Shown here piece by piece: positions 1-64,000 of a stretch of 64,000 nt of DNA. Source of the stretch: Streptomyces sp. V3I7 (lineage in GTDB: Bacteria > Actinomycetota > Actinomycetes > Streptomycetales > Streptomycetaceae); the NCBI RefSeq assembly GCF_030817495.1, contig NZ_JAUSZK010000001.1, positions 868,001-932,000 of the forward strand, read 5' to 3'. The first letter of the stretch is position 1; each line of letters opens with the position of its first letter. A program made the position numbers and the translations under genes. Under the pieces are notes generated by a model. The model was not told the origin of the DNA. It saw only the letters and a list, made by a program, of their open reading frames with translations, and ran no database searches.

Positions 1-101
1 TCCCGTATCAGCCCGACATGACGCGCACCACACTCGGACATTACATCCAGGTATGCCGGAAATGACACCTGTTCACCTCGTCACGCCAACCATCCGAACC
101 G

Positions 102-728
102 TCAGGCGTCCCCGTACGCCTCTCCGCCCAGCTCGAACCTCGCCGTCCCCGCCGTCGCGTCCGCCAGCCATGCGCGGAAGGCGTCGACGTCCGCGTCCGG
201 GAGGCCGATCTCGAGGGTGACCGCCTCGCCGTAGCGGACGTCCCGCACGTCGCGTCCCGTGGCGTGCAGGTCGTTCTGGATCTTGCCCGCGCGCTGGTGG
301 TCGACGGTGACCGTGGCCAGCCGGAACCGGCGGCGGGTGAGCGTGCCGAGCGCGTCCAGGGCCTCGCCGACGGCTCCGCCGTACGCCCGGATGAGGCCGC
401 CGGCACCGAGCTTCACGCCGCCGTAGTAGCGGGTGACGACGGCGACGACGTACCGCATGTCGCGGCGCAGCAGCATCTGGAGCATCGGGACGCCGGCGGT
501 GCCGCCCGGTTCGCCGTCGTCGCTTGCCTTCTGGACCGACGCGTCGGCGCCGATGACGTAGGCCCAGCAGTTGTGCGTGGCGTCGGCGTGCTCCTTGCGG
601 ATCCGTGCGATGAAGTCCTGGGCCTCCTGCTCGGTGGCCGCGGGGGCGAGCGCGCACAGGAAGCGGGAGCGGTTGATCTCGGTCTCGTGCACGCCCGCGT
701 GGGCGACGGTGCGGTACTCGTCCTGCAT
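102..728 (-). CDS. YigZ/IMPACT family protein
   Basis: A 208-residue cytoplasmic protein of the YigZ (IMPACT) family. The N-terminal Impact domain (about residues 15-125) carries the family signatures DDGEPGGTAG and RYYGGVKLGAGGL. The C-terminal part (about 140-205) fits the DUF1949 ferredoxin-like domain usual in this family, and the length is typical. The biochemical role is not settled; eukaryotic IMPACT modulates Gcn2 signalling, and the bacterial members have no agreed substrate. It stands alone, convergent with nothing upstream in the window, and is divergent from the permease that starts at 903. The start ATG is the one giving the family's usual N-terminus. Family call is firm; function is open. 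Confidence 0.93.
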   Translation of the reverse strand: MQDEYRTVAHAGVHETEINRSRFLCALAPAATEQEAQDFIARIRKEHADATHNCWAYVIGADASVQKASDDGEPGGTAGVPMLQMLLRRDMRYVVAVVTRYYGGVKLGAGGLIRAYGGAVGEALDALGTLTRRRFRLATVTVDHQRAGKIQNDLHATGRDVRDVRYGEAVTLEIGLPDADVDAFRAWLADATAGTARFELGGEAYGDA

Positions 729-902
729 CAGGTCAGCCTAAGCGGACGTCAGCGGTCGCCCGGCGCCGAGGTACGGGTCACGATGTGGTGGACGTTCGCG
801 CCCACCGCGCCCGAGAAGGGCCGGTGGGGCCGTCGTACGACACGCTGCCGTCGTCCCCGAGGAGGCAGGACCGAATGACGGGCGCCCGGGCGGAGAGCAA
901 GC

Positions 903-2837
<1,935 letters not shown>

Positions 2838-2864
<27 letters not shown>

Positions 2865-2962
2865 GTGAGGCACGGGCAGGCGGCGGCCGTGGGTGCACGT
2901 GGGCTCAGTAAGGCACGGGCAGGCGGCGGCCGTGGGTGCACGTGGGCTCAGTAAGGCACGGG
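2838..2962. repeat. 43-bp tandem repeat, three copies
   Basis: Three head-to-tail copies with a 43-base period: 2838-2880, 2881-2923 and 2924-2962 (last copy incomplete). The unit begins CGGCGGCCGTGGGTGCACGT and differs by one or two bases between copies. The first copy includes the last codons and the TGA stop of the permease gene, so the duplication started from coding DNA and now forms its 3' flank. Confidence 0.95.
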
Positions 2963-2984
2963 ATAGGGGGCTGACGCCCGGGCG

Positions 2985-3527
2985 CTACTTCTTCCGTCCC
3001 CGTGGCACGGTGAGGGACGTCAGCAGCGCCGTGCCCGGGGCGAGCGCCGGCCAGTCGGGGCCGTGCCAGGCCAGGACGGCGATCGCGGAGGTCGGGAACT
3101 TGGTACGGACGGCGCCGAGCGCGTCGTCCAGGCTGTCCCCGGCCAGGGTCAGCACCAGGTCCTCCAGTCCGGGGTTGTGCCCGACGAGCAGCAGCGTCTC
3201 GACCTCCGGCGGCACCTCGTGGACGACGCCCAGCAGATCCCCTACGCCGGCCGCGTACAGCCGCTCGTCGAAGCGCACCGGCGGCGGGGTGCCCCACTGG
3301 GCGGCGGCCAGCTCCCAGGTCTGGCGGGCGCGGACGGCGGTGGAGCACAGGGCGAGGTCGGGCAGGGAGTCGGCCTCGGCGAGGGCCCGGCCGGCGGCGG
3401 GCGCGTCCCGGCGGCCGCGCCCGGCCAGGGGCCGCAGCGGATCGGCCACGCCTTCGGGCCGCGCGGACTTGGCGTGCCGCAGGACCACGAGCCGCCGCAG
3501 CGGGCCCGCTCCCGCGCGGGCGCTCAC
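2985..3527 (-). CDS. SixA-type histidine phosphatase
   Basis: A 180-residue cytoplasmic member of the histidine phosphatase (phosphoglycerate mutase-like) superfamily. The phosphate-acceptor histidine lies in VVLRHAKSARP near residue 18 and the second catalytic histidine in LLVGHNPGLEDL near residue 116. This arrangement matches SixA, which removes phosphate from phosphohistidine in E. coli phosphorelays; the actinobacterial substrate is unknown. It converges on the permease gene across the 43-bp repeat array. The start codon was chosen because it places the RHA motif at the usual distance from the N-terminus. Confidence 0.88.
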   Translation of the reverse strand: MSARAGAGPLRRLVVLRHAKSARPEGVADPLRPLAGRGRRDAPAAGRALAEADSLPDLALCSTAVRARQTWELAAAQWGTPPPVRFDERLYAAGVGDLLGVVHEVPPEVETLLLVGHNPGLEDLVLTLAGDSLDDALGAVRTKFPTSAIAVLAWHGPDWPALAPGTALLTSLTVPRGRKK

Positions 3528-3584
3528 GCGGGGCTCCCGGCACGGGCGGGCTCACCGGTTCGGATGGCGTGGAGTCGCTGCACG

Positions 3585-3898
3585 GGGCGAGCGTAGGCGG
3601 CCGGACGCCCCGGCACACAGACCCGTGCAGTTTTCCGTACGCCGTGGCGGCCCCGGCCGGGGAATGACGGCGCGGCGAAGCCGGTTGTGCGGCGGACGCA
3701 GTCACGCACGACAGCTCCCGCGGAGCCCCACAAGGCAGACGGGCGAGCGTAGGCGGACGGACACGCCCCGGGACACGGTCCCCGTGCCGTTTCCGGACCC
3801 GTTGCCGGCCCCGGCCGGGGGAATGACGGCGCGGCGAAGCCGGTTGTGCGGACGGCAGTCACGCACGACAGCTCCCGCGGAGCCCCAGGAGGCAGACG
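3585..3898. repeat. Direct duplication of about 157 bp
   Basis: Two adjacent imperfect copies, about 3585-3740 and 3741-3898. The second halves are nearly identical and share CGGCGCGGCGAAGCCGGTTG followed by ACGACAGCTCCCGCGGAGCC. The downstream copy ends in AGGAGGCAGACGGTG, which supplies the ribosome-binding site and GTG start of the CoA-binding protein gene. The upstream copy has ACAAGGCAGACGGGC at the same place and lacks a start. The gap between the phosphatase and the CoA-binding gene holds little else. Confidence 0.88.
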
Positions 3899-4315
3899 GT
3901 GTACGGCGACGAAGCGACGATCCGCAGGATCCTGACCGAGCTCGGTGACACCTGGGCGATCGTCGGACTGTCCTCGAACCGCGGGCGCGCGGCGTACGGC
4001 GTGGCCGGGGTGCTCCAGCGGTTCGGCAAGCGGATCGTGCCGGTGCACCCGAAGGCGGAGACGGTGCACGGCGAGCGCGGTTACGCCTCCCTCGCTCAGA
4101 TCCCCTTCGAGGTGAACGTCGTGGACGTCTTCGTCAACAGCGCGCTGGCCGGGCCGGTGGCCGACGAGGCCGTGGCGCGGAACGCGCGCGCCGTCTGGTT
4201 CCAGCTCGGGGTCGTCGACGAGCGCGCGTACGAGCGGACCCGGGCGTCGGGGCTGGAGATGGTGATGGACCGGTGCCCGGCGATCGAGATCCCGCGGCTG
4301 AGCCGGGTGCGCTGA
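3899..4315 (+). CDS. CoA-binding protein (YccU-like)
   Basis: A 138-residue single-domain Rossmann-fold protein of the CoA_binding_2 type. TWAIVGLSSNRGRAAYGVA near residues 18-36 is the nucleotide-binding loop region, and VDVFVNS near residue 80 and the tail DRCPAIEIPRL are typical of the family. Such proteins resemble the CoA-binding domain of succinyl-CoA synthetase but have no ligase domain; their role is unknown. The GTG start is backed by AGGAGG 7 bases upstream. pobA follows after a short gap. Confidence 0.92.
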   Translation: MYGDEATIRRILTELGDTWAIVGLSSNRGRAAYGVAGVLQRFGKRIVPVHPKAETVHGERGYASLAQIPFEVNVVDVFVNSALAGPVADEAVARNARAVWFQLGVVDERAYERTRASGLEMVMDRCPAIEIPRLSRVR

Positions 4316-4382
4316 GCACTTCGTCCGCAGCTCTCCGCAGCTCGGGAGCCACCTATTGACTGGACATCGTCATACTGTGGGA

Positions 4383-5597
4383 GTGACGCACCCCCTTTCT
4401 CCCCACCCCACCGAACACCGTCCCGTCGTCATCGTCGGCGCCGGTCCCGCCGGGCTGGCCGTCGGCAACATCCTGCGGGCCGCGGGAGTCGACTGCGTGG
4501 TCCTCGAAGCCGAGAGCAGACGGTTCATCGAGACCCGGCCGAGAGCCGGCATCATCGAGCAGTGGGCCGTGCGCGAGCTCGAGCGGCGCGGCCTGGCGGA
4601 CAACCTGCTGGAGCGCGCGGAGACGCACACCGAGTGCGAGTTCCGTTTCGACGGCGAGCGCTACCGGCTCTCCTACGGCGAGCTGACGGAGCTTCGGCAC
4701 TACGTCTATCCGCAGCCGCTGCTGGTGACGGACCTGGTGCGGGAGTACGCCGACGTGCGGGGCGGCGACATCCGCTTCGGCGTGCGGGACGTAGCGCTGC
4801 ACGACCTCGACACTCAGTGGCCGTCCGTGTCGTACGTGTGCCCCGGGACCGGGGAGCGCCGGGTGATCCGGTGCGATGCGGTCGCCGGCTGCGACGGGGC
4901 GCGCGGGGTGAGCCGGGACGCGCTGGAGCCGGGGCGGGCGCGGATCGCGCGGCACGACTACGGCATCGGCTGGCTGGCGCTGCTCGCCGAGGCGCCGCCG
5001 TCGTCCGACTGCGTGCTGTTCGGCGTCCATCCGCGCGGCTTCGCCGGGCACATGCCGCGCAGCCCCGAGGTCACCCGCTACTACCTCCAGTGCCCGCCCG
5101 GCGACGATCCGGAGAACTGGTCGGACGAGCGCGTGTGGGCCGAGCTGCGCGAGCGCCTCGGGGTCACGGAGGAACAGCCGCTGATCGAGGGTCGGTTGAT
5201 CGAGAAGCGCGTGCTGGACATGCACAACTACGTGGTCGAGCCGATGGTGTTCGGCCGGCTCTTCCTGGCGGGCGACGCGGCCCATCTCACCGCGCCCATC
5301 GCGGCGAAGGGCATGAACCTCGCGCTGCACGATGCCTTCCTGCTCGGCGACGCGCTCGTCGCGTACCTCACGCGGGGCGACGAGAGCGGGCTGGACGGCT
5401 ACTCGCGGGCGTGTCTGCGGCGGGTGTGGGACTACCAGGAGTTCTCGCAGTGGCTGTCCGACATCTACCACGGGGCCGCGTCAGGTGATCCGTTCCTCGC
5501 GGGCACCACGCTCGCCCGGCTGCGCCGGCTGTTCACCTCGCCGGCGGCCGCGTCGGCGTTCGCCGAGCAGTACCTCGGCTCGGCCGCCGGCTTCTGA
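4383..5597 (+). CDS. pobA: 4-hydroxybenzoate 3-monooxygenase
   Basis: FAD-dependent aromatic hydroxylase converting 4-hydroxybenzoate to protocatechuate with NADPH and oxygen, feeding the beta-ketoadipate pathway. VVIVGAGPAGLAVG near the N-terminus is the FAD dinucleotide fold, and LFLAGDAAHLTAPIAAKGMN near residue 290 is the second flavin-contacting motif. The region YVYPQPLLVTDL and the substrate-side segment RHDYGIGWLALLAEAPPS are PobA-like. Length (404) fits. The GTG at 4383 is preferred because TACTGT at 4373-4378 sits where a -10 element for a leaderless transcript would be; a TTG at 4356 with GGGAG upstream is the alternative. No regulator or ring-cleavage gene is adjacent. Confidence 0.92.
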   Translation: MTHPLSPHPTEHRPVVIVGAGPAGLAVGNILRAAGVDCVVLEAESRRFIETRPRAGIIEQWAVRELERRGLADNLLERAETHTECEFRFDGERYRLSYGELTELRHYVYPQPLLVTDLVREYADVRGGDIRFGVRDVALHDLDTQWPSVSYVCPGTGERRVIRCDAVAGCDGARGVSRDALEPGRARIARHDYGIGWLALLAEAPPSSDCVLFGVHPRGFAGHMPRSPEVTRYYLQCPPGDDPENWSDERVWAELRERLGVTEEQPLIEGRLIEKRVLDMHNYVVEPMVFGRLFLAGDAAHLTAPIAAKGMNLALHDAFLLGDALVAYLTRGDESGLDGYSRACLRRVWDYQEFSQWLSDIYHGAASGDPFLAGTTLARLRRLFTSPAAASAFAEQYLGSAAGF

Positions 5598-5610
5598 CGG
5601 ACGCCGTGTC

Positions 5611-6168
5611 TCAGGCGACGCCGAGGCCCTCCAGGACGACGGCGCCGGGCAGTTCGGTGAAGGCCTTGCCCGGCACGAGCAGCTTGCCGCGCCTGCGTCC
5701 GCTGCCGACCAGGACGTAGGGCAGCTCGACGACGGCCGCGTCGACGAACAGGGGCCAGGAGTCCGGCAGTCCGAGCGGGGTGATGCCGCCGTACTCCATG
5801 CCGGTCTCGCCCGTCGCCGTCTCCATCGAGGCGAACGAGGCCTTGCGGGCGCCGAGTTGACGGCGGACGGCGCCGTTGACGTCGACGCGGGTGGTGGACA
5901 GCGCGAGACACGCGGCCAGCCGGGTCTCCCCGGCCCGCTTGCCCGCCACGACCACGCAGTTGGCGGACCGGTCGAGCAGGTCCTGGCCGTAGTGCTCCAC
6001 GAAGACGGCGGTGTCGGCCCAGCGCGGATCGGTGTCGACGTACACGATCTGCTCGGCGGGGACGCTGCCGCGCCAGTGGCGGACGGCGTCGGCGACCGGG
6101 GCGATCAACTCGTCGACGCAGTCGGGAGCGGGGAGGGCGGTGTCGAAGTGGCCGAGGGGTGCGCGCAT
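5611..6168 (-). CDS. YbaK/EbsC family aminoacyl-tRNA deacylase-like protein
   Basis: A 185-residue cytoplasmic protein of the YbaK/ProX family, whose studied members hydrolyse mischarged aminoacyl-tRNAs in trans. The C-terminal two-thirds hold the fold, with KRAGETRLAACLALS near residue 80 and MEYGGITPLGLP near residue 120 as the recognisable family segments. It converges on pobA with only 13 bases between stops. Family call is good; which tRNA it edits is not predictable. Confidence 0.85.
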   Translation of the reverse strand: MRAPLGHFDTALPAPDCVDELIAPVADAVRHWRGSVPAEQIVYVDTDPRWADTAVFVEHYGQDLLDRSANCVVVAGKRAGETRLAACLALSTTRVDVNGAVRRQLGARKASFASMETATGETGMEYGGITPLGLPDSWPLFVDAAVVELPYVLVGSGRRRGKLLVPGKAFTELPGAVVLEGLGVA

Positions 6169-6199
6169 GGCCGCACGGTAACAGTGCGCCGGGGGCCGT

Positions 6200-6805
6200 T
6201 CAGCGCACCGGCGGGACGGACACGGTCATCACCATGTCCATCGGCACGTCGCCGCTGTTGCCGTACGTGTGCGGGGTGTTGGCCTCGAAGGAGGCGCTCG
6301 CGCCGGTCGGGACCTGGTACGCGACGCCGTCGACGGTGAGCGTCAGCTCCCCGGCCGTGACATGGACGAGCTCGACCGTGCCGGTGGGGTGCGGGTCGGA
6401 GGTGCTGCTCTCGCCGGGCATCAGGCGCCAGTCCCACATCTCCACCGGGCCGGGGGCCTCGGTGCCCGCGAGGAGCCGGTTGTAGCTGCCCGCGTCGGTG
6501 TGCCACAGCCGGACGGCCTGCTCGGCGGGGACGATACGGACCTGCGGGCCCTGTTCGTAGTCGAGCAGCGTGGTGATGCTGATGCCGAGCGCGTCGCCGA
6601 TCTTGACCACCGTGCCGATGCTCGGGTTGGTCCGGGCCTGCTCGATCTGGATGAGCATGCCGCGGCTGACGCCCGCGCGGGCGGCCAGCACGTCCAGGGT
6701 GAAGCCGCGCTCGTTTCGCCAGCGCTTGACGTTGCGCGCCAGTGACTGGGTCAGCAGGTCGAGGTCCGACACGTTGAGTCCATTATTCTGAATGAGGGAG
6801 TCCAT
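6200..6805 (-). CDS. XRE-family regulator with cupin sensor domain
   Basis: A 201-residue transcriptional regulator. A helix-turn-helix of the Cro/C1 type occupies about residues 22-76 (TLDVLAARAGVSRGML, then EQARTNPSIGTVVKIGDAL). A C-terminal cupin barrel follows (about 120-198), with HPTGTVELVHVTAGELTLTV and the second motif ANTPHTYGN. This layout is that of small-molecule-sensing repressors controlling a neighbouring transporter. It is divergent from the EamA exporter at 6866 with 60 bases between starts, so that exporter is the likely target and the gap probably holds the operator. Confidence 0.93.
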   Translation of the reverse strand: MDSLIQNNGLNVSDLDLLTQSLARNVKRWRNERGFTLDVLAARAGVSRGMLIQIEQARTNPSIGTVVKIGDALGISITTLLDYEQGPQVRIVPAEQAVRLWHTDAGSYNRLLAGTEAPGPVEMWDWRLMPGESSTSDPHPTGTVELVHVTAGELTLTVDGVAYQVPTGASASFEANTPHTYGNSGDVPMDMVMTVSVPPVR

Positions 6806-6810
6806 TGGGA

Positions 6811-6858
6811 TGTACTACGATGTGGTGCACCCGATCGTTCACCGAACTGTACTGCGAG
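6811..6858. promoter_or_regulatory. Candidate operator in XRE/EamA intergenic gap
   Basis: Two direct copies of TGTACTRCGA, at 6811-6820 (TGTACTACGA) and 6849-6858 (TGTACTGCGA), 38 bases apart start to start, lie between the divergent XRE-cupin and EamA genes. The position and the 9-of-10 match make them candidates for regulator binding. No consensus promoter pair was recognised with confidence. Confidence 0.4.
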
Positions 6859-6865
6859 GCAGCCC

Positions 6866-7726
6866 GTGACAGCACTCTTCGCCCTGGCCACCAGCCTGCT
6901 CTGGGGCCTGGCCGACTTCGGCGGCGGTCTGCTGACCCGGCGCACCCCGGCCCTGACGGTGGTGGTCGTCTCGCAGGCCATAGCCGCGGCCGTGCTCGGC
7001 GCGATCATGCTGGCGACGGGCGGGCTGAGCGAGGCGGGACCGCAGCTGTGGTTCGCGTTCGCGGCGGGCCTGGTCGGGCCGATCGCCCTGCTCTCCTTCT
7101 ACAAGGCGCTGGCCCTGGGCCCGATGGGCGTCGTCTCCCCGCTCGCCACGCTGAGCGTGGCCGTCCCGGTCGGCGTCGGCCTGTTCCTCGGCGAGCGCCC
7201 CGGTCTGCTCCAGGTCGCGGGGATCGCGGTCGCCGTCGGCGGAGTGGTCCTCGCGGGCGGACCGCAGCTGAAGGGGGCGCCGGTGCAGCGGCAGGCGATC
7301 CTGCTCACGCTGATCGCGGCCATGGGCTTCGGCACGGTGTTCGCTCTGATCGCCGAGGCCTCCAGCACGGTCACCGGACTCTTCCTCGCCCTGTTCGTGC
7401 AGCGGGTGACCAATGTGGCCGTGGGCGGCGCGGCGCTCTGCGCGGCGGTGCGGCGCGGCTCTTCCGCGCTCCCCGAGAGCGGCACCTTCCCCTGGGCCTC
7501 GCTCCCGGCCCTCGCCTTCGTCGGCCTCGCCGACGTCGCGGCCAACGGCACCTACTCGGTCGCCGCCCAGCACGGCCCGGTCACCGTGGCGGCGGTGCTC
7601 GCCTCGCTCTACCCGGTGGTGACCTCCCTCGCCGCCCGCGGCTTCCTGCGCGAGCGGCTCCGCGCCGTGCAGGCAGCAGGCGCCGGTCTCGCGCTGGTGG
7701 GAACGGTACTGCTGGCGACGGGCTGA
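6866..7726 (+). CDS. EamA/DMT family transporter
   Basis: A 286-residue integral membrane protein with ten hydrophobic segments forming two EamA repeats (about 1-135 and 148-286), the layout of the drug/metabolite transporter superfamily. Conserved features include the opening FALATSLLWGLADFGGG and the terminal LALVGTVLLATG. The GTG start lies just downstream of the putative operator and has only a weak ribosome-binding site (GAGG). The divergent XRE-cupin gene probably regulates it. Export of a small metabolite or amino acid is likely; the substrate is unknown. Confidence 0.9.
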   Translation: MTALFALATSLLWGLADFGGGLLTRRTPALTVVVVSQAIAAAVLGAIMLATGGLSEAGPQLWFAFAAGLVGPIALLSFYKALALGPMGVVSPLATLSVAVPVGVGLFLGERPGLLQVAGIAVAVGGVVLAGGPQLKGAPVQRQAILLTLIAAMGFGTVFALIAEASSTVTGLFLALFVQRVTNVAVGGAALCAAVRRGSSALPESGTFPWASLPALAFVGLADVAANGTYSVAAQHGPVTVAAVLASLYPVVTSLAARGFLRERLRAVQAAGAGLALVGTVLLATG

Positions 7727-8063
7727 ACCTCTCCGTCATTCCCGCGCTGCCCGCACGGCGGGTCAAGGGCGCGCCCCCGGCCCAGCCCCTGATCAGCCAC
7801 CGACGCGCGGAGAGAAACGGCCGCCGACACCTGTCACGCCCTCCCGGGACCGCCGACGGCGCCTCCCAGAACGGCGCGAACACGGACGCCGGCCTGCACC
7901 CTGGCCGGAACAGCACTGACGGCCAGGGGCTGACCGTCGGTCGCCCCGGGGCTGCCCGCGGCCCGGCGAGAACTGGCCACCGCGCCGCGCCCGCCCAGCC
8001 CCTGATCCCACCGGAGCCGGGAACGTTGCCTTCGACTGAGAGCGAGCCGGTTCCGGTTCCGGT
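7727..8063. other. Noncoding gap of about 340 bp
   Basis: No gene is supported here. Two related stretches containing GCCCAGCCCCTGATC occur near 7780 and 7995, and the 3' end carries three GGTTCC-like units just before the stop codon of the minus-strand acetyltransferase gene. No clear promoter, terminator or RNA structure was recognised. Confidence 0.6.
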
Positions 8064-8828
8064 TCAGCCCTCGGGCTCCAGTTCCGCGAGGCGCCCGGCG
8101 TCCTCCAGCTCCGCGAGCGCCCGCAGCTGTCCCGGTGTGACGTCGTCCGGGATCGGGACCGGAGCGGGGGTGCGCAGCGGGGGCTGCCAGCCCTCCTCGG
8201 GGGTCCAGCGGCGTACGACCCGGGCGGGGGCGCCCGCGACCACGGCGTGGTCGGGGACCGTGCCCCGGACCACGGCGCCGGCGGCCACGACCACGTTCCG
8301 GCCGATCCGCGCCCCCGGCAGGATCACCGCGCCCGTGCCGATCCAGCAGCCCGGACCGATCTCCACCGGCTCCATCCGCGGCCACTGCCTGCCGATGGGC
8401 TGGTGGGGGTCGTCGTACGAGTGGTTCGTGGACGTGACGTAGACGTACGGCCCGAAGTAGCAGTCGCGGCCGATGGTCACCGTCGTGTCGGCGATGACGT
8501 GGCTGCCGCGGCCGAGGACGACGCCGTCGCCGATGCGCAGGATCGGGTCGGGGCCCAGGTCGAGGTCGGGCATCAGACCTGCGGTCAGGGTGACCTGTTC
8601 GGCGATGATGCAGTAGGCGCCGAGGTGGATCCAGGGTTCGCCGAACACCGTGCCGAGCGGGAAGGCCAGCTTGGTGCCCTCGCCGATCGCCCCGAACCGA
8701 AAGCGTCCCGGCCGCTCGGCGGAGACGGTCCCCGCGCGCCGCGCCCAGGCCCAGCCGGCGTGCACGGCCCGCTGGGCGAGACGGCGCCGCCACGAGGCGA
8801 ACGAGAACGTGTTCTTGGGCTTGGGCAC
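8064..8828 (-). CDS. Left-handed beta-helix acyltransferase
   Basis: A 254-residue protein with hexapeptide repeats forming a left-handed beta-helix from about residue 45 to 210. IGRDCYFGPYVYVTSTNHSYDD (shown by residues around 115-135) carries the histidine typical of the maltose/nodulation O-acetyltransferase group, and GPGCWIGTGAVILPGARIG is a classic repeat run. It probably transfers an acetyl or similar group to a sugar. The GTG start gives the usual N-terminus; the same reading frame stays open further upstream through the antisense of the carbonic anhydrase gene, but those codons are not conserved-looking. The gene is divergent from the gamma-carbonic anhydrase-like gene. Confidence 0.83.
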   Translation of the reverse strand: MPKPKNTFSFASWRRRLAQRAVHAGWAWARRAGTVSAERPGRFRFGAIGEGTKLAFPLGTVFGEPWIHLGAYCIIAEQVTLTAGLMPDLDLGPDPILRIGDGVVLGRGSHVIADTTVTIGRDCYFGPYVYVTSTNHSYDDPHQPIGRQWPRMEPVEIGPGCWIGTGAVILPGARIGRNVVVAAGAVVRGTVPDHAVVAGAPARVVRRWTPEEGWQPPLRTPAPVPIPDDVTPGQLRALAELEDAGRLAELEPEG

Positions 8829-8937
8829 CCGCTCACCGTACTCAGCGCCCGCCGTACCGATGCCGCCGGACCGCTGTGATCTTCGCCCCACCCGGTGGCG
8901 TACGGTGCGGGGGTACGTCGGACACGAGGAGACGGTG

Positions 8938-9465
8938 ATGACGCGGCAGGCGCTGATCGTGGGCATAGGCGGCAGGGAACCCCGCATCGACGAGGAGGCG
9001 TTCGTGGCGCCGACGGCCTCCGTGATCGGCGACGTCACGCTGCTGCCGGGCGCCAGTGTCTGGTACGGCGCGGTCGTGCGCGGCGACGTCGAGCGGATCA
9101 CCGTCGGGGCGGGCTCCAACGTGCAGGACAACGTCACGCTCCACGCCGACCCCGGCTTCCCGGTCACGATCGGCGAGCGGGTCTCCGTCGGCCACAACGC
9201 GGTCGTGCACGGGGCGACGGTCGAGGACGACTGCCTGGTCGGGATGGGCGCGACCGTCCTCAACGGCGCGATGATCGGGGCCGGATCGCTGGTCGCCGCG
9301 CAGGCGCTGGTCCCGCAGGGGATGGTCGTACCGCCCGGGTCGCTGGTCGCGGGCGTGCCCGCGAAGGTGCGCCGTGAGCTGTCGGAGGAGGAACGGCAGG
9401 GCCTCACCCTGAACGGCACCATGTACGCGGAGCTGGCCAAGGCGCACCACGAGGTGCACCAGTAG
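8938..9465 (+). CDS. Gamma-carbonic anhydrase-like hexapeptide protein
   Basis: A 175-residue left-handed beta-helix protein of the gamma-carbonic anhydrase/PaaY/CaiE group. The three zinc-ligand histidines of the family are present at about H69 (VTLHAD), H86 (SVGHNA) and H91 (VVHG). RGDVERITVG is the conserved entry to the helix. The length is that of the compact cytoplasmic members, which bind metal but often lack measurable anhydrase activity. The ATG is preceded by GAGGAGA. The gene converges on the DedA gene. Confidence 0.9.
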   Translation: MTRQALIVGIGGREPRIDEEAFVAPTASVIGDVTLLPGASVWYGAVVRGDVERITVGAGSNVQDNVTLHADPGFPVTIGERVSVGHNAVVHGATVEDDCLVGMGATVLNGAMIGAGSLVAAQALVPQGMVVPPGSLVAGVPAKVRRELSEEERQGLTLNGTMYAELAKAHHEVHQ

Positions 9466-9498
9466 AGGGCCGTACGACGGTCCGTCCGGCGCCGGGGA

Positions 9499-10143
9499 TC
9501 AGTCCCCGGCGGCCACGGGCTCCGGCTCGCGTCGCTGCGATTCGGCCTTCTTCGCCCGGCGCTTGAGCATCAGCAGGGACCCGGCGCCGATGAGCACGGC
9601 CACGGCGAGGCCCAGCCAGGAGAAGCGCTTGAGCCAGCCCTCGGCGACGATGCCGACGTAGTAGATGACCGCCGTGGTGCCCCCGGCCCAGACGATGCCG
9701 CCGAGGACGTTGGCGATCAGGAACTTCCAGTACGGCATGTGCAGCACGCCGGCGAGCGGGCCGGCGAAGATGCGCAGCAGGGCGACGAAGCGGCCGAAGA
9801 ACACCGCCCACATGCCCCACTTCTCGAACGACCGCTCGGCGGTGGCGACATGGCCCTCATGGAAGTGCTTGGGGAACTTCGCGCCGAGCCACGCCAGCAG
9901 CGGCCGTCCGCCCTTGCGGCCGATGGCGTATCCGATGGAGTCGCCGACGACGGCACCGGCGGTCGCGCACGTGCCGAGGATCACAGGGTCGACGCCCGTG
10001 TTCTGCGAGGACAGCAGCGCCGCGGAGACCAGGACGATCTCCCCGGGCAGCGGGATGCCGAGGCTCTCCAGACCGATGACCAGGGCCACGACGGCGTAGA
10101 CGGCCACCGCGGGCACGGTGTCGAGCCATTCCTGGACGTGCAA
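9499..10143 (-). CDS. DedA family membrane protein
   Basis: A 214-residue integral membrane protein of the DedA family, implicated in undecaprenyl-phosphate and phospholipid translocation. Typical segments are ESLGIPLPGEIVLV near residue 25, then GDSIGYAIGRKGG, and FFGRFVALLRIFAGPLAG near residue 120. Four to five hydrophobic helices are visible and the tail is basic. The TTG start was chosen because GGGGAGG lies 8 bases upstream; a longer in-frame extension exists but runs into low-complexity repeats. Confidence 0.9.
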   Translation of the reverse strand: MHVQEWLDTVPAVAVYAVVALVIGLESLGIPLPGEIVLVSAALLSSQNTGVDPVILGTCATAGAVVGDSIGYAIGRKGGRPLLAWLGAKFPKHFHEGHVATAERSFEKWGMWAVFFGRFVALLRIFAGPLAGVLHMPYWKFLIANVLGGIVWAGGTTAVIYYVGIVAEGWLKRFSWLGLAVAVLIGAGSLLMLKRRAKKAESQRREPEPVAAGD

Positions 10144-10301
10144 CGCCGGTTCCTCCCCTGCTCGTGTCCCAGAGTTCCGAGGCATCGCCCGACGGGCGCG
10201 CTCGTAGGGAAGGCTACCTGCTGACCGGCGAAGCGCGCCGCGCCCGCACCCCGGCTGATCAGCCGGTAGGACCGGTCCCGCGGGTGCCCTGGTGCCCCCC
10301 G

Positions 10302-10408
10302 GCCGCCCCGTGGCCCGGTCCCCCAGCCGCCCCGTGGCCCGGTGGTCCGGCGGCCCGGTGCCTCGGCCGCCCCGTGGCCCGGTGGCACCGGTCGCCCTGT
10401 GGCCCAGT
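10302..10408. repeat. Dispersed 18-bp direct repeats
   Basis: The 345-base gap between the DedA gene and the next membrane protein gene contains three exact copies of GCCGCCCCGTGGCCCGGT at 10302, 10326 and 10366, and a degenerate fourth near 10391, within a wholly C/G-rich low-complexity tract. No gene or promoter was identified in 10144-10488 apart from this. Confidence 0.85.
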
Positions 10409-10488
10409 AGCCCGCTGCCCCGTGCCCGTGTCGCCGCCGGGTCCGCTGTGCCAGGCTGGCGGCCGACGCGTGGAAGGGGGGCGCCGGG

Positions 10489-11427
10489 ATGGGCGGCCTG
10501 CTGTCGGAGCTCGGGAAGAAGCTGGCGGAGCGGTGGGTCTCGCTGCTCGTGCTGCCGGGCGCGCTCTATCTGGCCGTGGCGGTCGCGGCGCGTGCGCTCG
10601 GCCACGGCCACCCCTTCGATCCGGCCCGGCTCGCCGACCGGGTCGCGGCCTGGGCGGGTGCGCCCTGGGCGCGTGACGTGGGCGGGCAGGTGGTCGTCCT
10701 GCTGGCCGTGCTGGGCGGATCCGTGGTCGTGGGGCTCGCCGCCCAGGCCCTCGGTTCGCTGGTCGAACGGCTGTGGCTGGCCGCCGGCTGGCCGACCTGG
10801 CCGGTGCCGCTGCGCACTCTCGCCCGGCGCCGGGTCGCGGCCCGGCGCCGCCGCTGGGAGGCGGCCGCCCGGCGCTACCGCGCGCACCGGGAGGAGGCGG
10901 GCCGCGCCCGCGCCCTGGGGCGGGCCGTCGATCCGGCGGAGCGATGGGCTGCCCACGCGGGCATGACGCGCGTCTCCCCCGAGCGCCCGGCGCGGCCGAC
11001 GTGGTGCGGTGACCGCGTCCAGGCCGTCGCCTTCCGGCTGGAACGCCATTACGGCCTCGATCTCGCCGTCGTGTGGCCCTCCTTGTGGCTGATCCTCCCG
11101 GACACCCCGCGCGCCGAGATCAACACGGCCCGCGAGACCCTCGCCCGCGCCACCGCCCTGTTCGCGTGGGCGCTGCTCTATCTGCCGCTGGCCGTGTTCT
11201 GGTGGCCGGCCGCGCTGATATCCGCCGTCCTCGCGCTCACCAGCAGGGTCCGTGCCCGGGCGGCGACCGAGACGTACGCCCTGCTTCTGGAGTCCGCGGT
11301 CCGGCTGCACACCGCCGACCTCGCCGGCCGGCTCGGAGTGGACCACAGCGGTCCGCCGACCCCCGAGCTCGGCACGGAGCTGAAGCGCCTGCTCGTCGCC
11401 AACCCCTCGCCCCCGCCTGCCGATTGA
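10489..11427 (+). CDS. Hypothetical membrane protein
   Basis: A 312-residue protein not matched to a named family. It has a hydrophobic segment near residues 15-35, another near 65-85, a highly basic, probably helical stretch (about 100-160, many RR and ARRRR runs), and a third hydrophobic pair near 220-255. The C-terminal 60 residues are soluble. The layout suggests an inner-membrane protein with a large cytoplasmic loop. It lies 52 bases upstream of an alpha/beta-fold gene in the same direction and may be cotranscribed with it. Confidence 0.75.
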   Translation: MGGLLSELGKKLAERWVSLLVLPGALYLAVAVAARALGHGHPFDPARLADRVAAWAGAPWARDVGGQVVVLLAVLGGSVVVGLAAQALGSLVERLWLAAGWPTWPVPLRTLARRRVAARRRRWEAAARRYRAHREEAGRARALGRAVDPAERWAAHAGMTRVSPERPARPTWCGDRVQAVAFRLERHYGLDLAVVWPSLWLILPDTPRAEINTARETLARATALFAWALLYLPLAVFWWPAALISAVLALTSRVRARAATETYALLLESAVRLHTADLAGRLGVDHSGPPTPELGTELKRLLVANPSPPPAD

Positions 11428-11479
11428 GCCCGGAGGGCGCCGTTGTGCTCGCCGGTGCCCGTGCGGCAGACTGCCGCAC

Positions 11480-12196
11480 ATGGCACGGGCGGAGAACCCT
11501 GGGACAGCGGACGGCCCCTCCGACGACAACCGCATCCTGCTGCTGGGCTACAAGCCCGACGGCCGCGTGATCGTCGCCCGCAACAACCCGGACCGCGCGG
11601 ACTGCGTCGTCGTCCTGGTCCCCGGCATCGGCGCCCTGCGCGACCTCGACCGGCACCTGCACCGCGCCGAGGTGTTCTACCGCTCCCTCGCGTCCGCGCC
11701 GGACGACGACACGGTCTCGGTGATCACGTGGCTCGACTACGAGCCGCCAGGATCCGGGAGCGAGGCCCGTGACCCGGCGTCCGCGCTGCGGGGCGCGGGC
11801 GCGCTGGCGAGCTTCGTCGCCGGCGTCCACGTGACGCGGGAGTTCTCCGGGATGGCCTCGCCGCGCGCCCGGCTGACGGTCATCGGGCACGGGTACGGCG
11901 GGCTCGTGACCGGCTTCGCGGCGCGGGACCACGGTCTGGAGGCCGACGCGCTGGTCTTCCTCGGGTGCGCCTCGGCGGGGACGGAGACGGCCGGCGAGCT
12001 GCGCACGATGGCGCCCGTGTACGCCACGTCCCCCGAGATCAACGGCGACGGCACGCCGTACGGGGTGCACGGACCTCGGCCGGACTCCCCCGGGTTCGGT
12101 GCCCGGGTGCTTCACCCCGGCCCGCTGTCGCACGGGGACGACCCGACCGTCCGGTATCTGCCGTCGGTCAGGCGGATCGTGCTCGGGAGCGCCTGA
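11480..12196 (+). CDS. Alpha/beta-hydrolase-fold protein lacking the usual nucleophile
   Basis: A 238-residue protein resembling DUF1023-type alpha/beta hydrolases of actinobacteria (VVLVPGIGALRDLDRHL, then DDDTVSVITWLDYEPPG). At the nucleophile elbow, where these enzymes have GHSxG, it reads VIGHGYGGLVTG, so glycine replaces serine. Other family features, including the late GDDPTVRYLP segment, are kept. It may be a noncatalytic binding protein or use another residue. It is downstream of a membrane protein gene and converges on the TPR-CHAT gene. Confidence 0.8.
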   Translation: MARAENPGTADGPSDDNRILLLGYKPDGRVIVARNNPDRADCVVVLVPGIGALRDLDRHLHRAEVFYRSLASAPDDDTVSVITWLDYEPPGSGSEARDPASALRGAGALASFVAGVHVTREFSGMASPRARLTVIGHGYGGLVTGFAARDHGLEADALVFLGCASAGTETAGELRTMAPVYATSPEINGDGTPYGVHGPRPDSPGFGARVLHPGPLSHGDDPTVRYLPSVRRIVLGSA

Positions 12197-12237
12197 GCCG
12201 GGTCACGCGCCGGTGTGGCCGGGTCACGCGCCGGTGT
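12197..12237. repeat. 21-bp tandem duplication at the CHAT gene 3' end
   Basis: GCCGGGTCACGCGCCGGTGT occurs at 12197-12216 and again at 12218-12237. The second copy contains the stop and last codons of the minus-strand TPR-CHAT gene; the first duplicates them outside the gene. Confidence 0.9.
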
Positions 12238-15200
12238 ACAGGTGCGCGGCCCACAGGGACGGCGTCCCCGGATACCGGTCCCGCTGGGTGCGGGTGGCCC
12301 GGTGCAGGGCGTGCGCGGCGCGGCCGAGGTCGAGTGTCCCGGAGTCCGGATCGCGCAGGGCCGTGTAGAAGTCCTCGGCGATGTCGACGGCGACCTCGTC
12401 GTCCAGCGTCCACAGGGTGCCGACGACCTGCGGGAAGCCGGCGAGCTGGAAGGCACCGGCGAGGTGCATCGCCTCGTCGAGGAAGCGGTCGGCCACGTTG
12501 AGCGCGGTGTGGCAGGCCGAGAGGTAGGCGAGCTGGGCGTCCTCGAGGTTGACGCCGACGAGGCTGGCCACGGTCAGCGGGCTCTGCGCGTGGTCATGCA
12601 GCAGGAGCCTGCTGGTCGCGGGGTCGTCGAGGTCGTACTCGCCGTGGCAGGCGAAGTGCACGACGGGACGTCCGGGCAGCTCGGCCAGCACGAGGTCCCG
12701 GGTGGGGAGCGGGCCGGGGCCAGGGGCGGTGCCGGGGTCCGGCTCGGTCAGTGTGAGGGGATCGGGGAGCAGCCCGGCGAGCATCTCCTGCTCGGCGGTG
12801 ACGTGCTGGAGCCTGCCGTGGTCGGGCAGGCCCGGGGTGGTCGGCATGGCGACGACGAGCGAGCGGTCCGCGCGGGCGGCGCCGGCGCTGCGCCGCCGGC
12901 GCGCCTGGCGCAGGGCCCGGACGGTCGGTGTGTACGAGGAGACGACGCGGTCCATGACCGTACGGCGGCCGTCGGTGCCGGGGTCGCCGTGGTGCCCGGC
13001 GGCGTGCAGGGGAAGCAGGCTGAGGCGTCCGTTCGGCGCCCACCACAGGCGCGGCCACTCCGCTTGGTCGTCCGGCGTGGTGCGGTGGCCGAGGCGGTCG
13101 AGGACCGGTCCGGTGACGGTGTCCCAGAGCCAGGCGAGGACGTCGCCGAGCGCGTTCTGGGCCGCGACGCGGTCCGCGTCCGGGTCCGTGGCGTCGCGCA
13201 GGGCGACATGGAAGGCGTTGACCTTGTCGATCACCACACGCGGCGTCAGACCGGGCAGCGGCAGGACGGTCACCTCGCCGGGTGTGAGCAGCAGGGCGTG
13301 GCTGCCGTACTCGTGGACGGTGAAGGTGACGATCGGGCCCGCCCCGGCCTCGGCGGCCAGTTCGTCGAGGGTGGGCGGCAGGGCGAACCCGGCGAAGCCG
13401 TCGAGCGTGCGGATGTGGCCGAGGAGGGCCGTCATCTCGGCGGCCGTGTCGGCCCGTTCGCGCAGCGACCGCTGTCCGGCGGAGGCCGCCTGAGGGGGCT
13501 CGACGTCCCGGTCGAGGCGCTCGCGGAGGGCCGTGAAGCGGGCCGCGAGGTCGGGGTGGACGCCGCGCAGTTCGGTCAGGTCGCCGCGCGCGTCCAGGGC
13601 CTGGCTCAGAAGGACCGCCCGTCCCGTCTCCAGCAGCGTCAGCGCCCGTTGAGCGCGCTCGGCGAGCGGGCGGGTCGGGTCGGCCAGGGCGGCCGCGGCG
13701 GCGCTGTCGGCGAGATCGGCGGCAGAGCCGAGGGCGAACTGCTGGTCGCCGCGGCGCAGTCGGTGCGAGGCGAGTTCCGGCAGCAGAAGGACCACGGTCT
13801 CCAGCAGTTCGGCCGCGAGGGCGGGATCGTCGGCGAACGCCATGTCCGAGCCGAGCCGCGCGCCGAAGTTACGCAGTGCGGCCGGGGCGGTGACGCAGCG
13901 GACCAGTTCGGTGAGGTGGCGCAGGCCCTCGTCCTTGTCGGCGAGGTCCTCGCCGCGCTGGAAGCGGGAGCGTACGGCGGTCGCCAGCACCATCAGAGCC
14001 TTGGGCCGGGTGACGTCGGGCGCGGGGGCCACGTCGAGGGCCCGGCGGCCGACGTCCACCGCCTCGTCGAGGTCCCGCGGGTCCCTGCTGACGTCGAAAC
14101 GGTGCTGGAGCAGGTTGCACAGGTTCGTGAGGCCATGCGCGCGCAGGGCCTCGTCCTGGGGCTCGATCTCGACGGCCAGGCGGCCGATGCGCACTCCTTC
14201 GTCGAGGTCGCCCCGGTCGCCGGCCAGCCGGTACCTGAAGTGCAGCGCGTTGCTCAACGACGCGATGTAGACGGCCCGTTGGGGATCGTCGGCGTGGGCC
14301 ACCGCGACGGCCTGCCGCGCGGCGTCGATCGACGCGTCGATGTCGGCGCCCGCGCCGCCCCGTTCGAAGCGCGACCGCAGCGCGAAACTGAGGGCCGACA
14401 GGCGCTTCGCCCGGTCCTCGTGCTCGGGGGCGGTCGCCTCGACGGCACGGCGGCGCACCTCGACCGCGTCCTCCACGTCGGCCAGTGAACCAGTCCGCGT
14501 GAAGCGGCTCATGAGGCACTCGGCGAGCAGGTCCCACGCGTCCGCGTGGTCGGAGGACCGGCTGCTGTCGGCTTCGGCCGGCTTCCCGCTGTGATGACGG
14601 CGGGTGTTGAGGGTGAGGACGAACCGTGTCCGGACGTCTCCTTCGCTCCCGTCGGCGGGCGGCAGCGCGGTCTCCTCGACGGCTCGGCGGGCGAAGGCGG
14701 TGGCCTCGTCGAGATCCTGGAGCGAGCCCGTGCCCCGCGCGCGTTCCCGCAGCATCTGGGCGAGGTTGGCCAGGGGCAGCCCGCGCCCACCCAGCGGGGC
14801 GACGGGTGCCTCGGCGGCCCGGCGCAGCAGGGTGACGGCCTCGTCCAGATCGGCGCGCTCGCGCAGGCGGTCGAAGCGCAGATGGAGCGAACCGGCCAGG
14901 TTCACCAGGGCGGTCGAGCGCCCGGAGTCGTCCGCCGCGGCGTCCAGGCTCAGGCGGCCCAGGGCGATCGACTCGTCGAGGTCGGCGAGTCGCTCCTGCC
15001 GTGTGTAGCGTGAGACCAGGGCGGTGACGAGGTGCTCGAGGCGCGGGCCGCGCTCGGCGTCGCCGACCTGGGTCGCCTCGATGATCAGACGCCGGGTGGC
15101 CAGCACCTCGTCGAGATCCTCGTCCGTGGCGCGCAGTTGGAAGCGGCGCCACAGGGCGGCGTCGAGGACGGTCAGATGCAGCAGGCGGTCGAAGGCGTCC

Positions 15201-16702
15201 GCCGCGCCGCTCTCGACGGCCCGGCGGCCCGCGGACACGGCGGCGTCCAGATCGGCCGCCTCGCCTGTCCGCTCGTAGCGGGCCAGCAGGGAGCTGCCGA
15301 GGTTGGAGAGGGTCAGGGCCCGGGCGGGATGGTCCAGGGCCTCCGCGCGTTCGACGGCCCGGCTGGCCACGGCCGATGCCTCGTCGCCGTCCGCCGGGTC
15401 GCCGGCCCGCGCGCAGCGTGTCTCCAGCGCCCGGCTCAAGTTCAGCAGCCGCAAGGGGTGTTCGCGGTCGTCCGCGGGTGTCGCGGCGACGGCCTGGCGC
15501 AGGACGTCCACCGTCTCGTCGAGATCCGTGGCGGTGTCGGTCAGGCCGGCGCGGGACTCCAGGGCGTCGCCGAGGTATGCGAGGCGCTGTCCCCGCTCGG
15601 TGTGCCGGTCCGGGGTCGCCTCGACGGCCCGCCGCAGGACGTCCACCGTCTCGTCCAGGTCGGCCGCGTCCTGGGTCCGCTGGTGGCGGCTGCGCAGGGT
15701 GCGGCCCAGCGTGGACAGGTACAGGCCCCGGTCGGGGTGCTGTGCGCCGGCCGCCACGGACGCGCGTCCGATGCGCACCGCCTCGTCCAACTCGGCCGGA
15801 TCGCCGGTCTGTTCGTACCGGATGCGGAGGTTGTGGCCGAGGTTGCTGAGGACGGCGCCGCGCTCGGGGTGGTCCGCGGGCATGGCGTCGAGGGCCCGCC
15901 GGGTGACGGTCATCGCCTCGTCGAGGTCCGCGCCGGCGTGCGTGAGGTCGAAGCGTGCCTGGAGCACGGCGCCGAGGTTGGTCAGCGCGAACTCCTGCTG
16001 CGGGTGCCCCGCGGCGGCGGTGACGGCCCGGCGCAGGACGCGCACGGCCTCGTCCAGGTCGGCGGCGTCATGCGTGTGCTCGTGGACGGCCTTCAGGGCG
16101 GCGCCGAGGTTCGACAGATACATCCCCAGGTCGGGGTGGTCCGCGCCGCTCTCCACGGCCCAACGCCCGGCGGTCACCGCGTCGTTCAGGTCGCGTTCGT
16201 TCCCGGTCCGCGCGAAGCGGGTCTGCAGTGCGCCGCACAGGACCGTCAGGCGTCGCGGCCGGTCGGGATTGTCCTTGGGGGTGGCGTTCACCAGGTGGAT
16301 CCAGTGGTCGACCAGGTTGCAGAGCAGGCCCACGTCGGAACCGGCCGCCGCGTGCTGGAGCAGCGCCGCCGAGCGGGGCGCGACCCGGTCCACCAGCGCG
16401 GGCAGCAGGGGCGCGGGGAACTCCCGCATCCCGATGGTGATCGCGCCGGGGGTCAGCAGGTCCAGCGCCGCCTTGGCCGCCCGCCGGTCGTGCCCCCGCG
16501 AGGCCTCGTACTGGTACCACGTGAGCCAGCCGAGCGCGTGCCGGGCGTCCAGGTCCCACTGCTCCGACTCGTCGATGGTCGCGGTGAGTTCGGCCGCAAG
16601 CGACTGGACGGGCGCTTGTGAGGCGAGAGTTGGGTCACCCTTGTCGCTGATCCGGCGCAGGATCTCGCCGAGCAACGTCAGCAACTCGTCGCGGCGCCGC
16701 AT
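12224..16702 (-). CDS. Giant TPR-repeat protein with C-terminal CHAT protease domain
   Basis: A 1,492-residue cytoplasmic protein. Residues from about 60 to 1000 are built from degenerate tetratricopeptide-like units, each with a core such as DLDEAVRVLRRAV and a spacing of about 45-50. The C-terminal 400 residues form a CHAT (caspase HetF-associated with TPRs) domain with the catalytic pair His1353 in HFACHGE and Cys1397 in LSACHTA. CHAT proteins are caspase-like proteases used in conflict and cell-death systems, including TPR-CHAT with gRAMP; no CRISPR partner is present. The ATG at 16702 is preferred because AAGGGGG lies just upstream. A small gene starts divergently at 16795, and an alpha/beta-fold gene converges downstream. 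Confidence 0.88.
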   Translation of the reverse strand: MRRRDELLTLLGEILRRISDKGDPTLASQAPVQSLAAELTATIDESEQWDLDARHALGWLTWYQYEASRGHDRRAAKAALDLLTPGAITIGMREFPAPLLPALVDRVAPRSAALLQHAAAGSDVGLLCNLVDHWIHLVNATPKDNPDRPRRLTVLCGALQTRFARTGNERDLNDAVTAGRWAVESGADHPDLGMYLSNLGAALKAVHEHTHDAADLDEAVRVLRRAVTAAAGHPQQEFALTNLGAVLQARFDLTHAGADLDEAMTVTRRALDAMPADHPERGAVLSNLGHNLRIRYEQTGDPAELDEAVRIGRASVAAGAQHPDRGLYLSTLGRTLRSRHQRTQDAADLDETVDVLRRAVEATPDRHTERGQRLAYLGDALESRAGLTDTATDLDETVDVLRQAVAATPADDREHPLRLLNLSRALETRCARAGDPADGDEASAVASRAVERAEALDHPARALTLSNLGSSLLARYERTGEAADLDAAVSAGRRAVESGAADAFDRLLHLTVLDAALWRRFQLRATDEDLDEVLATRRLIIEATQVGDAERGPRLEHLVTALVSRYTRQERLADLDESIALGRLSLDAAADDSGRSTALVNLAGSLHLRFDRLRERADLDEAVTLLRRAAEAPVAPLGGRGLPLANLAQMLRERARGTGSLQDLDEATAFARRAVEETALPPADGSEGDVRTRFVLTLNTRRHHSGKPAEADSSRSSDHADAWDLLAECLMSRFTRTGSLADVEDAVEVRRRAVEATAPEHEDRAKRLSALSFALRSRFERGGAGADIDASIDAARQAVAVAHADDPQRAVYIASLSNALHFRYRLAGDRGDLDEGVRIGRLAVEIEPQDEALRAHGLTNLCNLLQHRFDVSRDPRDLDEAVDVGRRALDVAPAPDVTRPKALMVLATAVRSRFQRGEDLADKDEGLRHLTELVRCVTAPAALRNFGARLGSDMAFADDPALAAELLETVVLLLPELASHRLRRGDQQFALGSAADLADSAAAAALADPTRPLAERAQRALTLLETGRAVLLSQALDARGDLTELRGVHPDLAARFTALRERLDRDVEPPQAASAGQRSLRERADTAAEMTALLGHIRTLDGFAGFALPPTLDELAAEAGAGPIVTFTVHEYGSHALLLTPGEVTVLPLPGLTPRVVIDKVNAFHVALRDATDPDADRVAAQNALGDVLAWLWDTVTGPVLDRLGHRTTPDDQAEWPRLWWAPNGRLSLLPLHAAGHHGDPGTDGRRTVMDRVVSSYTPTVRALRQARRRRSAGAARADRSLVVAMPTTPGLPDHGRLQHVTAEQEMLAGLLPDPLTLTEPDPGTAPGPGPLPTRDLVLAELPGRPVVHFACHGEYDLDDPATSRLLLHDHAQSPLTVASLVGVNLEDAQLAYLSACHTALNVADRFLDEAMHLAGAFQLAGFPQVVGTLWTLDDEVAVDIAEDFYTALRDPDSGTLDLGRAAHALHRATRTQRDRYPGTPSLWAAHLYTGA

Positions 16703-16794
16703 CCGATCCCCCTTGTCGCAGCGGTCCCCCATCGTACGATGGCAGGGCCCTGCGCCGGGGTTCACCAGTGCGACCAGTATCCGGGGACATCCAC

Positions 16795-17205
16795 ATGGGA
16801 CAAGGCTCAAGGCGTACGCCGGAGCACATCGCCGAGGGGCTCGCGTACGTGTGCGAGAACGTCGACGTGGTCCGCGCGACACTGGACCGCGGACCGGCCG
16901 GCGGGCCCGCCCGGCTGGACGAACTGCTCGCCGCGCTGCGGGCCGGGGAGAACCCCACGGCCCTGCTCGACGGCGTACACCGGGCCCTGCGTGCGGCACA
17001 GGACGCCAACGGCGTCTTCGGGCGCACGCGTTCCTCGTCGATGGTGACCGCCGCGGGCGTCGCGCCCGGCCCGCCGTACGAGCCGGTGCTGCTCTGCCCG
17101 CGCTCCGACCATCCCTGCGCGCGGTACGCCTGGCCCGGACCTGGCGGCGTTCCCGAGTGCCGGGTGAGCGGCGAGGCCCTGCGGCTCACGACGCTCACGC
17201 CGTGA
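16795..17205 (+). CDS. Small hypothetical protein divergent from TPR-CHAT
   Basis: A 136-residue soluble protein without a recognised domain. The N-terminal half is helical and acidic (HIAEGLAYVCENVDVVRATL, DELLAALRAGE). The C-terminal half is cysteine- and proline-containing (VLLCPRSDHPC, VPECRVSG) and could bind metal. GGGGA lies 8 bases before the ATG; a GTG at 16768 is the alternative start. It shares a 92-base promoter gap with the TPR-CHAT gene, which suggests a functional link, but that is inference from position only. Confidence 0.7.
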   Translation: MGQGSRRTPEHIAEGLAYVCENVDVVRATLDRGPAGGPARLDELLAALRAGENPTALLDGVHRALRAAQDANGVFGRTRSSSMVTAAGVAPGPPYEPVLLCPRSDHPCARYAWPGPGGVPECRVSGEALRLTTLTP

Positions 17206-17248
17206 CCCGAGGGCCTCAACCAACCGTGCGCGAAGCGCCGTTACCGCC

Positions 17249-17701
17249 TCAGCCGTTCGGCCGCAGGGTCCATACGACGGTCATCTCCGCGGTGACGGCG
17301 CCGTCCTCGCGCTGGATGGCGATGGCGACCGGGAACTCGGGCCGCTCGCCCTTGTCCAGCTCCGCGACGACCTCGGCGGCCGGACGACCCAGGGTCGCCG
17401 TGGCGGTCACCGGGCCCATGGCCAGCTTCTTGTAGTCGATCTCCGCCCGCACCGCGAGGGGCACCGCGCGCGAGAGCTGCTCGCCGAATGCGGTCAGCAC
17501 GATGGCGCCGCTGGCGGACTCGGCCAGCGTGAACATGGCGCCGGCGTGGGGGCCGCCGATGTGGTTGTGGTAGTCCGGCTGGTCCGGGAGCCGGAGCACG
17601 GCACGCTCCGCGGTCACCTCGGCGAACTCCAGGTTCAGGGTGCGCACCATCGGAACGGCGGCGGCCAGCATCTCGCCCATCGAGGCGCTTTCAACGGTCA
17701 T
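17249..17701 (-). CDS. Hotdog-fold thioesterase-like protein (DUF4442/PaaI type)
   Basis: A 150-residue protein with the hotdog fold. YHNHIGGPHAGAMFTLAESA near residues 42-61 is the family signature region, with the asparagine and histidine-glycine typical of PaaI-like thioesterases, and MTVVWTLRPNG closes the fold. It likely acts on a CoA or ACP thioester. The start chosen gives the normal N-terminal helix; an internal ATG 7 codons later is possible. It is divergent from the MFS gene. Confidence 0.85.
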   Translation of the reverse strand: MTVESASMGEMLAAAVPMVRTLNLEFAEVTAERAVLRLPDQPDYHNHIGGPHAGAMFTLAESASGAIVLTAFGEQLSRAVPLAVRAEIDYKKLAMGPVTATATLGRPAAEVVAELDKGERPEFPVAIAIQREDGAVTAEMTVVWTLRPNG

Positions 17702-17798
17702 GGAGCGAGATGTTACCGGCGAGTAGGCAGGCTGGCCACCCCCGTCAGCTCGAGAAATCCCGTTGGCAAGCAGGACCTCGGGCGGGGATAGTCGCCCG

Positions 17799-19178
17799 GT
17801 GAGCACCGCCGCCGTCTCCTCCTCCCCCAACGCCCCCTGGCGCAGGCCTGCTTGGGCCGGCCGCAACTACACGCTGCTGACCGCCGCGACGATCGTGACG
17901 AGCCTGGGCTCCGGCGGCGCGCTGATCGCGGCCGCGTTCGCCGTTCTGGAGGCGGGCGGCGGCGCCGGGGAGGTGGGCTTGGTCGCGGCCTCCCGCGCGC
18001 TGCCCCAGGTGCTCTTCCTGCTCATCGGCGGAGCGGTCGCGGACCGTCTCCCCCGGCACCGGGTGATGGTGGGCGCCAATGCCCTCAACTGCCTCTCGCA
18101 GGGCGCCTTCGCGCTGCTCGTCCTCGCCGGCGAGCCCCGGCTGTGGCAGATGATGCTGCTCACCGCACTCGGCGGCACCGGACAGGCGTTCTTCGGCCCG
18201 GCGGCCGAGGGCATGCTGATGTCGTCCGTCAGCGGGGAGCAGGCCGGCCGGGCGTTCGCGGTGTTCCGGATGGCGACGCAGGGGGCCGCGCTGGGCAGCG
18301 CGGCCCTGGGCGGAGCACTCGTCGCCGCGGTCGGGCCCGGCTGGGTGCTCGCCATCGACGCGGGGGCGTTCGCGGTCGCCGGAGCGCTGCGCGCCTTCCT
18401 CGACGTGAGTCATATCGAGCCACGGCCGCCGGGTGACGGGTTGCTCGCCGACCTCCGGGATGGCTGGCGGGAGTTCACGGGGCGGCCCTGGTTGTGGAGC
18501 ATCGTCGTCCAGTTCGCCGTCGCCAACGCCGTGGTGGGTGCGGCCGAGGCCGTCTACGGTCCGCTCGTCGCCCGCGACAGTCTGGGCGGCGCGGGCCCCT
18601 GGGGTCGCGCCCTGGGCGCGTTCGGGGCGGGCACGGTGGCCGGCGCGTTCCTGATGACCCGCTGGAGACCGCGCCGTCTGCTCCTGGCGGGCACCCTCTG
18701 CGTCTTCCCGCTGGCCCTCCCGGCCGTCGCGCTGGCCGTCCCGGTGCCGGCCGAGGCGCTGTACGTGGTGATGTTCGTGACCGGTACGACCGTGGAGGTG
18801 TTCAGCGTCTCCTGGATGACCGCGCTGCACCAGGAGATCCCCGAGGACAAGCTCTCGCGCGTCTCGGCGTACGACTGGTTCGGCTCGATCGCGCTGCTGC
18901 CGCCCGCCATGGCGCTGGCGGGACCGGCGGAGGGGGCGTTCGGACGCACGGAGGCGCTGTGGGGATGCGCGGGGCTTGTGGTGCTGGTGACGGCCGCGGT
19001 GCTGTGGGTCCCGGACGTCCGGAATCTGACCCGCCGCACCGCTCCGGTGACCGGTGGTCCGACGCCCTCGGCCCCCTCGCAAGGCCCGAACTCCTCGGCC
19101 GCCTCACAAAGCCCGGAGAATTCGACGACCAAGAGCACGTCAGCCGATACCGAAGGCCCCCTCGGGGGGCTCGGGTGA
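17799..19178 (+). CDS. MFS transporter
   Basis: A 459-residue major facilitator superfamily exporter with about twelve membrane segments. After a Ser/Ala-rich N-terminal tail the first helix begins near residue 30 (YTLLTAATIVTSLGSGGAL). The loop 2-3 motif appears as GGAVADRLPRHRVMVG near residue 75. The C-terminal 45 residues are Ser/Thr-rich and hydrophilic. The GTG with GGGGA upstream is preferred over a TTG 12 codons earlier. The 3' end overlaps the opposing spermidine-synthase-like gene by 39 bases. Confidence 0.88.
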   Translation: MSTAAVSSSPNAPWRRPAWAGRNYTLLTAATIVTSLGSGGALIAAAFAVLEAGGGAGEVGLVAASRALPQVLFLLIGGAVADRLPRHRVMVGANALNCLSQGAFALLVLAGEPRLWQMMLLTALGGTGQAFFGPAAEGMLMSSVSGEQAGRAFAVFRMATQGAALGSAALGGALVAAVGPGWVLAIDAGAFAVAGALRAFLDVSHIEPRPPGDGLLADLRDGWREFTGRPWLWSIVVQFAVANAVVGAAEAVYGPLVARDSLGGAGPWGRALGAFGAGTVAGAFLMTRWRPRRLLLAGTLCVFPLALPAVALAVPVPAEALYVVMFVTGTTVEVFSVSWMTALHQEIPEDKLSRVSAYDWFGSIALLPPAMALAGPAEGAFGRTEALWGCAGLVVLVTAAVLWVPDVRNLTRRTAPVTGGPTPSAPSQGPNSSAASQSPENSTTKSTSADTEGPLGGLG

Positions 19179-19997
19179 CGCCACGGCGTCCTCGTCCCGT
19201 ACCGGCAGGGCGGCGCCGATGAAGTCCCGCAGCGCCGCGCCGCCTTCGACCCGGGCCGGGAAGGCGTCCGAGGCGGTGCGGCGGGCCAGGGCGGCGGTGT
19301 CGAGGGGGCGGTGCGAGGCGACGAGCACCGCGTTGCCGAACCGGCGGCCGCGCAGCACCCCCGGTTCGGCGATCAGCGCCAGCTCCTCGAACACGGCGCC
19401 GAGGGTGGCGAGTTGGGAGCGCAGGAAGGCGAACGGCGCGGCATCGGCGAGGTTGGCGAGGTAGACGCCGTCGGCGCGCAGGACGCGCTCGGCCTCGCGG
19501 GCGTAGGCGAGCGTGGTGAGGTGGGCCGGGACCCGGGAGCCGCCGAAGACGTCGGCGATCAGCACGTCCGCCGAGGAGTCCGGGGCGGCCTGGAGCCAGG
19601 TGCGGGCGTCGGCGGCGTGCAGCGCGATGCGGGCGCCGTCGGGGAGCGGCAGGTGCTCGGCGACCAGGGCCAGCAGACCGCGGTCGGCCTCGACCACGTC
19701 CTGCGCCGAGCCTGGCCGGGTCCCGGCGACGTACCGGGGCAGGGTGAGCGCGCCGCCACCGAGGTGCAGCACGTCCAGCGGGCGGCCCGGCTCCGCCACG
19801 CCGTCCAGGACGTGGCCGAGCCGTCGCGCGTACTCGAACTCCAGGTGCGTGGGCGCGTCCAGGTCGACGTACGACTGCGGTGCCCCGTCGACCGTCAGCA
19901 GCCACGCCCGCTCGCGGTCGACGTCGGGCATCAGCTTGGCGGTCCCGTGGTCGACGGTCCTGGTCACGGGTATGGGCTCGGCGTCGTGCTCGTTCAC
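19140..19997 (-). CDS. Spermidine synthase-like methyltransferase-fold protein
   Basis: A 285-residue protein with the spermidine synthase/class I methyltransferase fold. VLHLGGGALTLPRYVA near residue 75 is the nucleotide-loop motif, DVVEADRGLLALV the acidic strand, and VLIADVFGGSRVPAHLTT near residue 148 the active-site strand. Actinobacterial members of this group often act without an N-terminal S-adenosylmethionine decarboxylase partner and may not make polyamines. The GTG start overlaps no neighbour. Its 3' end overlaps the MFS gene tail on the other strand. Confidence 0.85.
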   Translation of the reverse strand: MNEHDAEPIPVTRTVDHGTAKLMPDVDRERAWLLTVDGAPQSYVDLDAPTHLEFEYARRLGHVLDGVAEPGRPLDVLHLGGGALTLPRYVAGTRPGSAQDVVEADRGLLALVAEHLPLPDGARIALHAADARTWLQAAPDSSADVLIADVFGGSRVPAHLTTLAYAREAERVLRADGVYLANLADAAPFAFLRSQLATLGAVFEELALIAEPGVLRGRRFGNAVLVASHRPLDTAALARRTASDAFPARVEGGAALRDFIGAALPVRDEDAVASPEPPEGAFGIG

Positions 19998-20068
19998 GGA
20001 TCCATTGTGCCGTCGCCCGCGCAGGTGCCCGCCCCCGTAGCAGCGGAGGCGGACACCTGTGGACGGGG

Positions 20069-21238
20069 TCAGCCGACCGAGGTCACCGTGCCCGCGCCGA
20101 CCGTCCGGCCGCCCTCGCGGATGGCGAAGCCGAGACCGGGCTCCAACGGAACCTCGCGGCCCAGCTCGACGGTCATGGTGACCGTGTCGCCGGGGCGCGC
20201 GACGGCCGTCTCACCGAGGTCGACGTCGCCGACGACGTCCGCGGTGCGGATGTAGAACTGCGGCCGGTAGCCGGTCGCCACCGGGGTCGTCCGGCCGCCC
20301 TCGCGCCCGGACAGGACGTACACGCGCGCGGTGAAGCGCCGGCTCGGCGCGACGCTGCCCGGCGCCGCCACGATGTGCCCGCGCCGGACCGCGTCCCGGG
20401 GGACGCCGCGCAGCAGCAGCGCCACGTTGTCCCCGGCCTGCGCCTCCTCCATCGGCCTGCCGAAGGTCTCCAGCCCGGTGACCACGCTCTCCAGGCCGGC
20501 GCCGAGCACCTCGACGCGGTCGCCCACCCGGACCGTGCCGCGTTCGACCGCGCCGGTGACGACCGTGCCGCGGCCGGTGATGGTGAGCACGTTCTCCACC
20601 GGCAGCAGGAACGGCGCGTCCACGTAGCGCTCCGGCATGGGCACGTACGTGTCCACCGCGTCCAGCAGCGCCTCGATCGACGCCGTCCACCGGGGGTCGC
20701 CCTCCAGCGCCTTGAGGCCGGAGACGCGTACGACGGGGACGACGTCGCCCGCGTAGCCCTGCGCGCTGAGCAGCTCCCGGACCTCCAGCTCCACGAGGTC
20801 GCTGAGCTCCTCGTCGCCCGCGTCGGCCTTGTTGAGGGCGACGACGATGTGGTCGACGCCCACCTGGCGGGCGAGCAGCACGTGCTCCGCGGTCTGCGGC
20901 ATGATCCCGTCGAGCGCGGAGACGACGAGGATCGCCCCGTCGAGCTGGGCGGCACCGGTGACCATGTTCTTGACGTAGTCGGCGTGGCCCGGCATGTCCA
21001 CGTGGGCGTAGTGCCGGGTGTCCGTCTCGTACTCGACGTGCGCGATGTTGATGGTGATGCCGCGCGCCGCCTCCTCCGGGGCCCGGTCGATGCGGTCGAA
21101 GGGCACGAACGTGCCGGTGCCGCGCTCGGCCAGCACCTTGGTGATGGCGGCGGTCAGGGTGGTCTTGCCGTGGTCGACGTGGCCCATGGTGCCGATGTTC
21201 AGATGCGGTTTGGTGCGCACGTACGCCGTCTTGGGCAT
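20069..21238 (-). CDS. tuf3: Elongation factor Tu, divergent tuf3-type
   Basis: A 389-residue GTPase that delivers aminoacyl-tRNA to the ribosome. G motifs are intact: [10 protein letters not shown] near residue 20, the switch [18 protein letters not shown] and SGLKAL. It departs from major EF-Tu at conserved places (DMPGH rather than [14 protein letters not shown] rather than NKCDMVDDE, SGLK rather than SALK). Streptomyces carry a third, divergent EF-Tu gene, tuf3, induced under starvation, and this gene fits it: it stands alone, not after fusA in a ribosomal operon. The 60 bases before the ATG hold an unusual 15-base repeat. Confidence 0.9.
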
Positions 21239-21244
21239 GGCTGT

Positions 21245-21297
21245 ACCTCGAAGCCTCGTAAGAGGAGATCTCGAAAGGAGAGACCTCGTAAGAAGAG
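21245..21297 (-). promoter_or_regulatory. 15-bp tandem repeats in the tuf3 leader
   Basis: On the coding strand the leader just upstream of the tuf3 ATG reads as three 15-base units (for example CTCTTCTTACGAGGT, CTCTCCTTTCGAGAT, CTCCTCTTACGAGGC) plus a partial fourth, TTCGAGGT. Each unit contains a CGAG(G/A) element that resembles a weak ribosome-binding site, and the last sits about 7 bases from the ATG. The repeat is clear; a regulatory role is inferred. Confidence 0.7.
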
Positions 21298-21622
21298 CGG
21301 GGACCCCGGGCGACTCGCCGACCCTCCCCCTGCGGGGTCCGCCGGACGATCCGGAGAGGGTCAGCTTCGGGCGCCGTCGACGGCGACGACGATCGGTACG
21401 ATCGCGACGGCAGCCTTCGGGGCATCCGCGACCGCGGATGCTGCGAGGTCGAAGGCGTGCCGGAACATGACGCCGATGATTGCGGAGGGCGTGTCGCGCG
21501 TCGAATGGTTTTCCGTCGTCCGTGCGGCCGTGCCCGGTACGGCGGTCGAGATACCCGCATCTGTGGGGGTCGCGTGCGGGCGCGTGCGGCGATCGGACAT
21601 GTGCGTCGGTTAGGGTCGCCGG

Positions 21623-22405
21623 ATGCTCGATGCCACCACCCGCTCTGGGGGCACCGCCACGGCCTCTCCCCGGGCCGCCGCCACGGAGCTCGATGTCGCC
21701 GTGCCCACGGTGGCGCCTCTCCCGCGCGCGGGCTTCACGACGCGCTGCACGCGCGCGTTGCTGTCGCCCTGGTCGCGGCTGTCCCTTCTCCTGGGCCTGC
21801 TCGCGGCGGCCGCCGTGACGATGCTGATGTTCGAACCACAGCGGCTGCTGACGCACGGCTGGCCGCCGTACCTCGGCGGGGCCGCGGCGGCCGTGGCGTT
21901 CGCGCTGGCGTACGGGCTGTGCACCGTGGCGTTCGTGCCGCGACCGCTGCTGACGCTGGCGGCGGGCACGCTGTTCGGCTCCGAACTCGGGCTCGGCTCG
22001 GCGCTGGCCGGCACGGTGCTCGGGGCCGGGATCTCGTTCGGCCTCGGCCGTGTCCTCGGCCAGGACGCGCTGCGCCCACTGCTGCGCGGCCGCTGGCTGC
22101 GGGCGGCCGACACCCAGCTGAGCCGCTACGGCTTCCGCTCGATGATGGCGGCGCGACTCTTCCCTGGCGTGCCGTTCTGGGCCGCGAACTACTGCGCGGC
22201 CGTCTCCCGCATGGGCTGGCTGCCGTTCCTGCTGGCGACGGGCCTCGGCTCGGTCCCCAACACCGTCGCCTACGCCGTCGCGGGCGCCCGCGCCTCGTCC
22301 CCGACCTCCCCCGCCTTCCTCCTCGCGATGGTCGCCATCGCCGTACCGGCCCTGGTCACCGCGGTGGTCGCCTGGCGCAAACGGCATCACTTGCGGCGCC
22401 GCTGA
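21623..22405 (+). CDS. TVP38/TMEM64 family membrane protein
   Basis: A 260-residue membrane protein with a VTT (DedA-like) domain. After a 50-residue cytoplasmic N-terminus come five to six hydrophobic segments. Family features are [15 protein letters not shown] near residue 112, [11 protein letters not shown], and [20 protein letters not shown] near residue 175. These proteins are predicted lipid scramblases or transporters. The gene lies divergently upstream of tuf3, separated by about 380 bases that hold the tuf3 leader and no supported gene. Confidence 0.88.
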
Positions 22406-22870
22406 TCCGTGGGAGGGGCTGGGCGGGACCGGGCCTGCGGCTGAGCGGGTGCTGGGCCGGCGGCTGACCGACCGCCGCGCCACCGGTCCGCCCGCTCGCG
22501 TCGTGAACTCGCTTTGTCGATATGGGTGGCGCTCGGCCGGCGCTGGTCGCTGTGCTGCCGTCGAGCCGCGCTCCGCTCTGCGCGGCGCCATCGCCCGGGC
22601 CACCGGGCCACCGGCACGACCGCGAAGCGCGTCGACACCCGCCCGTGCCCCCTCAGTGGCTCGACCGACGCCCCATCCGCAGCCCCCGCTCGGCCTCAGC
22701 GGGGCACCGCTGACCCAACTCCCCACACACACCGGGCGAACCGGGTGCGAGGCTGCGTCTGGCCCGCGCCCCAACCCCTTCCTGCTTCCCCGTCATCTCG
22801 GGGCGCTACGCTGCCCCTCGATCCGCGTGATCATCACATTCCCCGATCAGCACTTGGACGCTCTACATCC
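22406..22870. other. Noncoding gap of 465 bp before uppP
   Basis: No open reading frame here has family-like sequence or a good start. There are short local inverted matches such as CGGCGGCTGACCGACCGCCG near 22458 and several alternating G/C runs. No recognisable promoter hexamers or riboswitch was identified. The transcription start of uppP presumably lies in its 3' part. Confidence 0.6.
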
Positions 22871-23746
22871 ATGTCTTGGTTTGAATCCCTCGTCCTCGGA
22901 CTCGTCCAGGGGCTGACCGAGTTCCTCCCCGTCTCCTCCAGCGCGCACCTGCGGCTGACCGCGGCCTTCTCGGGCTGGAAGGACCCGGGGGCGGCCTTCA
23001 CCGCCATCACCCAGATCGGCACCGAGACCGCGGTGCTGATCTACTTCCGCAGGGACATCGGCCGGATCGTCTCGGCCTGGTTCCGGTCGCTGTTCGACAA
23101 GAGGATGCGGCACGACCACGACGCGCAGATGGGCTGGCTGGTCATCGTCGGCTCGATCCCGATCGGCCTCCTCGGCGTGACGCTCAAGGACCAGATCGAG
23201 GGCCCGTTCCGTGATCTGCGGATCACCGCGACGATGCTGATCGTCGTCGGCGTCGTCATCGGCATCGCCGACCGGATGGCGGCCCGGGACGAGACAGGCG
23301 GCCGGCACCGGTCGCCCAAACAGCGCAAGACGCTGGAGAACCTGGGCGTCAAGGACGGCCTGATCTTCGGCCTCTGCCAGGCCTGCGCCCTCATCCCGGG
23401 CGTCTCCCGCTCCGGCGCCACGATCAGCGGCGGCCTGTTCATGGGCTACCAGCGCGAGGCGGCCGCCCGGTACTCGTTCCTGCTCGCCATCCCGGCCGTA
23501 CTCGCCTCCGGTGTCTTCGAGTTGAAGGACGCGATGGAGAGCGACCACGTCGCGTGGGGGCCGACGCTCTTCGCCACGGTGATCGCCTTCGCGTCCGGAT
23601 ACGCGTGCATCGCCTGGTTCATGAAGTGGATCTCCAACAAGAGCTTCATGCCGTTCGTCTGGTACCGCATCGCCCTGGGCATCGTCATCATCGCGCTGGT
23701 CGCAGCGGGTGTCCTGAGCCCGCACGCGGCGGAGTCGGCGGGCTGA
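22871..23746 (+). CDS. uppP: Undecaprenyl-diphosphatase
   Basis: A 291-residue integral membrane enzyme that dephosphorylates undecaprenyl pyrophosphate, recycling the lipid carrier for peptidoglycan synthesis; overproduction gives bacitracin resistance. Both family motifs are present: the glutamate-rich LVQGLTEFLPVSSSAHL near residues 11-27, and PGVSRSGATI near residue 178. About eight membrane helices are visible and the length is normal. There is no strong ribosome-binding site. It is followed by a small hairpin and a short gene. Confidence 0.96.
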   Translation: MSWFESLVLGLVQGLTEFLPVSSSAHLRLTAAFSGWKDPGAAFTAITQIGTETAVLIYFRRDIGRIVSAWFRSLFDKRMRHDHDAQMGWLVIVGSIPIGLLGVTLKDQIEGPFRDLRITATMLIVVGVVIGIADRMAARDETGGRHRSPKQRKTLENLGVKDGLIFGLCQACALIPGVSRSGATISGGLFMGYQREAAARYSFLLAIPAVLASGVFELKDAMESDHVAWGPTLFATVIAFASGYACIAWFMKWISNKSFMPFVWYRIALGIVIIALVAAGVLSPHAAESAG

Positions 23747-23752
23747 GGCCGA

Positions 23753-23769
23753 ACGGACATGCGGTCCGT
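23753..23769 (+). terminator. Short hairpin after uppP
   Basis: ACGGAC at 23753-23758 pairs with GTCCGT at 23764-23769 across a 5-base loop, 7 bases after the uppP stop. There is no T-run, as is common for high-GC actinobacterial terminators. The stem is short, so the call is tentative. Confidence 0.35.
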
Positions 23770-23818
23770 GTAGCCAAGTGGTAGCGCAGCGTCAGTGCTT
23801 GCCCCTAGGCTTGTCCGC

Positions 23819-24034
23819 ATGTTCCCCGATTCCATGCCCTCTGGGTCGTCTGGGCCCTCTGGACTCTCTGGGCTCTCCGGTTCAGCGCGCTCTGCCGCCG
23901 AGGTGAACGAGCAGATCCGCGCGCTGTGGCTGCGCGCGGGCGGAACTCTGTCGGCGCAGGAGCGTACGGAGTACGAGCTGTTGGTGGTCGAGTGGGCCGC
24001 CGCGATCCGCGGCTCGATCATCGAGGCTGCCTGA
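23819..24034 (+). CDS. Small conserved-looking hypothetical protein
   Basis: A 71-residue protein. The first 28 residues are a Ser/Gly/Pro linker (SGPSGLSGLSGSARSA) and the rest is an amphipathic helical module (VNEQIRALWLRAGG, then ERTEYELLVVEWAAAIR). The well-formed helical part and the codon usage suggest a real gene. No function is recognised. A TTG upstream could extend it by 8 codons. Confidence 0.65.
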   Translation: MFPDSMPSGSSGPSGLSGLSGSARSAAEVNEQIRALWLRAGGTLSAQERTEYELLVVEWAAAIRGSIIEAA

Positions 24035-24213
24035 GAACCACGACGTCCCACGACATCCCAGCGCCCCCTCCCGAGCCACCCGCACCCCAACGTCAGTCGG
24101 AACCGAAAAGTCGTGCGACGGACGCCTTCTGCCTGCCCGTAGAGCAGATGAAGGCCCCACCCGTACCGCCGCGCACCACTTCTTCGTCCGACTCACCCAC
24201 CCTTGAGGTGCTT

Positions 24214-26031
24214 GTGGCTCTCCTCTCCGTACTCCGTCTTCGCCGCCCTCCGCGGGCGCGGGGACGTGTCGCCATCGGTTTGCTGACGCTTCTCGCCGGC
24301 ACCCTGCCGAGCGTGACGGCCGACGCCGCCACCCCACCCTCCGGATCGGTCAGCGATACAGCCCCCACGGTCACGTGGAGCGCCGGTCCCTTCGCCACCC
24401 CGAACGTCTCCGGCACGTCCGGGACGGTGACCTGTCAGAGCCCGCAGCTCTGCGACGACTACGCCCTGAAGGTGTCGGTGCCCGCGGGCTACGACGCCGG
24501 TCACAGTCTGCGCGTCGACGTCAAGTGGCCGAACTCCGCGGCGGACTTCGACGTGTACGTCCTCGATCCGGCCGGCCGCGAGGTGGCCGCCGCGGCCTCC
24601 ACGAGCGATCCCGAGGTCGTGCTGCTCCCGGCGGTGACGGCGTCGTACACCGTGCGCGTGGTGCCGTACGCGCCGCTCGGCGACAGCTTCACCGGTACCG
24701 CGAGCCTGGTCGCCAACCCGGCCGATCCGCCGCCGAGTACGGCCGTGCCGCCGACGTACGCGAACTCCTGGGCGCCCGACAGCATCGCGGACGCGCACAG
24801 CGCCGGTGAGCCCTCGATCGGCGTGAACCGCGCCACGGGCGCCGCGATGTTCCAGGCGTACACCTCGACCCTCAAGGTCACCTACGACGGCGCCGGCAAC
24901 GCCACCTGGCAGGACAAGAGCGCGAACGCGGCCAAGGGCTGTCCTCAGGGCAGCACCACCAGCCTCGACCCGATCCTGTTCACCGACCCGGACACCCACC
25001 GCACCTTCGAGTCGCAGCTCGCCGGCAAGACCGCCCTGACCTGCTACACCGACAACGACGGGGAGACCTGGACGCCGACGGGCGGCTCGGGTGTCAACTC
25101 CGGTGTGGATCACCAGACCATCGGGGGCGGCGCGTTCGCGCCGGGCGGCCCGGGGCCGGTCACCTCGTACCCCCATGCCGTCTACTACTGCTCGCAGGAC
25201 ATCGCCGACGCCTCCTGCGCGGCCAGCCGGGACGGCGGTCTGACGTACGGGCCCGCCGTGCCGATGTACTCGCTGCTGGAGTGCGGCGGGCTGCACGGGC
25301 ATGTGAAGGTCGCCCCGGACGGCACCGTGTACGTGCCCAACAAGGGCTGCGGCGGCCATCAGGCGGTGGCCGTGTCCGAGGACAACGGGCTGTCGTGGAC
25401 CGTGCGCGAGAACCCCTCCAGCACCCCTGCCGACTCCGACCCCAGTGTGGGGATCGGCGCGGGCGGCACCGTCTACATGGGCTACCAGAACAGCGACGGC
25501 ACCGCCCACGTGACCGTCAGCCACGACAAGGGCAGGACGTGGCTGTACGACCAGAACGTCGGGTCGGCCCTCGGCATCCGGAACATCGTCTTCCCGGCCG
25601 TGACCGCCGGGGACGACAACCGCGCCGCCTTCGCCTTCCTGGGCACGACCACCGGCGGCAACTACCAGGACACGGACCACTTCACGGGCGTCTGGCACCT
25701 CTACGTGGCCACGACGTACGACGGCGGCCAGTCCTGGGTCACCGTCGACGCGACGCCCACCGACCCGGTCCAGAAGGGGTCGATCTGCACGGGCGGCACC
25801 ACCTGCGGCGACGACCGCAACCTCCTGGACTTCAACGACGTCACCGCCGACGCCCAGGGCCGCGTGCTCGCCGCCTACGCCGACGGCTGCACCGGCGCCT
25901 GCGCCACCGGCGGCGCCCAGAACTACGACGCGCTGGCGTCCATCGCCCGGCAGTCCTCCGGCGGCACGCTGTACGGCGCGTTCGACGCCGTCGTGGCCGG
26001 CAAGCGCAAGACGTCCAAAGGAGGCAAGTAG
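24214..26031 (+). CDS. Secreted BNR/Asp-box repeat protein (sialidase-like fold)
   Basis: A 605-residue exported protein. The N-terminus is a signal peptide: a basic stretch (RLRRPPRARGR), a hydrophobic core and an Ala-x-Ala site after about residue 35. Residues 50-170 look like a pre-peptidase/Ig-type beta domain (ADFDVYVLDPAGREV). From about 190 on, several Asp-box motifs occur: SRDGGLTYG, SEDNGLSWT, SHDKGRTWL and TYDGGQSWV, as in beta-propeller sialidases. The catalytic arginine triad is not obvious, so glycosidase activity is uncertain. The GTG has GAGG 6 bases upstream. The stop abuts the GTG of a lipoprotein gene, indicating an operon. Confidence 0.85.
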   Translation: MALLSVLRLRRPPRARGRVAIGLLTLLAGTLPSVTADAATPPSGSVSDTAPTVTWSAGPFATPNVSGTSGTVTCQSPQLCDDYALKVSVPAGYDAGHSLRVDVKWPNSAADFDVYVLDPAGREVAAAASTSDPEVVLLPAVTASYTVRVVPYAPLGDSFTGTASLVANPADPPPSTAVPPTYANSWAPDSIADAHSAGEPSIGVNRATGAAMFQAYTSTLKVTYDGAGNATWQDKSANAAKGCPQGSTTSLDPILFTDPDTHRTFESQLAGKTALTCYTDNDGETWTPTGGSGVNSGVDHQTIGGGAFAPGGPGPVTSYPHAVYYCSQDIADASCAASRDGGLTYGPAVPMYSLLECGGLHGHVKVAPDGTVYVPNKGCGGHQAVAVSEDNGLSWTVRENPSSTPADSDPSVGIGAGGTVYMGYQNSDGTAHVTVSHDKGRTWLYDQNVGSALGIRNIVFPAVTAGDDNRAAFAFLGTTTGGNYQDTDHFTGVWHLYVATTYDGGQSWVTVDATPTDPVQKGSICTGGTTCGDDRNLLDFNDVTADAQGRVLAAYADGCTGACATGGAQNYDALASIARQSSGGTLYGAFDAVVAGKRKTSKGGK

Positions 26032-26535
26032 GTGAAGTCCGCGTCCCCGGCCGCCCTTGTGCTCGGTGCCGTCCTCGGCCTGGCGGCCCTCACCGGATGC
26101 TCGGCGCCGGACTCGCGGGCGGAGCCTTCGGGTGCGACGCCGAACGCGTCCGGGCAGCCGACGGACGCCTCGGCCGGGAAACGGTCCGGCACGGCGTCCG
26201 GCGGCTGTCCCACCGCTCCCTCGCTGCCGCTCCCCAAGGAGTTCCCGGCGCGGCTGCCGATGCCGGACGGTGCGGTCGTGACGTCGGTGGAGCACCGGTC
26301 CGGTGACCGGCTCGTCGTGGCCACCGTCGTACGGGGCGGCTTCGACGCGGCGCTGTCTTTCCTGCAACAGCGGCTGCCCAAGGCCGGGTTCGCCCTGAAG
26401 GACGGCGAGGTGGAGGAGGACGACGCCGAGTCGGACTTCTCCTCCGCGACCGTCGTCGGACGCTGGACCCTGCGAAAGCTGCCCGACTGCGAGGGAGGGG
26501 TGAACCTGACGTATCTGACCGCCCCCGCCGGCTGA
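26032..26535 (+). CDS. Hypothetical lipoprotein
   Basis: A 167-residue lipoprotein with signal sequence and lipobox LTGC at about residues 20-23, followed by a Ser/Ala/Gly linker and a folded domain from about residue 60 (PLPKEFPARLPMPDGAVVTS). Its GTG start directly follows the stop of the BNR-repeat gene, and AAAGGAGG lies in that gene's last codons, so the two are translationally coupled. It probably sits on the outer face of the membrane and may work with the BNR protein. Confidence 0.82.
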   Translation: MKSASPAALVLGAVLGLAALTGCSAPDSRAEPSGATPNASGQPTDASAGKRSGTASGGCPTAPSLPLPKEFPARLPMPDGAVVTSVEHRSGDRLVVATVVRGGFDAALSFLQQRLPKAGFALKDGEVEEDDAESDFSSATVVGRWTLRKLPDCEGGVNLTYLTAPAG

Positions 26536-26627
26536 ACCTGGCCTGATGGCGCTGTCCCGCCCCGTCTCCACCGAATGTCCCCCGCGTATCCCTTGGCTCC
26601 GCCCGCGCCGTGCTCAAAACTGTGCCG

Positions 26628-27098
26628 ATGACGCAGCGCGTGGAGCTTGCGACCGTGCGGGACCGGCTGGCCGTGGACGACCTGGTCACCGAGTACGCGA
26701 TGACGGTGGACGACGGGGACTGGACGGCGTACCCAGGGCTGTTCACGGCGGACGGCCGGGCGGACTACCGTTCCGTCGGCGGCATCGAGGGCGACGCACC
26801 GCAGGTGGCGGGCTGGCTCGCCGACGGCTGGGGGCAGTTCACGATGCGCCAGCATCTGATCGTCAACCGCCGGGTGCGGTTCGGGGTCCTGGAGCAGGAC
26901 ACCGGTGACACCGCCGCCGTACAGGCCGACTACGTCAGCGCGTTGCGGCACGTCGGCAGGGCCCCCGCGGCGCCCGACTTCATGTGCGGGGGCCGGTACG
27001 CGTTCGGCCTGCTGCGGACGGCCGACGGCTGGCGGGTGCGGGAGCTGATCGTGCGGGAGAAGTGGCGCCGCGAACCCGACGGACCCACGGCACCGTGA
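26628..27098 (+). CDS. SnoaL-like (NTF2-fold) protein
   Basis: A 156-residue cytoplasmic protein of the SnoaL_4/NTF2-like fold. The opening RDRLAVDDLVTEYAMTVDDG and DWTAYPGLFTADGRADYRS are typical, and the closing strand ADGWRVRELIVREKW completes the cone. Enzymes with this fold act as small cyclases, dehydratases or hydroxylating-dioxygenase beta subunits; the substrate is unknown. No good ribosome-binding site precedes the ATG; a GTG 6 codons upstream is the alternative. Confidence 0.85.
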   Translation: MTQRVELATVRDRLAVDDLVTEYAMTVDDGDWTAYPGLFTADGRADYRSVGGIEGDAPQVAGWLADGWGQFTMRQHLIVNRRVRFGVLEQDTGDTAAVQADYVSALRHVGRAPAAPDFMCGGRYAFGLLRTADGWRVRELIVREKWRREPDGPTAP

Positions 27099-27179
27099 TC
27101 GGATGAGCCGACGCCCCCTTGTCGAGGAGGGGGCACGGGCGCGCACACTGGAGACAGCCGCAGGGTAGGGAGGCGACGT

Positions 27180-28754
27180 ATGAGGACGCTCGACCGCTGG
27201 CTCGCCTCCCCGTGGCGGCGCGGCATCCTCGCCGTCCTCGCGGGGGCCCTGGCGGTGATCTCCTTCCCGGCGCCCGCCGTGTGGTGGCTCGCCTACGTCG
27301 CCCTCGTCCCCTGGATCCTGCTCGCCCGCTCCGCTCCGACGGGGCGGCGGGCGGCGTACGACGGCTGGTGCGGCGGCTTCGGCTTCATGCTCGCGATGCA
27401 CCACTGGCTGCTGCCCAGCCTGCACGTCTTCACCTTCGTGATCGCCGCGCTGCTGGGCGCGCTGTGGGCGCCCTGGGGCTGGCTGGTGCGCCGCTCGCTG
27501 GGCGGGATGCCGGCGCCGGGCCGGGTCGCGGGCGCGCTGCTGGTGGTGCCGTCGGCGTGGCTGATGGTGGAGCTGGTCCGGTCCTGGCAGGGGCTCGGCG
27601 GGCCGTGGGGCATGCTCGGCGCGAGCCAGTGGCAGGTGGAGCCGGCGCTGCGGCTGGCCTCGGTCGGCGGCGTGTGGCTGCTGAGCTTCCTGGTGGTGGC
27701 CGTGAACGTCGCGGTCGCCGGGCTGGTGGCGGTGCCGGAGGCCCGCGTCCCGGCCGTGGCCTCGCTGGCGGCGACGGCGGCCGCCACCTCGGCGGCCTGG
27801 GTGTGGTCGCCGCGGCCCGACGTCGACGGCCGGGTCCGGATCGCCGTCGTGCAACCGGGTGTGGTCGGGGGCCTGGGCAGCATCGGCCATCGGCTGGACG
27901 TCGAGGAGCGGCTGACCCGCCGGCTCGTCGGCCAGGACGTCGACCTGGTCGTCTGGGGGGAGAGCAGCGTCGGCGCCGACCTCGGCAGACGCCCGGACCT
28001 GGCGCGGCGGATCGCGGCGCTGTCCCGGGAGACCGGCGCCGACATCCTGGTCAACGTGGACGCGCGGCGCTCCGACCGGCCCGGGATCTACAAGAGTTCG
28101 GTGCTCGTCGGCCCGGACGGACCGACCGGCGCCCGCTACGACAAGATGCGGCTGGTCCCCTTCGGCGAGTACGTCCCGGCCCGCTCCCTGCTCGGCTGGG
28201 CGACCTCGGTCGGCAAGGCGGCGGGCGAGGACCGCCGGCGGGGCACCGAGCAGGTGGTGATGCACGTCGGGCACGGGCTGCGCGTCGGCCCGATGGTCTG
28301 CTTCGAGACCGCGTTCCCGGACATGAGCCGGCAACTGGCGCAGGACGGCGCGGACGTGCTGCTCGGCCAGTCGTCGACGTCGACGTTCCAGGACAGTTGG
28401 GCCCCGGAGCAGCACGCGTCGCTGGCCGCGCTGCGCGCCGCCGAGACCGGCCGGCCGATGGTGCACGCGACACTGACCGGCGTCTCCGCCGTCTACGGCC
28501 CGTCCGGGCAGCGCCTCGGCCCCTGGCTCGGCACCGGCGCGAGCACCGCTCAGGTGTACGAGGTGCCGCTGGCGCACGGTGTCACGCCGTACGTCCGCTA
28601 CGGCGACTGGCCGGTGGACACGGCGCTGCTCGTCCTCGCCGGGCTGGGGATCCTGGAGGGGATGCGCGCCTTCAGGCAGCGGGGGAACGCTCCTGCACCG
28701 CACGTACCACCCGCTCGCACAGTTCGTGCGTCGCCAGCGCGTCACGGGCGTTGA
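27180..28754 (+). CDS. lnt: Apolipoprotein N-acyltransferase
   Basis: A 524-residue membrane enzyme that N-acylates the lipid-modified cysteine of lipoproteins. The first 200 residues contain about six to seven membrane helices; a nitrilase-like periplasmic domain follows (about 215-480) and a final helix ends it near residue 500. The catalytic triad is visible as Glu261 (VVWGESS), Lys322 (YDKMRLVPFGEYVP) and Cys374 (VCFETAFPD). GGGAGG precedes the ATG. Several lipoproteins in this window are potential substrates. The last 83 bases overlap the opposing oxidoreductase gene. Confidence 0.94.
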   Translation: MRTLDRWLASPWRRGILAVLAGALAVISFPAPAVWWLAYVALVPWILLARSAPTGRRAAYDGWCGGFGFMLAMHHWLLPSLHVFTFVIAALLGALWAPWGWLVRRSLGGMPAPGRVAGALLVVPSAWLMVELVRSWQGLGGPWGMLGASQWQVEPALRLASVGGVWLLSFLVVAVNVAVAGLVAVPEARVPAVASLAATAAATSAAWVWSPRPDVDGRVRIAVVQPGVVGGLGSIGHRLDVEERLTRRLVGQDVDLVVWGESSVGADLGRRPDLARRIAALSRETGADILVNVDARRSDRPGIYKSSVLVGPDGPTGARYDKMRLVPFGEYVPARSLLGWATSVGKAAGEDRRRGTEQVVMHVGHGLRVGPMVCFETAFPDMSRQLAQDGADVLLGQSSTSTFQDSWAPEQHASLAALRAAETGRPMVHATLTGVSAVYGPSGQRLGPWLGTGASTAQVYEVPLAHGVTPYVRYGDWPVDTALLVLAGLGILEGMRAFRQRGNAPAPHVPPARTVRASPARHGR

Positions 28755-29583
28755 GCACCGTCCCCGCGCGCACCGCGTCGAGGAACGTGAGCGCCGCCTG
28801 CTCGATGCCGCGCTGCCGGGAGACCGGCACCCAGTCGCCGCGCCGCCGCACCGTCGGCTGCCCCTTGTGGTCGACGACCTCGGCGAGGTTGATCACCTGC
28901 CGCTTGCTGTCCTGCCCGGAGACCTCGAGGACCTCCTCCGCTGAACCGCTGAGCCGGTTCATCGTGCCGATCGCGGTGAAACCGTCCCCGCCGAGCTGGA
29001 GGACGACGTGGTGCACCAGCCCGTCCTCGACGCGGGCGCGCACGCTCACGTCGTCGATCGGCCCGGGGGCGAGGAAGCGCAGGGTGTCGATGACGTGGAT
29101 GAAGTCGTCGAGGACCAGCGTGCGCGCGGCCTCCGGCCGTCCGACGCGGTTCTTCTGCATGAGGATCAGCTCGCGCGGGTGCTCGGCGCACTGCGCGTAG
29201 GCGGGGGCGAAACGCCGGTTGAACCCCACGGCCAGCGGGAGGTTCCGCTCCTCGGCGAGCTCCACCAGCCGTTCGGCGTCGCGGAGTTCGTACGCGAGCG
29301 GCTTGTCGACGTACGTCGGTACGTCCGCCTCCAGCAGCCGGGTGACGATCTCGGGGTGGACGTCGGTGGGCGCGTGGACGAAGGCGGCGTCGAGGTCCTG
29401 GGCGAGCAGGGAGTCGAGCGTGGTGTGCCGCTGCCCGGCCGGGAGGTGGAGGCTGTCGGCGACCTGGCTGAGGGTAGCGGGCGTCCTGGTCTGCAGATGC
29501 AGCTCCACGCCCGGCTGCACGCCCAGCACCGGCAGATAGGCCTTCTGCGCGATGTCACCGAGTCCGATGCAGCCGACCTTCAC
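28672..29583 (-). CDS. Gfo/Idh/MocA family oxidoreductase
   Basis: A 303-residue NAD(P)-dependent oxidoreductase. The N-terminal Rossmann motif is CIGLGDIAQKAYLPVL at residues 5-20, and VPTYVDKPLAYELRDAERL near residue 88 carries the conserved lysine-proline of the family's active site. The C-terminal alpha/beta domain runs from about 125. Substrates in this family are sugars or inositols; nothing nearby identifies this one. Its C-terminal 27 codons are antisense to the end of lnt. Confidence 0.9.
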   Translation of the reverse strand: MKVGCIGLGDIAQKAYLPVLGVQPGVELHLQTRTPATLSQVADSLHLPAGQRHTTLDSLLAQDLDAAFVHAPTDVHPEIVTRLLEADVPTYVDKPLAYELRDAERLVELAEERNLPLAVGFNRRFAPAYAQCAEHPRELILMQKNRVGRPEAARTLVLDDFIHVIDTLRFLAPGPIDDVSVRARVEDGLVHHVVLQLGGDGFTAIGTMNRLSGSAEEVLEVSGQDSKRQVINLAEVVDHKGQPTVRRRGDWVPVSRQRGIEQAALTFLDAVRAGTVLNARDALATHELCERVVRAVQERSPAA

Positions 29584-29708
29584 GTGTGCTCCTCCTGGCG
29601 TTCTGCCTGGTGTTTTCCCGACGGTTCCTGCTCGGAAGGATACGGTGGCCGCCAGTTCACGCTGAAAACTCCTCGCGCGGCGCCGCAGGCCCGAGCGACG
29701 ATACGAGC

Positions 29709-30221
29709 ATGCCGATCAAGCGCGAAGAACCAGCCAAGACCGCCGACGAACGCACCATGCTGGAAGGCTGGTTGGACTACCACCGGCAGACCCTCGCCTG
29801 GAAGTGCGAGGGCCTCACCGAAGAACAGCTGCGCACCGCGTCGGCGCCGCCGTCCGGGCTGTCCCTCATGGGTCTGGTGCGGCACATGGCGGAGACGGAG
29901 CGGGGCTGGTTCCGGCGGGTGCTGGCCGACGACGATCGCGGCTGGATCTACAGCAGCGCGGAGGACCTCGACGGGGACTTCCATGTCACGGACGCCGACA
30001 CCTGGGAGGAGGCGTACGCCACCTGGCAGGCCGAGATAGCGATCGCCCGGCGGCACGCGGCCGGCTTCGCCCTGGACGACCTCGCCAAGGGCAGGAGCAG
30101 GTACACCGCGGAGCCGTTCAACCTGCGCTGGATCTACATGCACATGATCGAGGAGTACGCCCGGCACAACGGCCACGCCGACCTGATCCGCGAGCGGATC
30201 GACGGCAATACGGGCGACTGA
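29709..30221 (+). CDS. DinB family protein
   Basis: A 170-residue four-helix-bundle protein of the DinB/DUF664 type. The family histidines are in LMGLVRHMAETERGWF near residue 58 and in YMHMIEEYARHNGHADLIRE near residue 150, and would form the metal site. Such proteins include mycothiol-dependent transferases and thiol-dependent detoxification enzymes of actinobacteria, but this one cannot be assigned. Residues 68-105 lie between the helices and contain an acidic loop. Confidence 0.9.
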   Translation: MPIKREEPAKTADERTMLEGWLDYHRQTLAWKCEGLTEEQLRTASAPPSGLSLMGLVRHMAETERGWFRRVLADDDRGWIYSSAEDLDGDFHVTDADTWEEAYATWQAEIAIARRHAAGFALDDLAKGRSRYTAEPFNLRWIYMHMIEEYARHNGHADLIRERIDGNTGD

Positions 30222-30325
30222 CGTCAGCCTGGGCGGCTCCCGGCCCTCCGTACGGGGCAGGAGATCACCCATGTGGGGCATCATCCACCGGTCCGCCGTT
30301 CCCACGCGGGGGTCGAGACAGCAGA

Positions 30326-30826
30326 GTGGCGCGGGTGCATCGATCGACGACCACCGCAGCGCTCCTGGTCACCGTCGCCGTCTCGGCCCTCTCCGGCTGT
30401 GTGACGGTGCAGCGCCCCGCCGCGCCCGCGCGGCCACCAGGTACGGCACCGTTCCGCCCGTCGGTGCCCCGGCCCGAGGGCAGCGCGCTGCCGCGGGTCG
30501 TCCAGGCGCCGGCGCGTGAGGCGCTGGAGATGGTCGCGCCGTCCGGGCGGCCGGGCCGTGCGAAGCGGTCCGAGCACGCCGCCGGGTCGGCCGCGCCGAG
30601 CCGTCCGGCGGCGCCGGTGCAGCATCACGCGCCGTCGGCCCGTACGCCGCACCCCGCGCCGCAGCCGCATCACAAGGCCCTGCGGAACGCGCACGTCGAC
30701 GTCCCCGAGGCCGCCCGGCGCGTCGCGTCCGGCAACCCGGACGTGTGCGCGCTGGGCCGGAAGTACGGCGGCTGGCGGCAGGGCAGCCAGGAGGCGACGA
30801 TCTGCCAGAAGGTGTACGGACATTGA
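30326..30826 (+). CDS. Hypothetical lipoprotein
   Basis: A 166-residue exported protein with an N-terminal basic-hydrophobic signal and lipobox LSGC at about residues 22-25. A long Pro/Ala/His/Arg-rich linker (about 30-125) leads to a short conserved-looking C-terminal module with two cysteines (NPDVCALGRKYGGW and EATICQKVYGH), which could form a disulfide outside the membrane. This module resembles a small domain seen at the end of other Streptomyces surface proteins, but no function is recognised. Confidence 0.72.
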   Translation: MARVHRSTTTAALLVTVAVSALSGCVTVQRPAAPARPPGTAPFRPSVPRPEGSALPRVVQAPAREALEMVAPSGRPGRAKRSEHAAGSAAPSRPAAPVQHHAPSARTPHPAPQPHHKALRNAHVDVPEAARRVASGNPDVCALGRKYGGWRQGSQEATICQKVYGH

Positions 30827-30847
30827 GCCGGCCGCCGGAGCGGATGG

Positions 30848-31408
30848 CTACGTAGGCCGCTGGCGCGGCGGGCCCCAGGGCTCCCCGCCGGACGGCCCCT
30901 CCCCCAGCCGCAGCTCCAGGCGACTGATCGCGGCCCGGACTCCGTCGCCGTAGCTGTCGTCGGCCAGTGCGATGGCGGCCCCGCGGGCCCGGCGCAGATG
31001 GGAACGGGCCGCCTCCCGGCGGCCCAGCTTGGCGTAGTCGGCGGCGAGGTTGAGATGCAAGGAGGGGTAGAAGCCGCGTACGGCCGCAGGCTCGCCCGCG
31101 CTCCCGCCCTCGGGCCGCCCCTCTCTCCCGCCCTCCCCCTCGTCCGCCGATTCCTCCGCCGATTCCTCCGCCGCGGACAACGCCCGTAGGTCCCAGGCCA
31201 GTTCGTCGGCCGGGTCGTCCTGGGTGTCGGCGAGGTAGTGCGCCAGGGTGCAGCGGTGCAGCGGGTCACCGTTCTCGCCGAGCTCGGCCCAGAGCGCGAG
31301 CAGTCGGCTGCGGGCCTCCTCGCGGTCCCCGCCGTGGTGCAGCATGACGACCTGGCCGATCCGGGTCAGCACGGCGTCCGCCGCTGCCTGCTCCTGTCGC
31401 TCCGCCAC
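30848..31408 (-). CDS. Hypothetical TPR-like protein
   Basis: A 186-residue soluble protein made of helical pairs resembling tetratricopeptide repeats (DPLHRCTLAHYLADTQDDPA, LHLNLAADYAKLGRREAARS). A central acidic linker (about 80-105) contains repeated ESAEE-type units and varies in composition from the flanks. The N- and C-terminal helical parts would pack around it. No partner or activity is evident; it converges on the lipoprotein gene. Confidence 0.72.
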   Translation of the reverse strand: MAERQEQAAADAVLTRIGQVVMLHHGGDREEARSRLLALWAELGENGDPLHRCTLAHYLADTQDDPADELAWDLRALSAAEESAEESADEGEGGREGRPEGGSAGEPAAVRGFYPSLHLNLAADYAKLGRREAARSHLRRARGAAIALADDSYGDGVRAAISRLELRLGEGPSGGEPWGPPRQRPT

Positions 31409-31523
31409 CGCGTCCTCCGTGCCCTGGGCCTGTCCGGCGTGTCCGTTCCGACGCTAACCGGCGGCCGGGGCGATCCCGGTCAGGCGGCCCCGTACGACAC
31501 GGGGCCGGCCTGCGGAGCTTTGG

Positions 31524-32208
31524 TCAGCCCAGGTCCGGGATGGTCCAGTCGATCGGCTCGTGGCCCTGGGCGGCGACGGCCTCGTTGATCTGCGAGAAGG
31601 GACGGGAGCCGAAGAACCTCTTGGCGGACAGCGGCGAGGGGTGCGCGCCCTTGACCACCACGTGCCGGGTCTCGTCGATCAGCGGGAGCTTCTTCTGCGC
31701 GTAGTTGCCCCACAGGACGAACACCGCGGGGTCGGGCCGCTCGGCCACGGCGCGGATCACCGCGTCGGTGAACTTCTCCCAGCCCTTGCCCTTGTGCGAG
31801 TTCGCCTCGCCTGCGCGGACCGTGAGCACCGCGTTCAGCAGCAGGACGCCCTGCTCGGCCCACGGCATCAGATAACCGTTGTCCGGGATCGGCGTGCCCA
31901 GCTCGGCCTGCATCTCCTTGTAGATGTTCCGCAGGGAGGGCGGGGTCCGCACCCCGGGGCGGACCGAGAAGCACAGGCCGTGCCCCTGGCCCTCGCCGTG
32001 GTACGGGTCCCTGGCCGAGGATGAGGACCTTGACCTTGTCGAACGGCGTCGCGTCCAGCGCCGCGAAGACCTCCTCGCGGGGCGGGTAGACGGGGCCGCC
32101 GGCACGCTCCCCCTCGACGAACTCGACCAGCTCCTTGAAGTACGGCTGCTCCAGCTCGTCGCCCAGAACCCCGCGCCAGGACTCGGGCAGCATGGCGATG
32201 TCGGTCAC
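31524..32208 (-). pseudogene. ung: Uracil-DNA glycosylase gene with frameshift
   Basis: The gene encodes the family 1 uracil-DNA glycosylase that starts base-excision repair of deaminated cytosine. Residues from [18 protein letters not shown] to VKVLILGQ are in one frame; the following [15 protein letters not shown] through GAHPSPLS to the end are in another. The break falls inside the catalytic GQDPYHG motif: CAG G GAC CCG TAC has one extra G (a CCC run at 32009-32011 on the plus strand). All other motifs are intact. The frameshift would abolish activity unless it is a sequencing error or another glycosylase compensates. The GTG start is backed by GAGGA. Confidence 0.88.
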
Positions 32209-32313
32209 GTCAACGTCCTCACGGTGTGCGGTCACTTGCAGGTCTCCGAACCTACAGGCGACCACTGACAACCGGTTCCGCGGGCCGGAGCGGGCCCGGC
32301 TCGCGACCCGGTC

Positions 32314-33891
32314 TCACCAGCTGGTCTTCCGCTTCAGCTCCCACATCATCATGATCGTCGACGGGTCGAGGGCCCGTTCGCCGCCGGAGACGTCCTCGCT
32401 GGCCGCGACGTACTGACGCCCCTGCCACAGCGGCAGCAGCCGCGCGTCCTTCGCCAGGATGTCCTGGGCCTGCTTGAACTGCTTCACCACGTCCGCGCGG
32501 TCGTTCTGCTGCCGCGACTCGGGCAGCAGCTTGCCGGTGATCTCGGGCACCGGGTACGGCGTGCCGAGCGCGTTCTGGTCGCCCACGAACGGGGCGATGA
32601 AGTTGTCGGCGTCGGGGAAGTCGGGGGACCAGCCGCGGCCGAACACCGGGTACTCGCCCTTCTGGTAGCCGACCACGTAGGTCTTCCAGGGACGGCTCTT
32701 GAGGGTGACGTCGAAGAGCCCGGAGCTGTCGAGCTGGCGCTTGAGCTCCTGGAACTCCATGCCGGTCTCGGAGCCGTAGCGGTCGGTGGTGTACCAGAGC
32801 GTCAGCGGGACCCGCTCCTTGATGCCCGCGCTCTGAAGGATCTTGCGGGCCTTGGGGACGCTGGGGTCGCCGTAGTCGTCGAAGAAGCCGGTGGTGTGGC
32901 CGGTCAGGCCCTTCGGGACCATCGAGTACAGGGGGTCGACGGTGTCCTTGTAGACCTTGTGCGCGATCGCGGCACGGTCGACGACCTGCGCGACCGCCCT
33001 GCGCACGGCGGGCTTCTCGATCCAGGGGTCCTTGGGGTTGAACACCAGGTAGCTGATGTCCGTGCCGACGCCGTCCACCAGCTGGAGGTAGGTCGAGGCG
33101 CTCTTCTGGAGCGAGATGATGTCGTCGGCGGCGAGACCGCGGTAGGTGACGTCGATCTTCCGGTCGCGCAGCGCCTTGACCATGGAGGACGAGTCCTGGA
33201 AGTAGCGGATCGTCACCGCGTCGTTCTGGCGGTCGGCGAAGCCGTGGTAGTGGCCGTTGCGCTCCAGGACGGCCGTGCTGCCGTCCTGGTACGACTGGAG
33301 GGTGTAGGGGCCGGAGCCGGAGATGTTGTCGCCCTTGTGCAGCGTCTTGGCGGGGTATTCGCCGGGATCGACGACCGACATGGCCGGGGTGGCGAGCACG
33401 AACGGGAAGGTCGTGTCGGGCCGGTTGAGGCGGAAGAGCACCTCGCGCTCGCCACGGGTCTCCACGTGGTCGAGGCTGCCGAGCAGTCCCGCCGGGCCGC
33501 CGGGGGCGTTGATGGCCCGGATGCGGTCGATGGAGTACTTGACGGCGTGCGCGTCCAGCGTGTGCCCGTCGGCGAACTTCATGTCCGGGCGGAGTTCGCA
33601 GCGGTAGGTGCGGTTCGCGTCGTCGACGAAGCCGCACCTCTCGGCGGCGTCGGGCTGCGGAGTGGTCGCGCCGTTGGGGTAGGCGAGGAGCGTCTGGTAG
33701 ACGTTCCGGAACAGCTCCCACGACCCGTCCCAGGACGCGGCCGGATCCAGTGTGCTGGGGGAACTGGTGGTCCCGACCACGATCGGCGACTCGCTCTCCT
33801 CGTCGCCGTCGGTGAAGACACCGCATCCGGCCAGCAGGGATATGGAGGCGACCGCCGCCACCTGCCGAAGGCATCGGTTCCGCTTGAACAC
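32314..33891 (-). CDS. ABC transporter peptide-binding lipoprotein (SBP_bac_5)
   Basis: A 525-residue extracytoplasmic solute-binding protein of the family 5 type. The lipobox LLAGC lies at about residues 17-21 after a signal helix. The mature domain shows GTTSSPSTLDPAASWDGSWE near its start, KFADGHTLDAHAVKYSIDRI near residue 110 and FGRGWSPDFPDADNFIAPF near residue 430, all characteristic of oligopeptide or nickel binders. No permease or ATPase gene is adjacent, so it is an orphan. The GTG start was picked because GAGGAG lies 7 bases upstream. CCATACC repeats and an inverted CTGCCA/TGGCAG lie upstream (33905-33935). Confidence 0.92.
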   Translation of the reverse strand: MFKRNRCLRQVAAVASISLLAGCGVFTDGDEESESPIVVGTTSSPSTLDPAASWDGSWELFRNVYQTLLAYPNGATTPQPDAAERCGFVDDANRTYRCELRPDMKFADGHTLDAHAVKYSIDRIRAINAPGGPAGLLGSLDHVETRGEREVLFRLNRPDTTFPFVLATPAMSVVDPGEYPAKTLHKGDNISGSGPYTLQSYQDGSTAVLERNGHYHGFADRQNDAVTIRYFQDSSSMVKALRDRKIDVTYRGLAADDIISLQKSASTYLQLVDGVGTDISYLVFNPKDPWIEKPAVRRAVAQVVDRAAIAHKVYKDTVDPLYSMVPKGLTGHTTGFFDDYGDPSVPKARKILQSAGIKERVPLTLWYTTDRYGSETGMEFQELKRQLDSSGLFDVTLKSRPWKTYVVGYQKGEYPVFGRGWSPDFPDADNFIAPFVGDQNALGTPYPVPEITGKLLPESRQQNDRADVVKQFKQAQDILAKDARLLPLWQGRQYVAASEDVSGGERALDPSTIMMMWELKRKTSW

Positions 33892-34038
33892 GCGCACGCT
33901 CCTCGATCTGCCATACCAAGGGTTGGCAGACCATACCGCAGCCGTGCGGAGGCTGAACCTCCCCCCGTGGCAAGCCGATTGAACGCTGTACGAGGGAGAC
34001 GGCGCAGGCCGGGCGGACGAATCTCGCCTTGCCGCGAC

Positions 34039-34123
34039 CGGTCCCGTTTTATCCGTACGAGGCACGGGACCGTGGGATACGACGGCTCGGGCGCCGCTCC
34101 CCCGTGAGGGAACGGCGCCCGAG
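34039..34123 (-). terminator. Two strong hairpins after the SDR/FabG operon
   Basis: CGGTCCCG (34039-34046) pairs with CGGGACCG (34065-34072). CTCGGGCGCCG (34086-34096) pairs with CGGCGCCCGAG (34113-34123), with an inner TCCC/GGGA extension. The second is a perfect 11-bp GC stem, 45 bases after the stop of the SDR gene, and is the likely terminator of that operon; it could act from both sides. Confidence 0.75.
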
Positions 34124-34167
34124 TCGGCGGTGCGGGAGGCCGCGCGGGCCTTGCCGGAGGATTCCGG

Positions 34168-34929
34168 TCAGCCCACGCCGGCGTTCAGGAAGATGCCGCC
34201 GTCGACGACGAGCGTCTGGCCGGTGATCCAGTCGGACTGCTCCGAGGTGAGGAACGCGGCGGCGCCACCGATGTCGGAGGGCACGCCGAGCCGGGCGAGC
34301 GGGTAGGCCGCGGCGGCCTCCGCCTCCCGGCCCTCGTACAGGGCCTCGGCGAACTTGGTCTTGACCACGGCGGGGGCGATCGCGTTGACCCGTACCTTGG
34401 GCGCGTACTCGTGCGCCAGCTGCTGGGTCAGGTTGATCATCGCGGCCTTGCTGACGCCGTACGCGCCGATGAACGGCGAGGGCGCGAGGCCGGCGACCGA
34501 GGCGATGTTGACGATCGCGCCGCCGTTGTCCTTCTGCCAGGCGTGCCAGGTCTTCTGGGCGAAGCCGAGCGCCGAGATCACGTTGGTCTCGAACACCTTG
34601 CGCGCGACGTTCAGGTCGAGGTCGGCGAGCGGGCCGAACACCGGGTTCGTACCGGCGTTGTTGACCAGGAAGTCGACGCGGCCGAAGGCCTCCATCGTGC
34701 GCTCGACGGCCTCGGCCTGGTGGTCCAGGTCGTGGGCCTTGCCGGCGACGGCGATGACCCGGTCCGAGCCGAGCTTCTCGACGGCCTCCTTGAGCGCCTC
34801 CTCGCCTCGGCCGGTGATGCAGACGCGGTCGCCCCGTGCCACGAGGGCTTCGGCGATGCCGTAGCCGATGCCGCGGCTGCCGCCGGTGACGAGGGCGGTC
34901 TTGCCGGAGAGTGCGGGCAGTTCAGTCAT
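34168..34929 (-). CDS. SDR family oxidoreductase
   Basis: A 253-residue short-chain dehydrogenase/reductase. The cofactor loop is TGGSRGIGYGIA near residue 15, the NNAG motif is present (FLVNNAGTNP), the catalytic serine lies in NIASVAGLAPS and the YxxxK pair in GAYGVSKAAM. The tail SDWITGQTLVVDGGIF is typical of FabG-like members. It is the second gene of a pair, 20 bases after the FabG-type gene, and ends before two strong hairpins. The substrate is probably a fatty-acyl or related ketone. Confidence 0.92.
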   Translation of the reverse strand: MTELPALSGKTALVTGGSRGIGYGIAEALVARGDRVCITGRGEEALKEAVEKLGSDRVIAVAGKAHDLDHQAEAVERTMEAFGRVDFLVNNAGTNPVFGPLADLDLNVARKVFETNVISALGFAQKTWHAWQKDNGGAIVNIASVAGLAPSPFIGAYGVSKAAMINLTQQLAHEYAPKVRVNAIAPAVVKTKFAEALYEGREAEAAAAYPLARLGVPSDIGGAAAFLTSEQSDWITGQTLVVDGGIFLNAGVG

Positions 34930-34949
34930 GTCCGTGATTCCCGTGTTCC

Positions 34950-35711
34950 CTAGTCGAGCGGTCCGCCGGCGACGTACAGCACCTGGCCGGAGACGAAGCC
35001 GGCGTCCTCACCGGTGAAGAAGGCGATGGCGTTCGCGATGTCCTCGGGCTCGCCGACGCGCTGCACGGGGATGGCCGTGGCGGCGGCGGCCTTGAATTCC
35101 TCGAAGCCCATCTTGACGCGCTCGGCGGTGGCCTTGGTCATCTCGGTGGCGATGAAGCCGGGGGCGACGGCGTTGGCCGTGATGCCGAACTTGCCGAGCT
35201 CGATGGCGAGGGTCTTGGTGAAGCCCTGCAGACCGGCCTTGGCGGCCGAGTAGTTGGCCTGGCCGCGGTTGCCGAGCGCGGAGGACGAGGAGAGGTTGAC
35301 GATCCGGCCGAAGCCGGCCTCCACCATGTGCTTCTGGACGGCCTTGGCCATCAGGAACGAGCCGCGCAGGTGCACGTTCATGACGGTGTCCCAGTCGGAC
35401 GAGGTCATCTTGAACAGCAGGTTGTCGCGCAGCACACCCGCGTTGTTGACCAGGATCACCGGCGCGCCCAGCTCCTCCGCGACCCGCGCGACGGCCGCCT
35501 CGACCTGCGCCTCGTCGGAGACGTCGGCGCCGACCGCGATGGCCTTGCCGCCGGCCGCGGTGATCTTCTCCACGGTGTCCTTGCAGGCGGCCTCGTCGAG
35601 GTCGACGACCGCGACCGCACGACCCTCGGCCGCCAGTCGTACGGCGGTGGCGGCGCCGATGCCGCGCGCCGCGCCGGTGACGATCGCGACCCGCTGTTCA
35701 GTGGTGGACAT
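34950..35711 (-). CDS. fabG: 3-oxoacyl-ACP reductase FabG-like SDR
   Basis: A 253-residue NADPH-dependent reductase resembling FabG. Motifs: TGAARGIGAATAVRLA (cofactor), VILVNNAGVLRDNLLFKM, catalytic NLSSSSAL, and YSAAKAGLQGFTKTLA with the YxxxK pair. The tail GFVSGQVLYVAGGPLD fits. The run NNAGVLRDN is characteristic of true beta-ketoacyl reductases. It heads a two-gene operon with another SDR gene. Whether it serves fatty acid synthesis or a secondary pathway cannot be told; the symbol reflects the family. Confidence 0.88.
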   Translation of the reverse strand: MSTTEQRVAIVTGAARGIGAATAVRLAAEGRAVAVVDLDEAACKDTVEKITAAGGKAIAVGADVSDEAQVEAAVARVAEELGAPVILVNNAGVLRDNLLFKMTSSDWDTVMNVHLRGSFLMAKAVQKHMVEAGFGRIVNLSSSSALGNRGQANYSAAKAGLQGFTKTLAIELGKFGITANAVAPGFIATEMTKATAERVKMGFEEFKAAAATAIPVQRVGEPEDIANAIAFFTGEDAGFVSGQVLYVAGGPLD

Positions 35712-35836
35712 TGCTGCTTCTCCTCGCCCTTGAGAGAACCCGCGGCGCGGTGAGCGACCGCTTAGTACCTTCAGCACCCGTGACGCTAGAAGCCCTGGCA
35801 CCCGGTGTCAACGGCACACCGGGTGCGTGTGATCCA

Positions 35837-36286
35837 TTACCTCACCAGCAGGTCCAGCAACCGCTCCGTCTCGGCCGCCGGATCGGCGGTCAGGCCGGTG
35901 TGCACGGGTCCTGGCTGGACGATGGTGGAGCGGGGCGCGATCAGCCAGCGGTACCGGCGTCCGGCGTCGTCGCCGGCGGCCTGCCCGGCCTCGTCGCCGC
36001 CCGCGCAGTGCCGCTCGATCGCGTCGAGCGCGGCCCGCACTCCGGCCACGTCGGCCTCGGGGTCGAGGGCGAGCAGGCGCGCCTCGTCGAGGTGGGTGCG
36101 CGCGCCGACGTAGGCCTGGGCGCGGCAGTAGACGACGACGCCCGCGTTGATGCACTCGCCGCGCTCGACGCGGGGGACGACGCGCAGCAGGGCGTACTCG
36201 AAGACGTCCCGGCCGCCGCCCTGGCCCGCCCGGATGATGTGGCGCTCGACCACATGACCGGCCATGTGGATGTGGGTCTCGCTCAC
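35837..36286 (-). CDS. DUF3037 protein coupled to HipA-like kinase
   Basis: A 149-residue protein of the DUF3037 family. FEYALLRVVPRVERGECINA near residue 30 is the family opening, followed by AGVVVYCRAQAYVGART. Function is unknown. Its GTG overlaps the stop of the upstream HipA-like kinase gene by four bases (GTGA at 36283-36286), which indicates translational coupling and a stoichiometric pair. The two are commonly adjacent in actinobacteria. It may be the kinase's partner or substrate; that is inference. Confidence 0.85.
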   Translation of the reverse strand: MSETHIHMAGHVVERHIIRAGQGGGRDVFEYALLRVVPRVERGECINAGVVVYCRAQAYVGARTHLDEARLLALDPEADVAGVRAALDAIERHCAGGDEAGQAAGDDAGRRYRWLIAPRSTIVQPGPVHTGLTADPAAETERLLDLLVR

Positions 36287-37029
36287 TTGCCCTCCTCGAT
36301 GCCGGTGATCCGCTCGTGGACGACGGCGGCGCGCGCGAGCAGCGGCCGCGCATACGCCCGGCGCAGGTCGTCCGGGGTGTCGAAGCCGGGCTCGTCGGCG
36401 AGCCAGGCGTCGGGGATCTCGGCGGTGACCTCGGCGAGGATGTCCTCGGTGACCAGGGGCGCCAACTCGGCGGCGGCCGCGGCGACATCGGGCGCGAAGC
36501 GGCTCAGGGCGTGGTCGGAGACGTCGTAGGGGCGGGCCGCGGAGGCCTCGGCGGCGGGCCAGTTGTGGTGCCAGATCATGGTCGCACCGTGGTCGATGAG
36601 CCACAGCTCGCCCCGGTGCATCAGCAGGTTGGGGTTGCGCCAGGAGCGGTCGACGTTGTTCACCAGCGCGTCGAACCAGACGATCCGCCCGGCCTCCTCA
36701 CGGTCCACCGGGAACGCGAGCGGGTCGAAGCCGAGGGCGCCGGAGAGGAAGTCCATGCCGAGGTTGGTGCCGCCGCTGGACCGCAGCAGGTCCTGCACCT
36801 GCTGCTCGGGTTCGCCGAGCCCCAGCACGGGGTCCAACTGGACGGTCACCAGGCGGGGCATCCGGAAGCCGAGCCGCCGGGCCAGTTCGCCGCACACGAC
36901 CTCGGCCACCAGCGTCTTACGGCCCTGTCCGGCGCCGGCGAACTTCATGACGTACGTCCCGAAGTCGTCCCCCTCGACGAGCCCCGGCAGCGAGCCGCCC
37001 TCACGCAAGGGAGTGACATAGCGGGTCAC
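36283..37029 (-). CDS. HipA-like kinase (HipA_2 type)
   Basis: A 248-residue protein with a minimal HipA/PI3-kinase-like fold. An ATP-binding lysine is likely in YVMKFAG (K29), and the catalytic loop is FDALVNNVDRSWRNPNLL, with Asp127 as the probable catalytic base and the metal-binding aspartate Asp146 in LWLIDHGATM. It lacks the long N-terminal domain of E. coli HipA and has no HipB-like antitoxin beside it. Start: AAAGAGG 5 bases before the GTG at 37029 favours it over an ATG 18 bases upstream. The gene lies at the edge of the accessory region. Confidence 0.85.
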   Translation of the reverse strand: MTRYVTPLREGGSLPGLVEGDDFGTYVMKFAGAGQGRKTLVAEVVCGELARRLGFRMPRLVTVQLDPVLGLGEPEQQVQDLLRSSGGTNLGMDFLSGALGFDPLAFPVDREEAGRIVWFDALVNNVDRSWRNPNLLMHRGELWLIDHGATMIWHHNWPAAEASAARPYDVSDHALSRFAPDVAAAAAELAPLVTEDILAEVTAEIPDAWLADEPGFDTPDDLRRAYARPLLARAAVVHERITGIEEGK

Positions 37030-37124
37030 GGTGACCTCTTTTAGCATTTTCCCAGGCCACCCATCTCTTCAACCTTGCAATCCATGGCCGCCTTCAGGGG
37101 CGGTGGAGCAGTGGGAATCACCCG

Positions 37125-37850
37125 TCAACGAGCCTGGGGAGAATCTGGGGAGTTTCGGCTGGCATGCCGATCTCCCCGCTCCCCAAGCAATCCATCGATG
37201 GCGGTGCGCCCTTTACTTCCCGCCTCCGGCATGAAGTGAGCATAGTAACCGAGGGTGATCGCGGGCGAGGAGTGCCCGAGCCAACGCGCCAGGGTCACAA
37301 CGGACTCTCCGGCCTCCAGAATGAGCGAGGCGTAGGTGTGCCGCAGCACGTGGAAGCCATCCTTCGGAGCCGCCGCCCACTGCCAGGGTTTCGCTCCCTC
37401 AGCGCGCGGCGGGATGATGCCGGCTTCAGCCAAGGCGGGCTTCCAGGTGTAGGTGTTCCATATGTTCACCGCGACGGCGTTGCCGAGTCGTGTGGTGAGG
37501 TGCAGGGAGAACTTCTTTCACTGCCCCTCCGGCTTCCCCCCACGGAAGCTCCACCTCCACCGGTGGGAACGCTTCGACGTGGCTCTTCAACTCCTTGGCC
37601 ACCGAGGAGGGCAAGTCGACGGTACGGGTCTTCTTCCCCTTCGGCAGGGCGAATTACAACCCCCCACGGATCGCCTGGATTTGGCGGCGGACATGCAGCA
37701 CGCCTCGCGTGTAGTCGATGTCCTCCGGGCTCAGCCCGAACATTTCGCCCTGACGGAGCCCACATCCCAGACCGACCACGACGGCAATCCGGTTTCGTGG
37801 GCTGATAACGTCGCGGACTCGCAGCGCCGTCTGCAACGGCCACGCGTCAC
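37125..37850 (-). pseudogene. Degenerate tyrosine integrase
   Basis: Remains of a phage/ICE-type tyrosine recombinase. Reading the minus strand from about 37850: [19 protein letters not shown], then [19 protein letters not shown] with the first catalytic arginine, then an in-frame TAA (after IRGGL), then [15 protein letters not shown], a one-base insertion near 37510, and [33 protein letters not shown] (H-x-x-R) and GHSSPAITLGYYAHF with the nucleophilic tyrosine. The N-terminal half is missing, cut where the Rhs fragment begins. At least one nonsense and one frameshift lesion plus truncation make it nonfunctional. Confidence 0.9.
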
Positions 37851-38442
37851 GTCGCTCACCGCGGTCGGCGGCGGCGCCACCCCGGCCGGCCTGGTCGCCT
37901 CGCAGCGCACGCCTGACGGCGCACTCACCTCGTACCGCTATTACGCGAACGGCGACACCGCGCAGGTGACGTCCCCCGCCGGGCTGATCACCAGCTACAC
38001 ATACGACGGTCTTGGCCGAAAGACCTCCGAGACACAGGTGTCAAGCACATTCCCGAACGGCGTGACAACCACCTACAGCTATGACACAGCCTCGCACGTC
38101 GTCACCGAGACCGGTGCAGGCGTGAAGGACGAGATCACCAACACGTCCCACACCGCCGAGATCACGCGCTCCTACGACGAGGACGGCAACCAACTGTCCG
38201 AGACCACCAAGGACACCACCGGCGGTGACACCGAACGCACCATCACCTACCACTACGACACGCACGGGCTGAACGACAGCGTCACCGACGCTGAGCAGAA
38301 CACAACCACGTACGACCACGACGCGTTCGGCCGAGTCAATGGCATGACCGACGCAACGAGGAACGCGATCCTCGCGCACGAGCACTTCACACGCCTGTCC
38401 GCCGGGCCTGCTCCGGGTCCAGCGCACCAGCTGGTCCGGTGA
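37846..38442 (+). pseudogene. Rhs/YD-repeat protein fragment
   Basis: An internal piece of a large Rhs (YD-repeat) toxin-type protein. About 195 residues contain repeats such as [28 protein letters not shown] and [15 protein letters not shown], in which the YD core recurs about every 20-40 residues. There is no signal sequence, no start, no hyperconserved core and no C-terminal toxin domain; after residue 170 the sequence departs from the pattern. Its 5' edge meets the truncated integrase at about 37845, so a deletion or insertion joined the two. Confidence 0.85.
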
Positions 38443-38527
38443 GCCGAGCCACCTGATCTGCTGGCCGGCTGCCCGGCCACCTGAAATGACCAAGCAACCG
38501 CACGACTTGTTCCCCCCAGGAGGTGGA

Positions 38528-39436
38528 ATGCCCCATCCCGACTCAGAGCTCACGGCACAGACGGCGCAAGGTGAAGAGGAAGTACCGACGCCAGACGGTG
38601 CTTTCTGGAACACCATCGAGCTTCTCGCCTCCCGCTTCAGTGCGCATGACACCGAGCTCGGCCTGTGTCAGGCAGAGCAGTGGACCCTCCAGGTCCTGAA
38701 GATCTCCGAGGAGACGGGCGAGGCGGCCCAGGCCGTCGTCGGCGTACGCGGAACCAACCCGCGCAAGGAAAGAACCGAGTGGGAGCAGGTACACGCTGAA
38801 GTCGCCGACGTGACCATCACCAGCATGGTCGCGCTCGCGCGGATGCGCTCTGATGCCGGAAGCTACCTACGGCGGCAACTCGCCTTGAAGGCCGCGAAAT
38901 TCCTGAACCTTCCCGCATCCGCACATGCCGCCGCCCCGGCGCAGCGCACGCGACATCCTCAGGAACCAGGCGAGCCGAGCGGCGTCGCGGTGATGCTCCT
39001 CAACGACGCCGGCGAGTACCTGCTGCACCTGCGTGACACCACTCCCGGCATCGACGATCCGGGCCTGTTCAGCTTCATCCGCGGCGGCCGCCGTGACCAG
39101 GAGTCACCCGCCGAAGCCATGGCGCGCGAGCTCGACGAAGAGGTCGACCTGGCCGTCCCCGACCTCCGGCCGTACCGCATCATCCCCAGCCCTGGCCCAG
39201 GTGGCACCGTGCGCGGCTGGATCCAGGTCTTCGTCGGCACCTGGAACGGGGACGCCCACACCCTCCCCATCCACGAAGGCATCCTGTGCCGCTGGTTCGC
39301 AGGAAGCGACGTCGGCCGACTCCCGATCTGCTCCTGGACGGCCGATGTCATCGCCTCCCACTACGCGCACGCCACCGCCACCGCGGCCAGCGGTGTCAGC
39401 CGTCCTCCTTCCACATCCCCTGAGGTGCGCCACTGA
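38528..39436 (+). CDS. MazG-like and Nudix domain fusion protein
   Basis: A 302-residue cytoplasmic protein with two nucleotide-hydrolysing folds. Residues 25-128 are MazG-like: the metal-binding glutamates are in KISEETGEAAQAV (E61, E62, E65) and EVADV (E91, D94). Residues 150-290 are a Nudix domain with the box GGRRDQESPAEAMARELDEE (186-205), in which the final glycine of the consensus is Asp. Both domains hydrolyse nucleoside triphosphates or diphosphate derivatives, so the protein may clear noncanonical nucleotides. AGGAGG lies 5 bases before the ATG. The stop overlaps the start of another Nudix gene (TGATG). Confidence 0.85.
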   Translation: MPHPDSELTAQTAQGEEEVPTPDGAFWNTIELLASRFSAHDTELGLCQAEQWTLQVLKISEETGEAAQAVVGVRGTNPRKERTEWEQVHAEVADVTITSMVALARMRSDAGSYLRRQLALKAAKFLNLPASAHAAAPAQRTRHPQEPGEPSGVAVMLLNDAGEYLLHLRDTTPGIDDPGLFSFIRGGRRDQESPAEAMARELDEEVDLAVPDLRPYRIIPSPGPGGTVRGWIQVFVGTWNGDAHTLPIHEGILCRWFAGSDVGRLPICSWTADVIASHYAHATATAASGVSRPPSTSPEVRH

Positions 39437-40221
39437 TGACCTGTGACCAGGGGCGGACCCCGCCCCTTCCTCCCCACGAGTACATCCTCACCCTGCCGCA
39501 TCTCACGGCGTACGCGTGCTTGTACGTCCGGGACAAGCACAACCATCCCGTGCAGCTGCGGTCCGTCTTCGGTGCCAGGCCCTGGCAGTTGACTGGAGGA
39601 ACGGTCGAGGCCACAGACGCCTCGCCCGAGGAGACGCTGCGGCGCGAGGCGATCGAAGAGGCTCAGGTGCCGATCGGCGACGACATCGTCCGACTCGGCT
39701 GGGTCCATGACGCGACGGGGGAGGTCTACGGCGGCATCGGGCCGTGCGCACGCCTCCGCCTGACGGCCCCCGTCACACAGATCGGGCCGACCGGGGTGGA
39801 TCCGGCCACCGGCCGCGTCTTCGCCCGGCTGCTCGCCACCCCCGACCAGGCGGCCGCGCTCCTGGGCTGGGCGAGAGCGGCTACCAGCAGGCCCGCCTCG
39901 CCGCCCGCTGGGCGCACGAACGATGAGGCCTGCCCTACGCGGCGGAAGTCCCGATCAGCGAACTTCCCGCGGCGGGATCGTAAGTGCCTTGATCGCCTCG
40001 TGCCAGGGACCGCCTCGCCCCGTCACAGCGATCGAGCATCGCGCGCGGGCGCAGTCGTGCCCGCGCCCGCCAGAAGCAGACTGCCATCAACCAGGAGAGG
40101 ACCTGTGAAATCCACCCACGTCACCGCTCATTCCATAGCCGTCCGCCATCTGAGCGGAATCCGCTCGCGCCGCGTACCGACCCTGTCCGGTCACCGCGCC
40201 GGGAACGGGAGGACGGCGTGA
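39436..40221 (+). CDS. Nudix hydrolase with disrupted C-terminus
   Basis: A Nudix-fold protein; the box is GGTVEATDASPEETLRREAI followed by EEAQ at about residues 54-77. The fold ends near residue 145 (AALLGWA). Beyond that the frame gives a basic low-complexity tail of about 115 residues. In the alternative frame the same DNA reads ESGYQQARLAARWAHER, a stop, then GLPYAAEVPISELPAAGS and a TAA at 39979. That suggests a one-base deletion in the G run at 39869-39871 and a nonsense change, so the original protein was about 180 residues. The Nudix domain itself is intact and may still be made. Confidence 0.7.
   Translation: MTCDQGRTPPLPPHEYILTLPHLTAYACLYVRDKHNHPVQLRSVFGARPWQLTGGTVEATDASPEETLRREAIEEAQVPIGDDIVRLGWVHDATGEVYGGIGPCARLRLTAPVTQIGPTGVDPATGRVFARLLATPDQAAALLGWARAATSRPASPPAGRTNDEACPTRRKSRSANFPRRDRKCLDRLVPGTASPRHSDRASRAGAVVPAPARSRLPSTRRGPVKSTHVTAHSIAVRHLSGIRSRRVPTLSGHRAGNGRTA
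40105..40221 (+). CDS. Possible 38-residue peptide
   Basis: GTG at 40105 with GGAGAGG 4 bases upstream opens a 38-codon frame (starting VKSTHVTAHSIAVRHLSG). It shares its frame with the aberrant tail of the Nudix gene. Its TGA overlaps the GTG of the next remnant by four bases (GTGA at 40218-40221), which suggests it was a translated member of the original operon. The peptide is basic and has no known relatives recognised here. Confidence 0.45.
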   Translation: MKSTHVTAHSIAVRHLSGIRSRRVPTLSGHRAGNGRTA

Positions 40222-40289
40222 CCTTGTTGCGGATCGTCTCCTACAACACGCTCTTCGGCGGAAGGGAGAACGACGGCCCCGGCACCTGA
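40218..40289 (+). pseudogene. Truncated endonuclease/exonuclease/phosphatase start
   Basis: A 23-residue remnant beginning LLRIVSYNTLFGGRENDG. This is the usual N-terminus of the endonuclease/exonuclease/phosphatase family (R-I-x-S-Y-N-x-L). It stops at TGA right after, and nothing of the fold follows. GGGAGG precedes its GTG. It is the last visible gene of the MazG-Nudix operon and was cut by deletion. Confidence 0.65.
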
Positions 40290-40456
40290 CCCACCCGATC
40301 GTGGTCACGGCCGTAGAGGAGCTCCAGCAATCCCGGACGTCGTTGACACCGATCACACTCCGCGTGACTGCCTTGCGAAGGGGGTAGTTCTCCTGCCGGC
40401 CATCGACCGGCGAGAGAAACGGACACCATGCTTCCCTACCCCACCGACGCGCAGCC

Positions 40457-40549
40457 ATGATCTACGAAGCCCTCGGCAGGGCCTGGCGGTCCCTGTTCCG
40501 CCGCGGCGACGGCATACGGCCGACCGGGCAGCCGCGAGAGACGCGCTGA
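40457..40549 (+). CDS. Possible 30-residue peptide
   Basis: ATG at 40457 to TGA at 40549 encodes a basic 30-residue peptide (starts MIYEALGRAWRSLFRRGDG). The N-terminal half could form an amphipathic helix. There is no strong ribosome-binding site. It ends 2 bases before a perfect hairpin, as a short transcribed unit would. Real or not is undecided. Confidence 0.3.
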   Translation: MIYEALGRAWRSLFRRGDGIRPTGQPRETR

Positions 40550-40550
40550 C

Positions 40551-40602
40551 CTCGCAGGGCCGCTGCCTCAGCCGGTACACCGCAGCGCAGCGGCCCTGCG
40601 AG
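40551..40602 (+). terminator. Perfect 16-bp hairpin
   Basis: CTCGCAGGGCCGCTGC at 40551-40566 pairs exactly with GCAGCGGCCCTGCGAG at 40587-40602 around a 20-base loop. No T-run follows. It separates the MazG-Nudix remnants from the P450 gene and would work as a terminator in both directions. Confidence 0.75.
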
Positions 40603-40700
40603 CAGGCGGTCACGATGTGATCATTTTCCGGTCGCATCCTCCTAATCGGTCTTGGGCATGCATCAGGCGATTCACCGGATCGACCAGGAGTGCACCCCAC

Positions 40701-42110
40701 GTGAACACCCCCACGCAGGCCCCCGCCCCCACGCGCACCGCGCCCGGCGCCTTCCCGCTCATTGGCCATGGCCACCTCCTCGCCCGCAAGCCGCTGCCGT
40801 TCATCAACTCCCTGCGCGAGCACGGCCGTGTGGTCCGCATACGGATCGGCACCACCCCGGCCTACGTCGTCACCGACCCCGCCCTGACCCGCCGCGTCCT
40901 GGTGACCGACGCTGCGCACTACACCAAGGGCGGGAAGATCATCGACGCGCTGCGCGTCTTCTTCGGCGACGGCCTGGCCACCGTCGCCGACGGCGACACC
41001 CACCTGCGCAACCGGCGTCTGATGCAGCCGATGTTCAACAAGGCGCACATCGCCCGCCGGGGCGACGCCATGATCGAGCAGGTGCGGTCGACGGTCGCCT
41101 CCTGGAAGGCGAACCGTGAGCGCGACGTGTTCGCGGATATGAACGAACTCACCCTCTCCGCCTTCCTCGTGGCCCTGTTCGGTGCGGACCTCCCCGAGCA
41201 TCTGGAGGGCGAGTTCACCGCTCTCCTGCCCGAGATCATGAAGGGGACGATCCGGCAGACGATCCTCCCGCCCTGGATCACCCGCCTCCCTTTGCCCGCC
41301 AACCGCGCCCACGCCGCCCGCGTGGCCCGCCTGCGTGCCCTCATCGACCAGGCCATCGATCACCGCGCCACCCGAACCACGGCCCCCGCTGCGGCCCACG
41401 CGGCGAGCGCGTCAGCGGGCGAACCAGCCGGATGCCCGCACGCGACCGCCGCGCGCGAGGAGGAGGGCCTGTTCTCCACCTTGCTGAACGCCAAGGACCC
41501 GCTCACCCGCCAGCAGCTTCAGGACGAGGCGATCACCCTGCTCACCGGGGCGATCGAGACCACCGGCACCACGCTGGCCTGGACGCTGTACGAGATCTAC
41601 CGCAACCCCGAGATCGGACGGCGGCTGCGCAAGGAGCTCGCCGCCGTGTGCGGCGACCGGCCGCTGCGGTACGAGGACCTGGACCAACTTCCGTACGCAC
41701 GCCGGGTTCTGCAGGAAGCCATCCGCAAGTACGGCCCCGCCTGGATGGTCACCCGCACCGCCGCCCGCGACATGAACCTCGGCGGCCACACCATCCCGAA
41801 GGGCGCCGACGTCGTCTGGAGCCCCTACCTGCACCAGCACGACCCCCACTACTTCCCGGCCCCGGAGACCTTCGACCCCGACCGGTGGGAGACGGACCGC
41901 ACGGCAACCACCCGGGAAGCGTTCTTCGCCTTCGGCGACGGCCGCCGCAAGTGCATCGGCGAGAACTTCGCCTGGTCCGAGCTGCAGATCATCCTGGCCA
42001 CTATCGTCGAGAACTGGCCGAGAACCCAGCTGACTTCACCGCTCCCCAGCCCCCAGGCTGTCGTCACCGTCAAGCCCGACACCCTCACGATGACCTTCCA
42101 CCGCTTCTGA
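40701..42110 (+). CDS. Cytochrome P450 monooxygenase
   Basis: A 469-residue P450. The heme-binding loop FGDGRRKCIGENFAW places the cysteine ligand at about residue 418. The K-helix E-x-x-R reads EAIRKYGPAWMVTR, and the I-helix oxygen groove is LLTGAIETTGTTLAW. The N-terminal region (FPLIGHGHLLARKPLPFINSL) and PLPANR segment resemble terpene-oxidising P450s of Streptomyces such as CYP170/CYP183, from memory. A Ala/Pro-rich insert (about 220-255) precedes the I helix. No ferredoxin or terpene synthase gene is nearby, so it is an orphan. The GTG has AGGAG 10 bases upstream. It is intact although surrounded by pseudogenes. Confidence 0.92.
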   Translation: MNTPTQAPAPTRTAPGAFPLIGHGHLLARKPLPFINSLREHGRVVRIRIGTTPAYVVTDPALTRRVLVTDAAHYTKGGKIIDALRVFFGDGLATVADGDTHLRNRRLMQPMFNKAHIARRGDAMIEQVRSTVASWKANRERDVFADMNELTLSAFLVALFGADLPEHLEGEFTALLPEIMKGTIRQTILPPWITRLPLPANRAHAARVARLRALIDQAIDHRATRTTAPAAAHAASASAGEPAGCPHATAAREEEGLFSTLLNAKDPLTRQQLQDEAITLLTGAIETTGTTLAWTLYEIYRNPEIGRRLRKELAAVCGDRPLRYEDLDQLPYARRVLQEAIRKYGPAWMVTRTAARDMNLGGHTIPKGADVVWSPYLHQHDPHYFPAPETFDPDRWETDRTATTREAFFAFGDGRRKCIGENFAWSELQIILATIVENWPRTQLTSPLPSPQAVVTVKPDTLTMTFHRF

Positions 42111-42135
42111 CGACGCGGCCCTGAAGCAGGGTCCC

Positions 42136-42162
42136 GGCCCGGTGGGGTGATCCCGCCGGGCC
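42136..42162 (+). terminator. Hairpin terminator after the P450 gene
   Basis: GGCCCGGTGGG (42136-42146) pairs with CCCGCCGGGCC (42152-42162) across a five-base loop, with a single G-T pair, 26 bases after the P450 stop. It has the form usual for high-GC actinobacterial terminators. Confidence 0.8.
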
Positions 42163-42299
42163 ATTGGGGAGTTGGGCGATACGGACCGACTCAGGGGCCG
42201 GGGGCGTGGCTGCTCGTCGTGCTCGCGCAGCATCCACACGACGGCTCGGCACGGCGGCGGACCAGCAATCGCCCAGACGGGCACTCTCCAATTGCCGTG

Positions 42300-42549
42300 C
42301 GTTCCGAGGGAGGCCGCACCGGCGAAGGGCTGGGCCGCAGCCCGACGAGGACGACCCGGCCTGGTTCACCTCGGTCGCGGTCCTGGACGAAGGCGGCTAC
42401 GAGGTTGTCCGCCGCGACACCACTGCGAAGCCCTCGGCCACGAACTGCTGCCGAAGAACGTCGAAGGCACCCGCGCCAAGCTGAAACGCCTCGTCAAACT
42501 CGGCATCCTCACCGAGGCCGACACTGGCAACTTCGCCAGGAAGCAATAG
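42300..42549 (+). pseudogene. Degraded gene fragment with winged-helix-like tail
   Basis: Two reading frames each hold part of one lost protein. One reads DEDDPAWFTSVAVLDEGGYEVV near 42350-42415; the next frame continues with ALGHELLPKNVEGTRAKLKR and LVKLGILTEADTGNFARKQ to a TAG at 42549. The latter looks like a small winged-helix module. A frameshift near 42420 and loss of the 5' part make this a pseudogene; its parent family is not certain. Confidence 0.5.
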
Positions 42550-42653
42550 CCGAGAACCTCCTCCAGCGGCCGCACTCCCACCTCAGCCGGAAACGAACAT
42601 CACCTTACAAACCGCCCTCTGAGCATGAAGTGGACGTCACTGGACTACGCCGT

Positions 42654-42690
42654 AGCCCTGAGGGCTGTCGCTGAATAACCTCAGGGCTTT
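42654..42690 (+). terminator. Hairpin with short T-tail
   Basis: AGCCCTGAGG (42654-42663) pairs exactly with CCTCAGGGCT (42679-42688), loop GCTGTCGCTGAATAA, followed by TT. It lies between the degraded fragment and a minus-strand hypothetical gene and could end transcription from the plus strand. Confidence 0.65.
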
Positions 42691-42853
42691 GGTCTTGGTC
42701 AGGCGGGCTGTCTCGCGAGGTCGTCGAGGGGAGCGGCGCTGCGGCGTTCGTGAGTTGTTTTCCGACGGTTACCTGGGCCGTTCAGGGGTCGGCCGGGTGC
42801 GGCGCATGCGCTCTCGGCATTCTCTCAGGCCGAGAGCGATGGGTGACGCCGTC

Positions 42854-43462
42854 TCAGATGGTGGGGGTGTCGTCGACAACCGGCTTGTGAATCTCGACGA
42901 CCGGCTTCCATCCCTCGGTGAACTCGATGAAATCCGCACGGGTGGGGTAGGTGTCGATCGCGCGACGGTCACGCTTGGGGCTGTCGCTGCCCTTGCGTCC
43001 CCGGGGGATCTGCTCCTCGAAGATGTCGACCTTCACGTCGGGGACCTCCTTGAGGCCCTGGCGCCAGATCTGCACGGTGTCGGCGCCGAACGCCTGCCGG
43101 GCCGCAGCGTAGAGGGCCGAGAGGGCGCCCTTGTCCCCGCTGGGGACGAAGAGTGCCAGGTCCAGCACGACGCCGGCGGACTGGAGGACCTCGATGGTCA
43201 CCGAGCCGTTTTCGTCGGCCACGTAGATTCCTGCTTCATTCTCGTCGTCGGGAAGGCAGGAGACCTCTTCCTGGAATATGGTCCTCGCCGTGATCGAGCC
43301 GCCCTCGAAATCCTTACCGGACTTGGTCAGAAAAGCAGGAACATAGCAGCCGGGAAGCTTGAGTTCTGCCGTGTCGGCGGAAACGAAGAGCCTGTCCTTC
43401 ACGTCGAGCTTCGCCACCTCTTCCAGAGAGAGGCGGCGAGCGGCGATCTTCTCCGTGTTCAC
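42854..43462 (-). CDS. Hypothetical protein
   Basis: A 202-residue soluble, acidic protein without a recognised family. It begins IAARRLSLEEVAKLDVKDRL and has a central part rich in Asp/Glu (EEVSCLPDDENEAGIYVADE) and a C-terminal segment with several lysines. Base composition is lower in GC than neighbours. AAGGGAA lies 4 bases before the GTG. It may be an island gene; no function is proposed. Confidence 0.65.
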   Translation of the reverse strand: MNTEKIAARRLSLEEVAKLDVKDRLFVSADTAELKLPGCYVPAFLTKSGKDFEGGSITARTIFQEEVSCLPDDENEAGIYVADENGSVTIEVLQSAGVVLDLALFVPSGDKGALSALYAAARQAFGADTVQIWRQGLKEVPDVKVDIFEEQIPRGRKGSDSPKRDRRAIDTYPTRADFIEFTEGWKPVVEIHKPVVDDTPTI

Positions 43463-44072
43463 GATTTCCCTTTCAGGTTGCACTGTCCCTCAGAACCAGG
43501 ACGCTACCACGAAACCCTTAGGCCAACTGCCCACCAATCGTTGGGTAAATGACCAGCGGTGACCTGCACGGGAGGATGCCGAAGCGAGTCCCACGCGGCC
43601 GGGAACACGTATCCGCCGGGTAGTGTCCCTCGTCATGGTGTGGGGGATCAAACGGCGGTTGCCATTTCGGTGCGTTGGGTAGCGCAAAGGAACTAAATAA
43701 AGTTTACGGCAGATATCACCCATAGCGCCTTCGGGGAGGCGGCGGCGAGGTTGGGCGTTTCAATCGTTGTGCATCTAGAAGAGTGCAGCGGAAACAGACC
43801 GGATGGCCCGACAACGCAACAACGAAGCCCCCCCCCCGTTACCTTTTTGGTGGCTCCGCTATGGGGCCTCCGGCCTTCGGGTCCGGCATGACTTCCCCCT
43901 CCTGTTGTTGATGATCCGGGGGGTGGTGTCACCGGGTCCGGAGGCATCGACGGACCGCTGATGAGGGGCTTGAGCACCGGCTTCACCCGAGCCGGAAGAG
44001 CTCTCCGTAACGTGGATGTGGCAGCTCGGTGCCGAGGCAGGCCGGACGAAAGCGTGATGGAGGGGCCTGCAC
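43463..44072. other. Noncoding region upstream of the IS110 transposase
   Basis: About 610 bases without a supported gene. 43500-43720 is the most AT-rich part of the neighbourhood (AAATAAAGTTTACGG). From about 43830 a nine-C run and several short stems occur (for example GGGGCCTCCGGCC...GGTCCGG around 43864-43887, and GGTCCGG...CGGACCG around 43935-43957). This 3' part should include the left end of the insertion element and possibly its noncoding guide RNA. Confidence 0.5.
43830..44072 (+). ncRNA. Candidate IS110 bridge RNA region
   Basis: IS110-group elements are known to transcribe a structured bridge RNA of roughly 150-250 nt from the noncoding left end, just before the recombinase gene. 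The 240 bases before the GTG at 44073 are noncoding, G/C-rich and contain several potential stem-loops (GGTCCGGAGG near 43935, GAGCACCGGCTTCACCCGAGCCGG near 43972, AGCTCGGTGCCGAGGC near 44023). Placement is by position and family knowledge; guide loops were not matched to a target, so exact ends are unknown. Confidence 0.35.
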
Positions 44073-45275
44073 GTGATCGACACCGGCGACATCGACGTCT
44101 TCCTCGGCCTGGACGTCGGCAAGGGCGAACACCACGCCACCGCCGTCACACCAGCCGGGAAGAAGGCGTTCGACAAGCGACTGCCCAACACCGAACCCAA
44201 GCTCCGCGAACTGTTCGCCAAGTTGAAGGCCAAGCACGGAACGGTGCTGGTCGTCGTCGACCAGCCGGCCTCGATCGGCGCCCTGCCGCTGGCAGTCGCA
44301 CGAGACTTGGGCTGTCTGGTCGCCTATCTGCCCGGGTTGACGATGCGGCGGATCGCCGACCTCTACCCGGGTGAGGCGAAGACGGACGCGAAGGACGCGT
44401 TCATCATCGCGGACGCGGCCCGCGCGATGCCTCACACGCTGCGAGCCATCGACGGCGAGGACGAGACGATCGCCGAGCTGGAGATGATCGTGGGCTTCGA
44501 CGACGATCTGGCCGGAGAGGCCACCAGGGTCGCGAACCGGTTGCACGGCCTGCTGACGCAGATCCATCCGTCACTGGAACGGGTGCTGGGGCCGCGGTTG
44601 CAGCACCCTGCGGTGCTGGCCTTGCTGGAGCGGTTCGGTTCACCGGCCCAGATCCGCAAGGCCGGACGGCGGCGGCTGGTCACGCTGTTACGGCCGAAGG
44701 CCCCGCGGATGGCCGAGCGACTGGTCGAGGACATCTTCACCGCGTTGGACGAGCAGACCGTCACCGTTCCGGGCACCGAGGCAGCCGCGCTGATCGTCCC
44801 GAGCCTGGCCGGATCCCTGACCGCAGTCCTTGACCAGCGCAAACTCCTGGCCGGGCGGATCGAGGAACTCCTGGAGGCCCACCCTCTTTCGAAGGTCCTG
44901 ACGTCCATGCCGGGAATCGGCGTCAGGACCGGAGCCAGGATCCTGATCGAGGTCGGTGACGGCAGCACCTTCCCGACCGCCGGCCACCTCGCCGCCTACG
45001 CAGGTCTCGCCCCGGCAACCCGCAGTTCCGGGTCCTCGATCCGCGGCGAACAGCCCTCCAGGAGAGGAAACAAGCAGCTCAAGAGGGCCTTCTTCCTCTC
45101 CGCGTTCGCAGCCCTGGGCGACCCGGCATCACGGGCCTACTACGACAAGAAGATCGCCCAGGGCAAGCACCACACCCAGGCCCTGCTCTGCCTCGCCAGA
45201 CGACGGGCAGACGTCCTCTTCGCGATGCTCCGCGACGGAACTTTCTACGAACCCCAACCCGCCAGGTCAGGCTGA
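44073..45275 (+). CDS. IS110 family transposase
   Basis: A 400-residue recombinase, full length. The N-terminal RuvC-like DEDD domain begins VFLGLDVGKGEHHATAV with the first Asp, and EAKTDAKDAFIIADAARAM near residue 105 carries the later acidic pair. The C-terminal Tnp_20 domain has LTSMPGIGVRTGARI near residue 275 and YAGLAPATRSSGSS near residue 310, with the nucleophilic serine expected in the latter. No lesion is seen, so it may be active. The last nine bases overlap the opposing gene. Confidence 0.95.
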   Translation: MIDTGDIDVFLGLDVGKGEHHATAVTPAGKKAFDKRLPNTEPKLRELFAKLKAKHGTVLVVVDQPASIGALPLAVARDLGCLVAYLPGLTMRRIADLYPGEAKTDAKDAFIIADAARAMPHTLRAIDGEDETIAELEMIVGFDDDLAGEATRVANRLHGLLTQIHPSLERVLGPRLQHPAVLALLERFGSPAQIRKAGRRRLVTLLRPKAPRMAERLVEDIFTALDEQTVTVPGTEAAALIVPSLAGSLTAVLDQRKLLAGRIEELLEAHPLSKVLTSMPGIGVRTGARILIEVGDGSTFPTAGHLAAYAGLAPATRSSGSSIRGEQPSRRGNKQLKRAFFLSAFAALGDPASRAYYDKKIAQGKHHTQALLCLARRRADVLFAMLRDGTFYEPQPARSG

Positions 45276-45590
45276 ATCGCCGAGAGCCCGCCGTGCTTCA
45301 GTCCACAACCGCTCGAACTCCTCCACGGTGATCTCGGCCGCCTGCGGCTGGTCCTGCCAGCCGTCCATGGGACCTTCGGCGAGAACGCCGTACTGCCGTT
45401 CATAGCGGAACATCGCCGCGAGATCGGCATGATCACGCAAGTGCAGCACCTCTTCCAACGAGGCCGCCGTCACCGGACGCGAGTCCTGCCCCCGGACCTC
45501 AACCTGCCGCGCGGCCCAGCCCTCGTCATCGGCCTCGAAATACAGCCACAGATCTTCGTCCTCGTAGTAGGTGCGGAACCAGGTCGCCAT
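45267..45590 (-). CDS. Hypothetical protein at the IS110 right edge
   Basis: A 107-residue acidic, aromatic-rich protein (starts MATWFRTYYEDEDLWLYFEA, later SLEEVLHLRDHADLAAM). It looks like a small stand-alone alpha/beta protein, but no family is recognised. Its stop codon lies within the last codons of the IS110 transposase, so its extreme C-terminus may have been supplied by the insertion. Upstream codons in frame exist but include a homopolymer-rich stretch; the ATG at 45590 is preferred. Confidence 0.7.
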   Translation of the reverse strand: MATWFRTYYEDEDLWLYFEADDEGWAARQVEVRGQDSRPVTAASLEEVLHLRDHADLAAMFRYERQYGVLAEGPMDGWQDQPQAAEITVEEFERLWTEARRALGDSA

Positions 45591-45825
45591 GCCGCAATCC
45601 TGACCCACGACCTTGACCAAAGAGATAGGGGCACCCCCCCCGCCGACATCCGGATGAAGCGCGAACCGGAAGACGCCCATTACCCCACCCTCTTGGTCGG
45701 GACTTCGGCGTAGTCGGCTGACGTCTCGTCATGTTGGGCGGCGTTCGGTACACAGTAGGCACGGACGCCGCGGTGCTTCCCGCGCGTGCGGGGATTCCAG
45801 GGGCCGGTTCAGCGGGCGGGTGGGT

Positions 45826-46539
45826 TCAGCTGTCGCGAGAGGCGCTCTCGTGGACATCGTGTGTGCGGCGTCGGGCTGTTGCCAGGGCGCCGCCTCCAGC
45901 GGCGATGAGCAGTCCGGCACCGCCGAGGAGCCACGGGGTGGCGTCGGTACCGGTGTGCGCGAGGGAGCCCGTCGGTGCCTTCGGCGTCGTGTCGCTGACC
46001 TCAGCCGCCGCTGTGGTGGGCGAGGAGTCGGCATCCGGTGCGCTGGTGGTCCCGCCGGTGCCGCTGCTCGGCTTGTCCGCGAGGGTGGACGGGGTGCCGG
46101 TGGGCTTCTGCGTCGGCTTGTCCGAGGGGTCGGGCTTCGGGCTGGCTGCAGTCTTGGCGTTGGTGACGGTCACGGTCACCGGGGTGCCGGGGCCCGCGGT
46201 GAACGCCATGGACGGCTTGTAGAGGTCGTAGCCGGCTGGGGCCTTGATCTGCTTGACCCAGAACTCCGTCTTCCGGCTCGACACCGGCAGCTCCCCGGAG
46301 GCCGTGCCCTTGGCACCGGTGGTGAGGGTGTGCAGCGTCGTGTCGCCGGTGCCGACGTTCACGGTCGCGCCAGGCAAGAGCTTGCCGGTCTTGTCATCCT
46401 TAACCTGCAGGAGGACCTTGGCGGCCTTGAACGGGTCGGTGATCGTCAGCCGCGTGGTCGCACCCGGGGTGACGATGACGTCCTGATCGGCGGCGACTTC
46501 GTGGAGCGGGCTGCCTTCCTGGCAAGTCGTTGTGTTCGA
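45826..46539 (-). pseudogene. Truncated LAxTG cell-wall-anchored protein
   Basis: C-terminal part of a sortase substrate. The readable frame (about 237 codons after an in-frame TGA at 46540) shows a SpaA/prealbumin-like domain (TTRLTITDPFKAAKVLLQV, then LLPGATVNVGTGDTTLHTL and IKAPAGYDLYKPSMAF), a Pro/Thr/Ser-rich wall-spanning region, the sorting signal LAHTG, a hydrophobic helix and a basic tail (ATARRR). LAHTG fits class E sortases of Streptomyces. No signal peptide or plausible start is present in frame. A GTG with AAGGAG at 46545 lies in another frame. Confidence 0.82.
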
Positions 46540-46681
46540 TCACTTGAAGCTCCTTACTCCTTCGTGCGTCGTTGTTCGCTGAGGTTGCTGTGTCGGGCGC
46601 AGGCGAGGCCGAGCAGCCGACGTGAATCCCGGCAGGCGGACGTGCCACCCACTACGTCGCGCTCCGGGAGAAGATCTGGAA

Positions 46682-47212
46682 GTGAAATTCGTCTCCGGCG
46701 AAGGTCCTCTCCGTCGCTTACTCCTGGCGGTGTTGGCGTGCGCCGTCATTCACCCGTTCGGGTGGCCGGAGGCGGTTGTCGCCGTCCCCGCTGCAGGGGT
46801 GGTGATCGCCACCGGAGCGATCTCGCTGGGGCACGCCCGCGAGGAGGCGGAGCGGCTCGGACCGGTGATCGGGTTCCTCGCGGCTGTCCTGGTCCTTGCC
46901 CAGCTGTACGACGACGAGGGTCTGTTCCACGCGTGCGGGGCGTGGATGGCCCTGAGCGCGGCGGGGCGCCCGCGCCGCCTGCTGGTGCAGGTGTTCGCTC
47001 CCGCGTCGGTGATCACGGCGGTGCTCAGTCTGGATGCCACCATCGTGCTGCTCACGCCGGTGGTGTTCGCCACCGCCGCCCGGCTCCGCGCCCGGGCCCG
47101 CTCCCGCTGCTGTCACTACACACGACGCGGTCATCCGTTCGCGGGACAGGGAGAGCGAATTCGCCCCGCGCCCAGCCCCCTCCCGCTACAATCCCCATCC
47201 TCGAGCCGTTGA
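46682..47212 (+). pseudogene. N-terminal fragment of an ArsB/NhaD-type permease
   Basis: The first 140 or so codons encode membrane helices typical of arsenite/ion permeases: LACAVIHPFGWPEAVVAVPA, VIGFLAAVLVLAQLYDDEG and LDATIVLLTPVVFATAARL. The remaining 280 residues of the transporter are missing; after RARARSRC the frame runs into unrelated basic sequence until a stop at 47212. The gene was cut near 47110. A GTG at 46682 is a plausible start. Confidence 0.8.
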
Positions 47213-47377
47213 CCAGGACAAACACCAAAGCCCGGCTGGAGTACTGGCCCCATGAGCTTCGAACGGATTCGGTTCCGCAAGCGTGCGGGCCGCCATGGCG
47301 GTGTTAGGAGGCCCCAGGCCCTGGCGGGCGAGCTTCGGTGCGTCTGGCCCGGCCAACCGCGAGGGCGGCCGGGCCAT

Positions 47378-47740
47378 CTATCGGTTGGGGTCGCTCTCGG
47401 CGGAGGCGTTGCTGAGCAGGCCGACGGCGCTGTACCAGAGGGGGCCGGGGTTGAGCCGGTCGCCGTGGAGCTTGATCATCTCGTCGAAGAACTCCTGGGG
47501 GGGCGGCTTGCCGGCCAGGAGGCGGATGGCGTCGCGCAGGTACTGGCGGGTCTCTTCGAGGATCTTCGGGTCGTCGGGCAGGGCCTTGTTCTTGTGGCCG
47601 GCGACGACGTGGCGGGGGTTGAGTGCGGCGATGTGGTCGATGTTGTCGAGCCATGCCTGACAGTCGGCGGCGAACTCGAAGGTCCGGGTGGCGTATTCGT
47701 GGTTGTGGGCGTCGAAGGACGGTCCTGGCGCAATGGGACC
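47378..47740 (-). pseudogene. C-terminal fragment of an MBL-fold hydrolase
   Basis: On the minus strand a startless frame ending in TAG at 47378-47380 reads AWLDNIDHIAALNPRHVVAG, HKNKALPDDPKILEETRQYL, RDAIRLLAGKPPPQEFFDEM and IKLHGDRLNPGPLWYSAVGL. This is the last third of a metallo-beta-lactamase-fold hydrolase, with the late metal-binding histidine in VVAGH. The HxHxDH part is absent. The upstream boundary, about 47740, is where the family resemblance fades. Confidence 0.75.
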
Positions 47741-47936
47741 GTCGCCTCCGCCGCTCTCCGGGTCCGGGTATCGGCAGCGGGGCGACCGTCATCGTTGCCG
47801 CCGGGTGAGTTCACGAACGGGTGACGATCCCGGCGCGAGGTGAACGAGCGGGAGGCGCGGGCCGTACCCCTGGGCGGATCAGCTTGACGGATCAACCATC
47901 AGTGGCGCACGTACAGTCCGGGGAAGGGAACCTCTC

Positions 47937-48386
47937 ATGACCAGCGCATCGCCCACGCCCGCAGCGGGACCGGCCCGCCGTACCGTCGTGGCGGCGGCCG
48001 GCGCGGCGGGGCTCGCCGCCGCGCTGACCGCCTGCGGCTCCGAGGACAAGTCGGCGGAGTCCTCCGGCGCTTCCGGTGGCGGCGGGGCCGCGGCCGGCGG
48101 CTCCGCGCTCGCGAAGACCTCCGAGATCCCGGAGGGCGGCGGGAAAATCTTCAAGGACCAGGGTGTGGTGGTCACCCAGCCCACGGCGGGCACGTTCAAG
48201 GCGTTCTCGTCGAAGTGCACGCACCAGGGGTGTGCGGTGAGCGCCGTGGCCGACGGCGTCATCAGCTGCCCGTGTCACCACAGCGAGTTCTCGGCGGCGG
48301 ACGGCAGCGTGAAGAAGGGACCCGCGACCAAGCCGCTGCCGGCGGCGGGCATCAAGGTGTCCGGGGACTCGATCGAACTCGCATGA
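47937..48386 (+). CDS. Rieske [2Fe-2S] lipoprotein
   Basis: A 149-residue exported iron-sulfur protein. The N-terminus combines a twin-arginine-like pair (ARRTVVAAAG) with a lipobox LTAC ending at Cys33, so it is probably folded in the cytoplasm, exported by Tat and lipidated. After a Gly/Ala/Ser linker the Rieske domain has ligands Cys94 and His96 (CTHQGC) and Cys111 and His114 (CPCHHSEF). It resembles the stand-alone Rieske lipoproteins of Streptomyces; the electron partner is unknown. GAAGGGAA precedes the ATG. Confidence 0.93.
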   Translation: MTSASPTPAAGPARRTVVAAAGAAGLAAALTACGSEDKSAESSGASGGGGAAAGGSALAKTSEIPEGGGKIFKDQGVVVTQPTAGTFKAFSSKCTHQGCAVSAVADGVISCPCHHSEFSAADGSVKKGPATKPLPAAGIKVSGDSIELA

Positions 48387-48433
48387 CCGCTCGCTGAGTT
48401 CGCGCGCGGGCGGCCGGTGCGGCCGGTCAGGGG

Positions 48434-49210
48434 TCAGTCCAGGGTCCCGGCCGCCGCCCGCAGCGCCCGCACCGCCGCGCGGATCGACGGGCGGCGGTCG
48501 GCGTCGGCCCGCCAGACGACGTACACATGGCGGCGCACCCGCTGCCGCAGCGGGACCGTGACAACGCCCTCCGGCACCGGGTGGCGGCCCAGCACGGGTG
48601 CGATGCACACGCCCAAACCGGCGGCGACCAGGGACAGTTGGGTGTGCGTCGTGGCCGCGCGGTGGCCGATGGCCGGCTCGATGCCCCGGGCGCGCAGCGT
48701 GTACATCAGCCACTCGTGGCAGAACTCGCCCTCGCCCCAGGTGATCCACTCGTCCTCGCCGAACTCCCCGAGGTCCGCCTCGTCCCGGCCCGCGAGCCGG
48801 TGCCCGACGGGTACGGCGATCTCGGCGGGGTCGTCCAGCAGGGGCGCCTTCACCAGCCCCTCCGGGACGGGCATCGGCTTGTTGTACCAGTCGAGGACGA
48901 CGGCCAGATCGAGATCGCCGCGTACGACACCGGCGATGCCGTCCTCCGGCTCCAGTTCGCTGGAGTGCACGCGCAGGGCCGGGTGTTCGGCGCGCAGGGC
49001 CGCGAGCGCGGTGGGGAACAGCCCGCGCGCGGCCGTGGGGAACGCGGAGAGCCGCAATTCCCCGACCACCTGCCCCCGGTGCGCCTCCAGGTCGGACTGG
49101 GCGACCTGGACCTGAGAGAGGATCCGCGCCGCGTGCTCCGACAGCAGCCGCCCTGCGTCCGTGAGGCGCACGCCGCGCCCCTGCTTGGCGAGGAGCCGCT
49201 GCCCGACCAC
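48434..49210 (-). pseudogene. LysR-family regulator lacking its DNA-binding start
   Basis: The readable frame starts at RLLAKQGRGVRLTDAGRLLS, which is the end of a LysR winged helix-turn-helix, and continues through the linker helix (ILSQVQVAQSDLEAHRGQVV) and a complete effector domain (LRLSAFPTAARGLFPTALAA to RALRAAAGTLD). The first 45-50 residues with the recognition helix are absent; upstream DNA is instead a 35-base copy of an internal part of the same gene, then an EamA tail. It can no longer bind DNA in the normal way. Confidence 0.88.
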
Positions 49211-49236
49211 CTGCCCCCGGTGCGCCTCCAGGTCGG
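49061..49236. repeat. 35-bp duplication at a rearrangement junction
   Basis: An identical 35-base sequence beginning CCCGACCACCTGCCCCCGGT lies at 49061-49095 (inside the LysR gene) and 49202-49236 (at its broken 5' edge). The second copy joins the LysR remnant to a fragment of an EamA transporter gene. Confidence 0.95.
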
Positions 49237-49399
49237 TGTCGCGATCCTGAACGAGTCACTGACCTGGACCACACCGCTGGGCGCCGTGATCGTCCTGGCG
49301 GGCGCGGCACTGACACAGGCACGCCCGAAGGCACGTATGCACCGGCCCTGCAACCGAGTTCGGCACCGGATGCGACCCGGAGCCCCCAACTGCCGCTAG
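49219..49399 (+). pseudogene. C-terminal tail of an EamA transporter gene
   Basis: About 35 codons in the plus strand read VAILNESLTWTTPLGAVIVL then AGAALTQARPKA, the last helix pair of an EamA/DMT exporter, followed by a basic run to a TAG at 49399. The rest of the transporter is missing. LysR and EamA genes are commonly divergent neighbours, so this is probably what is left of the regulator's former target. Confidence 0.8.
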
Positions 49400-49421
49400 A
49401 AGCTGACCCAGACGAGAAGCC

Positions 49422-50753
49422 CTAGACGTAACCCCGTTGCACCCCCGGCAGCAGCGCCGCCGCCACCGCGTCCGCCAGCGGTCCCGTCTCCTGCGGGGTC
49501 AGTGTCGAGACGGTGATGCGGATGCCGGGTGGGGCGGTGAGGCGGAAGCGGGCGCCGGGGGCGACGGCCCAGCCCGCGTGCAGCAGGCGGGCGACGGCGC
49601 TGGTCTCGTCCGGGACGGGGATCCAGAGGTTCATGCCGCTGCGGCCGTGGGAGGGGATGCCGCGCTCGGCGAGGGCCGTGGCGAGCTGCTCACGGCGGTC
49701 GCGGTACGCCCCCGCCACCGAGGGGCCGTCCAGCGCGCCGTCGGCCCACAGCCGGACCACGGCGCGCTGGAGGAGCAGGCTCACCCAGCCCGGCCCCAAC
49801 TGCTGCCGCCCGCGCACCCGGTCGACGGTGACGGCGTCGCCGGTGAGGACGGCGAGCCGCAGGTCGGGGCCGTAGGCCTTGGCGGCGGAGCGGACGAACG
49901 CCCAGTGCCGCGTGACGCCGGCCAGCGGGTGCAGCGGGAGGTCGACGATGCCGTGGCCGTGGTCGTCCTCGATCAGCAGGGTCCCCGGATGCTCGCGCAG
50001 GACGTCGCGCAGGGCACGCGCGCGCGGGGCGCTCACCGCGGCTCCGGTGGGGTTCTGCGCGCGGCTGGTGATGATGAAGGCGCGCGCGCCCGACTCCAGG
50101 GCGCGGCGCAGGTCCTCGGCGCGCGGCCCCTCGTCGTCGACGCCCACCGGAACCGTGCGCAGGCCCAGCGCCGGGACGAGATCGAAGACCCGCCCCCAGC
50201 CAGGGTCTTCGACGGCCACCACGTCGCCCTGCCGCAGGTGTGCCGCGAGCACCCGCTCGACGCCGTCCAGGGCGCCGGACACCACGGCGAGCGGCCCGTC
50301 GGGCACTCCGTCGGCGTCGAACGCGGCCCGTGCCATCCGGGCGAGGTCCGGATCGACGGGGTCGTCGCCGTACAGGACCGGCCGCCGGTCGCCCTCCGCC
50401 GCCACCGCCGCGAGGACGGGCGCGAGGAGCGGGAGCAGGGCGGCGTCGGGGTTGCCGTTGGACAGGTCCCGCACACCCTCGGGGACGTCGACGGTCGGCT
50501 GTTCCCGGGTCGTCGTCGCCGGCTTGGGCCGGACCCGGCTGCCGCGCCGGCCCGCGGTCTCGATCACCCCGCGCTCGCGCAGGGTGCGGTACGCGGCCGC
50601 GACCGTGTTGGGGTTCACTCCGAGCCGAGTCGCCAACTCCCGCATGGGCGGCAACAGTTGCCCCGGCTCCAGCTGCCCGGCGCCCACCGCGCGCTCGACG
50701 CTCTCCGCGATCTCTGCTGCGCCACGACCTTCGATCCGATACTCTCCTAGCAC
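49422..50753 (-). CDS. MocR-type GntR/aminotransferase regulator
   Basis: A 443-residue regulator: an N-terminal GntR winged helix (about 8-75; QLLPPMRELATRLGVNPNTV) joined to a fold-type I aminotransferase domain (about 95-440). The PLP lysine is probably in VRSAAKAYGPDLRLA near residue 290. MocR proteins sense PLP or amino-vitamers and regulate vitamin B6 or amine genes. It is divergent from a pyridoxamine-phosphate-oxidase-like gene across a 12-bp palindrome, so it likely controls that gene. The start is a GTG with the operator just upstream. Confidence 0.92.
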   Translation of the reverse strand: MLGEYRIEGRGAAEIAESVERAVGAGQLEPGQLLPPMRELATRLGVNPNTVAAAYRTLRERGVIETAGRRGSRVRPKPATTTREQPTVDVPEGVRDLSNGNPDAALLPLLAPVLAAVAAEGDRRPVLYGDDPVDPDLARMARAAFDADGVPDGPLAVVSGALDGVERVLAAHLRQGDVVAVEDPGWGRVFDLVPALGLRTVPVGVDDEGPRAEDLRRALESGARAFIITSRAQNPTGAAVSAPRARALRDVLREHPGTLLIEDDHGHGIVDLPLHPLAGVTRHWAFVRSAAKAYGPDLRLAVLTGDAVTVDRVRGRQQLGPGWVSLLLQRAVVRLWADGALDGPSVAGAYRDRREQLATALAERGIPSHGRSGMNLWIPVPDETSAVARLLHAGWAVAPGARFRLTAPPGIRITVSTLTPQETGPLADAVAAALLPGVQRGYV

Positions 50754-50776
50754 AAAACATATTATGCACTAGTGCA
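50754..50776. promoter_or_regulatory. MocR/FMN-oxidase promoter with 12-bp palindrome
   Basis: The gap between the divergent genes contains the perfect palindrome TGCACTAGTGCA at 50765-50776, preceded by AACATATTATG, whose TATTAT could be a -10 for the plus-strand gene. A related half, CTAGCACA, overlaps the start of the regulator gene. Location and symmetry point to MocR autoregulation. Confidence 0.65.
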
Positions 50777-50788
50777 ATGGAGAGCGCC

Positions 50789-51490
50789 ATGCAGGGGCCC
50801 CCACCGTCACCGTCGCCGCAGTCACCGTCGCCGCAGCCCGCGTCGTACACACCGACCGGCCGCACCGTCCCCACGCGCTCGGCGGACCGGGCGTCGTACG
50901 ACAAGGACCTGGTGCACGCGATACTCGACGAGGGCTACGTCTGCCATCTCGGCTTCGTCCGCGACGGCGCCCCGGTGGTGCTGCCGACGCTGTACGGCCG
51001 GGTCGGCGACCGGCTCTACGTCCACGGCTCCACCGGCTCGCGCCCGCTGCGGATGACGGGTGAGGCCGATCCGGGCCTGCCGGTGTGCCTCACGGTCACG
51101 CATGTCGACGGCCTGGTGCTGGCCCGCTCCGCCTTCCACCACTCGATCAACTACCGCTCCGTGGTGGTGCACGGCACCGCCCACGAGGTCACCGACGCCG
51201 AGGAGCGCCGGGTGGCCCTGGACGCGCTGGTCGACCACGTCGTGCCCGGCCGCTCCGCCGACTCCCGCCCCGCCAACAAGAAGGAGCTGGCCGCCACCGC
51301 GGTGATCCGCCTCGACCTGGACGAGGTATCCGCCAAGGTGCGCACGGGCGGCGCGAACGACGAACCCGAGGACCTCGGCCTGCCCCACTGGGCGGGCGTC
51401 GTCCCGCTGCGCAAGGGGTACGACAGCCCGGTCCCCAACGCCGACCTCGCCCCCGACATCGGACTCCCGGGCTACCTGGAGGCGCGCTGA
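50789..51490 (+). CDS. FMN-binding pyridoxamine 5'-phosphate oxidase-like protein
   Basis: A 233-residue protein with the split-barrel FMN fold. After a Pro/Ser-rich N-terminus the fold starts near residue 40 (VHAILDEGYVCHLGFVRDGA) and includes VVLPTLYGRVGDRLYVHGST and VLARSAFHHSINYRSVVVHG, typical of the pyridox_ox_2 group. It probably reduces or oxidises a flavin-linked small molecule rather than making PLP. GGAGAG precedes the ATG at 50789; an ATG at 50777 directly follows the palindrome. The stop overlaps the next start (TGATG). Confidence 0.88.
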   Translation: MQGPPPSPSPQSPSPQPASYTPTGRTVPTRSADRASYDKDLVHAILDEGYVCHLGFVRDGAPVVLPTLYGRVGDRLYVHGSTGSRPLRMTGEADPGLPVCLTVTHVDGLVLARSAFHHSINYRSVVVHGTAHEVTDAEERRVALDALVDHVVPGRSADSRPANKKELAATAVIRLDLDEVSAKVRTGGANDEPEDLGLPHWAGVVPLRKGYDSPVPNADLAPDIGLPGYLEAR

Positions 51491-52122
51491 TGCTGATCCA
51501 CCCCTGGGACGCGCCCGGCGACGACGCCGAGTGGCAGACCTGGCTCTCCACCCACGACTTCGGCCAGCTCGCGGTCAACGGCCTGCCCGGCGAACCGCCC
51601 TTCGTGCAGCCCCTGCACTTCGCCTACGACGCGGCCCGCGGCGAGGCCGTCACCCACCTCGCCCGCCCCAACCCGCTGTGGCCGGCCCTGGAGACGAACC
51701 CGCAGGTTCTGCTCAGCGTGGTCGACGACTACGTGTACGTGCCCGGCCCCTGGCAGGCCGCACCGGCCTGCCCGCCCGAGAACGGCGTCCCCACCAGCTT
51801 CTACGCGGCCGTCCAACTCCGCTGCACGGCCCATGTCGTGGACGACCCGGCCGAGAAGGCCGACCTCCTCAACCGCCAACTGGGCCATTTCCAGCCGGAG
51901 GGCGGCTCGTCCACGGCGGCGCCGGGCGAGGCGCCGTACGGCCGGCTGCTGTCCGGCATCCGCGGGCTGCGCCTCGAAGTGACCGACGTTCGGGCGAAGT
52001 TCAAGTACGGGGGCAAGAGGCCGACGGAGATCCGGGAGCGGATCGCCGATCGGCTGACGGAGCGCGACGGCCCGCGTGACGGGGCCGCGCGGGACCATCT
52101 GGTGCGGCGGCTGGACGTGTGA
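51490..52122 (+). CDS. PaiB-like FMN-binding negative regulator
   Basis: A 210-residue protein of the FMN_bind_2 (PaiB) family. It opens MLIHPWDAPGDDAEWQTWLS, with GLPGEPPFVQPLHFAYD near residue 35 and YGRLLSGIRGLRLEVTDVRA near residue 165, including the conserved GIxG. PaiB of Bacillus affects sporulation and protease genes with an acetyltransferase partner; here the partner is the upstream FMN-fold gene, overlapping by one base. A strong bidirectional hairpin follows. Confidence 0.92.
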   Translation: MLIHPWDAPGDDAEWQTWLSTHDFGQLAVNGLPGEPPFVQPLHFAYDAARGEAVTHLARPNPLWPALETNPQVLLSVVDDYVYVPGPWQAAPACPPENGVPTSFYAAVQLRCTAHVVDDPAEKADLLNRQLGHFQPEGGSSTAAPGEAPYGRLLSGIRGLRLEVTDVRAKFKYGGKRPTEIRERIADRLTERDGPRDGAARDHLVRRLDV

Positions 52123-52126
52123 ACGG

Positions 52127-52154
52127 CTGAGGGGGCGCCGGAGCGCCCCCTCAG
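52127..52154. terminator. Bidirectional terminator
   Basis: CTGAGGGGGCGC (52127-52138) pairs perfectly with GCGCCCCCTCAG (52143-52154) around CGGA. It lies between the convergent PaiB-like and EamA genes and serves both. Confidence 0.88.
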
Positions 52155-52160
52155 GGCGGC

Positions 52161-53159
52161 TCACGCGACGGCCGGTTCCTCCTCCGGTGACCGCGGGGCG
52201 CGCGGCGCGCGGGCCCCGCGTGCCTCCGCCACCGCGAGCCCGCCGACCGAACCGAGCATCAGCAGGGTGCCGGCCACCGTGGACGCGGTCAGGTGCTCAC
52301 CGAGCAGCGCGACGGCGAGCACGGCCGCGCTCACCGGCTCCAGCAGCATGATCACGGACACGGTGGCGGACCGTACGACGGCGGCACCCGCGAAGTACAG
52401 GGCGTACGCGAGGGCCGTCGGCACGGCCGCGATGTAGATCAACAGCCAGAGCACATGGACCGGTTCGGCCGTGTGCGGCACCAGCCCGTCGGCGAGGGCG
52501 AACGGCAGCAGGCTCAGGCTGGTGACCGCGAACGCCGACACGGTCGTACCGGAGCTGTCGGCACCGCCGTCCCGTCCCCACCAGCGGGTGAGCAGCGTCA
52601 TGACGGAGTAGCCGGCCGCCGAGACGAGCGCGAGCAGCACGCCCCAGGGACGTACGGTCGCGCCCGTGCCGCCGAGCGTCAGCACGGCGAGCCCGGCGAG
52701 TGCGCCGACGACGGCCGCCGCCCCGCCGCGTCCGAGCCGCTCCCCCAGCGCGAGGCGGGCGCCGAGGGCGATGAGGACGGGGCCCGCGCCGAGGGTGACC
52801 ACGGTCGCGACGGCGAGCCCGGTGGCCGAGACGGCCGCGAAGTAGGCGGTCTGGAAGACGGCCAGTCCGAGACCGGTGGCGACGGCCTTCAGTGCCTTGC
52901 GGGCGAGCGGTTCGGGAACGGCCGGGCGGGATGCGCGAGCGGCGCCCGGACGCAGCAGCCGGCCGATCAGCAGCAGGACGAGACCGGCCGCGCAGCGCCA
53001 GAAGGACAGGGTGACCGCGCCCATGTCACTGACCCGGTAGACCAGTGAGGCGGCGGCGCCCGCGGTGCCCCAGGCGGCGCCGGCGACGATCAGATAGAGC
53101 AGGCCACGCCCGACGGGCAGGCCGTAAGCGGCATTGGCTGCTTTCGCAGCATTCGACAC
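52161..53159 (-). CDS. EamA/DMT family transporter
   Basis: A 332-residue exporter with ten membrane helices in two EamA halves (about 15-150 and 165-305). Segments such as [20 protein letters not shown] and VSAVAALVLLGE-type loop 9-10 (seen as [16 protein letters not shown] near residue 285) are diagnostic. The soluble C-terminus is basic then acidic. It shares loop sequences with the next transporter gene, suggesting a tandem paralogous pair; the two are 178 bases apart. Substrate unknown. Confidence 0.9.
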
Positions 53160-53337
53160 GAGTTGTCTCCGCAGATGTGCAGAAGTTCGGGAGGCGACCC
53201 CGATGCGCGGGGCGCGCGGACTTCATCTGCGGGCAGCACCGTCCAGCCTGGCGTCAGCTATGCCAGGCGTGTGTTCCGGAGGCCCGCCTCAGGCGGCCGG
53301 AGGGGGAAGGACGAGTGCGTTCGGCATGATCACCAGT

Positions 53338-54330
53338 CTAAGCCGCGGTCTCCGGCACGGACAACTCCCGTTGGGGGCCGCCGCGCGCCACCGGTTCCGC
53401 GGAGCTCTTGGCGGGCGCTGAGGACTGGGCGATGAACGCGCCCACCAGGACGAGCAGACCGCCGGCGACCTGCGGCATCGACAGGTGCTCGCCGAGCAGC
53501 ACCCAGGCGAGCACGGTCGCGACGACCGCCTCCAGGCAGGCCACGACGCCCGCGACCTGCGGCGAGAGCCGCCGTACGGACAGCACGCCGGTGACGTACG
53601 CGACGACCGTGGCGACGAGGACGGTCCAGGCCAGCAGCGCGGCGGCCGGGACCGGGGTGCCGTTCATGTGCGCGGTGCCGGCGAGCACCGACCAGTCCAT
53701 GGTCCAGGGGCGGGCGATGACCGTCAGCACGGCGGCGCCGACGAGCAGGCCGTACGCGATGACGCCGAGCGGGTCCGGCACCTCGCCGTCCGACTCGCTG
53801 CCCTGGTCGGCCAGGACGAAGTAGCCGACCTGGCAGCAGGCCGCGCCGAAGCCCAGCAGCAGTCCGAGGGCGTCGAAGCGCAGTCCCGACCACACCTCGA
53901 CCACGCAGGCGAGGCCGCCGGCCGCGAGGACCACGCCGAGGGCGGCCGCACGGCTCACCGGCCGCCGCTGCACGAACCGCACCCAGCCGAGCAGCAGGGC
54001 GGGCCCGAGATACTCGATGAGCAGCGCGACGCCGACCGGGATCCGCGAGATCGCCGCGAAGTAGCAGGCCTGGACGCCGGCCACGGCGAGCAGTCCGAAC
54101 CCGGCGAGCAGCGCGGGCCGCGTGCGCACGAGCGCGCGGTGCCGCACGGCGAGCGGCAGCATCACCAGTGCGGCACCGGCGGCCCGCAGCCACACGACGT
54201 GCAGCGGATCGAGTCCCGCCTCGATCAGCGGCTTGGCGGCGACACCTGACCCGCCGAAGGCGAGCGCCGACGCGAGCGCCAGGCCGAGCCCGACGCCCCT
54301 TCCGCGGCCGCCATGACTGCTCTCAGACAT
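53338..54330 (-). CDS. EamA/RhtA-like transporter
   Basis: A 330-residue DMT-superfamily exporter with ten membrane segments. It opens GLGLALASALAFGGSGVAAK and ends with VVATVLAWVLLGEHLSMPQV, the conserved loop before the last helix. It resembles RhtA/threonine-homoserine type exporters more than the downstream paralogue. The ATG at 54330 is preferred; a GTG four codons upstream is also possible. The 114 bases upstream include several TGACA/TGTCA half-sites. Confidence 0.88.
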   Translation of the reverse strand: MSESSHGGRGRGVGLGLALASALAFGGSGVAAKPLIEAGLDPLHVVWLRAAGAALVMLPLAVRHRALVRTRPALLAGFGLLAVAGVQACYFAAISRIPVGVALLIEYLGPALLLGWVRFVQRRPVSRAAALGVVLAAGGLACVVEVWSGLRFDALGLLLGFGAACCQVGYFVLADQGSESDGEVPDPLGVIAYGLLVGAAVLTVIARPWTMDWSVLAGTAHMNGTPVPAAALLAWTVLVATVVAYVTGVLSVRRLSPQVAGVVACLEAVVATVLAWVLLGEHLSMPQVAGGLLVLVGAFIAQSSAPAKSSAEPVARGGPQRELSVPETAA

Positions 54331-54444
54331 ATGCACGAGCACATGATGACAGGCGATGACATGAGCGTCACCCTCGTTGACACCTGTCTCATCGAGCGGA
54401 CGGGAACGGTCTTTGGCGGAGGGGTGAGTTGGGGTGCGGGGACG

Positions 54445-54990
54445 TCAGCAGGGCGCCCGGCCGTCGGCCGCGTACTCCCCCGCACGGTTCTCGATCCGGG
54501 CGAGGAGGTCGGCCGCCTCGATCCCGGCGCGCCGCAGCACCTCGACGGCGCGGGAGTCGGGTTCGCCGACGATCGCGGCCAGCAGGTCGGTGCACCCGGC
54601 AGGGCCGTCGGCGCACCGAAGGGCGTGGTCCATGGCGGCCGCGGCGAGCGGCGACCAGCTGTCGGCACCGTCCGTGCCGGACCCGCGTCCGGCCGCCGAC
54701 TCCTCCCCCACGGCCTGCCATCGCAGCCCGTAGCCGATGCTGCGCTGCACGAGATAGCCGAGCAGCCGGGCGACTTGAGGGGTGGGCCCCATGACGGCGC
54801 GCACCTCGGAGCCGGACTCCAGGAGCGAGTGCAGCAGGTGGGCGGTGTCGATCTGACGATCCCCGTCCCGGACGGCCCGGCGGCGGGCACCGGCGACCAC
54901 GGCCGCGAGCTCGGCACCGAGCCCGACCTCTTGATCCGCGCGGCGCACGCCCTGGTCAGAGGCGAACTGGCGGGGAATACGGGGTTGCAC
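54445..54990 (-). CDS. Clp N-terminal domain protein
   Basis: A 181-residue soluble protein made of two Clp-N (ClpA/ClpC N-terminal) helical repeats: about 15-90 (VVAGARRRAVRDGDRQIDTA, then HLLHSLLE) and 112-172 (AAMDHALRCADGPAGCTDLL, then VEVLRRAGIEAADLLARIE). It has no AAA+ domain, so it could act as an adaptor competing with or feeding ClpC. The GTG start lies after GGGGTG. An 8-bp hairpin lies about 90 bases upstream. Confidence 0.85.
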   Translation of the reverse strand: MQPRIPRQFASDQGVRRADQEVGLGAELAAVVAGARRRAVRDGDRQIDTAHLLHSLLESGSEVRAVMGPTPQVARLLGYLVQRSIGYGLRWQAVGEESAAGRGSGTDGADSWSPLAAAAMDHALRCADGPAGCTDLLAAIVGEPDSRAVEVLRRAGIEAADLLARIENRAGEYAADGRAPC

Positions 54991-55079
54991 CCATTCACCC
55001 CATCAGCCGCCGGGGCAGGAGTCATCCCCGAAGGGAAGCATCTTCGCGTCCCACAGAGAGTGGACATGGGTCACCGAAG

Positions 55080-55099
55080 CCTCCTCCTCAGGGAGGAGG
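55080..55099. promoter_or_regulatory. Compact hairpin upstream of the Clp-N gene
   Basis: CCTCCTCC (55080-55087) pairs exactly with GGAGGAGG (55092-55099) over a TCAG loop. It may be a terminator separating the two flanking genes or a leader structure of the Clp-N transcript; its GGAGGAGG strand resembles a ribosome-binding site without a start after it. Confidence 0.5.
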
Positions 55100-55186
55100 T
55101 CAAGCCAGTTTCCCCGCAAGGGCGCGCGCCGCCTTGCAATGCGCCCCTGACGCAACCACCGCACACCCCCGCACGTCTCCACAAAC

Positions 55187-55375
55187 GTGGAGAGCGGGTG
55201 CTGGCTGGTGGCCCTGCCGGCGGTCGACGGCAGGCAGTACGTCTACCGGGTGTACGCCCCGGAGGACGCCCTGCTCGCCGACCTGTTCTGGGACGCGTGG
55301 CACTGCCACGACGAGAGCACCTTCCCGCGCGCGTGGGACCTGTTCGACGCGGCCCTGATACGCCGAGTGAGCTGA
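55187..55375 (+). CDS. Small hypothetical protein
   Basis: A 62-residue protein rich in aromatic and acidic residues (WLVALPAVDGRQYVYRVYAP, then LLADLFWDAWHCHDESTF). The ordered hydrophobic pattern and normal codon usage favour a real gene. There is no good ribosome-binding site for the GTG. No family recognised. Confidence 0.55.
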   Translation: MESGCWLVALPAVDGRQYVYRVYAPEDALLADLFWDAWHCHDESTFPRAWDLFDAALIRRVS

Positions 55376-55454
55376 CCCCGTGACAGGAGGTCAGCCCACT
55401 CCCGACGTCAACTGCAGCCGGTTCAGCCCTCGTTCGACTCGGCCCTCGTTCGAC

Positions 55455-56105
55455 TCAGCCCTCGTCGGCGAGGATCAGGTACAGCTTCTTGCGGGCGTCG
55501 TTGATGACGGCCATCGCCTTCTCGCGCTGCTCCTTGGTGCCGGTCTTCCAGACCTGGCCGAAGGCCTCCATCAGCCCGAAGCCCGCCTGGCGGATCTCGC
55601 CGAGCACTTCCCAGTCGACCCCGCGGGAGGCCTCCTCCCAGGGAGCGTCGGGCCCCTCGTCGGCGGCCGTGCGGCCGCTCTCGGTGAGCGAGTACAGCTT
55701 CTTGCCGCCGTCGCTCTCGCTGACGATCAGCCCCTCGTCCTCCAGGAGTTGGAGGGTCGGGTAGACCGATCCCGGGCTGGGCTTCCACGCCCCGCCGCTG
55801 CGCTCGGCGATCTCCTGGATCATCTCGTACCCGTGCATGGGCCGATCCACCAGCAGCGCCAGAATCGAGGCCCGCACGTCACCCCGACGAGCCCTCCCTC
55901 GCGGACCGCCACGCCCTCGCGGCCCCCAGGGCCCCGGCCCGAAGCCGAACCCCCCGGGCCCGAACCCGGGGCCCCCAGGCCCCCCAGGCCCCCCGGGCCC
56001 GAACGGCCCGAAGGCGGCCCGCCGTCCGTCGAACCCACCCCGGCCATGCCGATGGGGGCCCTCCTCTCGATGTCCACGCTCGAATCCGTGCATGCGCACC
56101 GCCAT
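55455..56105 (-). CDS. PadR family transcriptional regulator
   Basis: A 216-residue regulator. Residues 10-75 are Gly/Pro/Phe-rich (for example FGPGGFGFGPGPWGPRG), common in actinobacterial PadR proteins. The winged helix follows (RASILALLVDRPMHGYEMIQ, then KPSPGSVYPTLQLLEDEGLI). A C-terminal dimerisation helix ends it (EKAMAVINDARKKLYLILAD). PadR proteins usually repress adjacent exporter or stress genes; here the next genes are transposon remains, so its target may have been displaced. The ATG at 56105 was chosen from several closely spaced starts. Confidence 0.88.
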   Translation of the reverse strand: MAVRMHGFERGHREEGPHRHGRGGFDGRRAAFGPFGPGGPGGPGGPGFGPGGFGFGPGPWGPRGRGGPRGRARRGDVRASILALLVDRPMHGYEMIQEIAERSGGAWKPSPGSVYPTLQLLEDEGLIVSESDGGKKLYSLTESGRTAADEGPDAPWEEASRGVDWEVLGEIRQAGFGLMEAFGQVWKTGTKEQREKAMAVINDARKKLYLILADEG

Positions 56106-56133
56106 CACTCCAGTCACAGTCATCGTCGATCCG

Positions 56134-56157
56134 TCGCGATAACTCAACGATATATCG
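56134..56157. promoter_or_regulatory. Candidate PadR operator
   Basis: TCGCGATAACTCAACGATAT at 56134-56153 runs into the perfect palindrome CGATATATCG (56148-56157), about 45 bases upstream of the PadR start. Two CGATA units are 11 bases apart. AT-rich dyads of this type at autoregulated PadR promoters make this a good candidate. Confidence 0.5.
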
Positions 56158-56197
56158 GAACCGAGTCGCCGACAATGTTTTTCCACGAGGTTCGTAC

Positions 56198-56315
56198 TGT
56201 CCTGTCTCACCTGTCTCAGCGACGATGCACCGGTCTCACTGAAGATTGACGACCGGCCTGTTCGTCTCATCGAAGTTTCACCAGACGGGACCGGCGATGT
56301 CCGGTCTCAGCGAAG
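56198..56315. repeat. Left-end repeats of a Tn7-like element
   Basis: A run of related motifs in one orientation: terminal TGTCCTGTCTCA (56198-56209), GTCTCAGCGACG (56213), GTCTCACTGAAGATTGAC (56233), GTCTCATCGAAGTTTCAC (56264) and GTCTCAGCGAAG (56304). Their consensus is GTCTCA-N2-GAAG-(A/T)TT-(G/C)AC. Arrays of such sites next to a 5' TGT are typical TnsB-binding ends of Tn7-like transposons. Confidence 0.75.
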
Positions 56316-56558
56316 CGGGGTTTGTCGCACTAATCTGTGTACTGACCGTGTGGTGTGCGGGGCTGGGACAGGTTTGAGTGAGACGGTGTCCCGCTTTGGG
56401 GTGGCTCTTGTCTCGGTTCAGGTGGCTTGTCTCAACCCAGTGGACATCGTCCCGGTGTGGACGATCAGGGGGAGCCGCAGAGCGGCAGGGGCAGGGCGGC
56501 CGATTTCGAGGTGGCCTGAGTTCAGGGCGGGGTCGAGGTACGCGGTTCGCTGGCGGAC

Positions 56559-56942
56559 GTGACGGAGTTGGCCTTCGAGGAAGCCGATCCGGTACGGGAG
56601 TTCCCGTCGTACCGGGGGCAGAGGAACTCTCCGGGCCTGTACTGGGCGGCCACGATGCTGCGGCATGTGGGGTTCGAGTCCTGGCTGGAGCGGGATCACG
56701 CGATCTCGATGGACTTCGACCCTCGGGTCACGTGGTTCGCGTCGCAGCCGTTCTGGCTGCACTGGACGTCGCCGGAGGGGGTGCGGCTGTCCCACGCGCC
56801 GGACTACTTCGCCCGGCGGGCCGATGGATCGGCCGTGGTGGTGGACTGCCGGCCGGAAGCCCGTCGGAGCAAGCCGCGGGACCTTGAGAAGTCTGCCACC
56901 GCCACTGCCGCTGGCTCCTCGGCGATGAGCAACACGATCTGA
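56559..56942 (+). pseudogene. TnsA-like endonuclease fragment
   Basis: The N-terminal two-thirds of a TnsA-type transposase endonuclease: VREFPSYRGQRNSPGLYWAA, HVGFESWLERDHAISMDFDP and the PD-(D/E)xK-type active site HAPDYFARRADGSAVVVDCR, with arginine where lysine is usual. After KPRDLEK the sequence no longer fits the family and ends at 56942. In another frame the same DNA already encodes a TniQ-like tail, so a deletion near 56885 fused the two. Confidence 0.8.
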
Positions 56943-57319
56943 CGCGACTGCCCGAGGTTCTGCGGGCCAACCTCCAACATCACCGGATCGTCCGCCGGGG
57001 CACCCATCCCTCCACCGCGCTAGCCTTCATCGACGCCCGCGACCGCCTGACCAGGTGGTTCACCGGTGAGAGAAGCGGAGAGCCCCTTCGGCAGAGGTGG
57101 AACCGCCGGCTCGAAGTGCTCGGTGAGGATCCGTTCGGTGATCCCCACCGCCCCTCCGAGTCCCGGATCGAAGTGGCCACCTACCCCGAAGTCATCGTGC
57201 TCACCGGCCTGTTTGCCTCCCCGCACTGGCGGGACCATCCCCAACTGCCTGCGGAGGCAGCACGCCGTTTCGGCATTGCTCAGACGCAGCTCGCGTCGGG
57301 ACTGGTCCGGAAACTGTGA
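56888..57319 (+). pseudogene. TniQ-like C-terminal fragment
   Basis: A startless frame reading EVCHRHCRWLLGDEQHDLTR, LPEVLRANLQHHRIVRRG, then a linker and PFGDPHRPSESRIEVATYPE, VIVLTGLFASPHWRDHPQLP to a TGA at 57319. CxRHxRWL with the Cys/His pair matches TniQ-family target-selection proteins. The middle transposition genes (TnsB and TnsC equivalents), expected between TnsA and TniQ, are entirely missing. Confidence 0.65.
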
Positions 57320-57353
57320 CAGCGGCCGGCGCACCATCTGACAGGCTTTGATC

Positions 57354-58013
57354 ATGAACATGCACAGCGTTTTGCTCTATGGGTGCGCGGCCGTCGTCGT
57401 CGTGTTGGGACTTCGACTCTTGGTGACGCTCGCCGCGAAGGGCTGCGACGAGACGCCTCCTCCACTGGCCTTGCTGCGGACGTGGCGGCGGCCGACCCCC
57501 AGGGCTGCCACGGGGCTGGTGGCCACCATGGCGATGCTCGGTGTGGCCCAAGTGGTTGTCCCCGCCATGATCAATGAGTTGGAGCGACACCCTCATGGTG
57601 CATGGTGGCAAGCCGTGACCGCCTTGATGGTGCAGTCGTCAGGATGGCCCCAGCTCCTGTTCAACCTGGCCGCACTCGCGGTTGTCGCTCCGGTCGCCGA
57701 GCGACTATTTGGCCCCTGGTGGATGTTGCTGGTCTTTGCGACAAGCGGTGTGACGGCCCAAGCGGTCAGCATGGCCGGCTGGAGCCTCCAAGGAGGCGGC
57801 GACTCGGTAGCGATCTGTGGCCTTGTGGGCGCACTCGCTACCTGGTACGCGGTGCGCGGCAGCGTCATCGCCCTGCGGCGAGTGGCTCCCCTCATCCCCG
57901 CCGCAGGTCTTGTTCTGTGCCTTCTCACCAACAACCACGGCATGGGCCTCCTTGTCGGCTGCGCGCTGGGGGCCGGACTGGCAATCCCTGCTCGCCCGCC
58001 CCTGGCAGCCTGA
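57354..58013 (+). CDS. Rhomboid-like membrane protein (probable transposon cargo)
   Basis: A 219-residue protein with six to seven membrane helices. SSGWPQLLFNLAALAVVAPV near residue 95 aligns with the rhomboid H-x-x-x-N helix but lacks the His. GGGDSVAICGLVGALATWYA near residue 140 aligns with the serine-nucleophile helix, with the serine kept but GxSG changed to GDSV. NNHGMGLLVGCALG near residue 195 retains a candidate His. It may be a protease with altered active site or an inactive rhomboid. It is the only intact gene inside the Tn7-like remnant. Confidence 0.7.
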   Translation: MNMHSVLLYGCAAVVVVLGLRLLVTLAAKGCDETPPPLALLRTWRRPTPRAATGLVATMAMLGVAQVVVPAMINELERHPHGAWWQAVTALMVQSSGWPQLLFNLAALAVVAPVAERLFGPWWMLLVFATSGVTAQAVSMAGWSLQGGGDSVAICGLVGALATWYAVRGSVIALRRVAPLIPAAGLVLCLLTNNHGMGLLVGCALGAGLAIPARPPLAA

Positions 58014-58391
58014 CTCAGCGTGACGGCTGGCGGCCAGATAGCTCCCCAGGAACTGGCCGCCCGTGGGGAATTACAACTGGCCACTGACAAAACTGCCACC
58101 TTCACTGCGAATCCTGGAGCAGAGCGTCTCACCATCCTGACAAAGCCCAGTCCGGGAAGTCCCGGCCTCGCCATGATCGATGAGACGCGAACTCGGCGCC
58201 GTACTCAGCCCCTCCCGAAGCCCACGGCCTCCGCGCTCTGAGTCGCAAGCCGATCTGTCACCCCACAGGTCAGCGGCCCTGTCTCGTCAAGATCTAATGA
58301 GACGGGACAGGCGAGCCGGGCCTGGATGATGGCGGCAGCGTGCCACCAGCGGCTGTTGGACGACCCGGGGAAACCCCTGTGCGGGTGCTCG
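58014..58391. other. Gap of about 380 bp with the transposon right end
   Basis: Apart from the end motif at 58278-58309 there is no supported gene. A 73-codon frame at 58020 has no ribosome-binding site or family-like sequence. The region is slightly less GC-rich than the backbone. Confidence 0.55.
58278..58309. repeat. Right-end motif of the Tn7-like element
   Basis: TGAGACGGGACA at 58298-58309 is the reverse complement of TGTCCCGTCTCA and matches the left terminus TGTCCTGTCTCA at 11 of 12 positions. On the reverse strand the site continues as GTCTCATTAGATCTTGAC, sharing GTCTCA and TTGAC with the left repeats. A second, opposite GTCTCGTCAAG lies directly next to it (58281). No target duplication flanks it. 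Confidence 0.6.
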
Positions 58392-58742
58392 CTAGGCTCG
58401 CGCCAAGTCTAACGATCCCGGTTTCACATGCTCATGTTGCGGCGACCGGTCCCGCTCGAGCCACGACTCGTAGCCCACGTGACCGACCATCGTCACCGCC
58501 CAGTGCCAGCCCGCAAAGCTCTCCCCGCCCTTCGTCCAGCGGAACGGACGTACCGGCTCAACCTCCTCGAAGCGCAGGTCCCAGGCCTTACCCAACGGCA
58601 ACCTATGACGCTCCGCAGAACTCAGAAAGTCCAGCTCAAACGCCGAAAGCGCCTCGTCACCGAATGCTCGTGCAGGTGTGGCCACCGTCGTCCCGCCCCT
58701 CGCAAGCCCAACAGCCGCGAACGTAGGGCAGCGACCCGTCAA
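58392..58742 (-). pseudogene. Second TnsA-like fragment
   Basis: On the minus strand, reading inward from the outer repeats: ALSAFELDFLSSAERHRLPL, WDLRFEEVEPVRPFRWTKGG, ESFAGWHWAVTMVGHVGYES, then WLERD, after which the frame is unrelated and stops. It is a different copy from the one at 56559: it keeps the N-terminal region and lacks the nuclease motif. The TTG at 58742 is a possible start. Confidence 0.7.
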
Positions 58743-58743
58743 A

Positions 58744-58781
58744 CTTCAGTGAGAACGGTCAAACTTCACTGAGACGAGTCA
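58744..58781. repeat. Outer inverted end repeats
   Basis: Two sites 20 bases apart in the orientation opposite to the left end: CTTCAGTGAGAAC (58744-58756) and CTTCACTGAGAC (58764-58775), each preceded by GTCAAA. Reverse-complemented they read GTCTCAGTGAAGTTTGAC, the same consensus as the left repeats. The outer edge may be TGAGACGAGTCA (58770-58781). Confidence 0.7.
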
Positions 58782-58830
58782 GCGGCAAACCAGTTGAGGA
58801 GCGGCCCGCGCCGGGACAGGGTCTGCGGTC

Positions 58831-59382
58831 ATGGAGTTCTTCTGCCACCACCGTGACCGGACCGGCTCCCTGCCCCTGCGCGACGAGCGGCTGGAGGCGC
58901 ACTGGGCCTACATGGACCAGTACGCCGCCGAGATGATCGCCCGCGGCCCGACACTCACGGCCGACCGGGACACCCTCACCGGCAGCGTCCACATCCTCGA
59001 CCTCCCGGACCCCGCGGCCGCCCGCGCGTTCGCCCTCGACGAGCCCAACTACCAGGCGGGGGTGTACCGGGACGTGCTCCTGTTCCGGTGGCGCAACCTG
59101 CTGGGGCGGACGATGTGGGACTTCGCCGGCGGGCGGACAGGGGGCAACCGGTACCTGGTGCTCGGTCTGGGCACCGACGGGGCGGCCGCGGCCGATCTCG
59201 TCGTACCGCCCGTGACCGACGAACTCATCGCGTACGGACCGCTGTTGTCCGACGACGGCACCGCATGGCTCGGCGCGGCGGCGCTGGTACGCGCGCCGGA
59301 CCCGGACGCGGCGCGCGCCGCCCTGTCATCGGCTCCGTACACCCACGTCGAGGTCCACGACTGGCAGTTCGGTGGGCGGTAG
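58831..59382 (+). CDS. YCII-domain protein with duplicated fold
   Basis: A 183-residue cytoplasmic protein. The first half is a YCII domain (HWAYMDQYAAEMIARGPTLT, then GSVHILDLPDPAAARAFALD and AGVYRDVLLFRWRN). The second half repeats the pattern more weakly (DELIAYGPLLSDDGTAWLGA and APDPDAARAALSSAPYTHVE). Two YCII units in one chain imitate the dimer of single-domain members. The activity is unknown; some YCII proteins are dehalogenases or muconolactone-type isomerases. It is the first intact gene after the transposon remains. Confidence 0.87.
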   Translation: MEFFCHHRDRTGSLPLRDERLEAHWAYMDQYAAEMIARGPTLTADRDTLTGSVHILDLPDPAAARAFALDEPNYQAGVYRDVLLFRWRNLLGRTMWDFAGGRTGGNRYLVLGLGTDGAAAADLVVPPVTDELIAYGPLLSDDGTAWLGAAALVRAPDPDAARAALSSAPYTHVEVHDWQFGGR

Positions 59383-59456
59383 TAACCGTCGGCGGGAGGC
59401 CGTGGCGCCGTAATTCCCTTGACATCAGGCGCCCTTGTAACGGGACTCTGACCCAC

Positions 59457-60800
59457 GTGGCTTCTCCCCGGGCACCCCGTCTGCTCCCCCGGCTCCGGCT
59501 GCCGGTGGCGTATCAAGTGCTGTTCTCCCAGCCCAGGTTCCGGCGGCTGCTGCCGGCCCTGGCCGCGTCGGATCTCGGTGACGGGATGAGTGTCGTCGCC
59601 GTGCCGTGGCTGGCCATTCTGGTCGCGCCTCCCGGTCGGTCGGGGCTGTTCGTGGGGGCCGCCGTGGCCGCGTACGCGCTGCCCGGAGCCGCCGGGGCGC
59701 TGCTCTTCGGGCGGTGGCTGCGGCGGCGGCCCGCGCGGCGGCTGCTGGCCGTGGACGGCTGGCTCCGCGCGGTGCTGCTCGGATGCGTGCCGCTGGCCTG
59801 GGCCACGGGGGCGCTGCACCCGGCCGTGTACGTCGGCCTGCTCGCCGGATCGTCGCTGCTGCACGCCTGGGGCAGTGCGGGGAAGTACGCGCTGCTCGCC
59901 CAGATCCTTCCCCCGGAGCAGCGGCTGGCGGCGAACTCGCTGGTGAGCGCGAGCGCGACGGCCGCGGTCATCGTCGGGCCCGCGGTGGCCGGGTTCCTGA
60001 CGACGGCGGTCAGCCCCGCGTGGATCATCGGGCTCGACGCCGTGACCTTCGCCGTCCTGGCGGTCCAGGTCGGCCGCCTCGGCGACGCGGCCGACGCGAC
60101 CGGCGCGGCGCAGGCGGACGTTCCCCTCGGGACCGGCCAACAGGCGGCGGGGATGAGGGTGTTGCGGGGGCAGCCCGAACTCCTCGGGATCCTCGTCGTG
60201 ACGTGGTTCTTCAACTTCCTCTACGGACCCGTGGAAGTAGCCCTCCCCCTGCACGTCACCAAGGATCTGCACGCCGACGCGAGCCTGCTCGGCGTGTACT
60301 GGGCGCTCTTCGGCGTGGGCGCGGTGCTGGGCAGCGTCGCCGTGGGCGCCCTGCGCAGACTGCCGCTGTGGCCGGTCATGCTCGGCATCGTCGCCGGGTG
60401 GGGTCTGACGCTCGTGCCGTTCGGCCTGGACGCACCCGCGTCCGTCACCGTCGCCTGTTTCGCCCTGGGCGGGGTGATCTACGGGCCGTTCACCGCGATG
60501 TCCTTCACCCTCTTCCAGGAGCGGACGCCGCAGGCCCTGCTGACGACGGTCCTGGCCGTCCGGGGCGCGGCGCTGCTCACCGCGTCGCCCGGGGGCACCG
60601 CTCTCGGCGGTCCTCTCACCGCCGCGCTGGGACCGCGTTCGGTGCTCGCCGTCTCCGGGGTCACGACGGTCGCCCTGGCCGTCGTCGCCGCGGCGGGCAT
60701 GGTGATCGGGGAACGGCGGCGTACGCGGTCGCGGCCCGTGCGGGAGGCCAGGCCGGAACGATCAGAATCGGAGAAGCGCCGGACACCCGGCCCCACCTAG
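59457..60800 (+). CDS. MFS transporter (enterobactin exporter-like group)
   Basis: A 447-residue major facilitator exporter with about twelve helices (LAASDLGDGMSVVAVPWLAI near residue 35 is the first). It resembles the MFS_3/EntS group. A TTGACA at 59419-59424 lies about 33 bases before the GTG, which would fit a leaderless transcript, although the matching -10 (near 59442) is poor. No ribosome-binding site is seen at the GTG. The UvrA-like gene follows after 120 bases with its own repeat-containing promoter region. Confidence 0.88.
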   Translation: MASPRAPRLLPRLRLPVAYQVLFSQPRFRRLLPALAASDLGDGMSVVAVPWLAILVAPPGRSGLFVGAAVAAYALPGAAGALLFGRWLRRRPARRLLAVDGWLRAVLLGCVPLAWATGALHPAVYVGLLAGSSLLHAWGSAGKYALLAQILPPEQRLAANSLVSASATAAVIVGPAVAGFLTTAVSPAWIIGLDAVTFAVLAVQVGRLGDAADATGAAQADVPLGTGQQAAGMRVLRGQPELLGILVVTWFFNFLYGPVEVALPLHVTKDLHADASLLGVYWALFGVGAVLGSVAVGALRRLPLWPVMLGIVAGWGLTLVPFGLDAPASVTVACFALGGVIYGPFTAMSFTLFQERTPQALLTTVLAVRGAALLTASPGGTALGGPLTAALGPRSVLAVSGVTTVALAVVAAAGMVIGERRRTRSRPVREARPERSESEKRRTPGPT

Positions 60801-60815
60801 CCTGGCCGTCACCCC

Positions 60816-60855
60816 TATCGCTCGCACTCTTCGATTATCGCTCGCACTCTTCGAT
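60816..60855. promoter_or_regulatory. Perfect 20-bp tandem repeat upstream of the UvrA-like gene
   Basis: TATCGCTCGCACTCTTCGAT occurs at 60816-60835 and again, without a gap, at 60836-60855, about 65 bases before the ATG. A 20-base period places both copies on nearly the same DNA face, as expected for cooperative binding of a regulator. Confidence 0.6.
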
Positions 60856-60920
60856 CAGAACGACCCCGACGGAGTCCGACCGCGCAGGCGGTCCGCCCGA
60901 AAGATGGAGACCCGATAAGC

Positions 60921-63305
<2,385 letters not shown>

Positions 63306-63420
63306 CTCAGGAGGGGCGGCGGTGGCTTGTGGGCCGAGGCCCCCAACCGGCCCCGACTGAAGCCACTCCTCCCGAATTGGCCTTGGCCGCCCCCGCTCCC
63401 CTCCCCCTACCGTCGGCGAC

Positions 63421-64000
63421 ATGCTGCGCTTGCGAATCGTCGACGCCTTTGCCGACCGTCCCTTCTCCGGCAACCCGGCCGGGGTCCTGCTCCTCGACTC
63501 CTTCCCCGACGACGGGTGGATGCAGAACGTCGCCATGGAGGTCAACCACGCCGAGACGGCGTTCGCGCACCGGTTGCCGGAAGGCGGGGCGGCGGACTGG
63601 GCGCTGCGGTGGTTCACGCCCGTCACGGAGGTCGCGATGTGCGGGCACGCCACGCTCGCCACGGCCCACGTGCTGCACGCCACCGGCGCCCACGAGGGGC
63701 CGGTGCGGTTCGCCACCCGTAGTGGCGTGCTCGTCGCGACGCCCGGCGCGGACGGGTCGATCACCCTGGACTTCCCGACCGCCCCGCTGACGCGGGTCGA
63801 CGTACCGGCCGGGGTCGCCGAGGCGCTCGGGGCGGAGCCGGTCGCGGCGTACGACACCGGGCCGAACGTCGGCGACCTGCTGGTGGAGCTCGCCGACGAG
63901 CAGACCGTCCTCGGCCTCGCGCCCGATCACAAGGCGCTCGCCGGGCACTCCCGGCGCGGCATCATCGCCACCGCCCGGGCCACGGACCCGGCCGGCGGCC
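63421..64000 (+). CDS. PhzF family isomerase (partial, runs off the window)
   Basis: The first 193 codons of a PhzF-type (diaminopimelate epimerase-fold) protein. It begins MLRLRIVDAFADRPFSGNPA, and the family's catalytic glutamate is in MEVNHAETAFAH near residue 45. RWFTPVTEVAMCGHATLATA near residue 70 is highly conserved. PhzF of Pseudomonas isomerises trans-2,3-dihydro-3-hydroxyanthranilate in phenazine synthesis, but most homologues have other, unknown roles. The 3' end lies beyond position 64000. Confidence 0.92.
   Translation, partial: MLRLRIVDAFADRPFSGNPAGVLLLDSFPDDGWMQNVAMEVNHAETAFAHRLPEGGAADWALRWFTPVTEVAMCGHATLATAHVLHATGAHEGPVRFATRSGVLVATPGADGSITLDFPTAPLTRVDVPAGVAEALGAEPVAAYDTGPNVGDLLVELADEQTVLGLAPDHKALAGHSRRGIIATARATDPAGG

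What the first reader, a model, noticed from the sequence alone, without database searches (positions are those of the whole stretch)
56198..58309. Collapsed Tn7-like transposon with TnsA fused to TniQ by deletion
The left side has TGTCCTGTCTCA and at least four more GTCTCA-type sites; the right side has the matching TGAGACGGGACA. Between them a TnsA-like fragment runs, in shifted frame, straight into a TniQ-like tail near 56885, so the TnsB and TnsC genes were lost cleanly. About 2.1 kb remains, with one intact gene. The element can no longer move by itself, but its ends could still be used by a related transposase elsewhere in the genome, as a miniature element.
Basis: partly seen in the sequence, partly recalled or inferred. 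Interest (0 to 1): 0.72.

Follow-up and report, generated by a model that had tools for sequence, protein, structure and literature searches.

The report
Nested Tn7-like transposon remnants beside padR
In a Streptomyces chromosome one broken Tn7-like jumping element sits inside another, at a spot next to a regulator gene where such elements have landed repeatedly in related species, including tiny versions that carry no jumping genes of their own.

Summary
An inner element (56298-58309, 2012 bp) has ends TGTCCGGTCTCA and TGAGACGGGACA and a perfect 5-bp target duplication, GGCGA. It keeps half of tnsA, joined by one deletion of about 3.8 kb to the tail of tniQ, and one intact rhomboid-like gene; Streptomyces actuosus carries the undeleted relative. 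It sits inside an outer, 567-bp, internally deleted Tn7-like element (56198-58781) whose ends match 735- and 798-bp transposase-less elements elsewhere. The outer left end lies 40 bp beyond a palindrome upstream of padR. In 16 of 392 genus genomes such an end lies 36-42 bp from that palindrome (reversed-pattern control: 0), 6 of the 15 others with perfect 5-bp duplications. So the padR-phzF gap is a recurrent, apparently site-specific insertion site for Tn7-like elements. Two 633/637-bp elements without tns genes, in different species, align exactly end to end with unrelated flanks, so such units seem to move with borrowed transposase. The window's genome has no detectable TnsB. My paper searches found neither a padR site nor miniature Tn7-like elements.

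The parts
55455..56126 (-). padR-type regulator gene beside the insertion site (start codon not settled)
   Evidence: Pfam PadR 75.2 bits, cut-off 27; query that gave 80 named loci
56147..56157 (.). Conserved palindrome ACGATATATCG upstream of padR, the reference point of the insertion site
   Evidence: Present in 75 of the 80 padR loci; end motif 36-42 bp from it in 16 of 392 genomes
56198..56297 (.). Left end of the outer element, with at least three GTCTCA-type sites and a 9-bp partial duplication at the tip
   Evidence: 91-94% identical to the ends of L192 and L194; alignment
56293..56297 (.). Left copy of the 5-bp target duplication GGCGA of the inner element
56298..58309 (+). Inner Tn7-like element, internally deleted, 2012 bp
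   Evidence: Terminal motifs and perfect duplication; relative in L127
56559..56942 (+). Open frame holding the first half of tnsA; homology ends near 56890, the rest is out of frame
   Evidence: NF033179, 159 bits, profile 5-119 of 212; junction
56891..57319 (+). Tail of tniQ, joined to tnsA by a deletion of about 3.8 kb
   Evidence: 78% identical to residues 133-280 of the L127 TniQ; L127 alignment
57348..58013 (+). Intact cargo gene, rhomboid-domain membrane protein, 221 aa
   Evidence: Pfam Rhomboid 31.7 bits, cut-off 22.6
58090..58309 (.). Right end region of the inner element, terminal TGAGACGGGACA at 58298-58309
   Evidence: 79% identical to L127 541-322
58310..58314 (.). Right copy of the duplication GGCGA
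58315..58446 (.). Interior of the outer element, ending in the first codons of a DUF2199-type gene whose start codon is changed
   Evidence: L194 alignment, 77% over 153 columns; L194 gene is DUF2199, 188 bits
58449..58742 (-). Start of the outer element's tnsA, opposite orientation, truncated
   Evidence: NF033179 profile 3-50 of 212, 55.6 bits, below the cut-off; 92% identity to L192 at 58651-58776
58733..58781 (.). Far (tnsA-side) end of the outer element, terminal TGAGACGAGTCA at 58770-58781
   Evidence: 97% identical to the end of L194 over 62 bp
63421..64000 (+). phzF-type gene (runs off the window), the conserved neighbour on the other side of the site
   Evidence: Found beyond the insert in 13 of 15 occupied loci; the name is read from the sequence, not from a family scan

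Best explanation
Two Tn7-like elements are nested. An outer element went into the gap between padR and phzF, 40 bp beyond a palindrome upstream of padR. This is a preferred attachment site for one group of TnsABC-TniQ elements of the genus; by analogy with Tn7 the site is most likely recognised by that group's TniQ, and padR and its promoter are left intact. The outer element lost nearly its whole transposition operon. An inner element of another TnsABC-TniQ group inserted into the outer element's left end, making the GGCGA duplication, and itself lost tnsB, tnsC and parts of tnsA and tniQ in one deletion. Both are now immobile on their own. Shown: nesting, ends, duplication, deletion against an undeleted relative, recurrence at the site. 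Inferred: TniQ as the reader of the site, the order of the two deletions, and that such remnants could be moved in trans.
For: Perfect GGCGA duplication at 56293-56297 and 58310-58314, and a gapless alignment of the joined outer flanks to the L194 element. Outer ends 91-97% identical to two short elements beside padR in other genomes. Undeleted relative of the inner element in S. actuosus, L127. Full-length relative of the outer element in L229 with duplication GGGAC. End motif at 36-42 bp from the palindrome in 16 of 392 genomes, reversed control 0 of 392. Perfect 5-bp duplications in 6 of the 15 other loci, padR in 15 of 15, phzF in 13 of 15. The 9 TnsB pieces from padR loci other than L127 group together in the tree.
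Against: The outer element has no duplication in the window: CGTAC on the left, GCGGC on the right. Nine of the 15 other loci lack a perfect duplication or a recognised right end. Overall GTCTCA density near the palindrome is not raised over the padR loci (2.74 against 2.59 per 10 kb). Orientation at the site differs between elements, and one element breaks the sub-group pattern. Tree support values were not inspected. TniQ binding is untested.
Confidence: 0.85

Rival explanations
1. One single element from 56198 to 58309, collapsed by one deletion.
For: Both motifs are there, nearly matching inverted repeats, with a tnsA-tniQ junction between them.
Against: Flanks CGTAC and GGCGA differ, while 56298-58309 has a perfect GGCGA duplication; the sequence right of 58309 continues the L194 element whose other part lies at 56210-56297.
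Confidence: 0.04
2. The transposase-less units are only leftovers: full elements inserted, then lost their genes in place, and no unit ever moved without its own transposase.
For: Several are clearly internal deletions at the padR site: the two window elements, L188, L196, and L194 against its longer relatives in G262 and G380. G000 and G321, which hold such remnants, have no detectable TnsB.
Against: L232 and L233, 633 and 637 bp without tns genes, are 84% identical from the first to the last terminal base in two genomes, with unrelated flanks; L233 has a perfect duplication, L232 only a near match.
Confidence: 0.25
3. The padR-phzF gap is merely a tolerant region where many insertions survive; there is no dedicated recognition.
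For: The gap varies in length, from about 150 bp to several kb, in many genomes without tns genes, so other DNA enters too; the window itself has a yciI-MFS-uvrA-like stretch there.
Against: The 16 gaps fall within 36-42 bp, 9 of 16 at 39 or 40 bp; about 1.8e-4 end motifs are expected per palindrome. TnsB pieces from the site group together.
Confidence: 0.1

Closest known systems
Tn7 (TnsABC with TnsD, attachment site at glmS)
   Same: Operon order tnsA-tnsB-tnsC-tniQ, multiple binding sites at both ends, 5-bp duplications, insertion at a nearly fixed distance from a conserved chromosomal sequence (Tn7 features are general knowledge)
   Different: The site is upstream of padR, not downstream of glmS; insertion occurs in both orientations; TniQ is short (280-330 aa) and no TnsE was seen, though TnsE was not searched for
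Actinobacteria-dominated clade of Tn7-like transposons (Benler et al. 2021, PMC8649781, passages seen)
   Same: Host group and TnsA, Mu-type TnsB, TniB-type TnsC and TniQ; probably the same clade, not tested by a joint tree
   Different: That paper calls the clade experimentally uncharacterised; PadR is not mentioned in its main text
Miniature inverted-repeat elements (MITEs) mobilised in trans
   Same: Short units with both ends, perfect duplications and no transposase gene (L192, L194, L233, L236)
   Different: Ends are arrays of GTCTCA-type sites rather than simple short inverted repeats, and the units appear to hold one small gene each

Membership tests
Tn7-like transposon (inner element, 56298-58309) | TnsA, TnsB, TnsC and TniQ genes | tested here: not met
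   Only half of tnsA and the tail of tniQ remain; all four are present in the relative L127. It is a derivative, not a working member.
Tn7-like transposon (inner element, 56298-58309) | Terminal repeats with several transposase-type sites | tested here: met
   Terminal motifs 56298 and 58309; binding itself not testable
Tn7-like transposon (inner element, 56298-58309) | 5-bp target duplication | tested here: met
   GGCGA on both sides
Tn7-like transposon (outer element, 56198-58781) | TnsA, TnsB, TnsC and TniQ genes | tested here: not met
   Only the start of tnsA remains; a full-length relative is L229
Tn7-like transposon (outer element, 56198-58781) | 5-bp target duplication | tested here: not met
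   CGTAC against GCGGC; met in relatives L192, L194 and L229
Site-specific (TnsD-type) targeting of padR | Recurrent insertion at a fixed distance from one conserved sequence | tested here: met
   16 of 392 genomes, gaps 36-42 bp, reversed control 0
Site-specific (TnsD-type) targeting of padR | A TniQ/TnsD protein that binds the site | not testable with these tools
   Only indirect: TniQ types and TnsB groups differ between padR-site and inner elements
Non-autonomous element mobilised in trans (window copies) | A compatible transposase in the same genome | tested here: not met
   No TnsB hit in G000 while 10 of 12 genomes searched together gave hits, some of them weak; no other tnsA
Non-autonomous element mobilised in trans (relatives) | The same transposase-less unit at different sites | tested here: met
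   L232 and L233 align over exactly the element, unrelated flanks; duplication perfect at L233, not at L232

The most novel reading that the evidence does not exclude
Streptomyces harbour a pool of transposase-less Tn7-like cassettes of roughly 0.6-0.8 kb, apparently with one small gene each. They travel between species with TnsABC-TniQ borrowed from resident or visiting full-length elements. One group homes to a fixed point upstream of padR, where cassettes and full elements land, collapse and nest, so that this gap works as a natural loading dock for single genes.
Probability: 0.5. Interest if true: 0.75.

Novelty: new variant of a known kind. Interest (0 to 1): 0.6.

Why it matters
Tn7-like elements matter because their target choice can be precise. 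Benler et al. 2021 state that no element of the Actinobacteria-dominated clade had been characterised experimentally (passage seen). A defined site with a countable spacing, intact elements in named strains (S. luteolifulvus, S. actuosus) and natural miniatures that show how little DNA remains at the ends would make targeting and mobilisation in trans directly testable at the bench. The locus also shows how such elements collapse while keeping ends and cargo.

Tried and rejected
The single-element reading with ends 56198 and 58309 was rejected, because its flanks do not match and 56298-58309 has its own duplication. S. echinatus L088 looked at first like an empty site for L127; I dropped it because the gene beside its padR resembles the gene inside the L232/L233 units (compared by eye). 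The yciI gene to the right was used to look for an empty site; padR was not matched in any of the 29 yciI loci fetched with 1.5 kb flanks, so it gives only a bound: native sequence starts at about 58787. Relatives of the tniQ tail beside a ribD-like gene (L043, L044, L050) did not clarify the inner element's target. The idea that orientation is strictly fixed per TnsB sub-group fails for the second element of L229. No exact 10-bp palindrome was reported in the 120-bp flanks of the four non-padR elements examined, so these presumably used other sites. GTCTCA is not in excess overall near the palindrome (2.74 against 2.59 per 10 kb); the signal lies in position, not in number. G232, which carries the L194 unit, has a TnsB gene, but the tnsA and tnsC beside it are frame-broken and no canonical ends were found near it.

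Full report
Observation. The frame 56559-56942 is the first half of an actinobacterial TnsA (NF033179, 159 bits, cut-off 110, profile positions 5-119 of 212). The frame after it has no family hit of its own, but it matches the end of TniQ proteins, several of which lie in complete tnsA-tnsB-tnsC-tniQ runs of other genomes of the genus. The gene at 57348-58013 is a rhomboid-domain protein. The repeat search and the family scan also showed a second tnsA piece and a second set of GTCTCA sites on the minus strand near 58400-58780. Of the 8 matches to GTCTCANNGAAG with at most one mismatch in the window, 6 lie here; shuffles average 2.78, and 1 of 100 reached 8.

The undeleted relative. In 6 of 80 a protein search with the tns proteins of L047 finds tns genes or pieces upstream of padR: L090, L097, L110, L111, L127 and L162. 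At most 6 kb upstream are held, and in four of the 80 (L092, L109, L124, L131) almost nothing. L127, Streptomyces actuosus VRA1, aligns with the window from padR through the left end and tnsA up to window 56892, resumes at window 56891 with the tniQ tail 3.8 kb further on, and aligns again at the right end, 58090-58309. Its proteins match Pfam TnsA weakly (18 bits, below the cut-off of 26.5), rve plus Mu-transpos_C, TniB, and TniQ. It carries an SMI1/KNR4-type gene where the window has the rhomboid gene. So the window lost about 3.8 kb, most simply in one deletion with little microhomology at the junction.

Nesting. The left end of the window's locus (56210-56297) is 91-94% identical to the left ends of two short elements, L192 (735 bp) and L194 (798 bp), that sit beside padR in other genomes and show no tns genes. 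The interior of L194 resumes in the window immediately after 58309 (77%), and the last 62 bp before 58781 are 97% identical to the far end of L194. GGCGA stands before 56298, where TGTCCGGTCTCA begins, and after 58309. With the inner element and one GGCGA copy taken out, the flanks align to L194 without a gap across the join. Thus 56298-58309 is an inner element with its own target duplication, and the rest of 56198-58781 (567 bp) is an outer, internally deleted element. The outer one keeps a broken start of a DUF2199-type gene and the start of tnsA in the opposite orientation. Longer relatives of the outer element exist: L229 (genome G380) with tnsA-B-C-tniQ, a DUF2199-type stretch and the duplication GGGAC, and L227 (genome G262) with a decayed tnsC. 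In L127, too, the inner-type element appears to lie in the end of another element: CGTCTC stands on both sides, out of register by one base.

A recurrent site. In the window the outer end lies 40 bp beyond ACGATATATCG upstream of padR. A scan of 392 genomes of the genus (own genome included) for this palindrome followed within 28-46 bp by TGNCCNGNCTCA gave 16 genomes with one match each, and none for the reversed pattern. The gaps are 39 (5 cases), 40 (4), 41 (2), 38 (2), 42, 37 and 36 bp; about 1.8e-4 matches are expected per palindrome from the background of the end motif. I fetched the 15 others: 15 have padR beside the palindrome, 13 have phzF beyond the insert (one partial), 10 show tns genes or pieces and 5 show none. 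Six have a perfect 5-bp duplication: L183 GTGGC, L186 CCCGA, L191 CCGCT, L192 ATGAC, L194 CGCCC and L196 GCCGA. Nine do not: L184 and L189 have shifted repeats, L190 and L193 none, the candidate right ends of L185 and L195 are doubtful, and none was found in L182, L187 and L188. L186 and the named L110 (S. luteolifulvus) hold the same element and count once. Collapse is common here: L188 runs from tnsA residue 144 to tniQ residue 197, and L196 from tnsA 236 to tniQ 78, both without tnsB and tnsC.

Which protein chooses the site. A TnsB tree of 17 pieces groups the 9 from padR loci other than L127: L184, L195, L111 and the first of L229; L186, L190, L191 and the second of L229; and L193. L127, the relative of the inner element, groups with elements from other sites (support values not inspected, some pieces short). 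The TniQ of L229's first element is 53% identical to that of L110, the inner type about 31%. This fits TniQ as the site reader, as TnsD is in Tn7 (general knowledge), but binding was not tested. One sub-group has tnsA on the phzF side in 4 of 4 cases, the other has it on the padR side in 3 of 4, the exception being the second element of L229.

Can they move? The window's genome has one copy of the locus, no tnsA beyond the two fragments, no TniQ profile hit and no TnsB hit, although the same TnsB query gives hits in 10 of 12 genomes searched together; the hits in G140 and G376 are weak and the one in G024 is partial. The Mu-transpos_C profile search was also empty, but its control genomes were silent too. 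So the window copies are immobile on their own. Elsewhere, L232 and L233, 633 and 637 bp with no tns genes, in two genomes and with no padR match in the fetched stretch, are 84% identical from the first to the last terminal base while their flanks are unrelated. L233 has the duplication GCTAT, L232 only a near match; L236 (840 bp) has CCAGC; L228 (746 bp, beside padR) and L230 (1082 bp) have only shifted repeats. The small gene in L232 and L233 keeps 112 of 130 residues, with 28 of 53 differences at third positions. A scan of the 121 fetched loci of at least 5 kb for compact end pairs found 15 pairs, 3 with perfect duplications (L192, L194, L236), and 0 in six shifted control registers; L233 escapes that pattern. 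I read this as units that moved with borrowed transposase.

Literature. Seven full-text searches were run; only their listings were seen, apart from two papers. In Benler et al. 2021 (PMC8649781; passages only) the Actinobacteria-dominated clade is said to hold no experimentally characterised element, and Tn7-like elements are said to insert at a fixed distance from their targets; I did not test by a joint tree that the elements here belong to that clade. In Faure et al. 2023 (PMC10293859; passages only) TniQ/TnsD proteins are treated as modular target selectors. PadR occurs in neither main text, and the one paper listed with both Tn7-like and padR is on Bacillus cereus (listing only). Supplementary tables were not available, so absence from print is limited to these searches.

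Limits. The outer element shows no duplication in the window, and its right flank carries genes not seen between padR and phzF in the 80 loci. The names phzF, MFS and uvrA-like are read from sequence, not from a family scan.

Noticed in passing
window 58831-63305: A yciI gene, an MFS-type gene and a uvrA-like gene stand between the outer element and phzF; none of the three was matched in the 80 padR loci. A uvrA-like gene 88% identical lies beside a complete tns set in L048.
   Followed up: partly
L229 and L237 (G380:C1:6077000-6101000): Two tns sets stand in tandem between phzF and padR, the first with its own GGGAC duplication.
   Followed up: partly
L046, L047: Related complete tns sets lie near a gene for a small XRE-like regulator (name recalled) with different genes in between, a hint that other groups may also settle near regulators.
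   Followed up: no
L043, L044, L050: Close relatives of the inner element's TniQ tail (72-80% identical to that of L127) lie near a dihydrofolate-reductase-like (ribD-type) gene in three genomes.
   Followed up: partly
L230 4075-5156 (G386): A 1082-bp unit with inverted ends holds a gene like the small gene of L192; its flanks show only a shifted repeat.
   Followed up: no
L183 (G352:C179): A 3.4-kb insert with a perfect duplication and no recognised tns gene carries a gene resembling an IS110-type transposase (name recalled) and other genes.
   Followed up: no
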